Shown piece after piece: positions 1 through 64,000 of a stretch of DNA of 64,000 nt. Positions within the stretch are counted from its first letter, which is position 1, and each line of letters begins with the position of its first letter. Source of the DNA: Cliona cf. orientalis (lineage: Eukaryota; Porifera; Demospongiae; Clionaida; Clionaidae); NCBI GenBank assembly GCA_963930775.1, contig OZ005689.1:8444854-8508853 (forward strand). Reading direction: 5' to 3'. The position numbers and the translations under genes are program-made. The notes under the pieces are model-generated. The model did no database searches. It saw only the letters and a program-made list of their open reading frames with translations, and was not told the DNA's origin.

Positions 1-956
1 GTATTTCTTCAGCTTTTAAGGCCACTCCAAATCAATCAATAGTTTCTGGTCACCCGCCCGCATGACATTTTGAAAAGCCAGTTTATGAGGACTATAATGA
101 TATTCATAGAAAAGATGACGTAAAATTACAGTCATCATAATTATTATGATACTCTCGAGATCTCGATCTCAAGCTCATTCATTACCTTGCTGCACATGGT
201 GAATCGAATACTCTAACTTTCACTGTGTCATACCAGTTTGTCATCCTCCAAAATTTTACATGATCAAACTCAAATACATGGTCAAATGAAAGTTATTGTC
301 ATTTTGCCCATATATGGTCAAACATGCAGCAAATATATGGTCAAAATTCAAGAAGATCCCCTTACATAATCATCACGGATATGATGTATCTATTAGTTAA
401 TTGGACCGACATGACGTTAACAGAATCACCGCCAGAATCCGCGTTCGCTAATAAAAATTCGCGATCGCGTGCATAGACGTACACTCACGATCCTTACCGT
501 ATGTAATCTCGTTCACGGACCCGCCCCCTTTAGGGCGGAGTCTGGGGACTTGACCATTTCGCTCCGCTCCTACGTGGAGTGTATTGTATGGTATTAAAGC
601 AGTATGGTAAGCATAGTGGAGTAGTGGCCGAAAGGCAAACTGCTTCTAGAGATTACTTGAAATATGCACTAAACAACGTTAAATGGGTGGTTCATCCCTT
701 AAGTAACCTCTAGAAGCGATTTACCTCTCAGTTAGCGCTTCCGCCACTACGCGCATTGGTTTGGTCACGTAGCTATTCTTTGTACTTGCGCTTATGATTA
801 ATATTGCGTTGTCGCGAACGTTTTTGAGGACCTCGCCGATTTGTGGTGCGGTTTCTATCTTACCTAGGGTGGATCTACTCGAAAACACCGAAGTGGATTG
901 GTTTTGCATACTTTCACTTTTTCGGTTGGACACCCTACATGTAGGTCATTTAGATC
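1..956. other. No gene; MITE end and a hairpin
   Basis: I see no convincing coding sequence here. Near base 20 the sequence matches one end of the GGCCACTCCAAAT element that is complete at about 27273-27515, so the window opens inside or beside a second member. A hairpin with arms 642-658 and 701-717 (one mismatch) surrounds a short A/T-rich loop. Confidence 0.5.
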
Positions 957-1968
957 TTTACGTAAAAGTAGGAAAATTGCCATGATTCTATCATGGGAAG
1001 ATTTTACGTGACTTCTCCCTTGGGTTAATCATGGGGAGATTTTACGTGACTTCTACCATGATCTAATCATGGGAGGATTTTACGTCACATGTAAAGTATT
1101 CCCAATGTTTACATTCGTTCACTTTATATGGGAAGATTTTACGTAAGGTCAAAGTTCTTACGTAAAATCTTCCCATGTAATACTGACTTACCAACACAAT
1201 AATCAGGGGGTGCTTTATGTGTGACCTCTGACCTCACGTAAAATCTCCCCAGATATATACAATGCATAGGTATGTGGGCTGATAATACTGCAACAACCCA
1301 CTGCTCATACAGATGGACTTTAACCTCACGTAAAACCTTCCCAGATATAAACAATGAATGTATTGTGGGATGACATTAATGCCAGCAAAAGTTATGCTGT
1401 AAGTAAAAGTGGCCATATATAGGCTGCCCTTTGACCCCAGGAAGATATTAAATATACACACCATAAACTCATCGGGCACATTGATATTAATTTCAAGGTT
1501 ACAAACGCAACAATGATCCGACTTATGGGAGCCAAATAAAGTCATGAGCATGATAATTGCATACCTGAGTAGGAATTTAGTTGTCGCGGTGTCAGAGGGA
1601 ATGGATTTGTAGAAGTACGAGGTATTCTAGCTTTATCCCATGGGTCCGGAGTGGGTTCAGCTGAGTGGGTTGGACCGGAGTTGATCTCGAAACGATCGAC
1701 GATGGTGCTCGTCTTTACATTAATCAAAATTAATGTTTAACCAGCTCAGCAAATATTGATAGATTTACTGCGCACGCGCACTTGGCAAAGCTGTAGCCCG
1801 CGCGCATCTACTACGGTGCATCTCTGCACATTGATCAGCCCCACCCCCGTCAGAAACATTCAGAAATCTGATTGGTTGGTTGGTTAAGCGGGCGCGGGAT
1901 TCTTCCATTTGCATAGTCTGAAAGTGTTTCAGGTTAGCTAGCTATGGCTATTAGCAAGTTCAGTGTGC
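957..1968 (+). repeat. Left inverted arm of the foldback element
   Basis: Reverse complement of the right arm from the outer TTTACGTAAAAG end to the inner sequence GCTATTAGCAAGTTCAGTGT. It lacks the extra tandem units present on the right. A 61-codon frame at 1542-1727 is repeated letter for letter in the right arm (3911-4096), which shows recent divergence or gene conversion rather than coding function. Confidence 0.85.
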
Positions 1969-1982
1969 GAATGCTAGTCTTG

Positions 1983-2402
1983 GTTGTGATGTGCTGGAGT
2001 TTGTCCACATGTTCTTTTAAGAACAATTATTTGTGGAAGAATAGAAGCATCACTACTATAAGCAAAAGGAGACTTAGCAGGGCTAGAATGAGGGGAAAAC
2101 TCTTGATGGTGTAGATTGGTGGTACTAGAGAGTGGAGATCAGTGCTTCTGCTTCCTATATACACAGATGATGCTGTACAAACAGTAGGGGGAAGGGATTC
2201 CACTGCAGTGATTTTGTTTGTGGCAGCTGAACTTGTATTTGCCGGCAAAGTCGTTGTCAAATTGGCAACAGGAGAAAGAAGACTGCTTGCCTGACTGCAA
2301 AAGTGAGGCAAGTGGACAATAGGTCTCTTCACTTCTTCTGGATAAGTCCACGAACAATTGTTCTTAAAAGAACATGTGGACAAACTCCAGCACATCACAA
2401 CA
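1983..2402. repeat. Nested inverted repeat inside the element core
   Basis: About 48 bp at 1983-2030 (starting TGTGATGTGCTGGAGTTTGT) returns inverted at 2355-2402. It sits just inside the outer arms and overlaps the 5' end of the reverse transcriptase frame. The 320 bp between the stems shows no recognisable protein. Confidence 0.75.
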
Positions 2403-3678
2403 CCTTTTTTCATTCATGTTTCAATATACTTCACACCCACCTATTACATCGCATAGCTTGCATAATTTCGAGTGCTCGGAAGAACATCTTTGCACTGAAG
2501 AAGAAGTTTTTGATCTTCTTTCATCCTTGGATATTACCAAAGCCAGTGGTCCTGATGGACTATCGGCCAGAATGCTGAAATCCACTGCAACGAGTATTAC
2601 CACTTCTGTGACTAAACTCTTCAACCTTTCTATCTCCAAATGTAGGGTACCTATGATGTGGAAGAAATCTGCAATAGTACCAATTCCAAAAGCCTCAGAT
2701 GTAACTTCTCCTTCTAACTACCGGCCGATATCGTTGCTTCCTCTTTTGAGTAAATTACTTGAAACACACTTCCACAGCCTGATCACCCAACACCTACCAT
2801 CTCGTCTTATTTTTTCTGACTCTCAGTGGGGATTTACAGAGGGAAGATCAACAGTGACAGCTCTTATAAAGTGTGTTGATAACTGGCTGAAGATGATGGA
2901 AGAAGGTAAAGAGATATGTGCAGTATTCTTTGATTACCGGAAGGCCTTTGATACCGTACCTCACCAGCCACTAATGGCTAAGCTTACAGGTCTTGAGCTA
3001 GATCATACCATCCTTTGCTGGCTGCAGGATTATCTCTCTTACAGGAGTCAAACAGTTGTTGTTGGTGGTGAAACATCTGATCCACTACCTGTTGTTTCTG
3101 GAGTACCCCAGGGTTCGGTGCTCGGTCCTCTCTTATTTCTTCTTTATATTAACGATCTCCCAAGTGCTGTATCTGGCTATGTGAATCTCTTTGCTGATGA
3201 TGTTCTGCTGTATCATGTAATTTCTTCCGCAGAAGACTATACTGTACTGCAAGAGATGGTGAGTTCCATTGAGCAATGGTCAACTAATAACTACCTTTAT
3301 CTCCACCCAATGAAATGCAAGTATATGATTATCTCTCGTAAGCGGTCACCCACACTTCCAGAAAAGTCCTTGGAATTGCTTGGGAATGAACTGGAGCGAG
3401 TCAACAGCTATAAATACTTGGGTGTGCTGCTTATAAGCGATCTATCTTGGTCTTCTCATGTTGGCAACATTTGCACTAAGGCACGCCGTGTACTGGGTCT
3501 CCTCTACAGGAGGTTTTATGGGCAGACCTCGCAGAGTTCATTGAAACAGCTGTATCTGTCCCTAGTTAGACCCCACATGGAGTATGCATGTCAAGTATGG
3601 GACCCTCATTTGGTGAAAGACAAGAAAGCAATTGAAAGTGTCCAGAAGTTTGCTCTGAAAGTAGTAACCGCACACTGA
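2374..3678 (+). pseudogene. Non-LTR reverse transcriptase, truncated (CR1/L2-like)
   Basis: An open frame of 434 codons with the reverse-transcriptase core of LINE elements in order: KASGPDGLSARML, NYRPISLLPLLSKLLE, FFDYRKAFDTVPH, SGVPQGSVLGPLLFLLYIND, then the catalytic FADD box near 3190-3201, and the thumb-like C-terminal part. In a working element this enzyme copies RNA at a nicked target. Here there is no endonuclease domain upstream, and the frame ends abruptly at VVTAH exactly where the right inverted arm begins, so both ends are missing. The first ATG lies inside a nested inverted repeat and is unlikely to be a true start. The clade assignment (CR1/L2/Rex group) is from motif resemblance only. 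Confidence 0.85.
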
Positions 3679-5147
3679 ACTTGCTAATAGCCATAGCTAG
3701 CTAACCTGAAACACTTTCAGACTATGCAAATGGAAGAATCCCGCGCCCGCTTAACCAACCAACCAATCAGATTTCTGAATGTTTCTGACGGGGGTGGGGC
3801 TGATCAATGTGCAGAGATGCACCGTAGTAGATGCGCGCGGGCTACAGCTTTGCCAAGTGCGCGTGCGCAGTAAATCTATCAATATTTGCTGAGCTGGTTA
3901 AACATTAATTTTGATTAATGTAAAGACGAGCACCATCGTCGATCGTTTCGAGATCAACTCCGGTCCAACCCACTCAGCTGAACCCACTCCGGACCCATGG
4001 GATAAAGCTAGAATACCTCGTACTTCTACAAATCCATTCCCTCTGACACCGCGACAACTAAATTCCTACTCAGGTATGCAATTATCATGCTCATGACTTT
4101 ATTTGGCTCCCATAAGTCGGATCATTGTTGCGTTTGTAACCTTGAAATTAATATCAATGTGCCCGATGAGTTTACGGTGTGTATATTTAATATCTTCCTG
4201 GGGTCAAAGGGCAGCCTACATATGGCCGCTTTTACTTACAGCATAACTTTTGCTGGCATTAATGTCATCCCACAATACATTCATTGTTTATATCTGGGAA
4301 GGTTTTACGTGAGGTTAAAGTCCATCTGTATGAGCAGTGGGTTGTTACAGTATTATCAGCCCACATACCTATACATTGTATATCTGGGGAGATTTTACGT
4401 GAGGTCAGAGGTCACACATAAATCACCCCCTGATTATTGTGTTGGTAAGTCAGTATTACATGGGGAGATTTTACGTGAGGTCAGAGGTCACACATAAAGC
4501 ACCCCCTGATTAATGGAGTATTATATGGGAAGATTTTACGTGAGGTTAAAGTTCATCTGTATGAGCAGTGTGTTGTTGCAGTATTATCAGCCCACATACC
4601 TATGCATTGTATATATCTGGGGAGATTTTACGTGAGGTCAGAGGTCACACATAAAGCACCCCCTGATTATTGTGTTGGTAAGTCAGTATTACATGGGGAG
4701 ATTTTACGTGAGGTCAGAGGTCACACATAAAGCACCCCCTGATTAATGGAGTATTATATGGGAAGATTTTACGTGAGGTTAAAGTTCATCTGTATGAGCA
4801 GTGTGTTGTTGCAGTATTATCAGCCCACATACCTATGCATTGTATATATCTGGGGAGATTTTACGTGAGGTCAGAGGTCACACATAAAGCACCCCCTGAT
4901 TATTGTGTTGGTAAGTCAGTATTACATGGGAAGATTTTACGTAAGAACTTTGACCTTACGTAAAATCTTCCCATATAAAGTGAACGAATGTAAACATTGG
5001 GAATACTTTACATGTGACGTAAAATCCTCCCATGATTAGATCATGGCAGAAGTCACGTAAAATCTCCCCATGATTAACCCAAGGGAGAAGTCACGTAAAA
5101 TCTTCCCATGATAGAATCATGGCAATTTTCCTACTTTTACGTAAACA
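3670..5147 (-). repeat. Right inverted arm with ~235-bp tandem units
   Basis: Inverted copy of the left arm. Between about 4260 and 4930 a unit of roughly 235 bp recurs, each with GGGGAGATTTTACGTGAGGT, a stretch starting CAGAGGTCACACATAAAGCA and a block starting TATCAGCCCACATACC. The left arm has only one such unit, so the expansion happened after the arms formed. Confidence 0.8.
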
Positions 5148-5169
5148 TCTGTAGGACCTTGGCACAGCT

Positions 5170-5640
5170 GGAGTGGTGCACGCACGGGTAAGGTATTCAT
5201 CACGGATCCGCGCACACTACGGGCCGGGCAAGGAATTCCTAATTGAAGGATGCACGGGTAAGGTATTCCTGTATCCGGGTACACTACGGGCAAGGAATTT
5301 CCCATTGGCACAGACGAAGGGGTGCACGGGTAAGGTATTCACAGTGGATCCGCGCACACTACGGGCAAGGAATTCCTAACTGAAGGGATGCACGGGTAAG
5401 GTATTTCCCTGATGTGGGTACAGCACACTACGGGCAAGGAATTTCACATAGGCACAGTATCGTCAACATGCAAGGGGTGCACAGGTAAGGCATTCCCAGA
5501 TGTGGGTACAGCACACTACGGGTGTCGTCAACATGCAAGGGGTGCACGGGTAAGGTATTCCTGACCACAGCACACTACGGGCAAGGAGTTTGCGTCGAAA
5601 GTGTATAACCTTAGGGGTGCACGGGTAAGGCATTCCCAGA
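5170..5640 (+). promoter_or_regulatory. Alternating GGGCAAGGAATT / GGGTAAGGTATTC array, copy A
   Basis: Two related short repeats alternate about 12 times, 30-40 bp apart: CACTACGGGCAAGGAATTTC and GGGTGCACGGGTAAGGTATTC. The same alternation lies upstream of kinase copies B and C and, more diverged, upstream of receptor R5. It stops about 80 bp before the kinase ATG. A regulatory role is inference from position; it might also be a satellite that travelled with the gene. Confidence 0.6.
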
Positions 5641-5722
5641 CGAGGATGCTAAAACCACTGTCCAGCAATCATAAGATTATCACGTTCAGACACACAAATT
5701 TTCGAGTCTGAGATATTTTGTT

Positions 5723-6091
5723 ATGGCAGGAAAGTATCTTTTTTCGAGCCTTGAGCCATACAAACTGACACGTGTTGAGCTGACTGGCATTAAGCTTGGT
5801 CATGGCTCGTATGCTTCTGTGGTGGAGGTGAATTACATGGGACTAAAGTGTGCTGGAAAGAAGGTCCACGAAGTACTTTTTGAGCAGGGGGAAACCAACT
5901 ACATTGTTCGTCACTTTGAGGAAGAATATCGTATCCTTAGCTCACCATTATCCAACCCAAACTTTCCCCCTTCCTTTATCTACGGTTTTTAGGAGTTCAC
6001 TTCAAATTATGAAAATAAAAGAGTGCCGATGCTAGCGATGGAGTTCTTACCTATGAACTTGACATCCTGTATCCAGAAGCATGGGATACCT
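5723..6091 (+). pseudogene. Kinase copy A: truncated N-terminal kinase exon
   Basis: Starts MAGKYLFSSLEPYKLTRVEL and follows the N-lobe of copies B and C: glycine loop GHGSYASVV, the β3 lysine in KCAGKK, then the αC region HFEEEYRILSS. Past that point small changes shift the frame and give a stop at 5990-5992. DNA similarity continues to about 6091 (CATGGGATACC) and then ends, so the catalytic loop, SH2 and pseudokinase parts are absent. It keeps the complete upstream repeat array. It is best read as a 5' fragment left by an incomplete duplication. Confidence 0.85.
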
Positions 6092-6688
6092 TAAGATTCA
6101 TGACACAAATTAAAATTGAGGCAACAAAAAACACCCTGGTAGTGTTCAAATTAATAGCATAAGGTATTTATTATTACGCTTACTCATTTTTGCCTAAACA
6201 TTAATTTAAAAGCTAAATCTACATAATGCTAGCTGAATAATGGCTTGTCATCCATGACTTTACAGCTAGATAGACCTAAAACACTGTACAGTAGCTATAG
6301 CTGCACGCGCTAGATCACATTGACATCACCATGGTAATGTGCGTGCACAAACCATATTATTATAGTAATTATAATGGTCATACCATGCAACAAACTAGTT
6401 ATTACACGGGTTTGCTTCGTGCCACACTGTAGATATTGGCACAGTGTAATAAAATTATAGTGACGTAAAGCCTGATCTGCTGTGTGGCACTCCAGTCCTA
6501 TTACATGCCATACAAGTGGGAGATAGACGCCCTGGAGACGAACCAATCTGCGTTTTACTGGATTATAATATAAAAAATTGGGTATAGAACAATATCAGTT
6601 ATGCATAATAATAATAATAAAAATATTATTATAACACATCTAAATTAATGGAATTAAGAAGTTTCGCATTTTATTATAAGCTATGTTA
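6092..6688. other. No gene seen
   Basis: AT-rich sequence between the kinase fragment and the 3' end of receptor R1, with an ATAATAATAATA run near 6606. No splice-flanked coding exon is apparent on either strand. Confidence 0.4.
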
Positions 6689-9602
6689 TTATTCACAATG
6701 AAACAGTCCTACTTCTCCATACGCAGGATTGTTTTCCATTTTCACTCTTTGTCGAGAAAGTTTAACGATTTCATAAGCACTGCATTTGTACATCTCTAAC
6801 TCAACCTCAGTTTCAAGGGGTGAACCTTGCAAAACAAGCTAAGGGAGATAGGATTAGCCTTAATGTGACTGGTTTAACTGGAGCTGAGTATGGAGTGTCT
6901 ACCTTTGCTTTAGAGAATGGACTGCCGTTCCCAGGATTGGTAGCTTTACCAAGAAATGATGCTATTTCCAATAGCCACCAAGGTTTGTGGACATAATAAT
7001 TAGCATTAATTTTTAATAGTTACATTACAGACCGGGCACCACAGCAGCCACCACTTATAGGATTTGATCTTATTAAGACATCTTCCAGTATTTGCATCAC
7101 CTGCATCTTCCTTGAGAGTTCTACCACTGACTGTGTGGCAGTGGTACATCAGCGAATCTCTCAGCTCAACTCTAGTGGACTGATGAACATTGAATCAAGT
7201 CACAAATTCACCAGATCTGGTGACACTGCATATGGATGTATTGAGGGAGTCAACCTGGAGCAGTACCAGGTCGGAGTTGTAGGACACAATGGAACACAAC
7301 AACTCCTAACGAAGCACCGAAAGCGTATGTCAGTGTTATTGTGAAATTAATAATGGCTAAGGTAGCTTTTTTATAATCTCAGACTCGTCAGTTTGTGGTG
7401 TTACGTGTATTACAAGTTCAGCTACAGGTTTATTATTATAATAGCTTAAAAAGTATTATAGTAGCTATGATTGAGATTTGGTATAATATATTCAAATTGT
7501 AGCTCTTGTAGCAGTCCTACTAATTCTCGTGGTGTGCATTGTTCTGACAATAATTTGCAGACGATGCGGCAAACGTATGTTGTGTTCCTTTGCTATACGT
7601 AGCTACATTACTATTAATAACCCTTGATCCTGTCAGGTGTGGAAATGTAGTGTATGTCCTTGGAGCTCGAGCTGTTGAAGGAATACACAACCACCAACAC
7701 TCCAATTGCTGTGGCTCCACTAATGAGTTCACCAGTTACTCTAATCTGACCAGGGAGTTGAGAGCTAGCAACAACATTCTGAATATTATGGGTACCTTTT
7801 GGTAAATTGCATGAATAATCATTCCTCTATAGCTAGATCTACTAAAATTCTTTCTAACTTACTTAGCTCATAATTAGTCACTATCCTATGATTCTCACAC
7901 CCATAAGCTAGAATGGAGGCTCTCCACAGCAAGTTTGGTGGTACACTTTCTTCTATATGCATGACTATCATCTCTCCATTTCTCTCCACAGTGATGTTGG
8001 TGACTAAGTCCTCACGGCCATCAAGAGATTCCAGAGTCATAGGAAGGAACTGGAGCATCGCTCTGAAACTTCCATAATCTCATATTAATAGAATCAAAGT
8101 GAGTATAAAAGATATCATACTTGAATATTTGTCTGAGAACCTCTTGTCAGATTAAGTAAAGTAGTTCCATCAAGTGACTTAAATTTCTCTGTAAAATAAT
8201 TATGTTAAATTTTATGGGTAGGATGCTTCCCTTTGACTAGTCTTTAATACTAATCATGGGGTTCCTACCTTGAATATTCCATTATATTATGTATTTGCGG
8301 CCCCCAGTCTCGCTTAAGCAAAAGTCAGAAATAAAAAGAGTGATACCTTTCCTTTCAGCAGTTGGTCCATTCCTAGCATTTCTCACATTATTTCTTGCAG
8401 CAATGACAGCTTTGTAAATCTGCATCAAGTCAAGACCTTCCTCAGTAACATTGCTACCAGCTACTTCCGTTCGATTTATAAGGATATTCTGGCCACAAGT
8501 GATCTGGTAGAGTTCAACAGTGTAGAGTATGTCTGGATCAGTGTCATTGATATCAAGAGTAGGAAGAGGGTTCCACAATATCGTCAACTCATCTTCAGAA
8601 GAGACCCTTTGAAGGGTTACATTCGTAACCCGTTTGGGGGTGTCTGGAGTCAAGGATAAGATGCAACGATGATAATACTAGCTATTACTGCATGCATAAC
8701 TATGACAGTGTGAATACCTTGTATAAGTAATGCAACAGGTGTTGTAAATTGAGGTGGTGATCCATCAATAAATGCTGCTATACATTCAATTATCATCCCA
8801 TTATAGGAAAGAAGGGTTGCAATTGACAATAATGTAACATCATTTGGTGTAGCAGAAGAGACATTCGGCAAGATAGCTACATTCAGTAGTATTCCATTCA
8901 CTCTCCAACCAATCACATCAGCCAGTGGATGCTGACACTGAAAAGTAGCAGTTCTTTGTTCCACAGCCACAGTCAGCGAAGAGGGAGTTATCTCAAAAGC
9001 AGCTATACAGTGTATGTTAATTATTTCCAGTAAGTGAGTATGCAATATATAGTATTACCTGGTGGTGTATATGTTGGAAAATGTGTAGTTTCCAGTAGTG
9101 AATCTGTTTGAACAAAGAAAATAGTAGACACATTTAAATTAGGTAGAGGTCCATCAAAGAAGACTGCCACACACTCCACTACTGTTCCATTGTACTTGTA
9201 CTGTGGTTCAGCTGGGATGGTCAGAGTGTGCACTATATTACCACTTTCATTCACAAAGCCAGGTCTGATGTCGGAGAACCGTGCAACTGATGAACCATTC
9301 ACTCTCCAAGAGATGTGAGCATCTGATGATGTGTGACGACACCTACTAGGTGGAATTGCTGTTCCCAACTCAGCCGTCACATTGGCAGGGATTTCAGCAA
9401 ATCCTGTACGCAACGGTAATTATAAAATTGGCCATAATATTATTCATTAATATAATAATAAAGGTTATGTAGACTAACTATCAAGCCCTCCAATTTTACC
9501 AGCTTTAATAATTTTCATCATCAAATTTGAATAGTAACAGGACTTACCTGACAATAAGAAAGGAAATAATACTAAAGTGAAACACAGACACCAGTAGCTC
9601 AT
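6689..9602 (-). pseudogene. R1: Ig/FN3 receptor disrupted by inversion and deletion
   Basis: Exons read on the minus strand. 9602-9548: signal peptide MSYWCLCFTLVLFPFLLSG. 9403-9059 and 9002-8718: two Ig-like domains, each with a W and paired Cys (CRCRHT-like, FQCQH, ECIAAF). 8643-8347: FN3. 8188-8121, 8062-7863 and from 7795: further FN3-like parts. Introns are mostly phase 1. The rest of the gene (end of one exon, next exon, transmembrane exon) lies on the plus strand at 6826-7574, and the tail exon (6825-6689) is back on the minus strand, ending MENNPAYGEVGLFHCE. The exon at 8062-7863 lacks 8 bp present in R3, which shifts the frame. It is a type I surface receptor by architecture, paralogous to R3; ligand unknown. 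It is probably not functional as it stands. Confidence 0.8.
6826..7636 (+). other. Inverted segment of R1 (FN3 end and transmembrane exons)
   Basis: On the plus strand: 6826-6982 gives GDRISLNVTGLTGAEYGVST and onward, the second half of an exon whose first half is on the minus strand at 7795-7637. Then comes an exon at 7031-7324 (CVAVVHQRISQLNSSGLMN region). Then 7503-7574, a hydrophobic segment VAVLLILVVCIVLTIICRR that is the likely membrane anchor. In R3 the first two exons follow each other on one strand, and the broken exon is whole there. Flipping this segment restores that order. Confidence 0.85.
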
Positions 9603-11499
9603 TATTCTCCCGGCCCGCTACCACGAAGAGTATGTGCTATAAAAGACACTCAAGACAATACAATAATTCTTAGCAACCACAAATAAGTCCATGCACATGC
9701 ATATTATTGATCTCATAGTTGATGAAAGTGAAATCTGGTACGTGTGGTTTGATAATATTATGACAATTAGTTATTGTTTATGCTCTCCATTACTAATTAT
9801 TGACAATAGTTATCAAAACATTCACCATGTATAATGCCGGCATACCCAGACTGTAAGTACAACTGTTGTATCCCGGCATGCACTCTCTCCCATTAATATT
9901 TTCTGAAGATCGTCTGATCCTCCCACCTTTTCAATGATTCCAGTACATATTATTAATTTTTGTGAATAGACCAGCTCAGGGACAAGACTATCACAGCAAG
10001 ATTTTCATTGCTACCACAATGAGTGCTCAGATACAATAGTTGAATTTGGTTGTAGATATTGAGTAACGATGAATTGATAGGTTATTTATCACAATGACAG
10101 TTTGTTGATAAAACAGTGTCCTACTCAATCTGATTCTGTACTGACATAGAAATAGTATTGTGTTTATATTCTCCACCGCAAAACATGTACTAAGTGTTTA
10201 TCAAAATATTCAGTACCAATGAAAGTGTATGCAGAGCCACATGATAATCATTACTATTGTTTATGCTGAGAAAGGAAACTATTGCTAGAACCTAGCAACA
10301 ACTGTGACTATAGATGAAAATGCCAGTGAGATGGTTGTTTGTCTAAACATATTGAGTGCACATGCACCCATGTAGCTCCTGCATCTCTCCAGCTAGCGCT
10401 GCAGTGCCTATGGGACTGATAATTAGGCCTTGCCCAATTATGCTAGCATAATTTTGAGACTAATAGGTAACACAGAGCATTGAGAATAATGCCAAGGCTA
10501 ATAGGGACTATTTCCCCAAAAATTCGAATAATTTGAACAGCTATGACCTTTGCACCAGAATAAGTTTGCTAAGTAGCTCAAAGATCAAAATTCCAATTGC
10601 TAGCTATGACCTTTGCACCTGAGCATATGGCAAAAAAAATGCTTAGCCCACTGCCTCCTCTGCCCCCTAGCCTGGCCACCCTCCAAGCATATCATGGTAA
10701 TATTATGTACATTTAGCATTAATTGTTTATCTGGTATAACTTGTCCATAAAGACATTGTGCCCACCCCCCCTCCCCCACCCCACCCAAACTTTAATGTTT
10801 CCGCTTCCGCTACCTCTGCCCCTTCAGAAGTTTCAGCCTCATAATATTATTCATCAGTTACTGTATTGAATGTTTTTACAAGCATTGCAATTTCCATAAC
10901 AATCATGAAATCAAACCACACAGCTAGGGTAATACAAACTGTCACAGAATTATCAATATTCATTGTTACTGAAACTGTATGACTGTTATAATCATCATGG
11001 TATAATATACCAGTACAGGAAACTGGAATAACGGACTACATAGCAATGTCATGACATTGTGTCTTGTTTTTCCTCTTTGGCAGTAAGTCATGTTTATATT
11101 ATAAAGATTATAGTCTTGTCTCTGGTTCATTCCCACCTTTATAGGCATCTGTACCTGATCCATTTAAATGCTGGGAGGTTTAAAGGGCTTTGGGAAATGT
11201 AAATGTACCCCTGTAAATGCCAATGTAACAGATGTAATTTGGAGTGTTATCGTTGAAAGTACACTCGATACAAATAATATTATTAATAGCAGCCATAATT
11301 ATTATATGCATTGGAGTAAAAAAAATGAGTGGGCTCTCTTTACTGTAACAATTATTAATAGTTAACATTAATTTTATCTATACCAGTCAGTGCTACCATA
11401 AAGGTCATAGCATGAGTTCGACATCATAATAATAATTTTGCACCATATTATTATTAGTACAATGAGTATATAATAGCCAAGTATGCGTGACACTATATT
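9603..11499. other. 1.9 kb without a recognised gene
   Basis: The first ~240 bp upstream of R1 match the region upstream of R3 (about 16834-17110), so the 5' flank was duplicated with the gene. The remainder is AT-rich and holds short frames without domain resemblance or splice context. Confidence 0.45.
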
Positions 11500-12987
11500 T
11501 TATTGTGTTATTATCGTAGCATAGGCTGGGTTCTCTTCCATGACCACTGTCTTTGGTACAACCAAGTTGTATGCTCCACAGGAGTTCATCACTATCCTTT
11601 CGGCTTCCTGTATATTGTCATCATTGTGGCCTGGACCTCTTTTATCTGTGTAAGTAATAATATTTTTTACTAGTTTTCATCCTATAGTTCAGTATCGCTT
11701 ACTCTTTAGCCGCACAGCCGCAATTGTTGTTATGATGATTGTTACAAATATCACAAGTATAACAGAGATAATGACTACAGGTCATAAACATTCGAAAATT
11801 GCATAATAATTGACGCTCAAATTATAAGGCCTCACATTACCAGGAATGATCTGCAATAGTAGATTTGGTTCCACTGGGTCACTGGTTGGACCTGCTCTAC
11901 CTGGTGTATGTAGAAGACTGAGTTGTGTTGAAAGACCTTGAGAGTTTAATACGAGGCAGCACAATGTCATCATGATAGTTGACGGACTCACAGAAACTGC
12001 AACTGGCATTCACATTCACCTATTAATGCAATGTGATATGTACATGTATAATTATTTATACTTACCCTCAACTAGGTGCATGTATGCGGCATTAATTTCC
12101 TTAGTATTCCCACTCCTAGCTCCAATGATGTTGCTCCTAGGAGTTACAGTCAACTGAAAGAGGTCTTGTGGATTCGGATTCTCAACTACAAAGTTATAGT
12201 ACGTTTCAAACACACTGCAGTTACTGATTAAGTAGTCTCTTTCCATTCCTTCATCGGTGATGTTAAATACATTGACACAGTAGACAATATCTGAGTGAAA
12301 ATGGTGGCTGCCAGGATAGTTGAATAGCTGATGATGTCCTTTTGGCTATTAGATTGATGACAGCATCAAGTGGGCCTAAAGGTAGCTCATATAAATTAAT
12401 ATCTGTAGCTACTTATCAAGAAACAAAATTAATGAGGATATGTAATAGAATAATAATACATTACAATACTTGATACTAGGTGGTTAAAATTAATCTTGAC
12501 TACTAAATCTTCATGGATTTACACGTTAACAGGCTAGTATGAACAACCTTGTACAATGAGCAGTGCTGGTGTAGATTCAATGAAATCCGCTGTTCCATTG
12601 GGCTCAATGATATACAGTATACACACAACATTTGTTCCATTGAACTGAGGGAGAGCAGGGATAATCAATGCCTCTGTATCATTACCACGTCCCTCTTTCC
12701 TTATCTGACCTTCACCAGCGTTCACATTGCTCAAGGAAGTTCTGTTTATTTGCCACTCAATAGCAATACCAGCAGCAGGAAGTTGGCACAAGAATGTAGC
12801 ATCCAGTCCCTCAGCTTGCACTACTATGGCTGGTGAAATGCTACCTACTATATATAAATTATGTAGGGTTTGCGAAAGATCAAATTTAGACCAATAATTA
12901 GTTTTATTAATGATAATGTACTTTAAACTCACAATTAGTTCCAAAATATGAAAAGAAGAGGAGAGCAAGTACTCGAAAATACATCAT
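11500..12987 (-). CDS. R2: Ig/FN3 receptor with NPAY tail
   Basis: Six exons on the minus strand. 12987-12933: signal peptide MMYFRVLALLFFSYFGTN. 12847-12548: Ig domain (FLCQLP, W in IEWQIN, VVCILY). 12375-12066 and 12002-11841: FN3-type domains. 11774-11703: transmembrane VIISVILVIFVTIIITTIAA. 11645-11500: cytoplasmic tail containing GAYNLV and ending MEENPAYATIITQ. Introns are phase 1 throughout, as in R1 and R3. It is smaller than R3, with one Ig domain. In the third exon the frame breaks at a TTTT run near 12300; dropping one T gives PPFHSDIVYCVNV, so this may be an assembly error or a pseudogene mark. Surface receptor is inferred; ligand unknown. Confidence 0.75.
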
Positions 12988-13540
12988 ACATAAGATCAAC
13001 AGATAGGCATGCAGGTTTGGGGCCTCATGATATATATTTATTATGAACAACATGACATTGTAGTACACTGCTAGGATTAATGTATGTAGCTAGAGCTTAA
13101 TATACATAACGTACACTATAGCGGCAAGATTCCCAAATGCGCAGTTATACTATCCAGATTGAAAATGATCAGGTCACAATTATATAACTATCAGATTCTG
13201 TGAATTAGTAAATATACCCCCATCAGGCATCATAATTTTATTAATATCTATATACAATCAAGGTTGATAGCAGTTGTTCAATTGGCTTATAATTATTAGG
13301 CACCACTCAGGGCCCTGAATAGCTATAGCTACACATTATGTTAAAATCTTTCCTGGAGTACAATTTGATAATGTACATTTGTACTGGCAGTGCCTGATAC
13401 AGGACACTAATACAGGGGAAAGATTGCATGGTAAGAGCTCAAGGCTGTGTGGGCAGTTGGAGGAAAATGGCCCAGCCATAAGGGTGACTTTGATAGACAA
13501 CCAGGCAAACGAACTAAGGGCCAACAAATTAAAGTTTTCC
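12988..13540. other. No gene seen upstream of R2
   Basis: AT-rich flank of R2. A frame starts at 13379 and leads into the Gypsy fragment, but I recognise nothing upstream of it. Confidence 0.4.
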
Positions 13541-13559
13541 CCCACAGATGCATGCATAC

Positions 13560-13760
13560 CCCCCTCGGGTGATGCTGACATACTGGTCTCTATCACTTCA
13601 ACAACCCTTCAAGTATGATGTTGATGTCCGATGCCACAGGAATGGAGCACAACATAAAAATACCGATGGATTGTCAAGAGGACCACCAGACCCATGGTCA
13701 GCCATGGCAATTCGAAGGAGAAGGAGCGTGACAAAGCGATTAAAGATGCAGGCCTAGTGC
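13560..13760 (+). pseudogene. Ty3/Gypsy pol fragment (RNase H end)
   Basis: The frame YWSLSLQQPFKYDVDVRC followed by HRNGAQHKNTDGLSRGPP resembles the end of the RNase H domain of Ty3/Gypsy pol, where an H-R-x-G-x-x-H-x-N-x-D-G-L-S-R motif is usual. The upstream catalytic part is in another frame or missing, and no LTRs are visible. It is a short decayed relic. Confidence 0.55.
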
Positions 13761-13883
13761 TTGATCATAGTACATAAAGTAACATACAGATCTCTCACAA
13801 TAATAGCCTATCTGTTGATGTAATCATAATTATCACGATGATTAATTGTATTATTCAAGTATTATCTTATGATAAAGCTCTGT

Positions 13884-16833
13884 CTATTGAAGTGTACGTA
13901 TGTTAATATCAACATAGGCAGGATTATCTTTCATGATTACTCTTTGTCGAGAAAATTGAACCACTTGATAAGCAGCACACCTCTTCATCTCCACATCCAC
14001 CCCAGGGATGGCCTATCACCCTCATCTGGAGTAAACATGATCTGGATTAGTTGATGAGTGTCTAAACTTGCTCGAGTGAAATCTCTTGATACAGTAAAGA
14101 AGCACTGAAAGAGTAGCTCCCACGAGTGCCACTGTTACTAAGACTGCTACAGACAAGAGACGAAGGTACAATGGAGCAGTCACTTGAAACTGATTTGCAT
14201 ATCAATTACATAACCTCACCTGCACACACTATACCAATAATGAAATACAGTGATCTTGGACTAGAAGCTGAAAGAAAATAGACGAGTTCAGCTTCAAGAT
14301 GCAGATCAATGAATACTGGCACATACGTGTATGTTGAGTCATTACTATGGACCTCCTTCCACCAATCACTCCAATTTGGTACTGCTCCAGGTTGACTCCC
14401 TCAATACATCCATATGCAGTGTCATCAGATCTGGTGAACTTGTGACTTGATTCAATGTTCATCAGTCCACTAGAATTGAGCTGAGAAATTCGCTGATGTA
14501 CCACTGCCACACAGTCAGTCGTAGAACTCTCCAGGAAGGTACAGGTGATACAAATACTGGAAGATGTCCCTACAATGTCATACTGTATAAATGGGTCCTG
14601 CTGTGGTGCCCTATCTGTAATAATCTTTGTAATTTTTATTATTAATGGTAATTGTATGTTCACAAACCTTGGAGGCTATTGGATATAGCAATATTCCTTG
14701 GTGAAGCTACCACTCTTGGGAATGGCAGTCCATTCTCTAAAGCAAAGGTAGACACTCCATACTCAGCTCCAGTTAGACCAGTCACATTTATGCTTATCCT
14801 ATCATTCTCCTTAGCTTGTTTTGCAATGTAGTGTATGTCCTGGGAGCTTGAGCTATTGAAGGAACACACAATCACCAACACTCCAGTTGCTGTGGCTCCA
14901 CTAATGAGTTCACCAGTTACACTAATCTGACCAGGAAGTTGAGAGCTAGCAACAACATTCTGAATATCATGGGTACCTTTAACAAATAGCAAAAAAGTTA
15001 TATATAACAACATCATTTCTCTGCAAGTATTTTTTCTAGCTTACTTAGCTCATAATTAGTCACTATCCTATGACTCTCACACCCATATGCTAGGATGGAA
15101 GCTCTCCACAGCGAGTTTGGTGGTACAGTTTCCTCGACATGCATGTCTATCATCTCTCCATTTCTCTCCACTGTGATATTGGTGACTAAGTCTTCATGGA
15201 CATCAAGAGATTCCAGAGTCATCTTGTAGTAGGAAGGAACTGGAGGATCACTCTATAACAGCCGCATCTCGTAATAATTAATATTATGTCAAAATAAAAT
15301 AATGGAAGTGTATCTTACTCGGATATTTATCTGATTATTTCTCGTCAGATTGAGTAAAGTAGGTCCATTCAGTGGCATGAATTTCTCTGTAAAATAATTG
15401 TACGAATAATGTATAATCACTGGGACTTATTTGTTTGTTGTGAGGTAGGGTGTTTCCCCTTGGGCTTGATTTGGAATTGGCACTCAACAGGTTCCCTTGA
15501 AATTTTCACTATCAAGGTGCATTAACTTCCCCCCACCTCTCAGAAATAAACATAAATACCTTTCCTTTTAACACTGGGTCCATTCCTTGCACTTCTCATA
15601 TTATTTCTTGCAGCAATGACAGCTTTGTAAATCTGCATCAAGTCAAGATCTTCCTCAGTAACATTGCTATCAGCCACTTCCATTCGATTTATAAGGATAT
15701 TCTGGCCACAAGTGATCTGATAAAGTTCAACGGTGTAGAGTATGTCTGGATCAGTGTCATTGATATCAAGAGTAGGAAGAGGATTCCACAATATTATCAG
15801 CTCATCTTCAGAAGAGACCCTTAAAAGGGTTGCATTCTTAACCTGTTTGGGGGTGTCTGCTCAAATATGTATATTATGGTGCAACAATGATTAGTGGGAA
15901 TACTCATAATAATTATTGTTATACCTTGTATAAGTAGTCGCACAGGTGGTGCAAATTGAGGTGATGATCCATCAATAAATGTTGCTATACATTCAACAGT
16001 TATCCCATTATATACAAGGAGAGTTCCAATGGACAATAGTGAGGTAACACCATTTGGTGTTCCAATAACAGTAGTAGAGACATTATGCAAGGCAGCTATA
16101 CTCAGTGGTATTCCATTAACTCTCCAACCAATCACAACAGCCAGTGAATGTTGACACTGAAAAGTAGCTGTTCCTTGTTCCACAGCCACAGTCAGTGGAG
16201 CGGGAGTAATCACAAAAGGAGTAGTATCTGGCAATATCAATTGTTTTTCCGTGATACCTGGTGGTGTATTAATTTTGTTGGAGTTATCTCAAAATGGGTG
16301 GTACCTGGTAAGGAATCTCTTGGTGTGAAGAATATGGTAGCTGGAGGAGACACTTCAGTTGGAGATCCATCAATGAAGACTGCCACACACTCCACCACTG
16401 TTCCATTGTACTGTGGTTCAGCTGGGATGGTCAGAGTGTCTACTCTGTTACCATCTTCACTGATGGAGCCATGTCTGATGTCGGGGAACTGTCCAATTGG
16501 AAATCCATTCACTAGCCAAGTAATGAAAGCACTCAATGATGTGTGACGACACCTACAAGGTGGTGTTGCTGCTCCCAACTCAACTGTCACATTGGCAGGG
16601 ATTTCAGCAAATCCTGTAAGCAACGGTAATAATATTAAGATTGGCCACAATATTATTCTGTGCTAAAATTAATATTAAAATAAGGCTATCTAGCTATCAA
16701 ATCCTCCAGTTGTACCAGCCTTGCTAATTTTCATCATCACATTTCAGAAATTTGAAGAGTAACATGATCATGACTTACCAGCCAATGAGAAAGGAAATAA
16801 TACTAAAGCGAAACACAGATTCCTGTAGCTCAT
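13884..16833 (-). CDS. R3: two-Ig, multi-FN3 receptor with NPAY tail
   Basis: Eleven exons on the minus strand. 16833-16779: signal peptide MSYRNLCFALVLFPFSLAG. 16613-16305 and 16227-15925: Ig domains (FQCQHSLA, WRVNG, ECIATF). 15856-15560: FN3 (ILWNPLP, YTVELYQITC). 15386-15319, 15252-15045, 14976-14668 and 14614-14327: FN3-like modules. 14267-14220: a short link. 14182-14094: transmembrane LLSVAVLVTVALVGATLSVL. 14025-13884: tail with AAYQVV and DNPAYVDI. Introns are mostly phase 1, so domains shuffle in frame. The tail needs a weak donor (ACT|GTATCA) and loses frame at a GGGG run near 14006; without that splice a stop at 14022 gives a shorter tail ending HVYSR. Paralogue of R1 and intact where R1 is inverted. 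Confidence 0.78.
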
Positions 16834-17215
16834 TATTCTCCCGGACCGCTACCACGAATATGTGCTATAAAAGGACACTCCACTCAAGATAATAGTATAC
16901 AATAATTCTTAGCTACCACAAATAATGCCATGCACATGCATAGTATATTATGCATAATAATATTATTGATCAGATAGTTGATGAAAGTGAAATCTGGTAC
17001 GTTTGGTTTGATAATATTATGACAATTAGTTATTGTTTATGCTCTCCATTACCAATTAATGCCAATAGTTATCAAAACATTCACCACATAATAATGCATA
17101 CCCAGACTCCAAGTACAAAGCATACATAGATCATCTGATCCTCCCATGGTTCCAATATTATAGTTGAATTTGGTCGTAGATAATTTATTTAGTTATTTAG
17201 GTCACATACTGTTAA
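16834..17215. other. R3 upstream flank, shared with R1
   Basis: About 270 bp (to ~17110) match the R1 flank at 9603-9850, including GATGAAAGTGAAATCTGGTA. Promoter signals are probably here, but I cannot place a start site. Confidence 0.45.
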
Positions 17216-19600
17216 TCATGCATGGGTAGAAACAGTTTTCCCTGAAAGCGCATCCTGAGAAGGAGTGTAGTGACTGTACTTCTCTCTGAACAATGGAATC
17301 ATCGGAGGAAGAAACAGAACAAAGAGGCAGATGTAGACTGCGCTGTCGAGCAGGATACTTATGACAATAAAATTAGCAGTTATGCCGACGTTAATGATCC
17401 GGATTATCAAATAAATTGGGATACTGACGGATGAGATGATGGAGAGGAGATAGACCAGGATAACAACATTGTTGGTTTCAAACTGTTTCAGGCTCACCTT
17501 GCGAGTGAGAAGTGCAAAGGTCAGAGAAGATAGCATTATGATGCCTTTGTAACTGACAGTGGTGAGTAGCCAGATTTCAGTCCACTTTGATTCACACTTG
17601 ATCTCAGTCGCTATAATACCAACGTCATCCAAAAATGTGCGATCTTCTTTGGACTTCAATGGGTCGTAAGAAGTCCAGACGACTCCAATAAGGATGTCGA
17701 CAAGGAATAAAAGAAGAATGAATCCAGCAAGGGTTTTATCCTTAATCAGTGTTTTGTTTAACGTCATCACATCTTTTTTCTTGAAGATGTAATAGAGTCG
17801 CCAAGTCTTGAGGCACACAGTAGCCAGTATTAGTGTAAGTCCCATATTAGCTGTCCACAGTATGAAGTTACAGAGTCCAGTCTGTGTTGATGAGTGCAAT
17901 TTTATGGTCTCGCTTAGAGCGTAAAACACAGCACTTATGATCACCAAGTAGCACCCCACAAAGACAAACTGGTTAAGTCGATAGCTGGAGGCTTTAATGG
18001 TTGTGTAGTTACGGTACACCACGTTGATCACATGAGCAGGAATGGCTAGGAGAAGAGCAGTAATTTCAATGATTATGAAAATTACAGCAATGACTGTGTT
18101 TAAACGCCTAAGGGTATGTGGAAAATCATCGTCAATAAAGACTGGATTTGCACTTGGAAAAATTGTCAGTTCTCCAGATCTATAGAAGCCAATCCTTTCG
18201 CTCACACCACTGTGACTGCTAATACTATTATACTGATACAAATCCATTGTTTTGCTCACAAATCCCGTTTCATTGTCAAACCTTATTCGTCCACTTATCC
18301 CATGAAAATCCAAACCTAACAGATGTCTTTGAATAATCGTCGTAATCTCATCCTGCCTGTTGCGGCTCTTGCTTGTGAAGGTGATGTTATTGGCATCCAA
18401 TTCAGGAAGGGAGCTGTTCAATGCAAGAGCTAATGCCCATACAGCATCGTAAACTGGATTGGTCCAGGTTGTTAAGTTATACATGGATCGGACAGAACAC
18501 TCATATGCCTCGTCTTCAACTTTATACTCAGTAAGATACTGATTATATGATAGACCTGAGAATGTACTCACATTGTTTGTGTCAGGTTGAAACCTAAAGA
18601 AGTAATTAAGAAGCCCATTCACTGCAGTAGAGAAATCCCTAGGAGAACAGTAGTATCTAGTACCATCATAGTTGAACTCAGCTTCACGATAAAAATCTGA
18701 ATCATAGAGGATCTCGGACACCCACTGATAGTTAGGATAGATCATGCCTTGGTGGTAAGCCAGACACAGCATCTTTCGAGTGAGTCTAGCTGTGCTCTCA
18801 ATAAAAATGATTCGAAGCAAAGACTGCCTAACTGCTTCAAGTGGAAGAAAAGTATCATAAATTGGAGTTGCAAATGTTATCTCAAATCCAGGAAGGGTAC
18901 TTAATTTTTTCCTGAGTTCAAGGAATACTTCACGGCTATACTGACGCTCTCTGTATAACATGGCAACACGTTTCCAATTCTTTTTCTTGATAAGTTCAAA
19001 GTATGCATCAGCAGAAGTTAAAATAGATCCTATAATCCCAAATGAATTTGTATAATCAGCAAAGACGCCAAATCTACCCCAGTTAATACTAACGAGGGGT
19101 AGTCTCTCAGTTGATGTAAGCTGAACAATGCTGAATGCAGAACTGTCACAAGTGGGGCCCACAATTCCTACAAGAGGCCTCTCTCTTTCAGCAATGTCTT
19201 TAGCATAGCTGTACACGTCTCTCTGTGCTTCACAGCCTGTATCACTCATGATGAAATCCAAGGTGTAGTTTTTCAAAATGTCACTTCGATTGTTAATGTG
19301 TTTGACAGCCAGGTTGGCAATTGGTGTCATTTGATGTCCTTGAAAATCGTAATAGAAAGCAAATGAAGATCTGTTGAGTGGATCTGCATAGGGAACCATC
19401 AACAAAAATTTGATTACTTTGGCACTAGTATTATTCTGCTGTTCACGGGCACAGTACTGACCCTGAGCTACACTGCAACTACTGAAGATAAGCTGTGCTA
19501 CAAGTAGAAACTTTACTGTTATAGCACTATGCTCCATTGTTGACAGCTTCATTATAATTTTTTGGCAAGACTGAGTGATCATATCATGAGTACCATGCAC
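17216..19600 (-). CDS. Family C GPCR, GABA-B/mGlu-like
   Basis: A single uninterrupted frame of 794 codons. Residues ~17-46 form a signal peptide (KFLLVAQLIFSSCSVAQG), so the mature start may follow the second or third Met. Residues ~60-480 are a Venus-flytrap ligand-binding domain (ANF-receptor type; LVGIVGPTCDSSAF and LPLVSINWGRFG match the hinge/serine region). No cysteine-rich linker is visible before the membrane, as in GABA-B rather than mGlu receptors. Seven hydrophobic segments occupy residues ~500-770 (from VIAVIFIIIEITALLL to ICLFVLFLPPMIPLF), followed by a short tail. It would act at the cell surface through G proteins; the ligand cannot be told from sequence. Intronless and intact. 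Known GABA-B-like receptors are numerous in sponges. Confidence 0.9.
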   Translation of the reverse strand: MHGTHDMITQSCQKIIMKLSTMEHSAITVKFLLVAQLIFSSCSVAQGQYCAREQQNNTSAKVIKFLLMVPYADPLNRSSFAFYYDFQGHQMTPIANLAVKHINNRSDILKNYTLDFIMSDTGCEAQRDVYSYAKDIAERERPLVGIVGPTCDSSAFSIVQLTSTERLPLVSINWGRFGVFADYTNSFGIIGSILTSADAYFELIKKKNWKRVAMLYRERQYSREVFLELRKKLSTLPGFEITFATPIYDTFLPLEAVRQSLLRIIFIESTARLTRKMLCLAYHQGMIYPNYQWVSEILYDSDFYREAEFNYDGTRYYCSPRDFSTAVNGLLNYFFRFQPDTNNVSTFSGLSYNQYLTEYKVEDEAYECSVRSMYNLTTWTNPVYDAVWALALALNSSLPELDANNITFTSKSRNRQDEITTIIQRHLLGLDFHGISGRIRFDNETGFVSKTMDLYQYNSISSHSGVSERIGFYRSGELTIFPSANPVFIDDDFPHTLRRLNTVIAVIFIIIEITALLLAIPAHVINVVYRNYTTIKASSYRLNQFVFVGCYLVIISAVFYALSETIKLHSSTQTGLCNFILWTANMGLTLILATVCLKTWRLYYIFKKKDVMTLNKTLIKDKTLAGFILLLFLVDILIGVVWTSYDPLKSKEDRTFLDDVGIIATEIKCESKWTEIWLLTTVSYKGIIMLSSLTFALLTRKVSLKQFETNNVVILVYLLSIISSVSIPIYLIIRIINVGITANFIVISILLDSAVYICLFVLFLPPMIPLFREKYSHYTPSQDALSGKTVSTHA

Positions 19601-19900
19601 ACTGCTGAACTGTGTTGCAAAATACTATGCACTTATTTAAGTACTATCAGTACACGTGGATACTACATCCTCTTTTAAGGCTCGCCCCCACGCAATGCCT
19701 ATAGTGATAGTGTATGTAGAGTACGGAGCTGTTACAAATATGCAACCCTCAAAAGCATATATTTTATAGTACATTGTGCATGTGTGGTCATGCAATATAA
19801 ACATTAGATGCATTCTTGAGTCAATTGATGTTCACAGCTACGTTCATGCAGTGTCTGACTCCCACAACATGGTAAGCTGGGTATATACAAAAAGCAATGA
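19601..19900. other. GPCR upstream flank
   Basis: No exon recognised; it is expected to hold the GPCR promoter. Nothing diagnostic seen. Confidence 0.35.
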
Positions 19901-19904
19901 AAGC

Positions 19905-20560
19905 ACTGGAGTGCAGAACCCTCACCGCTACTGTAGCATGCATGCATGACTCATGTACATGCATGGCTCACTGTGTATGCTTGCTCAATATCAGGAGTGT
20001 TGAACTACCCTGCACCTGAACAGGGTTCTGGTACTTCAGAGTCAGTGTCTTGTGCATTACCTAAGAGTAGGTGGAAGGCACCTGGCTATGTCATATATAG
20101 ACTAAAAGCCTCCATGACATAACTAAACTAAATTATGCGTAACACTTGAGAGCAACTGCCTGCTTACACTGTCACTGCATTGACAACTGACAAGAGAAGC
20201 ATAGAATGGCAATCAATAATATGTGGCTGAGCATGTAAACACAGACTGGCAACAGTTGCACACTAGCTACTACAAAATAACAGAGTTAATTTGTTAAGTC
20301 TTGCCCAGTGCATGTTGTTATCTATTAATTGCCGTTCATGTAGGAACACAACCATTATAATATATAATGCATTTTCGTGGCAGAGGAGGTTATTACCATG
20401 CATGCTGCAAGAAACTGTATAAAAATGTAATAGCTAGTCCGAGTCGTAATTACTTGCATGAGGTGTGGTGACAGCATAAACAGGCAGTTGCTCTCAGGTG
20501 CATAATTCAGTTTAGTTATGTCACGGAGGCTTTCAGTTCTTTATAGCTAGTGACATAGCC
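19905..20560. mobile_element. Degenerate Helentron/DINE-like element with inverted partial copy
   Basis: 19905-20230 match the 5' part of the elements at 37541 and 60118 (GGAGTGCAGAACCCTCACCG, GCCTGCTCAATATCAGGAGT-like, GAGAGCAACTGCCTG). The 3' hairpin is lost. Part of it (TTTAGTTATGTCA, GGCAGTTGCTCTCA) reappears inverted at about 20470-20545. Confidence 0.6.
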
Positions 20561-20619
20561 AGCGAGTGAAACTGTATAATAATAATAGATAGTCCGAGTC
20601 ACTGCGTATAAGGGGTAGG

Positions 20620-20860
20620 TGTAGAAGCCTAAGTTGCCATTCATGTTTATGTTCCTGTTCATATTTTAATTTTGTTCATTCTTTGAATTACTATCATCAA
20701 AGAAGAGTATACTTCCACTATTTTTATAGAAGCCAAAGTTGCCATCACGTTCCTGTTTACAACTATATCAAGATCCAAGAGTTTTCCAACAATTTCAAGC
20801 CTTGTTTTTGTAGAAGCCAAAGTTGCCGTCACGTTTCTGTATAGAATTGTTTTCAACATT
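20620..20860 (+). repeat. Three copies of a GTAGAAGCCAAAGTTGCC repeat
   Basis: The sequence TAGAAGCC(T/A)AAGTTGCC followed by (A/G)TCACGTTYCTGT-like bases occurs near 20621, 20727 and 20810. The reverse frame across it repeats RNVTATLAST and RNVMATLASI. Function unknown; no gene is supported. Confidence 0.5.
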
Positions 20861-21114
20861 GTAATTTTCCATAGCCATGCAGTTTGCCAATCCATTATAA
20901 TAGAATCATTGTAGAGTTGGGGCATATTTGACGTCAACATAAGCAGTAGCACAGTATCGTCGTACATAAATTTCAGGATCAGACAAATAGCGTAGATCAT
21001 ATACACCCCAATGCTCACAGTCTGGTATGATGCTTTAATTACCATGCATTACAAGTGCCTGGAAGCAAGCTAGAGAATAGCAGTGCATGGGGATGTAGGG
21101 TTTAGCAGTTCATA

Positions 21115-21530
21115 GTTTTTTGGTGCCCATGTGTGTTTCTTACGTATGAAAAAACTCTTTGAGACTTTCACAATAATTATTTGTATTTTTCCATTATTAC
21201 TAGTCCCAAGATATTTTAATGGAAAAATACAAATAATTATTATTACCAAAACCAGTGATAATAATAACCAAAAGCTTTATTTTTATGAAAGTACTTTCAT
21301 AAAAATAAAGCTTTTGGTTATTCTTATCACTGGTTTTGGTAATAATAATTATTTGTATTTTTCCATTAAAATATCTTGATATTTTAATGGAAAAATATAA
21401 ATAATTATTGTGAAAGTCCCAAAGAGTTTTTTCATAAGAAACACACAAGGGCACCAAAAAACTTTATTTTTATGAAAGTACTTTCATAAAAATAAAGCTT
21501 TTGGTTATTATTATCACTGGTTTTGGTACC
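21115..21530. mobile_element. Nested palindromic MITE
   Basis: TTTTTTGGTGCCCATGTGTG at 21115 returns inverted near 21440-21460. Within it TTTTCCATTAAAATATC and AAAGCTTTTGGTTATT blocks are mirrored about a GAAAGTACTTTC centre (~21295). The central palindrome is then repeated once more at 21461-21530. The whole can fold into one long hairpin. No coding capacity. Confidence 0.7.
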
Positions 21531-21740
21531 AACAAAGGATAAGGGATTCGTGGGTACTTCGTATACATAGCACACTATAGTTAAGTTCACATTGACACAG
21601 GATCTTCAATATTATGAAGGGTAGCACACGGATAAAGGACTCCACGGTAATATTATAGCATACTTTGGACAAGGAATTCCACATCGGCACAGTATTATAA
21701 TAGTCAATTAACATACAAAGGGCAGGGGTAAGGGACTCCT
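21530..21740 (+). repeat. Degenerate form of the GGGTAAGG/GGCAAGGAATT repeat
   Basis: AAGGATAAGGGATTCGTGGG, CACGGATAAAGGACTCC, GGACAAGGAATTCCACATCGG and GGGGTAAGGGACTCC follow the spacing and order of the arrays before the kinase genes. No gene follows directly. Confidence 0.5.
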
Positions 21741-22094
21741 GGGAAATGCATCCTGTTCAAGCTTTGAATTAGTACATAATATACTGTCATTATGAAAGAG
21801 TGCTTCTTCAGTATCAACACAATTTAATTTTAGAATGCATAAGGAACCTAGCACTTTTGTACACACATCCCAAGAAGTTTACCAGACTGTAAGTGTGCCG
21901 GTTCAATCCCAGGTGCAGTCAAGCTACAAGTGCAGTTGTCAGAGCTATACAAGCGCAGTTGAGCTAGCAATTAAGTGCATGGGAGCAAGTATGTGACCCT
22001 ACAGGTTTCACCAGTTTTGTGCATAACTCATTTTTATTAAAAAAATTACTGGGCCGGCATTTCCTTCAACCAATAAATTGCTGTAAAGTGTACC
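21741..22094. other. No gene seen
   Basis: Unique AT-rich sequence between the degenerate array and the start of the duplicated kinase block. Confidence 0.35.
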
Positions 22095-22571
22095 AACGTG
22101 AATTATTGAAAGAGAGACTACTGTATAGAAGGTCAGATGAAGACACACTTGGCAAAGATGACTAGAGATCAAGTGATTATTCTTTCATAAGAAATGCTTT
22201 CCCTCTATCTAAATAGTTTGCTGAAAGTAATGTATGTTGCTTTTGATGAGATCTGATTTGACAGTGAAATACTTTTCTCTATCTAAACAGTTGCTGAAAG
22301 TAATGCATGTTGCTTTTGATGGTATCTGATTGGCAGTGTGTGGAGAGCATTCTGTATGCTTGAATCCATCTACTGATGCTTCCTGCAGGTATACTGTAAC
22401 TTGACTGTCTACATGGAATAGTACCTACCGTATTGATAGTACTACATGACTTTGTATACTATAGCACACTTTCGCTAGCTTTATGCATCCACCTGTGCAG
22501 TTACATGCTTGCACCCAGAACCTAGAGACGCCACTGAAGTTGACCTATTTCTATGTTCTTCATTATTATGC

Positions 22572-22734
22572 ATAGGCGTAGGAAGATGATTTGGTAAACG
22601 GGTGCTCTGATGCCTATGTGCATGTACACTAAATCGATAATAAGAAAACAATTCAGAGCAAAGTGTGACTTTGTGTGTGTTCCACTCAGAAATTTCATGG
22701 GTGCACCAGCACCCAGTGCACCCATGCTTCCTAC
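22572..22734. mobile_element. Short MITE, GGCGTAGGAAG termini
   Basis: Ends ATAGGCGTAGGAAG and CTTCCTACGCCAGTG are inverted repeats; the direct repeat TTATGC flanks it. The partner block near 38935-38945 lacks it, so it inserted after the duplication or was lost there. Termini resemble widespread hAT-type MITEs (CAGTGGCGTAGG). Confidence 0.7.
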
Positions 22735-22879
22735 GCCAGTGTTATGCCTGGCTCCTGTTGATCATCAGATGTTGACTCCCAAACAGGGAATGAGGTACTT
22801 CTGCTTCATCACTCTAAGTCTAAGACTACATGGACTCCTGCTGCTAACTATAATAATTATTATTGTGGGGAAAGGGGAT

Positions 22880-24440
22880 TTCGACCCGCGTACAGTATGT
22901 CACACTATACGCGCAAGGAATTACCCGTACTAATATCTATGGTATACACTACGAGCAAGGAATTTCCCATTGGCACTGACGAAGGGGTGCACGAGTAAGG
23001 TATTCACCACGGATCCGCACACACTATACGGTACGGGAAGCCTTCGGAATTCCCCACTGAAGGGATGCACGGGTAAGGTATACCCCGGATCCGGCTATAC
23101 ATTTCCGGGTACCTAAACGTATAGTGCACACTACGGGGGTATTTATAAAAAGAGGAACGGGAAATGAGGAAATGGGAAACGGAGAAACGTGGAAATGAAG
23201 AAATGAACTGGAAATGGTCGTCGTTTGACTTGAAACTATTAGTCCTGATCTACAGCTGGCACTGACGCTATTTGAAGTAAACTTGATCTGTTATTAAGGA
23301 TTTTGACAGCTCTACCGGCACACCGTGGTACCCTCTATTATCTATTGTGGTACTGATAGTAATACACCACCAATGATGATCCGTGCCTCCATTGATGGTA
23401 CTTGTATCATACTTAGCTAGAATCCTGTCTCAAGTTTATGGGCAAGTGGGCCTATAGATAGCGCCTGTGCACATCTATTGTCACAAACCAGGCCCTCCCT
23501 CAGCGGCCGGGTTTATCCTCAGAAAGAACTTCTGGTAAACCCTGCAGAATGTGAGGGTCTGGCCCGGGCTTGTGGACACGAGTACACACCTAGAACTTGA
23601 ATCCAGCCAGCTAACTTCAAAATTTTAATAAAAGGAGTTAATTATATTACTTGTATGGGTAGACGATACACATAATATTATATTATGTGTGTACCTATCA
23701 GTCACATCCAGTCTGACTATCTAGTAGCAGTACACTCACAGGGCAACCATCGTGATTTGTGATGGGATAGCAAAGTCTTTTTTACGTACATGATACCAAA
23801 AAAACTAATGGGAGGCTATACATACCTATATTACTGACTCTGATATACTAGGTGGATATGATTGTCCCTACAAATAGTGTAGCTACATTTTGATACTGCA
23901 ATCCCTTCTTCATCCTTTAATACCCAGATTTTTGTTAATTTTTGTAGTAACTTGGAAACCGGGTCTCAATGACTTGACTCTTCATGTTACATTCAATATT
24001 CTACTCTCTGGGCTGGCCTGCGAGATGCTTGTACTAACTGCAGGCCCTACATACACTCTGGAGCTTCAAGTTTAGCATGACAGTGGCTCTCATTGTTTTG
24101 ACGACCATTTCCAGTTCATTTCTTCATTTCCTCATTTCTCCGTTTCCCATTTCCTCATTTCCCGTTCCCCCTTTTATAAATACCCACACTACGGGCAAGG
24201 AATTTCCCATTGGCACAGACGAAGGGGTGCACGGGTAAGGTATTACCCGGATCTGAGTGTTGCACACTACGGGCAAGGAATTTCACATAGGCACAGTATC
24301 GTCAACATGCAAAGGGGTGCACGGGTAAGGCATTCTCGACACGGTACAGAACGTACACTACGGGCAAGGAGTTTTGCGTCGATAGTGCATAACATTAATT
24401 AGGGGTGCACGGGTAAGGTATTCCCAGACGAGGATACTAA
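22880..24440 (+). promoter_or_regulatory. Alternating array upstream of kinase copy B, split by an insertion
   Basis: GCGCAAGGAATTACCC, TACGAGCAAGGAATTTCCC, TGCACGAGTAAGGTATTC, TGCACGGGTAAGGTATACC precede 23137. The pattern resumes at 24186 (ACACTACGGGCAAGGAATTT, GTGCACGGGTAAGGTATTACC) and ends about 80 bp before the ATG at 24505. The middle (23137-24185) is a transposon. In copy C the array is continuous. Confidence 0.6.
23137..24185. mobile_element. Mutator-like element, long TIRs, 9-bp duplication
   Basis: Inverted ends of about 85 bp begin GGGTATTTATAAAAAGAGGA and include AAATGAGGAAATGGGAAACG. The 9 bp ACACTACGG flank both sides (23128-23136, 24186-24194). Copy C has one ACACTACGG at the same place and no insert. 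Long TIRs with a 9-bp duplication fit the MULE superfamily. The 0.9-kb interior has no transposase, so it is non-autonomous. Confidence 0.85.
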
Positions 24441-26055
24441 AAACCATTGTCCAGTAATCATATCACGTTCAGAGACACAAATTTTCGAGTCTGAGAATTT
24501 TATTATGGTAGGAAAGTATATTTTTTCGAGCCTTGAGCCATACAAACTGACACTTGTTGAGTTGACTGGCATAAAGCTTGGTCATGGCTCGTATGCTTCT
24601 GTGGTGGAGGTGAATTACATGGGACTAAAGTGTGCTGGAAAGAAGATCCACGAAGTACTTCTTGAGCAGGGGGAAACCAACTACATTGTTCGTCACTTTG
24701 AGGAAGAATGTCGCATCCTTAGCTCACTGCGACATCCAAACATTGTCCAGTTCTTGGGAATTCACTTCAGTGAAAATAAAAGAGTGCCGATGCTAGTGAT
24801 GGAGTTCTTACCCATGAACCTGACATCCTGTATTCAGAAGCACGGAATACTTCCAGAGGAGATAGGTTATTCGATTCTTTACGATGTGGCACTGGGGCTG
24901 TACTTTCTACACAACCAATCATCTCCCATCGTTCATCGAGATCTCTCTGCCAACAACATTCTCCTCACATATAACATGGATGCCAAGATTTCTGACCTTG
25001 GTGTTGCGAGGATACTCAACTTAACACCATTACAAGCCAGTCAACTAACTCAGACACCTGGGACGCCTGCATGCGTACATGCCACCAGAAGTGATGGTGG
25101 CAAATCCTAAGTACAACAGTAGCATTGACGAGTTTTCCTTCGGTATCATGATGATACACATCTTTAGTGGGCAGTGGCCAGAGCCGGAGTGTCCTCAGAT
25201 TGAAATGTCAGAGAGCGGTGAAATGATTCCAGTTACTGAAGCTGAACGTCGCAGGACTTTCTTAAAGGCCATTGGTGACGACCACCCACTCACTAACGCC
25301 ATAATGTCATGCATCCACAACGATCCCAGGAAGAGAATGCATGCATACGATATTGCCCAACTTATGGCGGAAATGGTGCAAGAGTTTCCACGAGATCAGC
25401 TTGATCTACTCGAGCATATCAGTAGGGCAAAGGAAACAGCACAAGTGAAACCACATGGAGAATTCGATTCAGAAGAAGAGGATGATTGTCCTGACGATGA
25501 ATATGACTCAGAGGAATATGGAGATGCCACGGTGAGTGATTGAGCTTAATTTTAAACTCCAAAACGTTAGGAATAATTATGGAAATATACACACAGAAAG
25601 TAGATGTGCATCATCTTCATAATAATTATTGTCATTTTTTTGCCTTTCTTATACAAATGGAGAACTCAAAAATTTGCTTCATGTATGCCAAATTTATTAT
25701 TCTACTACACAGATGGTAATATATGGTCATTTTTTGTGTAGATATTAAAAGCAAGGCAATTAAGGGTAGATATTGCACTCCCCTGGGTGCAGTACATTGT
25801 ACATGCCCTTGTTTGTATAGGAAGGTGTGACTTAGCTATAGGCGACAATCACACCTTGGTATAGATTTGCAACAAACAACCTTATTCTAACTGTCAGTGT
25901 GATTTTAGCCGAAGAGCAGTTTATGTTTGAGTTCATAATTATTGTTAATTAATGCTACGGTAGCTACCATGCATGCACACATTATTGCCCTGTTTCATGA
26001 GGCTACAGTAATAATATGTACGTGTGGGCACTAACTACAAGTTCATAAAATTAAT

Positions 26056-26270
26056 TACCGTAGGTCGAGTTTATTAATTGCGAGTATCTATTAATTGCGA
26101 ATTGTAAGTTTTTGTATGTTTCGCAATTATTAATAGATTCGCAAACATAAACATGCATATATACTATAGTACGGTATGGGGTCATCTATTGCAATTATTG
26201 GATTCGCAGTTTGGCCTGACTTACTACAACGCAATTATTAAACTGCGCAATTAAAACCCATCCTATGGTA
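26056..26270. mobile_element. MITE TACCGTAGG family, intron 1 of copy B
   Basis: TIR TACCGTAGGTCGAGTTT-ATTAATTGCGAG pairs with TGCGCAATTAAAACCC-ATCCTATGGTA; TA-type ends. The same intron of copy C has it at 42973-43161, so it predates the duplication. A third member lies at 33070-33285. Confidence 0.7.
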
Positions 26271-27272
26271 TACATAATGTCATTATATATTATAATATTA
26301 ATTTTATACTGGTAATTAAATTTAATTGTGGCAGGTGCAAACTATTTCATCTTCAGGGAGTGCCACCTGCTTGCAGTCTCAGGCTCAATCACAATTACCT
26401 AAGCAGGTGATAGAAGAATTAGAACAAGTCAGTGGAAGAGAAAGTAGTTCCAAGAGTGCAACTTTGAGTCGATCGCAGTATGACGCTCCTGAAACAATTG
26501 AGGATGTTTATGGATCCCTTGAAGACATTTCTAACAAAGTTTGTCCATTGCAATAAAATTATTACTCACAATATCATAGCAATTTTATTATAGCAAGTGG
26601 AAATCATTTCCAGAACACAGTCCTTAGGACGTGTAACAAAGCCACAGGTTCCACCAAAACCTCAAATTCCACTGTCCGGGAAAAAAGGAAACTTAGTACA
26701 AAGTGTAAGTAGTAGTCTAAGATATGCAGCAATTTAATTATTTTGGTCCTGAAGTGAATTCCTAGAAAAATATATTTAAGTTGGATATTATAATCATTGG
26801 AACTTTTTTATTGTTATTATATAATTTATCTAATTATTAGAAGGCAGAAAATTCTCGGAGTACAAGTCCTAGAAAACATTCCTTGGGACGGGTGTCCTAT
26901 GACTCACCACCAGCACCAGCACCGCCAGCACCAGCACCGCGAGCAAGACCCCCAAGGCCTCCAACGCAGCTCAGAGATGAAGCAGAGCAAGCAGTAGGCA
27001 GTGGAGATGAGATAATAAATCAGATATCATCAGTGTATGTTGAAGATATAATATATGAGTTGCCGATGATGTACTAGATGATCATGAAGTGAATGTCTGC
27101 CAAGCTAAGCAACCGTCTGAAATGGTAATTATTATAATAAGATTAAACGAAAAAATTATCATTATAAAACAATTTAGCTTGACAGCTACGTGGAAACAAC
27201 TGTGGCCAAAGAGAAGATGAATGTACTAGAAAGTAAAGTAAGTTATTTGCTATAATATTATATCATGACCAT

Positions 27273-27515
27273 AAGGCCACTCCAAATTAATTCATTGTTT
27301 CTCATCACCCCTGAGCCAAAAAACTGATGCGGGCGGGCGGCTGGAAATGGTCGTTTAATCACAAGTTTGATGGGAAATGGTCGTCAAAATCATAAGTTCG
27401 GCAGTCCAAAAAAATCGAGGCGGTATACTTTTGTATTGTGCTGGTGCTGATGGAAATACATGCGGGCGGAAATCAAGGGGGGATGAGAAACAACTAATTG
27501 ATTTGGAGTGGCCTA
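27273..27515. mobile_element. MITE AGGCCACTCC family, intron 5 of copy B
   Basis: TIR AGGCCACTCCAAATTAATTC pairs with CAATTGATTTGGAGTGGCCT-type right end. The partner intron in copy C (about 45140-45165) lacks it. It sits just before the SH2 exon acceptor and adds an apparent open frame upstream of that exon. Confidence 0.75.
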
Positions 27516-27798
27516 ATAATACTTTTGCATACCTGCAGATCCAAAATACACCTGTATCACAGCCAGTATCAGACGAACGACACATATACGACATAGAATC
27601 TCATGAGACAGATGATGTATCATCCATGGTTGAGCTTGAGTCATGGTACTTTGGAAACATTGACAGTACCCTAGCACGCACTAAGTGCAAGAAAGATGGC
27701 GACTTTCTTGTACGATATTCAATCGACAAGCAAAGGTATATCATATCGTACCGATTCAATGATACTTGTCATCACTGCATTGTGCAAGTAAGTTTTAA

Positions 27799-28791
27799 GG
27801 TACCATTAAATTGCGTGGGCGTGAGGTGGGGGATATGACACCTAAACCACATCAAAGTCATTAGTGAGGTGCATGTTGTGTAACCACGCCCTTTTAATTG
27901 CACAGGTCTCAGGGGTGTGGCTGCTAGAGCCGGAAGTGTTCATTTAATATCCTCCATGGACCGGAAGCCGTGCCGGAAGGGAGGGGCCAGGCCACGCCCA
28001 AAACAGCCCCACCCTGTTCCCCAAGGACCACGATTCTCAATCAAGTGCCTACTAACCACCGGATGTCCACCGGAAGCCCACAATCAATCCCAATTAAAAC
28101 ACACAGCTTCCTCAAGGCCAAAACACACACAAACACTTGGAGGCCGTTCTGCCACACCGCCCACACAAGAGCTCACCTCATTTCCTGTGTGGGCGGAGTA
28201 ACAACACGTCATCGCAACCACATCCGCTTCAAACTATCGTCAGCTTCCGTCCAGCCGTACAGGCCCCTCGATCGCACCGCCGTACAGTGCCTCATTAACA
28301 GACATGGCCTCACCTTTGACCTCCTGCCACGCCCCCAAAGCCTCCTGGACGGGTTCAAAGGTCACCACCGCATCCGGGACACGCCCACCTATCGCCGCAG
28401 CCAAGTCCCCGGCCCCGATGTCTAAGCACTGGCCTGTGAAGCCACGCCCAATCGGAAGCAATAAAACCTGCATTAACGCACACGCACACACTCCACACAG
28501 TGCCAGGAACACGCCCACATGCTTAATTAGGCCTAATTAGCTTTTTTTAAGTCGTTGCGGTTAATAGTTAAGCAAGAATGCTTTGATCTTGCTTTGATGT
28601 GGGCAATTACCGGCCTTTTCTTCAGGGGCCACTTCCGGTCGCTAATTACACGCGCATAATCATCCCTGGCCGATTCTGGACACGCCCACCTTCGACCAAA
28701 AGCACTCGTATGGCCTCTTCGGCCACGCCCCTTTACGATTCGCTAATTGAATTAGCCATTCCTGACGCTCACGCCCACGCAATTAAATGCT
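27799..28791. mobile_element. TTAA-flanked element, copy 1
   Basis: Left end GGTACCATTAAATTGCGTGG follows TTAA (27795-27798) inside the donor of the SH2 exon. The right end is CGCCCACGCAATTAAATGCTAC. No TTAA follows it and the next sequence is not the kinase gene, so a rearrangement removed the right flank. It is about 95% alike to the copy at 61234-62251. TTAA targets suggest a piggyBac/Kolobok-like mover. No transposase. Confidence 0.75.
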
Positions 28792-29074
28792 ACTGATTTC
28801 CCTGGGGCTGACACTGTGATATTATTTTATGGACCTTCGTAGCTCCAGCACAGAACCGTAGCCTCATCGATAAATTTAACCAGCTATAGCTATCCGCCAT
28901 AAGTTATACTAAACTTTCATTTGTCCCAGAAATCAATAAGAAATCCAAAATGGTAAGAAATCATCGCAAGCAAAGCAGAAATCAAACACTAGGAGGGAAA
29001 TCTGGTCTGAAATCGGAAATCAACCATCACTCGAAATCATAGCTGAAATCAAGAAATCTGTGTTATTACTAGTA
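28792..29074. other. No gene seen
   Basis: Unique sequence right of the TTAA element with a short A/T-rich AAATC-repetitive stretch (AGAAATCA repeats, ~28930-29060). Confidence 0.35.
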
Positions 29075-29780
29075 TTCCATGTTCTCCTGTTCTCCATGTG
29101 CTCTATGTTCTCCACTGTTCTCCAGAGTTAACCTCAAATGCAATCCAACTATAGCTAGTACTCTATATTCTTCAGTTCTCTTGGTTCTCCAGAACTACGT
29201 AACTTCAAATGCAACCCTACTAGCTATAGTTAGTTCTCCAGTTCTCTACTGTTCTCCAGTATTGACCTTAAATGCAACCCAAGTAGCAGTTGTCTATAAT
29301 TCTCTAGTGTTCTCCAGTGCAATCTTCAAATGCAACCCAAAAATATAGCTATAGTTAGCACTGGAGAACAGCTAGTGGAGAACATAGAGCACATGGAGAA
29401 CAGGAGAACATGGAATACTAGCTAGTTGGATTGCATTTGAGGTTAATTAACGCTGGAGAATAGTGGAGAACATAGAGCACATGGAGAACAGGAGAACATG
29501 GTTATACTAGCTAGTTGGATTGCATTTGAAATTTTCACTGGAGAACAGTGGAGAACATGAAGCACATGGAGAACTGGAGAACATAAAATATTAACTAGTT
29601 GGGTTGCATTCGTGAAGTTGTACTGGAGAACAGTGGAAAACGTAGAGCACATAGAGAACTAGAGAACAAGGAATATTAATACTAGTCTGGAGCATTCGGC
29701 AAAAGGATTATGCTAGGGAACATAGAGAAACGTGGAGTACGTGGAGAACTGGAGAACAAGGAATACTCAAGACTCGAAAG
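29075..29780. repeat. Minisatellite of GGAGAACA units arranged head to head
   Basis: From 29361 rightwards about five units of 85-110 bp repeat CTGGAGAACAGTGGAGAACA, TAGAGCACATGGAGAACAGG and TAGTTGGATTGCATTTGA. From 29350 leftwards the same units run in the opposite strand, so the array is palindromic around ~29350. Low coding potential. Confidence 0.75.
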
Positions 29781-29930
29781 TTTATTGGAGAAGCACAAAT
29801 TTCACAAAATTAATTTTTACTAATTGAAATAAATCTAATAATTGTTGAGCAATATTTGTTATTATAGACCGTATATTTATGGAACAATATTTCTATTTAA
29901 AAGAATATTTCGTGATGGATTATATGGTAC

Positions 29931-30146
29931 ATCACCCTCAAATAGTAGCAAGTAAGGATTGGATAAATTCAATATCTAGATACCATTAATTTTTTGGTTT
30001 AATCAATATTATTATACAAAATCTTTTCGCAGATCTAGATGTTGATCATCCTCCCGAATTCAGTAATTGCATTCCTGGGTGAAAGAGCCTTGTTCATCAG
30101 AGGAGGTGATATACTCTGGTATGTGGATGGCATCTATGTTCCAGGT
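29931..30146 (+). pseudogene. Fragment of an R5-like receptor (leader end and Ig start)
   Basis: AAATAGTAGCAAGTAAGGAT matches the R5 leader donor, then the small intron, then an Ig exon start (DLDVD, GERALF, GGDILWYVDGIYVPG). An extra base and an early stop break the frame. The exon lacks the TTAA element found in R5, so it represents the uninterrupted arrangement, though decayed. Confidence 0.7.
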
Positions 30147-30337
30147 TTATACTCGATGCATTCACATAATTTATGTGTAAGCTAAAGAAATCCTCAATAT
30201 GCATAATATTATTATGCAGCATACAAACCACTGTCTGATTAAATTTTGCAAGGTACACTGGTCAGTAATATGACAGTTACATGCCTCCCCTTTCAGAGGT
30301 TTATAAGCTCTTGATAGGATGACATTGTATAATAATA

Positions 30338-30905
30338 CAAGTATAAAAACAATTGAATAAAATTGAAGAATGAAGTAGGGATGGCAGGATCAAAAAGTAC
30401 ACAAACAAGAGATAATCGTATCTACTATACATCCCTACGCTTGCTTTTCTCGACTATTTTGCACCTATTAATGTCGACGTGTTCAAGGGCTGATCCAGGG
30501 GGGGTGGATAGGGTGGCTAGCCACCCCCCTTCACTAATTCTTTTATGCAGCATAGTATAGGAGATGTTCACAATTATTAACCAGCCACCCCCCTTGCACC
30601 AGTATGGTTTACTATGGGTAGCCACCCCGTCAGCCACCTTCCACGCAAATTTTTTGGATCAGCACCTGGTGTTTGTTGAGTGTGGTATATTATGGGAGAC
30701 ATTCAGCTCAGGTTGTTAGTTGTCACGATGTTTTGGATTTGGGTTTATTTTTTTCAATCGCATTATTATTGGTTATTTTTGCACCTCAAAAAGCAAGCGT
30801 AGGGATGTATAGTAGATACGATTATCTCTTGTTTGTGTACTTTTTGATCCTGCCATCCCTACTTCATTCTTCAATTTTATTCAATTGTTTTTATACTTGT
30901 TTCTG
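30338..30905. mobile_element. Inverted-repeat element with a second MITE inside
   Basis: About 130 bp at 30338-30470 (TAAAAACAATTGAATAAAAT, GAGATAATCGTATCTACTAT) return inverted at 30783-30905. Between them lies another element, 30484-30672, with ends GGGCTGATCCAGG and TTGGATCAGCACCTG. One arm alone recurs at 32041-32165. Confidence 0.7.
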
Positions 30906-31169
30906 TTCTTTTTTAGTACACTTAGTGTAATTTATCAATGCCATCTTGCATGGTTTGCTCATAATTTCTGTCCAGTGTAATTAAGTGAAAGATGAAGTTT
31001 GTGCAAAATTTGTAGCCACGCCCCTCATTAACTTGCGTTCATATGCCTTGTATTATGATGAAGCAGGCTGACAAAGAAGACTACTTCAGCACGGTGGCCC
31101 AAGTCGTGATGAGACTCTTCCGCTTAGGGAGAAAACCAAGTTCTAAGTTTTATTGCTGGCAGCAGCTAT

Positions 31170-32550
31170 CTATAATTTTATGATCTCTACGTTACCACTC
31201 CTCGAGTCTTGCGGCGCCTTCGTATGATGGTATGATATCGATGATCGATCCAGCGGAGTACTAGCGCTACACGCACTAACGAGTACCTCGCCTATGCCTA
31301 GCGCCTTACCGTTCCTCGAGTCTTGCACCTTCATATTCATATCCATGATCGATCCAGCGCGCCGTTGCACGCGCTAGCGCTAGCGAGTAGCTACCTTGGT
31401 ACATGCATATCGCATGATTTGGCCTCGCCTAGCGCCTGAGCGCCTAGGGCCAGGCGCTGTCACATGACTTCACCATGGCAACACATTCCAAGCATGCGCA
31501 TTATATCACAAAATGGCGTATCAGACACGCCCAATCGTACTCGTTAATGCGCCGTACACACCCACTATTATCGGAACTTGAGATAACGCCCAACTAACTT
31601 GCCACTGCACTGCGCGCTACAAAATAGAGTGGATTTATACGAGAACTAAGGCGAGCGGTCCAAACAGTCTTGAGTTAGCCCTGATAATGAAAAAGAAAGA
31701 AAGAAGAAAGAATGAGAAATGGGCTATTTTTCAAACATCTGGTTCTGGCATGTACAATTGTTTTGATGAATGATCTTGGTCTTGCTAGATGCACAATTTG
31801 CTGGAGATTCTGATTTTTACACTTAGAAATTTCACAAAATTATCTATTTTGAGATATTTAGGTATTTGTAATGTATTATTATATATGGCATATCCGGGCC
31901 ATCCCTACTTGTAGAGTCAATTATTATGGGGAGGAGTTTCCTATAATTACATCAAAAACCCTGTATATTGTGTATTATGACATTGTGCATTTAGAAAGTA
32001 GTGTATTATAGTAAAAAAAATTGGCATTCTGAAAATACTCTACAAGTATAAAACAATTGAATAAAATTGGAAAATGAAATAGAGATGGCAGGATAAAAAG
32101 TACATAAAAAAGAGATAATCGCATCAGATTCTATTATACATCCCTATGCTTGCTTTTCTCGACTATTGTGCACCTATTAATCATGGTTGATATGTCGAGA
32201 TAACGCAAAAATAGCGTGCCATGGACCTGCACACTACAAAAGGAACTGGATTTATAATTATAGCTACCGGTACTCAAACTAAGATGAGAGGTCAAGGCAG
32301 TTGAGCTAGCTCTGGTAATGAAAAGAAAGATCGATAAATGGCCTATTTTTCCAATATCTGGTTCTGACTTGCACAATTGTTTTGATGAATGATCTTGTCT
32401 TGTTAGCTGCACAATTTGCTAGAGATTTCGATTTTCACACTTAGAAATTTCACAAATTTATCTAGCTATTTTGAGATATTTGGGTATTAATTTTGTAATG
32501 TATTACATATATGGCATATTCGGACCATTCCTACTTATAGAGTCTACCGA
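31170..32550 (+). repeat. Direct repeats, ~620-bp period, and a smaller ~125-bp pair
   Basis: 31560-31920 and 32185-32550 are diverged direct copies (CTGGTTCTG, TGTTTTGATGAATGATCTTG, CACTTAGAAATTTCACAAA). Within 31190-31400 a shorter repeat CCTCGAGTCTTGC...GATCGATCCAGCG occurs twice, rich in GCGCTAGCGC. No gene is supported. Confidence 0.6.
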
Positions 32551-33069
32551 CTCTATGATAATAACAATTATGCACCCTTACAATGTCATTCCGAAATTAC
32601 TCCCTTTCTGTACATTATCAATAATTAATGTACGGGTAGTGTAATGTATAGGCAAATGTAGTTTGATACTATACTTACAATCTATAGCATTCATAATAAA
32701 GTGAAACAGTCAATGCATAAAGATTAATATTGACCACAACTTCTTTGATATCTCCCAAGTGAGTTTCAAGATGACATCATAATACTAGAGCTCTGTAGAG
32801 CACATACCCAGCGCGCTCTATAGCCACTGTAACGTAGTATTGCAAAGGTCTGGGGCATAATAATTATTATATATACATGTATGACTTGATGACCCTTTCC
32901 AACATTGAGCTCGAGCATGCGCAGTCACATCAGCATACTATTATGCTAGAAGAGTGGGTGTGGTCGATAAACCACAGGCATGCTGAACGGAAAATGTACG
33001 ATTTGTAGTACTAGTACCGGTAAGCGTTTTTGAACAATTCGAAGCGCGTATAAACCACTTTTTCACCGA
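32551..33069. other. No gene seen
   Basis: AT-rich to mixed sequence with no exon-like frame. Confidence 0.35.
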
Positions 33070-33285
33070 TACCGTAGGTCGGGTTTTAATTGCGAGTATC
33101 TATTAAATGCGAATTGCGAGTTTTTCTACGTTTCGCAATTAATAGATTCGCAAACATAAACGTTCACGTATACTACAGTACGGTACGGGATCGTCCATCG
33201 CAATTATTGGATTCGCAATTTGGCCTGACTTGAGTAGAACGCATTAATTTTATTAAACTGCGCAATTAAAACCCGTCCTACGGTA
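33070..33285. mobile_element. MITE TACCGTAGG family, third member
   Basis: TIR TACCGTAGGTCGGGTTTTAA pairs with TTAAAACCCGTCCTACGGTA; interior GAATTGCGAG and CGCAATTATTGGATTCGCAA match the copies in kinase intron 1. Confidence 0.75.
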
Positions 33286-33559
33286 TCTACCGATTGGTTG
33301 TACTTACAGCACGCATAGTCTCGCTAGCCACACCCTTCAATCTCCGCACGCGAGAAAGAGGGTCTGGTAATTTCACGTACATCGAGTTGTACACGCTCCA
33401 AGATCCTGGAGCGACCAATCAGATTGCAGCTTTTCGGCGTTACCATAGCGCAATATATAACTGCGCATTGTTATTAAACATCGCGCGCCCATATTGAATG
33501 CCAGGCAAGCGCGCATAGATGCCTAGAACTCTAGATCTGGCGATTTTCGTGCAAACGAC

Positions 33560-33604
33560 GACAGACGATTGTTTTACCCCTTGCGCATGCGCGAGGGGTA
33601 ATTA
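33560..33604 (+). mobile_element. Helentron/DINE-like 3' hairpin
   Basis: ACGACGACAGACGATTG-like microsatellite remains followed by TTACCCCTTGCGCATGCGCGAGGGGTAAT, whose arms (TACCCC / GGGGTA with GCGCATGCGC core) mirror the 3' end of the 40456-41699 insertion. The 5' end was not located. Confidence 0.5.
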
Positions 33605-33735
33605 TGCACAAGATCATCTACCAGGAAATAATTAAAATTTAATAATGTGTTTTGGTAAGCATTATAAATCCGATTCATTTGATGTACTATCTTATCAGTT
33701 CTCTTCGTTTTAGATCTGCAGCTAAAAAAGCAACT

Positions 33736-34746
33736 ATGAAAGTTTGCATGTTGCTTTTAGTCCTATTGAGTTCAGCTCCTCGTAGACTTGCTATAATGGA
33801 ATATCCTCCAGTTACTGTTCAGGGAAATACCGGGTCTAACATTTGCCCCTCAAATACTGAGACATTAATGAAGATCAAGAGTGATATCAATGCACTCATC
33901 AGTAGTATGTCAGCTGCAGTGTTTCATTCTTGCAAGAATATTCCTGCAGAAAGCCCATCTGGTTACTACCATGTACGAAATAACATCACAGGCGATTCTG
34001 TGTTGAAGTATTGTGATATGAACAGAATCTCGTGCTGTACTGGGAGGGAAGGAGGTTGGATGAGAGTGGCTAATATTGACATGACTGACCCAAACCAGCA
34101 GTGTCCACAAGGACTGGAACTCTGGACTCATCCTTTAAATCCATCCTTCAGCCGTCGTTTATGTGACCGCACTTCCCGCAGTTGGATCACAGATAGAAAT
34201 GATTATCCCTCTTGCAATTCAACAATATTTCCTGTAAATGGTGTTCGCTATTCGAGAGTTTGTGGAAAGATCAAGGCCTTTCAGTTTAGTGGAGTTAATG
34301 CATTCAATTGGTATGCTATCCACGGGTCGCAGACTACTATTGATGTTCCGTACGTTGATGGAATCAGTCTAACACATGGTTCGCCTAGGCAGCACATCTG
34401 GTCATTTGCAGCAGGGATTCAAGAACCACCTTCAGTACATGCTCTATCGAGGTGTCCATGTGCTGGTGCTGTTGGCACTGTACCTCCGTTTGTTGGTCAG
34501 GATTATTTTTGTGACAGTGGTGCTCACACTCGATTTCAACCTCTGCTGTACGATCAAGACCCTCTTTGGGATGGACAAGGATGTGGTGTGGGATACAGCG
34601 CTTGCTGCAGTTTTAACAGCCCTCCATGGTTTTGCAAAGAGCTTCCTCATGCAACTACTGATGATATAGAACTGAGGATGTGTGGAGATCATTTCGTAGA
34701 AGATGAAGCAACTCCACTTGAACTGATTGAGTTATATGTGCAGTAA
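33736..34746 (+). CDS. Secreted cysteine-rich protein, fibrinogen-related-like
   Basis: The chosen start (33736) gives a signal peptide MKVCMLLLVLLSSAPRRLA. An upstream in-frame ATG at 33652 would add 28 residues and hide the leader, and CGTTTTAG before it may be a splice acceptor. The next ~100 residues (CKNIPAESPSGYYHVRNN, VLKYCDMNR, REGGWMRVANIDM) resemble the N-terminal subdomain of fibrinogen-related or collagen C-propeptide-like folds. The C-terminal ~200 residues are Cys-rich with CGKIKAFQFSGVNAF, DGISLTHGSPRQHIWSFAAG, CPCA, FFCDSG-like and CGDHFVEDEATPLELIELYV blocks that I recall from uncharacterised sponge/cnidarian proteins. Intact, single exon as far as seen. Likely extracellular; role unknown. 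Confidence 0.7.
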   Translation: MKVCMLLLVLLSSAPRRLAIMEYPPVTVQGNTGSNICPSNTETLMKIKSDINALISSMSAAVFHSCKNIPAESPSGYYHVRNNITGDSVLKYCDMNRISCCTGREGGWMRVANIDMTDPNQQCPQGLELWTHPLNPSFSRRLCDRTSRSWITDRNDYPSCNSTIFPVNGVRYSRVCGKIKAFQFSGVNAFNWYAIHGSQTTIDVPYVDGISLTHGSPRQHIWSFAAGIQEPPSVHALSRCPCAGAVGTVPPFVGQDYFCDSGAHTRFQPLLYDQDPLWDGQGCGVGYSACCSFNSPPWFCKELPHATTDDIELRMCGDHFVEDEATPLELIELYVQ

Positions 34747-37540
34747 CTATGATTGACACTCAATATTAGTGCACGCATGCCTGTCTTTTCATTTTCATCC
34801 ATAGTGCAGACACATATTATTATAATTATTATAGTACAGCTATATGCTGCATTGTAGAATCATACAATCCAATCAGGCTCCCCATACTCCAATTTATAAT
34901 GGAAATCCTTTTTTTTTTCTATTTAACATTAGTGTGCAATGTAGTTGATTCAAGTCATAGATACTGATTGTGTACAAAGCTATCAATGACATGCATAGCT
35001 GTCACTGGAATTTAATTTCTCATCTAACAAAAATAGTTTGCCATCTCATTGGTTCTGATCAATGATCATGTGGGTAATTGAATTAATGCATTGTGCATGT
35101 GTACAAGCAAGCTAAGACACTAGCTTGGATTATGGTTCAAACAGAATGTGCATGCTCAGTAAAGCAGTACAGAAGTAAAGGGTGATCATGACCACTTTGC
35201 AATCCCTGAAGTCTCAGAAAGACTGCATTGAAGCCCTAAATTTATCAAACATATACCCGGGATATAAATTGCATATATATAATATTGAAACGCGGTACAT
35301 GGGTATGGGATGCTTTTTGTGTCAAAATTCATTACTACCAGACATTTAGAAAATCTGGGGATTTAAGAAAATAGTGGACATTTATAAAATTTAATCATAG
35401 TGGAAATTTGACGTGAATCACAGAAGACATTAATTTTAGAGATGCCACAACTGCGGGGATTTATGAAAGTAGTGGCTATTCACATAAATTATATTGGACA
35501 TTAATTTGGGTAAATTGAAGCATTGCAAGGCATATACCTGTGCTTCTTTTACTGTTTCTTGCTTGCTTGTAGCTACGTGCACACTTTTAGCTACGTAGTG
35601 CTTGATATAGCTGTCACAAAAATGCAAATTTTGACACTGCTGCCTTTAATCCAGATTAGAATCGGGATTAAACCAATCCATTTTTTTAATGTAAGGGGGC
35701 TTATCCAAAGTCCTTGTGGAAAAATTAACGTCATCATGATGTTAGGGAAAGGTGGTCTTGGTCTATGATGTTCTACATTGTCAGCAGATTTTAGCTTTAG
35801 TTGTGCTATGCATTCTTAAATTGTGGTTGAACAAGTCTAGACACACCTAACACAGCAAAAGAACCAATCTACCATGCAAAAATTAAGTTAGGTACACATT
35901 TGGCCCCATGGAACCTGTGGTCCTCTGCCCACAGACCTCTGCGCCAGATGGTCTAAATTTCTGACACAGCAGATGACCAGATAAATAACCCATCTGCCAT
36001 GCGAAAGTTACTAAAGGTGCATGTGGCTCTACATACCAGGAACCTGTGGCCCACTGTCCACAGACCTCTCGGCCAGATGGTCGGCATGACTCATGATCAA
36101 TCGAGTTGGAAAATATCCCTCAGAAAGAGCCAGATGCTCAAGACAATTAATACTACTTTAGTAGACAACACCATCTGGTCCATGTAGAGGAATGGGACCA
36201 TGGGCCAAAACCTCTAACCATGATGATGTTACTTTATTGAATTGGTTCCTAGGAAACTAACCACCCTTAAAGTATATAAGGGTTAGATTACTACAAACAT
36301 GTGACATAATCATGGTTAGAGGTTTTGGTGTTTGTAGTAATCTAACCCTTATATACTTTAAGGGTTGTTAGTCTCCTAGGAATCAATCCAATAAATACAA
36401 TATTATAGTACAGTGCATGTAATAGCTACTACCTGTGCTCTTAGACCACTGAAAATAGGATACAGTACTTAAGCAATTTTAAGTTAGTGTCTGCTTATTC
36501 AATAACAATTATGCATGGTTGATTCATACTTTGAAGGGTGCTACGTACATTCCAATAAAAGAAACAACTGACAGAAGTGGAGGGTTTTTTGATGGGATTA
36601 CAAAAAATAATAAGGAATATAGTAATAATCTGATGAATGCACCAATGGAACACTACTCTGGCGGGCCTGGCTGCATACATTTAGCAAAGTGATGATCTTG
36701 CTCCAGCATACCTAGCTGTATACCTGGCTTGAGTTAGGGTAGCATCAATGATTCATCTCCAAGTCGCATTTAAGATTTACATAAAATTAATCTCCACTTT
36801 GAAGCAGTGTTGATACTTTCATAAATTAAAATCTTCTGGATTTACATAATCATAATCTCTGGGAGCCCAAGACCTGAACAACGTTAATAGCACCAAGCTG
36901 CTCCACATGCAGACACACATACAAGTACACATAATAATATTACTATCATAGAAACACAACCACACAAGATGTGCATCACTCAAATTGAGATGAATTAGCT
37001 TGATATTTAATCAGTGTAAATTGTTTGAGCCTACTTAGCTCGTTAACTTTAGTGCACTAATAAAGCACGATGGGTACCACTACCCAGAGATTAACAGAGC
37101 TTGAGCTAGATCGTTTGGCCGTTATGACATCAGTTAAAGCGAGATAATTTTGTTTTGTGGAGTGTACAACAGATACTTTTAAATTAACCGTGTGTAATGT
37201 AATTGGGCCTACCCTTAATAAGATGACAATTAATACTAGCTAGTACCTGTTTACACCATAGATGTTTACACTAGGCAATGAATCCATGAAGATATAGCTA
37301 GCACTGTAGAATAAAAGTGAATGTGTAGGCTAAATGGAGCCGAATTAGAATTTCAGTATTGAATCTATGCTGAAATGCTGTGACGTTGGGGGGGGGGGGG
37401 GGGGGGGCGGTAAATGTTAACGTCATAATGACGTTAATTTTTCCACAAGGACTTTGGACAAGGCCTCGAGGCACCTTGTCCACGATTAGTTAATCCAGAT
37501 TAGAATCCACATCCTGATGTGGATTACATGTAAAATGAAT
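34747..37540. other. 2.8 kb without genes: several diverged repeats
   Basis: 35860-36085 holds a ~130-bp direct repeat (GGAACCTGTGG, CCACAGACCTCT, GCCAGATGGTC). 36212-36393 holds two interleaved inverted repeats. 35640-35745 and 37430-37510 are inverted copies sharing TCCAAAGTCCTTGTGGAAAA. 37388-37407 is a run of 20 G. No exon seen. Confidence 0.5.
36212..36393. repeat. Interleaved inverted repeats
   Basis: CCAAAACCTCTAACCATGAT (36214-) pairs with ATCATGGTTAGAGGTTTTGG (~36311-). TTAAAGTATATAAGGGTTAG followed by ATTACTACAAAC (~36267-36298) pairs with its complement at ~36333-36364. The pairs overlap so only one can fold at a time as a simple hairpin. Confidence 0.7.
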
Positions 37541-38004
37541 GCACAGGAGTGCAGAACCCTCACCGCTACACACATGCACGACTCATGCACATGTAGATCT
37601 TTAGCTAGCATATTATGCAGTGTGTATGCCTGCTCAATATCAGGAGTATTGAACTAGATACATACTACCATATACATGCCCTGCACCTGAGGTACTCCAG
37701 TTTTTTTTCAGAGTCAGTGCATGATATAGCACTATATTAACTGAAAGCCTCTGTGACTACTTAAACTGAATTATGCACTTGAGAGCCACTGCCTGTTTAC
37801 ACTGTCACTGCATTGACAACAGACCAGCAAGGCACAGAATGGCAACCACAGCTGCACACTATTGACAGGACTTAACGTGACCACTCATCCTTGATGCCTG
37901 GTAATCCTCAGATGCGTACTTTCTCTCAGACGACCCTTACCATACGGACGGGCGGACAAAAATCATTGCAGTAACCCTCCGCCTACGCTTTGCGGCGAGG
38001 GTTA
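37541..38004 (+). mobile_element. Helentron/DINE-like non-autonomous element
   Basis: 5' end GCACAGGAGTGCAGAACCCTCACCGC contains a subterminal repeat that pairs with the 3' hairpin AACCCTCCGCCTACGCTTTG-CGGCGAGGGTT (37973-38003). A GGACGGGCGGAC microsatellite lies just before it. Subterminal repeat, microsatellite and 3' hairpin without target duplication match Helentron-associated elements. Near-identical copy at 60118-60622. Confidence 0.7.
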
Positions 38005-38039
38005 ATAATGGACCATGAAAAGATGATCGTGGTTAGTTG

Positions 38040-38440
38040 AAATGGTACAGGATCGACAAATTCATTTTAGCGAAGTACCCCGATCAGAAACGCACTACGA
38101 TTAAAGACTTTCCCAGGAGCTACACTAATACAATACGGGTAAGGAATTTAGCCACTTTTGATAGGGGTATATATATACGGTATCGCTGAGCAAGTAAAAG
38201 GACACACGAGCAAGGATTTACCATACTTTTCTGTGTGTCATCCATAAATAAACGGATACAGGAGCAAGGAATTCGCTTCTTGCAAGGTGACTCTCTAAAC
38301 TGTAAGTGATGGTGGTTGATCGAGACAGACACTCAGCAGTTAAGTTGGCCTCATGCTTCAAGCTATGAAATTTACAGGTGTCTATGAGATTTTTACAAGT
38401 GTCTATGAGAAATAGACACCTCCTCTTGACCAATCAGATC
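38040..38440 (+). pseudogene. Ghost of an R5-type gene start and its repeat array
   Basis: GGTACAGGATCGACAAATTC, ACGGGTAAGGAATTTAGCCAC, ACACGAGCAAGGATTTACC and GGAGCAAGGAATTCGC follow the order seen at 60795-60975, then GTGATGGTGGTTGATCGAGA matches the R5 start (ATGGCAGTCGATCGAGACAG). The frame is lost after about 15 codons. Directly after it the kinase block C begins. Confidence 0.65.
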
Positions 38441-38993
38441 ACAGTATTTGTTACTAATGAAAGAAAGACTACTGTATAAAAGGTCAGATGAAGACACACT
38501 TGGCAAAGATGACTAGAGATCAATTGCAAGTGATTATCCTTTCATAAGAAATGCTTTCCCTCTATCTAGTATTAAAATAGTTTGCTGAAAGTAATGTATG
38601 TTGCATTAAATTTTGATGAGATCTGATTTGACAGTGAAATACTTCTTCTCTATCTAAACAGTTGCTGAAAGTAATGCATGTTACTTTTGATGGTATCTGA
38701 TTGGCAGTGTGTGGAGGGCATTCTTTATGCTTGAATCCATCTACTGATGCTACCTGATATACAGTAACTTGACTGTCTACATGGAATAGTACCTACCGTA
38801 TTGATAGTACTACATGACTTTGTATACTTTAGCACACTTTCGCTAGCTTTATGCATCCATCTGTGCAGTTACATGCTTGCACCCAGTACCTAGAGACGCC
38901 ACTGAAGTTGACCTATTCCTATGTTCTTCATTATTATGCCTCCATGGCTCCTGTTGATCATCAGATGCTGACTCCCAAACAGGGAATGAGGTA

Positions 38994-39547
38994 TAGTGGA
39001 CTCTCTATTAACGGACACTCCCAATAACGGACCTCTACCAAATAACGGACACTGCTATGTGTACCAACCGATATCTCCATATGTTTAATACAGTAGCAGC
39101 ACCTCAATAGCGGACAACCTCCGAATTCCGGATAACGGACACAGCAGCTTGCACGAAGTAATACAGTACTATACAAAAAACGTTCCGACTAACGGACGGC
39201 GGGGGTGTGGCTAACCCCGCCCACGACCTTCTTACATGCAGTTCATGCAATCTGTACAAAAGTAAGACAGAATACATCTAGATCCACTCTAAAAAACGGT
39301 AGTACTTTGTCTAGCTATAGTAATGACAACAGCCACTGCTTTACTTGCTCAAATGGCAAGTAGCTAGCTAGCCATACAATGTCTTGAATACATCATGAAT
39401 TTCATTATAACAATGAATTATTGGCTATAAAATTAATATTAGATGAAGTGGGGGGTGACTAAAGTAAAACACCCCAATAAAGGACATACCCCGAATAAAG
39501 GACAGAAGCCTATGTACCAAAATGTCCGTTATTCGGAGAGTCCACTG
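38994..39547. mobile_element. pogo/Tigger-like MITE with TA duplication
   Basis: Ends TAGTGGACTCTCTATTAACG and TTATTCGGAGAGTCCACTG are inverted; TA flanks each side and block B has a single TA at 22796-22797. AACGGACA repeats occur inside. CAGTGGAC...AACGGACA ends are typical of Tc1/mariner pogo/Tigger relatives. No transposase. Confidence 0.8.
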
Positions 39548-39639
39548 TACTTCTGCTTCATCACTCTAAGACTACATGGACTCCTGCTGCTAACTATGAT
39601 AATTATTTATATTGTGGGAAAGGGAATTTCAACCAGCGT

Positions 39640-40095
39640 ACAGTATGTCACACTATACGCGCAAGGAATTGCCCGTATAACGTGTATCACACTACGCGAG
39701 CGAGGAATTTCCCATTGGCACGGACGAAGGGGTGCACGAGTAAGGTATTCACCACGGATCCGTACACACTCTACGGTACGGGCAAGGAATTCCCCACTGA
39801 AGGGATCCACGGGTAAGGTATTCCCCGGATCCGGCTATACGTTTCCGGGTACCTATTTACGTATAGTACACACTACGGGCAAGGAATTTCCCATTGGCAC
39901 AGACGAAGGGGTGCACAGGTAAGGTATTCACCGGATCCGGGTAGAGCACACTACGGGCAAGGAATTTCGCATAGGCACAGTATCGTCAACATGCAAAGGG
40001 TAAGGCATTCCCTATCACAGTACAGTTACTGTATGTACACTACGGGCAAGGAGTTTTGCGTCGACAGTTAGGGGTGCACGGGTAAGTTATTCCTA
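39640..40095 (+). promoter_or_regulatory. Alternating array upstream of kinase copy C
   Basis: GCGCAAGGAATTGCCC, GAGCGAGGAATTTCCC, TGCACGAGTAAGGTATTC, CGGGCAAGGAATTCCC, CCACGGGTAAGGTATTCCCC and so on to GGTGCACGGGTAAGTTATTCC. Uninterrupted here. The last unit is about 80 bp from the ATG, the same distance as in copies A and B. Confidence 0.6.
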
Positions 40096-40173
40096 GACGA
40101 GGATACTAAAAACCATTGTCCAGCAATCATATCACGTTCAGAGACACAAATTTTTGAGTGTGAGATATTTTAT

Positions 40174-47616
<7,443 letters not shown>

Positions 47617-48640
47617 AGCAAGCATGCACTAGAAAGCATTATTACTATTAACAAACTTTTTATTTACCATTGCTGCTTTATTGATCAACTATATACTGGT
47701 TATACTATATATGAACCCTTGACCACATCCCCAGTGGCTGTATAGTTCTAATGGTGCATGTGGTAAAGGTCGTCAACACACACATCGATGCCAGGGCCTC
47801 AATCGTAGAGATGGAGTCTAAGATCAACTTTCGACTTCGAGTTTCGATGCTTCTATCAAAGGAGATGAACTCGACAGCACAGTACAGCTTCCGAACTTCA
47901 GATCGGTCGTGGCATGACGCGTGCTATAAATAGCGCAAGGCTAGCTTTATTTATCCACAGGATTACGTCAGCCAAGAGAACGCGTGAAGTTCGGCCGGCA
48001 TTACTTGTCGGAGAAAGTAGCACTCAGCTTTTAATGTATTCGCTGGATATGTATGTAAGTTAATATATGATTCTGTGGATTTTCAGGTCTCAGAAGTGTT
48101 CTGTAAAGGCTCTGAATTTTAGCGCTATGACGACATAGGTTACATCATAATTACAACATAATTACCTAATAACCGCAAAAAAGTAAATTTATACTGGGGA
48201 TGTAACAACGAAAAATATTTTCAGAAAGTGTCGTTTTGTGTCATAACGCACCCGATTGGTCAGAACGGTAGGGCCGTGTGCAAAAAACATGGTAACGAGA
48301 TGCACGAGGCGCAAAGCGCCGCGCGCTCGGCGCGGCCGGCCGGCCGGCCATCGATCGCGAGTTCGAGTACTCGAGTACGTACGAGTACAGCCTTGGGGCC
48401 GGCCGCCCCTCGGCCTAGGCTGCAGTATAGCTAGCTAGCTATAGCCTAGCTAGCCTAGCCCTAATCTCTCGATCTTGCGCCGGCGCCAGCATCGACGCCG
48501 GTTTGAGCGGAGTGAGAACGTCATCGTTGTACTCGCAAGCTGGGCCCACCAAAGACTTTAAGTTTCCGACTTCTCGCATATCTATGCTTCTTGCAAAGCA
48601 AGACTGAAGAAGCGAGTTAACTGTTCGCTGTCATACCGGT
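47617..48640. other. Kinase C 3' flank; GC-rich patch
   Basis: No gene recognised. 48290-48500 is GC-rich with GGCCGGCCGGCC and CpG-rich stretches; it might be a promoter for something unseen, but no exon follows. Confidence 0.35.
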
Positions 48641-48642
48641 AC

Positions 48643-48991
48643 TATAGCATAGGCGTCGGAAGCAATTGGAAGGTGAGGGGGCAAGGGTCAAGTAACGGTG
48701 CGCGCGGGCGCGCAAAATTTTTAGCCACGCCCACTAATTAACAGGAAACGAGTTCGTGAACAGTACTGAATTTATAGAGCAAAAGCAGCGGGGACGACCG
48801 TAGGGCAGATAGAAGCTGCTGATAACTCGAGCACCGATGTAAGCAGTCTAGTTTTCCGGCAAAACGTTCATATAGACACGTAAGGTCAGCTTATTCTATG
48901 GCATAATGTAAAAGTGGGTGTGTCCGGTCATGAAAAGTGGGGGGGGGGGCCATAGCCCCCCTGACCCCCCGGGTGCGACGCCCATGCTATA
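48643..48991. mobile_element. MITE with TATAGCATAGGCGTCG ends
   Basis: Left TATAGCATAGGCGTCGGAAG pairs with right GCGACGCCCATGCTATA. GGGGGGGGG and CCCCCCTGACCCCCC near the right end. Related by terminus to the GGCGTAGGAAG MITEs. Confidence 0.6.
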
Positions 48992-49418
48992 GTATCCATG
49001 CTGGAGTGGAGCTAAGTCTCTTGGCTCATTAAATTGCACCTGCAGTGAGGGGTGTGGCCTACAGATCCGTGTGTCTGCGCATGCGCATACATTTTAGTGG
49101 CGATAATATGGGAGTTTCAAGCTTTAACAACATTGAGGAGCAACCCTGACTATCTGAGTTGAGATACTGACTTGAATGGGTTCATATATTAAAACATCAT
49201 GACATTTATCCATTTCTAATAATTATTGAATACAGTCATGCTGATCCAAATAATAATAGTCAGCCCATGCATAATAATATCATTAACCATGTGTGTAGCT
49301 ACCTGCAAAATGACAATCAGTATAAATTACATAATCAGCATGATGTCCTGCACTCAGCATAGCTGTTTGTGATTAATTATTTAAATCTTTTTTTTTTTTT
49401 CTACTTAGTGTTTAATTT
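48992..49418. other. No gene seen
   Basis: AT-rich, ending in a T-run at about 49389-49400 next to the truncated TTAA element. Confidence 0.35.
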
Positions 49419-49663
49419 TGTCGTTGCGGTTAATAGTTAAGCAAGAATGCTTTGATCTTGCTTTGATGTGGGCAATTACCGGCCTTCTCTTCAGGGGCCA
49501 CTTCCGGTCGCTAATTACACGCGCATAATCATCCCTGGCCGATTCTGGACACGCCCACCTTCGACCAAAAGCACTCGTATGGCCTCTTCGGCCACGCCCC
49601 TTCACGATTCGCTAATTGAATTAGCCATTCCTGACGCTCACGCCCACGCAATTAAATGGTACC
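49419..49663. mobile_element. TTAA element, right half only
   Basis: Matches 28551-28790 and ends in a complete GGTACC terminus. It starts at the T-run, where full copies also have a T-tract (27 T at 61978). The half-element end is joined directly to a receptor exon. Confidence 0.75.
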
Positions 49664-49920
49664 TAAATTTGACGCCATTATTGAAGCTGGACTAGGTGTG
49701 GAGTACAGTCCTCCTGCTCCTCTGTTCATGATAAATACAGTTACACAAGGTATGTATGTGCATTAGTATGTGTGTGAGTCAGCTTGTGTGTTTAATGTCA
49801 ATGTGTGATTATTTTGGCTATGGTAACACAGTAAAGCTGCAATCTGATTGGTGCCGCTCTGTACAGAGCACCGGAATAACTCCGTGTATATATAGCATGT
49901 CACCAGACCCTCTCTCCCCC

Positions 49921-49960
<40 letters not shown>

Positions 49961-51621
49961 ACCTAAGGGTCTGGCTCCACGAGACTAGGCAATCCTAGGA
50001 TTGGAGGGGGGTTACTGTTATTTTTGCTGGTGTGTGTACCAGTAAATAGTCTTGTCCCCAGACCCCAGGAAGAGGGTCTGGTGAACTTGGGCTGAATCCT
50101 CAGTTCTCGGTCTATGGCGCGCGCACTAACAAGGCCGTGCAAAGCTTGTTTCTGATTGGTCGTTATGACATGTGATCACAACCAACTTTAAAGCAAACCT
50201 TGAACCTGATTGGTCAGCGAGATTTAATAGATTATATATACAGCTATACAGCGATGTTGTATTCCTGCGGTAAGTTTGTCATGTGACTGAGCAGAGCTCC
50301 GATCTCATTGATGCAAGGAAATTCCCCTGAGTCGGTGCAAGCTCAAGGATTCTGCCCCAAGTTCACCAGACCCTTCCTCCTTGGAGGTGGGGTCTTAATT
50401 GGGACGAGACTAGTGTACCAGTGATTGGTGCCATGTGTATGTGGTAGGCTCCATGGTAGCTTCGTCCTACTGGCTCATCCCAGGATATTTCAGTGTCTAA
50501 TAATATTAATTGCCTAAAAAACCTTACTAGGAGTGAACCTGGAGTGGATAGATGAATAACATTAATTTAAATATTACAAACATTCAATTTTATAGATGAT
50601 GATGATGAATGTATTATTTCGAGTCAGAGATTTGATCCTGTAACAAACGCCTGCAGGTCTCATCGGTGCCCAACATCAAGTAAGTTCCCTAATAATATTA
50701 TTGTCACAAATTGTTGATATTATTGCTTGTCTGGGGACTAAATTAAAGATACATGAATCTGAGTTGGTAGCTAGCTAGTGACGTAACGTGACAAAATAAC
50801 TGTAGTCGGAGTATTGGTCTCACTTCTCTTGGCATTGCTACAATTAATGACAGGAGCGTACATGTACCTTAATTGTTTCCTTATTGACCAACATGTACAG
50901 CGGAACCAACCTCAGCTTCTCCTGCATGCTGAAATTGTTCTTATTGTGGTGGGTGTTGTAGATGGTGGCATAACCAAGTTTGTTGTGCGTTAAATAATTT
51001 TTGGGCTACCTAGTCAATGTTGTTTATTTTTTCTTGTCTCATTTCATTGAGCCTTTTGTCTCATTTTTTGAGCCCTCATTTTTTTGAGCCCTTGTATCTA
51101 CTCCTTCTTTTATTTAAGCTTTATGATTTCTCTGTATTTCTCATCCTGATGAGTCACATCACATGTGATGAAAAGCTTTGATCAATAATGTACAGTTGAA
51201 GTCACCATCTTGTTGCTTAGCCTAAGCCAGCACACAGTATTTCTACATTCATAGTACCTTAATTGCTTTCTTATTGACCAACATGTACAGCAGAACCAAC
51301 CTCAGCTTCTCCTGCTGAAATTGTTCGTGTTGTGGTGGGTGTTATAGTTGGTGTCATCTTGGTGATTGTGGCTATTGCACTACTCTTGATTACAATAATT
51401 TGCTGCTAGTAAGTTAATCATATTAAAATTGACAAATTTAATTATGCAAACGCGTACTGGTACAGAACTGTGATCATTAATTTTGCATAATTAATTTTGT
51501 TTCATGCAGCAAGAGATCCACCCACTCCGTAGTCAAGAATGAATCTGAACTGAAACAAACAATTGGTACGCTAAACAAAAATCCTGATGTAGTGGAAAAG
51601 GAAGAAGACTCTAAGATCTGA
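49664..51621 (+). CDS. R4: 3' end of a membrane receptor
   Basis: 49664-49749 reads KFDAIIEAGLGVEYSPPAPL up to a phase-1 donor and looks like the last strands of an FN3 domain. 50596-50679: DDDDECIISSQRFDPVTNAC, short acidic/Cys linker. 51291-51408: TEPTSASPAE then transmembrane VVVGVIVGVILVIVAIALLL. 51510-51621: tail KRSTHSVVKNESELKQTIG ending EEDSKI. A damaged duplicate of the transmembrane exon starts at 50901. The upstream part of the gene is cut off by the half TTAA element. The tail has no NPAY, unlike R1-R3. Confidence 0.65.
50047..50412. mobile_element. MITE with TAGTCTTGTCCCCAGACCC ends; poly-C beside it
   Basis: Left TAGTCTTGTCCCCAGACCCC pairs with right GGTGGGGTCTTAATTGGGACGAGACTA; AGGGTCTGGTGAACTTGGG also repeats inverted inside. 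A run of 38 C (49923-49960) and a GGGTCTGG stretch precede it. All lie in an R4 intron. Confidence 0.65.
50901..51010 (+). pseudogene. Decayed duplicate of the R4 transmembrane exon
   Basis: Preceded by the same ~30 bp as the good exon (TTATTGACCAACATGTACAG). It reads TEPTSASPAC then a stop because of a CATG insertion. About 390 bp separate the two copies. Confidence 0.75.
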
Positions 51622-52220
51622 ATAATCATATTTATTATGGAATTATTTGTACCCCAAATATGTGTTAAGTAGAGAATTTAAGTTCATACACGTTTGACAT
51701 AATAATATGTCGTGCCATAGTGTCACCTTCACCTCTAAAATTAATTGATAATCTGGGAATGCATGAGATGGTAATGCATACGTAGAGGAATTAGTGATTA
51801 CACCTGGCTATGCCTTTGATCTATATGGTTTCCATAGTACAAACAACAGGGTATCAATTTCCTTGTAGACTCTTTGGTGCAGAAAGAAAAGTGGTTTGAT
51901 GTTGACTTGTGAAGTACTAGTACTGTGGCACACCCCATGGATACTTACAATAATTATTATGCCCAGTTCTGAATTCATACACTTAACATCTTGCTTATTG
52001 CTACAGACACACTGACAGTGGACTTATCAACAACATATTATGGTACAGATTAGGTGCATATCTATACAATAAAGGTACAGATGACTAACACATTAACAAC
52101 GGACACACAAACACTAATAATAATCAACTATGCATATGCGTACATCTATTACTACTACTAACAATAATATAAATTTTACTATTCAACGTCATAATTAGGA
52201 AGATTGGTACATCAGCCTAG
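51622..52220. other. Gap between convergent genes
   Basis: 3' flanks of R4 (plus) and the ferritin-like gene (minus). Nothing recognised beyond poly(A)-signal-like AATAAA near 52070. Confidence 0.4.
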
Positions 52221-55200
52221 CTAATCCTCCCACACATAATCAAATACTGGTCCCACAGTTTCTTCACTTCCTGAATCAAGTTTAGTGGACATGACCCTTT
52301 TAGCATGTACCTGAAGGGATTCCATCAATGCAACTGCTTCCCTTATCTTCTCAGGTTCCCCACTAAATGTTTCTTGAAGCTTTCCAAGTAGGCTTCTGTA
52401 TACTTTGTGGAATGCTCTGGTTTCATAGTATGCACGCGTTCCACGTGGTATTCCGTTTTTGCTAGGGTTATTCCTCATTGGCCATACTCCATCTTGCCTA
52501 AACCTTATTGGTTCACCACTGTAGGAATAGTGGGTATCATTTTTGACAAGGAAGGCCTCACATAAAATCTCTTCGAATCTGTAGAAGTGAGCCAATTGAT
52601 TTCCTTCATCATCTGGATCTATTGGACCCGTGCCTTCCCCTTGCTCAATGATTTCATTAATTGCATTCATAGCACTTACAGAATCGTTCACTATGTGCAG
52701 AGTACCGTAAGTGTTATTCCAGGGCCATCGGACTTGCTCTGATGTGCGGTCATTTGAGAAAAGGTTTTCACCACTCTCTGTTAGTTCTGAGATGCAGTTA
52801 TTCATTTGCATATAGAACTGGCCAATAGTTGCATTTGTAAATTCAGTACGATTCAAGGCTACATCTGTTTCATGGGGAAATTCTACTGCCATAAACACGT
52901 CATTAATATGCTGAAGAGATGCTCTTTCAAGAGTTAGTTTCAAGTTCGGTAAAACACAACCTGGTAGACCAGTTCTAGGGTAAGAAGGTGCTGCATTTAC
53001 GAAGTCAATTTGTGGTGTACCACCCAGGGCAATAAGAAGATTAGCAACTTGTGCCATGTGCAACATTTCCTGCATTAGTATACCACGAATCAACGAATAC
53101 ACTTCACTATTACAGCCATCCACAATGGAGTACAGAGAGGTCATGTACAATGGAATCGTAGCAAATTCTAACTCAATAGCTTGCTGAACATGCTGCTTTA
53201 ATGATTCAACTGTACAGTTATTCTGCCAATGACAATTTTGAGATGAATTACCCTCAGACGGCTTCAAAGTGTCGTAGTAAATATCATAGGATTGACCAGT
53301 TGGATGAGATTGAACCATCCGAGCAGTTATGGCGGGACACGTAGGGACTTGCGGTTTTATATTACTCTGTGGATAGCAGATTGGCTCAGATACATTGGGA
53401 GAATCATCATCTTCTTTGCTATAAATGTGTTTTTCAAGCCACCGAAGAACAACTTGCTGTTTTAAAGGGGACAAATCTCTTATCACTGGCATGTAAGTTG
53501 GGTCGTCAAAATCACGGCTCATGGCAAAGCGTAGTAGGTTGATATTGTGAGGTAAAACTACATTGCTGTAATTGCTCATGTTCAGTATTTTGCTCATCAC
53601 CGGATAGAGTCTGTAATACTGCTCAAATATCGGTTGGACGTGATCCACCCATGTGTATGGTTCGGTGTAATTGAACTCATAAGGATCTGAATGTGCTAGA
53701 ATGGTAATAAGATTAGTACAGAAGACAAACTGCTTAGTTGCAGCTACAGAATCAACTTGATGACTGCAATCTATGTTTTCATCAATTCCAAATACAGTGT
53801 AGTTGTATTTGTACAGTTGCCCATCAATGCTGAAATTAGTTGGTGCTGACTGAATACATGTCATAGAACAGTTTGTATCAACTCTGCGAGGATATGGTAT
53901 TCTTTCCTCTGTTGCATTGTTTATCCATAAATTAAAGCTTGCAATACCATTCTTATTTGTTGTTACTATGCTGTTGCTCTGTATGATTCCCTTTGAGGGA
54001 TAAGGACTGCCTTGCAAACTAATACTAACGGACAAATTTTCTATAGGGGCACCAAAGTCAGTAACGAGCAAATTCACATCTGCTACATCATTGTATGTCC
54101 TTTGAAGTCGGAAAACAATGTAGTCCATTGGTCGAATGAAGTATCGGATCTCTTTCAGTAACACAACGACCGACTCCGCACGATCTTTTTGACTGGGAAG
54201 CAATTCACAGACTTTATAGGCATCATTATGACTAGCACTGTCCATCGGCAAAATTCGTACAAGCAAGAGATGTGATTTATTCAGTCTTTTTAGCTGATTA
54301 TCATGCAAGCGAATATCAACAATCCCTGCAGTACGTTTGAGCCATCTGTCAGCTAAGTAGTCGATTTTTGATTCAATTAGATCCATACAGGATAAATTCT
54401 CCATAAAAAGTGCAAATCTTAATTCACCAAGGTCTCGGATATTGCCATATAAATCCATGGCCAATGTATTGCTGAAATCAACACTCAACCATGCACTGTT
54501 GTCAACCTCTTGTATGCTGAATGGTGCTTTGTAGGTCCAAAAGATATTCTCATTTTTGGTAGCGACATCAAAACATGAATCTGATTGAGGAACAGTAATA
54601 TTTGGAATCGGCACTCTCTTGTAGGAGAGCAGCCTTTGTCCTCCAGCATTGAGTGGCTCTTCAGGTCTTGAGATGCCAATTGTCCCCACAACATTACCAA
54701 ATGTGAAATTTCCACTTGTATCATCATCCGAGAACCGGTAGTGGGTTATTCTTACTGATAGTAGGCCCATTTCTGTGGCACTTTGGAGCTGCTCAAGCAG
54801 GATAGATTTACTGATATTTCCCCAGACTATATTTTTTAGCTTGCTTGTTCCTTGAGCAGAAAGCACAGGATCATCTACTCCACCGCATATCGAACGTACC
54901 CACATGTCATAAGTTATAATTGAACGTGTCCAGTTTGCTTCAAAGATTGGGATTGGTGGGAATACCTCCAGATCTGAAAGTAATGACAGTTTCAATCCAT
55001 ATATAGTGGATTTAGTCTGACCTTCATTCTCTGCATCAACGTCCACAAGTTTTGCAGGTGGTTGAAGAAGGTTACTCACCAAATGTGAACCAACAACTGG
55101 ATCCATGATTCTCTGTTAGAGTTCCGTTTTCATAAACCACAGATGTAATTGTTGTGTTGAAGAAGTGAAATTCACCTGTTCCATTTGGGTTCCAACTTTT

Positions 55201-55442
55201 ACATAAAGCTGATGGCAGGTTGTAGTTACAAATATCATTGTTGATGGTGCTGACATCAGCCCGAAAATTTCCAGCAAAGTTTAATCGTGGAAAGTCAAGG
55301 TAGGAAGCGGAGATAAACTGCTGACTGTATTGAAAGAGATAGTATGAGCTAGCCAGATTTAGAAATACAGCATGTTAGCCACTACCACTTACTGAAATAT
55401 GAAGTAGACAAAGAGTACTTTCACACAAGCCTGCCAAATCAT
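52221..55442 (-). CDS. Large secreted protein with VioB-type ferritin-like domain
   Basis: Exon 1 (55442-55393) encodes a signal peptide start MIWQACVKVLFVYFIFQ. Exon 2 (55324-52221) begins QQFISASYLDFPRLNFAGNF and runs ~1,030 residues. The N-terminal region (FPRLNFAGNFRADVSTINND, NPNGTGEFHFF, GSHLVSNLLQPPAKLVDVDA) and the ferritin-like part (AIELEFATIPLYMTSLYSI, QEMLHMAQVANLLIALGG, then YPRTGLPG) match the family of VioB/iminophenyl-pyruvate synthase-like proteins, whose Glu and Glu-x-x-His residues would bind iron. The frame changes by one base near 55104 at a GG pair; dropping one G joins ENH to DPVVG. Otherwise intact. It would be extracellular or luminal. Substrate unknown; bacterial origin is possible. 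Confidence 0.8.
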
Positions 55443-56440
55443 AGTCTGTCCGAGAGCAGCTATAATATATTGAGGATAACCGCAGATTCTATGTTATGAT
55501 ACTATATAAACCTAGCTAGTCTTATTTTAGTACTTCTGCAATCCTGAACAGGAAGTTATAATCTTTTTACTTACCCATAAAAATTCCAAGCAAACAGGAA
55601 GTGTATGTTAATGATGTTCATCACGACCTTTTCCAAATATTATGCTTCAATATTATTGCAGTAGACCTACATATTCAGGAGGCCACAAATTGAATATAAG
55701 GGTCTGGGAAGAGAACCATCTACGTTAATAGTATGATAGGAGATATTATATATAGTGTCCTGGGAGAGTGCATACTTTAATCTAATAATAATATTATTAT
55801 TACTCTGTACTAAGCCCACTTGAGACACTTACAGAATATGTTTGCCTGGAAGGTACATATTAATAAACTGAACCCATGTGTCACCTTGATCAGTGTTTGA
55901 ACTGGTCTCATGTTATTATTACCAGAGGTTGACAATAAGGACTTCTGCAATTTTTCTGTACATGTACTTCATGCTCTCTTAGCACTAGTCTGGGTGTCCC
56001 AGGGCCCCTTCAGAAGGGAGACTAGGTAGAGACAAAGTGATGGACTACTACTACACACAGTCGCATATGTACAGAGGATTTTGCACCAAAATTAATCATT
56101 GATGCGAACGAAACTGAACTTGAAATCAAGGCGTTTAGCTACTTGGGCTACAGCTCTTTCCGGTTTGTCATGTAGGTTTACACGGACCAATTGCAATCTG
56201 TTGCACATCCTTAATTGTTGGGGATCATCACCCCTTGGCAAAATTAGATTGCTGGGCCATGATTGTACAAGATTTCTACTTGGAATATGATATTGACAAG
56301 GCAAGGGTATAATACAAACACCAATGCTTTGTCTAGGAATTCATGTGACCAGACTCTTGGGGATCAAGGCAATTAGTGCATAGACTAAGTTATGTATAAT
56401 ATAATATTATATATATATATATATCAGTGCAAAAACCAGT
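55443..56440. other. No gene seen
   Basis: Upstream of the ferritin-like gene; presumably holds its promoter. No repeat or exon recognised. Confidence 0.35.
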
Positions 56441-56855
56441 GGGTCATATTAACCAAACATGGGTTATCTGTGTTGCACTTGCTTCTAGCACATACGAGTC
56501 AACAAAATGCTGATAAGAAATCATCAGATCCTTTCCTTCACTTGCCATTGTTAAATGATAGCAATTGTTTTCATATAGTATCGTTCAGCAATCACAATTA
56601 TACTGCAGTCCATAACTTAAATTTCACTGTTCAGAAAAAACATATGAATTATGTTAAGGTAAGTCACGTTCTTAGAGTAAATGATACCAAGTATAGAAAG
56701 CAGTATTGTGCTTATCGATCAATACTACAGAAACAATCATTATCATGTAACAATGGTACTAGGTGTACAAATTAATATTATGGCAGCATTTTCATGTGAC
56801 TAGAAGTGAGTGCAACTGAGATAACCCATGTTAGGTTAATAAATAAATATGATCC
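56441..56855. mobile_element. MITE with GGGTCATATTAACC ends
   Basis: Left GGGTCATATTAACCAAACAT-GGGTTATCTGTGTTGCAC pairs with right GTGCAACTGAGATAACCCAT-GTTAGGTTAATA...GATCC. The open frame inside (from 56392) is not conserved with anything I know. Confidence 0.6.
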
Positions 56856-57102
56856 AATAAATAATAATTCCTATCAGCAAAATTGATACATTAGAGACGA
56901 GTGCTCTACAATAGACCCAATCAGAGAGTTCATACCATCTTGCACCATTTCATTTTTTAATTGGTGCACAGTTGAGAACTAATTAACCTTAGCACCTTTG
57001 ATGATGATAGATTCAAAGCAGCATAGAAGTTGTTACTTAATTGTATAGTGTTAGCTTGTTTAACTTTTGCCGTGTGTGCATGATATAGTTACTACTAGTG
57101 TA
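56856..57102. other. No gene seen
   Basis: Short AT-rich spacer between two MITEs. Confidence 0.35.
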
Positions 57103-57281
57103 TACCGTATTTCTTTTAAAAATTCGGCCCTTCTAATTATTCGGCACCCATTACTGAATGATTGAATATAGTCTCTAATTTTTCGGCAAAGGTCAGAATG
57201 ATGAATATTAACCTCTAAAAATTCGGCGAAGCTAAAGCAATATTATTATTTCCATGCCGAATTTTTAGAAGAAATACGGTA
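57103..57281. mobile_element. Mariner-like MITE, TACCGTATTTCTT ends
   Basis: TACCGTATTTCTTTTAAAAA at left pairs with TTTTTAGAAGAAATACGGTA at right, and AATTCGGC occurs repeatedly inside. TA boundary. Confidence 0.75.
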
Positions 57282-57506
57282 ATAATATTTTACTACTGCC
57301 ATAATAATTATTACACAAACTATTTCATGTATCCAAATCATTCATAGCTTATTAACAATAACACACAGTTACAAGATAGGCAGACCAGGAAATTATGTAG
57401 CTACGTAAGATCTCACTGTTTAGTACATGTACTATAATATGTATTTATGGCCTTTAGCTACCCCTTTATTAATAACATAATAAAATATTATACAACACAC
57501 AGTTAT

Positions 57507-57937
57507 CAGTGGCGTAGGAAGATGTTTTTGAGCAGGGGGGCTGAAAGTAAGCAGGTGAAGACTCGCTTTACGCGTGCGTAATGCGCGAAAGATAGGAGGT
57601 CTGGGGGCATGCTCCCCCAGGAAAATTTTGGAGTTTTAGACCTTCTGAGAGTTTTTCTAGTTGCATTTTCAAGGACATTCTGGACTCTTAGCTTGTCACA
57701 TGTGAACACAGATCAGTAGTGACTACGGATCTGTGTTCACATGTGACAATTATTGATATCTACACACCGTGGGGCTAAGATACACCACAATCATGAATAA
57801 TTCAACCCTGATTGTGGCAACAGATGAAAAAGAAAAGTGCAAACCTCAGAGGGTGAGCCCCACCCCCTGGCTTGTACAGCAGTCTAAAAATCAGAGGGGC
57901 TCTGCCCCCCCCAGCCCCACTGGTTCTTACGCCAGTG
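57507..57937. mobile_element. hAT-type MITE, CAGTGGCGTAGG ends, with perfect hairpin
   Basis: CAGTGGCGTAGGAAG at left and CTTACGCCAGTG at right; GTTAT flanks on both sides. Near the middle, GTCACATGTGAACACAGATC (57695-57714) is repeated as a perfect 20-bp inverted copy at 57728-57747. Confidence 0.7.
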
Positions 57938-58824
57938 GTTATACGTACTACGTGATTTGATTTAGCTAGTGCATTAAGAAACCCCACAGGAAGTCATAAT
58001 AGCTATAATATTATTATACTTAGCTATGCTAATATCTTAATCAAAAGCACTACCTTCCATGAGTAACGGCTCTAAGTCCACACAGGAAGTTTTGAGTCTT
58101 CTCGCAATAGAAGGGAGTGTGAGAAGAGATAATGGAATAATTAATAACACAAGTGCTGTAACAATTATTTTATAGCATTCTATCAGTATTCAGAATCATA
58201 TTCTCTCATATTATAGTCACAATTCTTACAAGGGCTGTCTCGAACAGGCCTAGGTGATATCTGTAGTTCTGGCTGTCACAATATCATGTTACAATAGTCA
58301 CGTCTGCCATGTGTAATCTCCTTTGTGATCTATTGAATTATACAGGAAATTGAGTACCGATTTTTATGAAGGAAGACATTTACCAAGTCTGTCCTTGCAT
58401 TGCATAATAATATTATGACTAAACTTGCCTCTTGGTCTTTATCATTACAAACGTTTATTCCATTAACATACCAGTCACGCCCCTCACTTAAATCCCACCC
58501 CGTTTGTCTTGTGTATGGCGTGTGCAAACGTGGTGTATATGCAAATGCAGCTGACAGGTGATCATCATTAGAGATTGTGCTGCAATTCCTATAGACAGCT
58601 GCAGCTATACAGAATGTGTTGGACTCCATGGTTGCAACCTTTTAATGATCATGTATGTGGGTGGTTACGTATGATGTCAAATCTGTAAAGAGATATTTAA
58701 CTTGTACTGTATGTACTACTACTAGTGTTGCATATTACTGGCTCTAATTAATGGCTGTCACATGATCAATGATAGCACAATATCAACAATGATCTGATCA
58801 CAGCTGCATTTGTAGACAAATAGG
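57938..58824. other. No gene seen
   Basis: AT-rich. The reverse frame 58629-58330 has no recognised domain. Confidence 0.35.
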
Positions 58825-59480
58825 GCCTGATAGGGTGGTGCTGACACAACATTCATGACTTCATGGTTTTAATGGTTGCATGTTAATGATAATATTCTGT
58901 GACGTCAAATATAAGAAAGTAGATCGTTGTACTACTATTATGACATTGTGTATTGCATACTCTACTCCTGTTGCAACCAGGCAATGCCATAGTAGTGCAT
59001 TTTTGCTACCATAATACCCTTGAGCTTCCATGTTTCATGTGGAAGGAGAGACATCCTCCTCCCGCTGGGACTATGCCCTACCAATCAACCCCCTGATAGG
59101 GTGGTGCTGATACAATATTCATGGCTTAATGATTTTAATGGTTGTGTGTTAATGGTTTTCTGTGACGTCAAATTTAGAATGATAATATGGTTGTACTACT
59201 ATTATGTGTGTTGCATACTCTACTCCTGTTACAACCAGGCAATAATAACAGATTTATGCAACAGCAAGGAGTTCATCAAGGAGGTTGTTTTGGAGTGACT
59301 ATATATATAAATCATCAGGCGCTGATCCAGAACATTGACCTGCTGGGACCTTGACTGCTGCAAGCTGAGGGCTCACTCCAAAACAACCTTCTTGATGAAC
59401 TCCATAATATTCTTGAACTTCCATGCTCCGTGTGGAAGGAGAGACATCTTCCTCCCGCTGGGACTATGTCCTAACAGATT
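58825..59480. repeat. Tandem duplication plus inverted pair
   Basis: CTGATAGGGTGGTGCTGA begins copies at 58827 and 59090 (~265 bp apart), each with TTCTGTGACGTCAAAT and CATACTCTACTCCTGTT. A second pair (GTGGAAGGAGAGACAT, CTCCCGCTGGGACTATG) is at ~59039 and ~59430. GGAGTTCATCAAGGAGGTTG (59269-) is inverted at 59382-59402. Confidence 0.7.
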
Positions 59481-60117
59481 GATAATACTTTGAATGGCCG
59501 TACCACTTAAAAAATGCTGGGTCTGGCTCTGCCTTGGTGTTGTATGGGCCCCAAGCCTACAACAAAGGAAGTGGCCCCTCAACTGCTAATTAATGTATGA
59601 TTAAGCTGCGATGGAACCACAATTTATGACCTTTTTATGTGCTCTATAATTAATATACATGTATCTATGACTGGAAGCTTTACCAATACAGAAGCCTTTA
59701 GTATACCAGCAATTATCATAGCTACTACTCCCAGGAGGTGTTCTCTAAAGGATATTGTATTGTAGATTTGCTATAAACGGTTGTTAGTAACATTCTTATT
59801 CTCTCTCTTATTCTTATCATTACATCTTATTATTATTACATGGGAAATATGCAGCTTATATACACTCAATAATAACTGAGTTTCAGTGAAGTGATTAGCT
59901 TACAGAATTGCATGTGCATATGGTGAGGTGATAATGTGTGATCATGAGGGCAAAAAGAATTAATCATGCATGCACTAGTGCTAATGAAAAAATTTAATTA
60001 TCACCTAAGATAATGTACAAAAACCATTGATCAGTAGGACAAGTGTAAAGAAGTAAGCTACTGGAAATAATGTTCATAATATTATTATAATTATGCATAA
60101 CCACAGCTACCTAATGA
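59481..60117. other. No gene seen
   Basis: AT-rich sequence with no exon-like features. Confidence 0.35.
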
Positions 60118-60622
60118 ATGCACAGGAGTGCAAAACCCTCACCGCTACACGCATGCATGACTCATGCACATATAGATCTATAGTAGCTAGCATATCTCAT
60201 TGTGTATGCCTGCTCAATAATAAGGAGTATTGAACTACTATAGATACGTACTACCATAATAATATTATGGTAGTATGTATCTAGTTCAATACTATAAATT
60301 ATATACATACCCTGCACCTGAGGTACTCCAGCAGAGTCAGTGCATGATATAGGCTAGGGGGAAGGCACCTGCCTATGTCACTATAATAACTGAAAGCTTC
60401 TGAAGGCACAGAATGGCAACCACAGCTGCACACTATTATACCACTGGGCAGGACTTAGCGTGACCACTCTTCCTTGATGCCTGGTAATCCTCAGAGGCGT
60501 ACTTTCTCTCAGACGACCCTTACCAGACGGACAAACGGATAAACGGACGGACGGACGGACGGACGGACAAAAATCGCCAAACGATTGCAGTAACCCTCCG
60601 CCTACGCTTTGCGGCGAGGGTT
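60118..60622 (+). mobile_element. Helentron/DINE-like element, second full copy
   Basis: Same 5' block, GGACGGAC microsatellite (60549-60568) and 3' hairpin AACCCTCCGCC...GGCGAGGGTT (60592-60621) as 37541-38004. It also has a local palindrome (60228-60290) where ACTACCATAATA mirrors TATTATGGTAGT. Confidence 0.72.
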
Positions 60623-60789
60623 AAATACACTACATTGAACTATATTATATTATATTCAAGTTCATGGATTCAAGGGATACAAAAACCTAACTATTACTTT
60701 ATAGGGTAAATGTCCCACTTATGAGTCACTGAAGCAAGTGATACATTTGGGGGGGTTGTTTTGTGGTTTAAAGAACGTGCCAAGTTGAT

Positions 60790-60985
60790 ATGGTACAGGA
60801 TCGACAAATTCATGTTACTGGTCCCAGGATCTATTATACGCTACGGGCAATCAATTTAGCCACCGGGTACGGTATCGACATAGAGCAACTGAAACGACAC
60901 GAGCAAGGACTTTTGTTATGTTTCTGTATGACATCTGAAACAAAACGGCCATACGAGCAAGCAATTCATATCCTACAAAGTACGG
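60790..60985 (+). promoter_or_regulatory. GGCAAGGAATT-type repeat upstream of R5
   Basis: CTACGGGCAATCAATTTAGCC, ACACGAGCAAGGACTTTTG, ATACGAGCAAGCAATTCATA and TACAAAGTACGGGATG occur at 35-60 bp steps and end just before the ATG at 61001. They share the core of the kinase arrays and the local order of the ghost at 38040-38300. Confidence 0.5.
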
Positions 60986-61000
60986 GATGACTCTAAAGTG

Positions 61001-61973
61001 ATGGCAGTCGATCGAGACAGACGCTCAGTAGCTACCAACAAGCTAGGAGGCTATATATCCGTTTCTTTGTGTGTTTTATCTATTTATGCCTTTCAAATAG
61101 TGGCAAGTAAGGATAATTCAATGTCTAGATACCATTTTGATTTAATCAATATACCAAATCTTTTACCAGATCTAGATGTTGATCAGCCTCCGATATCGGT
61201 AATTGCATTCCTGGGCGAAAGAGCCTCGTTTAAGGTACCATTAAATTGCGTGGGCGTGAGGTGGGGGATATGACACCTAAACCACATCAAAGTCATTAGT
61301 GAGGTGCATGTTGTGTAACCACGCCCTTTTAATTGCACAGGTCTCAGGGTTGTGGCTGCTAGAGCCGGAAGTGTTCATTTAATATCCTCCATGGACCGGA
61401 AGCCGAGCCGGAAGGGAGGGGCCAGGCCACGCCCAAAACAGCCCCACCCTGTTCCCCAAGGACCACCATTCTCAATCAAGTGCCTACTAACCACCGGATG
61501 TCCACCGGAAGCCCACAATCAATCCCAATTAAAACACACAGCTTCCTCAAGGCCAAAACACACACAAACACTTGGAGGCCGTTCTGCCACACCGCCCACG
61601 CAAGAGCTCACCTCATTTCCTGTGTGGGCGGAGTAACAACACGTCATCGCAACCACATCCGCTTCAAACCATCGTCAGCTTCCGTCCAGCCGTACAGGCC
61701 CCTCGATCGCACCGCCGTACAGTGCCTCATTAACAGACGTGGCCTCACCTTTGACCTCCTGCCACGCCCCCAAAGCCTCCTCGCGGGGTTCAAAGGTCAC
61801 CACCGCTTCCGGGACACGCCCACCTATCGCCGAGGCCAAGTCCCAGGCGCCGATGTCCAAGCACTGGCCCGTGAAGCCACGCCCAATCGGAAGCAATAAA
61901 ACCTGCATTAACGCACACGCACACACTCCACACAGTGCCAGGAACACGCCCACATGCTTAATTAGGCCTAATC

Positions 61974-62008
<35 letters not shown>

Positions 62009-63515
62009 TCGTTGCGGTTAATAGTTAAGAAAGAATGCTTTGATCTTGCTTTGAAGTGGGCAATTACCGGTGTTTTCTTCAGGGGCCACTTCCGGTCGCT
62101 AATTACACGCGCATAATCATCCCTGGCCGATTCTGGACACGCCCACCTTCGACCAAAAGCACTCGTATGGGCTCTTCGGCCACGCCCCTTCACGATTCGC
62201 TAATTGAATTAGCCAATCCTGACGCTCACGCCCACGCACTTTGATGCTACCTTAACTGCTCCATCAGAGAAGGTGATATACTCTGGTATGTGGGTGGCAT
62301 CTATGTTCCAGGCTTACCACTTGAATATGACGTATCATTCACAACTGAAAGATCATGCAATGGCCAATGCATTACGTCTACACTTCAGATACGAGCAACA
62401 GAGCAGACAAATAGCTTACTGATTCAGTGTGCAGTGGTCACTGGTACAGGCTTGAATCGGACCTATTTTCCACCTACTACACGCCTACTCGTTCAAGGTA
62501 TGATAATACTAAGCCTGCATATATATGGAGGCTAATAATAATATTATAATTCATGAAAGTAGCCAGGAAGGGTGATGGACCTTCACCTTTTTATTGTATC
62601 GATTATTCCACTCTTTATCATAAACTAAAATAACCTTTACTCAATGTGAAATTCAAACAGTTGTATTAAAACTCTAGTCTTAATCCAGGGTGTAAATATT
62701 CTATTATAGATGTGAATGTATCAAAAAAAAGGAAACTTAAAGCACAGTTTCAAATTTGAGAAAATCAACAGTTATTAAATTTTTAAAAGACCATTTCTGT
62801 TTATTACCTTAATATTCAACTTTCATGCTTTCTACAAATTAATTGTTGTAAGTATACTTTTATCAGATCGAGTAGCTATTACCACAAACACAGAGTAAAT
62901 CCACTACACAGAGTACATTGCATGCTATGGTACATATTATAATAATGTTTCAAGCTACATACTACATACCACAGGGGAGGTGAAGGGGGGGGGGGTTCCA
63001 TAGCTTTGTCCCAATTTTGTAACAAACCACCATTTAACCATAATTTTGTCGACCTCTAGGTCCACCAGTACCACCACCTAGTTTACAAGTCACCATCATA
63101 CCTACTGACACCCAGCTAGTCATTGACCTCATATGGGAAGAACCTGTTTCTCTGATCAACAACAGCATCACCAACTACACGGTGAGAGTAAACGTTTCAC
63201 TTGCCCTTGAGACCTCTGAGGAATTGTTCTTGGACTATGAGAATACTACGACTGAAACATCATTGTTGTATAACATTAGCCAAAATGGGATTCATCCCTG
63301 TAGCATTTCTGTTGTGACTGTGGATGTATTGGCGCAAAATAAAGTAGGAATTGGGGAAGCAGCAAGTAGCACAATAATACCAAACATTGATTTGGAATTG
63401 TGCACCTCAAGCTCTGTGGTTGCAGCTCCTACTGTAACAATAACTGTCGTACCACCAATATACCCTGGATTGAAAGTACTTTCAACAGCCAATAAAAATA
63501 GGATGCTCATTTATG
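61001..63515 (+). CDS. R5: Ig/FN3 receptor, 5' exons, interrupted
   Basis: Exon 1 (61001-61106): MAVDRDRRSVATNKLGGYIS then hydrophobic VSLCVLSIYAFQIVA (signal peptide or anchor), phase-1 donor. Exon 2 (61170-62497) is split by the TTAA element 61234-62251; removing it and one TTAA joins ERASF to NCSIREGDILWYV and restores an Ig domain (Cys, Trp, IQCAVV) ending TTRLLVQG. Exon 3 (63060-63515): FN3 domain (GPPVPPPSLQV, LIWEEPVS, CSISVVTVDVLAQNKVG) with a phase-1 donor at ATTTATG|GTAGG. No transmembrane exon is seen by 64000, so the gene probably continues. Start chosen at the ATG; GTGATGG context. Confidence 0.7.
61234..62251. mobile_element. TTAA element, full copy inside the R5 Ig exon
   Basis: TTAA at 61230-61233 and 62252-62255. 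Left GGTACCATTAAATTGCGTGG; right end ...GCTACC. A 27-T tract (61978-62004) lies between the two halves. Frames inside (for example minus 61953-61675) differ from copy 1 mostly at amino-acid-changing sites and show no sign of selection. Confidence 0.82.
62498..63059. other. R5 intron 2
   Basis: GTATGATAAT donor to CTCTAG acceptor; AT-rich with a GGGGGGGGG stretch near 62986. Confidence 0.5.
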
Positions 63516-64000
63516 GTAGGTTAATGATTATTATTATCGAGATGCACAAATTTTCACCTATGTTTAGTTGTGCCAGGAAATGAAATCAGATCATGCATGC
63601 AGTGGTATCCCTTAGTCGTGTATGACATAATTGTATATTAGTGACAAGGAGTATAGTTGTCTCTAATTATCTGATCTCTCAACATCGATTACCGGCACGT
63701 CAATCCCGGGCACATTAGAGAATGTGTACATTGATCCTGATTGATTGTACAATGCATGTGTGACTGTATCAATCAGCTAGCTAGAGAAATTTATTAGCAT
63801 GCGCAGTTCTGTAGCTTTGCTAGCAAGGGCTCTTAAAACAATTGTCACTTAAATTGAATAGTCTAAGAATTGTGCGTGCCCTCTGAAAATCATCAGTGGA
63901 CAACATTAATTCCAGAATGTCACTCTTTTGCCATTACAATATTATGTGAAGTAGCTATACTACAATAATAAATTATGGTAGTTGTATTGGTGAGATAATA
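63516..64000. other. Likely R5 intron 3
   Basis: Follows a phase-1 donor. No further exon is seen before the end of the window. Confidence 0.4.

Follow-up and report, generated by a model that had tools for sequence, protein, structure and literature searches.

Why does one repeat, built of two alternating variants, lie upstream of genes that belong to unrelated families? The window considered here, a whole stretch of 64,000 nucleotides from the sponge Cliona cf. orientalis, carries such arrays in front of three kinase copies (K1 to K3), and a preliminary description had proposed, from the fixed alternation of the variants and their fixed distance to the start codon, that they form a control module, a transcription start array or a targeted repeat. 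We followed the repeat through the window and the 217-Mb genome, together with a second word that accompanies it, and weighed what the two may be.

M1 arrays before the kinase copies and R5

The two variants, A (CACTACGGGCAAGGAATTTC) and B (TGCACGGGTAAGGTATTC), become one shared element on alignment, ACGGG[C/T]AAGG[A/T]ATT, in which two core bases are variable; we call it M1. Cores were classed as A or B by a C or a T directly after GGG. All copies of A and B in the window are on the + strand, and the - strand of the window held no match to either at up to four mismatches. The orders of cores (Table 1) reveal an alternation that is real yet imperfect, for K2 and K3 begin with AA and K1 contains BB; the A missing from the K1 order is represented by a truncated copy. 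A repeat based on GGGAAGATTTTACGTAA occurs at 952-1969 and 3669-5150 in inverted copies that are nearly identical (97-99%) and end just upstream of the K1 array.

Table 1. Positions of the features discussed within the window
Feature	Position	Strand	Remarks
K1 M1 array	5184..5634	+	12 cores, BABABABABBAB, plus truncated A CACTACGGG at 5514
K1 kinase start	5723..5989	+	frame ends after 89 codons
K2 M1 array	22909..24422	+	10 cores, AABB-ABABAB, interrupted by insertion
Insertion within K2 array	23138..24184		about 1.05 kb, inverted ends GGTATTTATAAA and ACACTACGGG on both flanks; by eye, limits approximate
K2 kinase	24505..25540	+	open frame 24505-25107 (Pkinase E=9e-27), then other frame 25079-25540 (intron or frameshift)
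Diverged M1 cores before R5 ghost	38135..38273	+	174, 103 and 49 nt before ATG 38309
K3 M1 array	39657..40091	+	11 cores, AABABABABAB
K3 kinase start	40175..40228	+	frame ends after 17 codons
Exact M2	47762..47776	+	no M1 array adjoining; upstream flank resembles L036
Diverged M1 cores before R5	60843..60966	+	158, 102 and 48 nt before ATG 61001; GGTACAGGATCGACAAATTC upstream at 60792
R5 start	61001..61228	+	MAVDRDRRSVATNKLGGYISVSLCVLSIYAF..., signal-peptide-like by eye; repeat element from 61229

The arrays had been described as ending about 80 bp before the kinase ATG, and this agrees with the distance from the start of the last core to the ATG, which is 102, 96 and 97 nt in K1, K2 and K3, with the end of the K2 array corrected from 24440 to 24422 and the ATG of K3 from 40174 to 40175. 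The further claim of a fixed distance stands within the three kinases (96-102 nt) but not across families, where it spans 35-133 nt, and even among the kinases it is weak evidence, since they are duplicates. Alignment of five kinase promoters shows that the arrays were inherited by duplication, so that equal distances among kinases are not independent evidence. Four of the five kinase copies checked carry early stops (K1, K3 and, outside the window, L002 and L003), which likewise leads us to read the distance as inherited; K2 is the only one of the five in which none occurs, within its first 201 codons. A sixth copy, L004, whose start-codon context was not located, was omitted from the comparison.

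A diverged form of M1 had also been noticed before the receptor gene R5 and its ghost, and this is borne out by three cores in front of each. Two later R5 frames gave no match in Pfam, Ig included. The repeat element that follows the first exon of R5 (61229-62250) is 96-98% identical to another at 27794-28793, which follows an SH2-containing frame; stretches resembling it in translation occur at two loci elsewhere, L102 and L105.

Distribution, orientation and conservation of M1

The exact 20-mer A has 10 copies in 217 Mb, all on the + strand and all within C1:8.363-8.485 Mb, against none for the control. A looser core, allowed up to one mismatch, is found genome-wide at 328 sites on the + and 294 on the - strand, against 108 and 89 for the reversed control. 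From the surroundings of 40 remote loci we derived a wider, 19-bp form of M1, GCACTACGRGCAAGGAATT, which at up to two mismatches gives 102 matches in the 217-Mb genome (50 on the + and 52 on the - strand) and none on either strand for the control. Among the matches listed, at least 23 of the 102 are held by the kinase cluster, and the clusters that keep to a single strand lie on C1 at 8.36-8.49 (the kinases), 9.17-9.37 (seven places), 11.13-11.46 and 14.61-14.84 Mb, on C2 at 12.43-12.49 Mb (16 matches in 13 places), on C5 at 10.59-10.61 Mb and on C11 at 2.83-2.91 Mb; those of mixed strand, again among the matches listed, are C2:11.0-11.1, C9:6.69-6.74 and C1:13.6-13.8.

Pairs of cores in the same orientation number 39, of which 32 lie in the kinase cluster (control 2), and a search for the convergent arrangement, with cores facing each other, returned none. 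A second degenerate form of M1 yields 22 pairs, 10 of them in C1:9.2, against none for the control. Sub-variants with AATT and with AGTT pair or alternate in C1:10.3 and C1:14.6 (31 bp apart) and in C1:9.2 (about 41 bp apart); as this occurs in several families, the paired arrangement is not confined to the kinases. At locus L049 (2937-3213), two M1 arrays face each other about 100 bp apart, with no gene recognised there.

The behaviour of M1 away from the kinases was examined in 46 loci with M1 matches, taken outside the kinase cluster and the loci already sampled, with 1269 bp around each and the seed match masked. Besides the seed, 24 of the 46 loci contain further copies of M1 on its strand, 57 in all, and 2 copies lie on the opposite strand, against a mean of 0.28 from an exact dinucleotide shuffle. 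The loci fall into 18 groups without flank similarity between them, and the excess of nearby copies over chance arises in 8 of these, with 22 of the extra copies in C1:9.2 and 13 in C11. One flank-similarity group joins C1:14.6 with C5:10.6. Tandem homology of whole units, judged by eye, is seen in the kinases, in C6:3.0 and in C1:9.2, with units of 35-41 bp in the last two; in L049, L050, L055 and L096 the spacers are, also by eye, unrelated. In a family-weighted table, information does not exceed 0.4 bit on either side of the 19 bp, the inside of the table being biased by the search itself.

Conservation of the motif could be compared with its surroundings in two families. The second M1 (M1b, which is not the seed) was compared across an alignment of ten C2 promoters: it differs in 5.0% of comparisons, and the figure is 14.0% for the other columns between M1a and the ATG and 8.7% for the coding start. 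The second word described below, M2, differs in 11.4%, with row L051 far off there. Sliding blocks as conserved as M1b amount to 27 of 190, and those as conserved as M2 to 87 of 195. The alignment leaves aside L059, L081 and the other L051 copy, whose promoters are arranged otherwise. Constraint on M1 has moderate support in the C2 family. In the kinase arrays the cores differ by 3.6-4.8% and the spacers by 13-15% (4.1 and 14.8% in one comparison), and none of 295 shifts gives a value as low, although this contrast is probably in part an effect of misaligned units, given that the leader differs by just 6.2% and the coding sequence by 7.2%.

The second motif and the neighbouring genes

Many M1 loci also contain a second word, M2 (GGTAAWGGTCGTCA), often upstream of M1, with which it has RGYAARG in common. 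Extended by one base to the 15-mer GGTAAWGGTCGTCAM, it has 6297 exact matches in 217 Mb, against 8 for the reversed control. Some copies sit within dispersed repeats and some before genes; the flanks of M2 are common to L011 and L028, and to the copy at 47762 of the window and L036. Taken by itself, M2 is possibly one of the genome's major promoter words, with the reservation that some of its copies are in repeats. In the 46 loci, at up to two mismatches, 23 copies of M2 are on the same strand as M1 and 3 on the opposite one (shuffle 0.26), and these sites occupy 24 loci of 7 groups, 14 of the 23 same-strand copies being in C2. In 21 of the 26 cases M2 precedes an M1 by 24-92 nt. Throughout the genome, M2 followed by M1 in the same orientation is found 10 times in about six contexts (control 0), four of these cases being one family and two one repeat.

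Of the 46 seed loci, 18 have a gene that could be recognised: 11 at C2:12.4, 4 at C2:11.0, 2 with a MATH domain and 1 astacin. The other 28 yielded no recognisable gene, so that closeness to genes is seen for a part of the loci; the reading frames of the sequence sampled disclosed none at C1:9.2, C1:14.6, C6:3.0, C9:6.7, L049 and ten single-site loci. Wherever the start codon can be placed, it follows the last M1 by 35-133 nt. Such nearness is found for the kinases, R5, two C2 clusters and the locus L021, the MATH and astacin genes being known from downstream exons.

At C2:12.4, all 11 seed loci have signal-peptide-like starts, with the ATG 35-133 nt after the last M1; two of them, L058 and L083, carry early stops, and L051 has two further copies with a start codon 48 nt after the last M1. 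Among the exons that follow, L058 gives a weak Ig match, below the Pfam cut-off, and the frame of L051, searched against Pfam, gave no Ig match. The ATG lies 84-100 nt after the last M1 in the four loci of C2:11.0, where an Ig match is again weak and below the Pfam cut-off in L056 and missing in L072. L021 encodes a secreted-looking protein with its ATG 72 nt after the last M1. The homologue of this gene at L020 is on the strand opposite to M1 and reads away from it; both L020 and L021 have M1 plus a nearby inverted M2-like word. At C11:2.8, a TRAF/meprin MATH domain lies downstream in L095 (E=1.9e-37) and L097 (E=3.2e-37), and none was seen by eye in the sequence examined of L096 and L098. 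At C5:10.6, L088 is followed at 0.9-3.2 kb by astacin exons (E=2.5e-26), of which the first was not found. Possible signal peptides are found in three of the five loci of C1:11.1 (L012-L014). Signal-peptide-like reading frames were counted downstream at 23 of the 46 loci and on the reverse side at 16, and at 12 against 8 of 43 core sites; the difference is weak, and the heuristic by itself is too noisy.

Possible functions and known systems

At several places M1 adjoins the start of a receptor-like or signalling gene, and because these genes are unrelated, a switch that controls them in common suggests itself. The earlier idea of a control module is supported in part by the recurrence of M1 in unrelated contexts, mostly in one orientation, before the ATGs of several families and often with M2. 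We give a probability of roughly 55% to the reading of M1 (GCACYACKRGCAAGGAATT) as a proximal-promoter module that has a direction, is bound by a putative factor and confers shared regulation. A homotypic cluster of M1 would offer several sites to one putative sequence-specific DNA-binding factor, and M2, far more abundant, would often act as its partner some tens of bases upstream. The arrays would lengthen and shorten as units are duplicated locally, the alternating A and B of the kinases being a repeat of two units, and would move along with the genes during tandem duplication. Binding of the factor would then drive transcription, and its targets, receptor-like and signalling proteins from several families unrelated to one another, would be expressed together. 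The strand bias might reflect a need of the factor to face the start site, or the growth of arrays by tandem duplication, and both may act.

Some of the same observations would be expected of a passive minisatellite, without function and simply copied along with the duplicated genes in front of which it lies. The kinase arrays have a higher-order repetition (142-bp offset, 76% identity), they are retained in front of the four broken copies, C1:9.2, with an array of about 41 bp and no recognised gene, yields 22 of the 57 extra sites, and loci lacking a recognised gene are the majority. We nevertheless hold this to be unlikely, because the M1 word recurs across groups without flank similarity and among unrelated spacers, and because single or paired copies stand before start codons with no tandem array. 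Somewhat less likely still is an origin of both words as promoter parts of mobile elements that were scattered beside genes. Looser cores do occur in dispersed repeats with shared flanks far apart (L017/22/42/46 and L018/24/26/27/28/41), flank similarity links L068/70/71 and L087-89 in spite of their different contigs, and the shared flanks of M2 and its thousands of exact copies fit as well; against this, the M1 loci of the C2, C11 and kinase families are, by eye, without the flanks of those repeats, and mobile elements may equally have captured a promoter word of the host.

A 5' leader element acting at the RNA level, either a splice-donor-like or a translation-control word, would explain both the strand bias (57 against 2) and the location 35-133 nt before the ATG, and GGGTAAGG, or RGYAAGG, resembles what we take to be the 5' splice-site donor consensus. 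Yet the T of the GT donor is replaced by C in 27 of 43 exact cores outside the kinase region (C1:8.348-8.485 Mb), where the search was neutral at this position, so that M1 was rejected as a 5' splice site; in the family-weighted table C reaches 79% there, a value biased by the C-bearing seed. The arrays of L095 and L097, moreover, lie upstream of a TATAAAA-like stretch and hence probably outside the transcript, and we consider an RNA-level role improbable. The slightest chance goes to Rel/NF-kappaB sites, with GGAATT(T)CC within M1 as the bound core: several A copies read GGAATTTCCC, presumably a match to the kappaB consensus, and MATH-domain genes adjoin M1, but the bases beyond GGAATT carry less than 0.4 bit each. 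An NF-kappaB site was rejected as the identity of M1, the 9-mer GGARTTYCC being present in 13 of 130 distinct sites, not in most, and GGAATTCC in 13 of 130.

Beyond the proximal-promoter module itself, one may speculate, with a good deal more doubt, about a genome-wide receptor regulon, in which one dedicated factor would act through a 19-bp directional site over tandem kinases, Ig-like receptors, MATH-domain proteins and secreted proteases, the arrays spreading as the families expand. If true, one factor would command several tandem receptor and protease families, which bears on the open question of how tandemly expanding receptor families retain or acquire their expression. A long, recognisable motif common to unrelated families would also allow targets to be listed from sequence, their co-expression to be assessed and the factor to be fished with one oligonucleotide.

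Searches of the literature for the words themselves (among them 10- to 13-mers) and for sponge promoter and immune topics returned no relevant report by title, and the M1 word was not found in the parts consulted of four papers (PMC4773876, PMC5429095, PMC12221973 and PMC13042239). Promoter clusters of like sites are nevertheless a known kind of arrangement, of which M1 would be a member. Homotypic clusters of transcription-factor sites occur in animal promoters and enhancers, and M1 is like them in having several copies of one word per few hundred bases, partly near gene starts, and unlike them in that its copies at a locus nearly all point one way and that the word is long (19 bp). Clustered immune families, too, share promoter modules, such as the W/S-X-Y elements of MHC class II genes; the order of M2 then M1 in several families would resemble these as ordered, directional elements before tandem members, whereas M1 differs in being common to unrelated families (kinase, Ig-like, MATH and astacin). 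Among early animals, the part consulted of a promoter survey of Amphimedon queenslandica describes 15 motifs enriched near starts, four of them unnamed (PMC4773876). These are likewise words near start sites, and the unnamed ones may coincide with M1 or M2. A placozoan promoter motif is linked, in the part consulted of its report, to the ends of Mutator transposons (PMC12221973); although it belongs to another animal and context and was compared by description rather than by sequence, it offers the like case of a word common to a transposon and to promoters.
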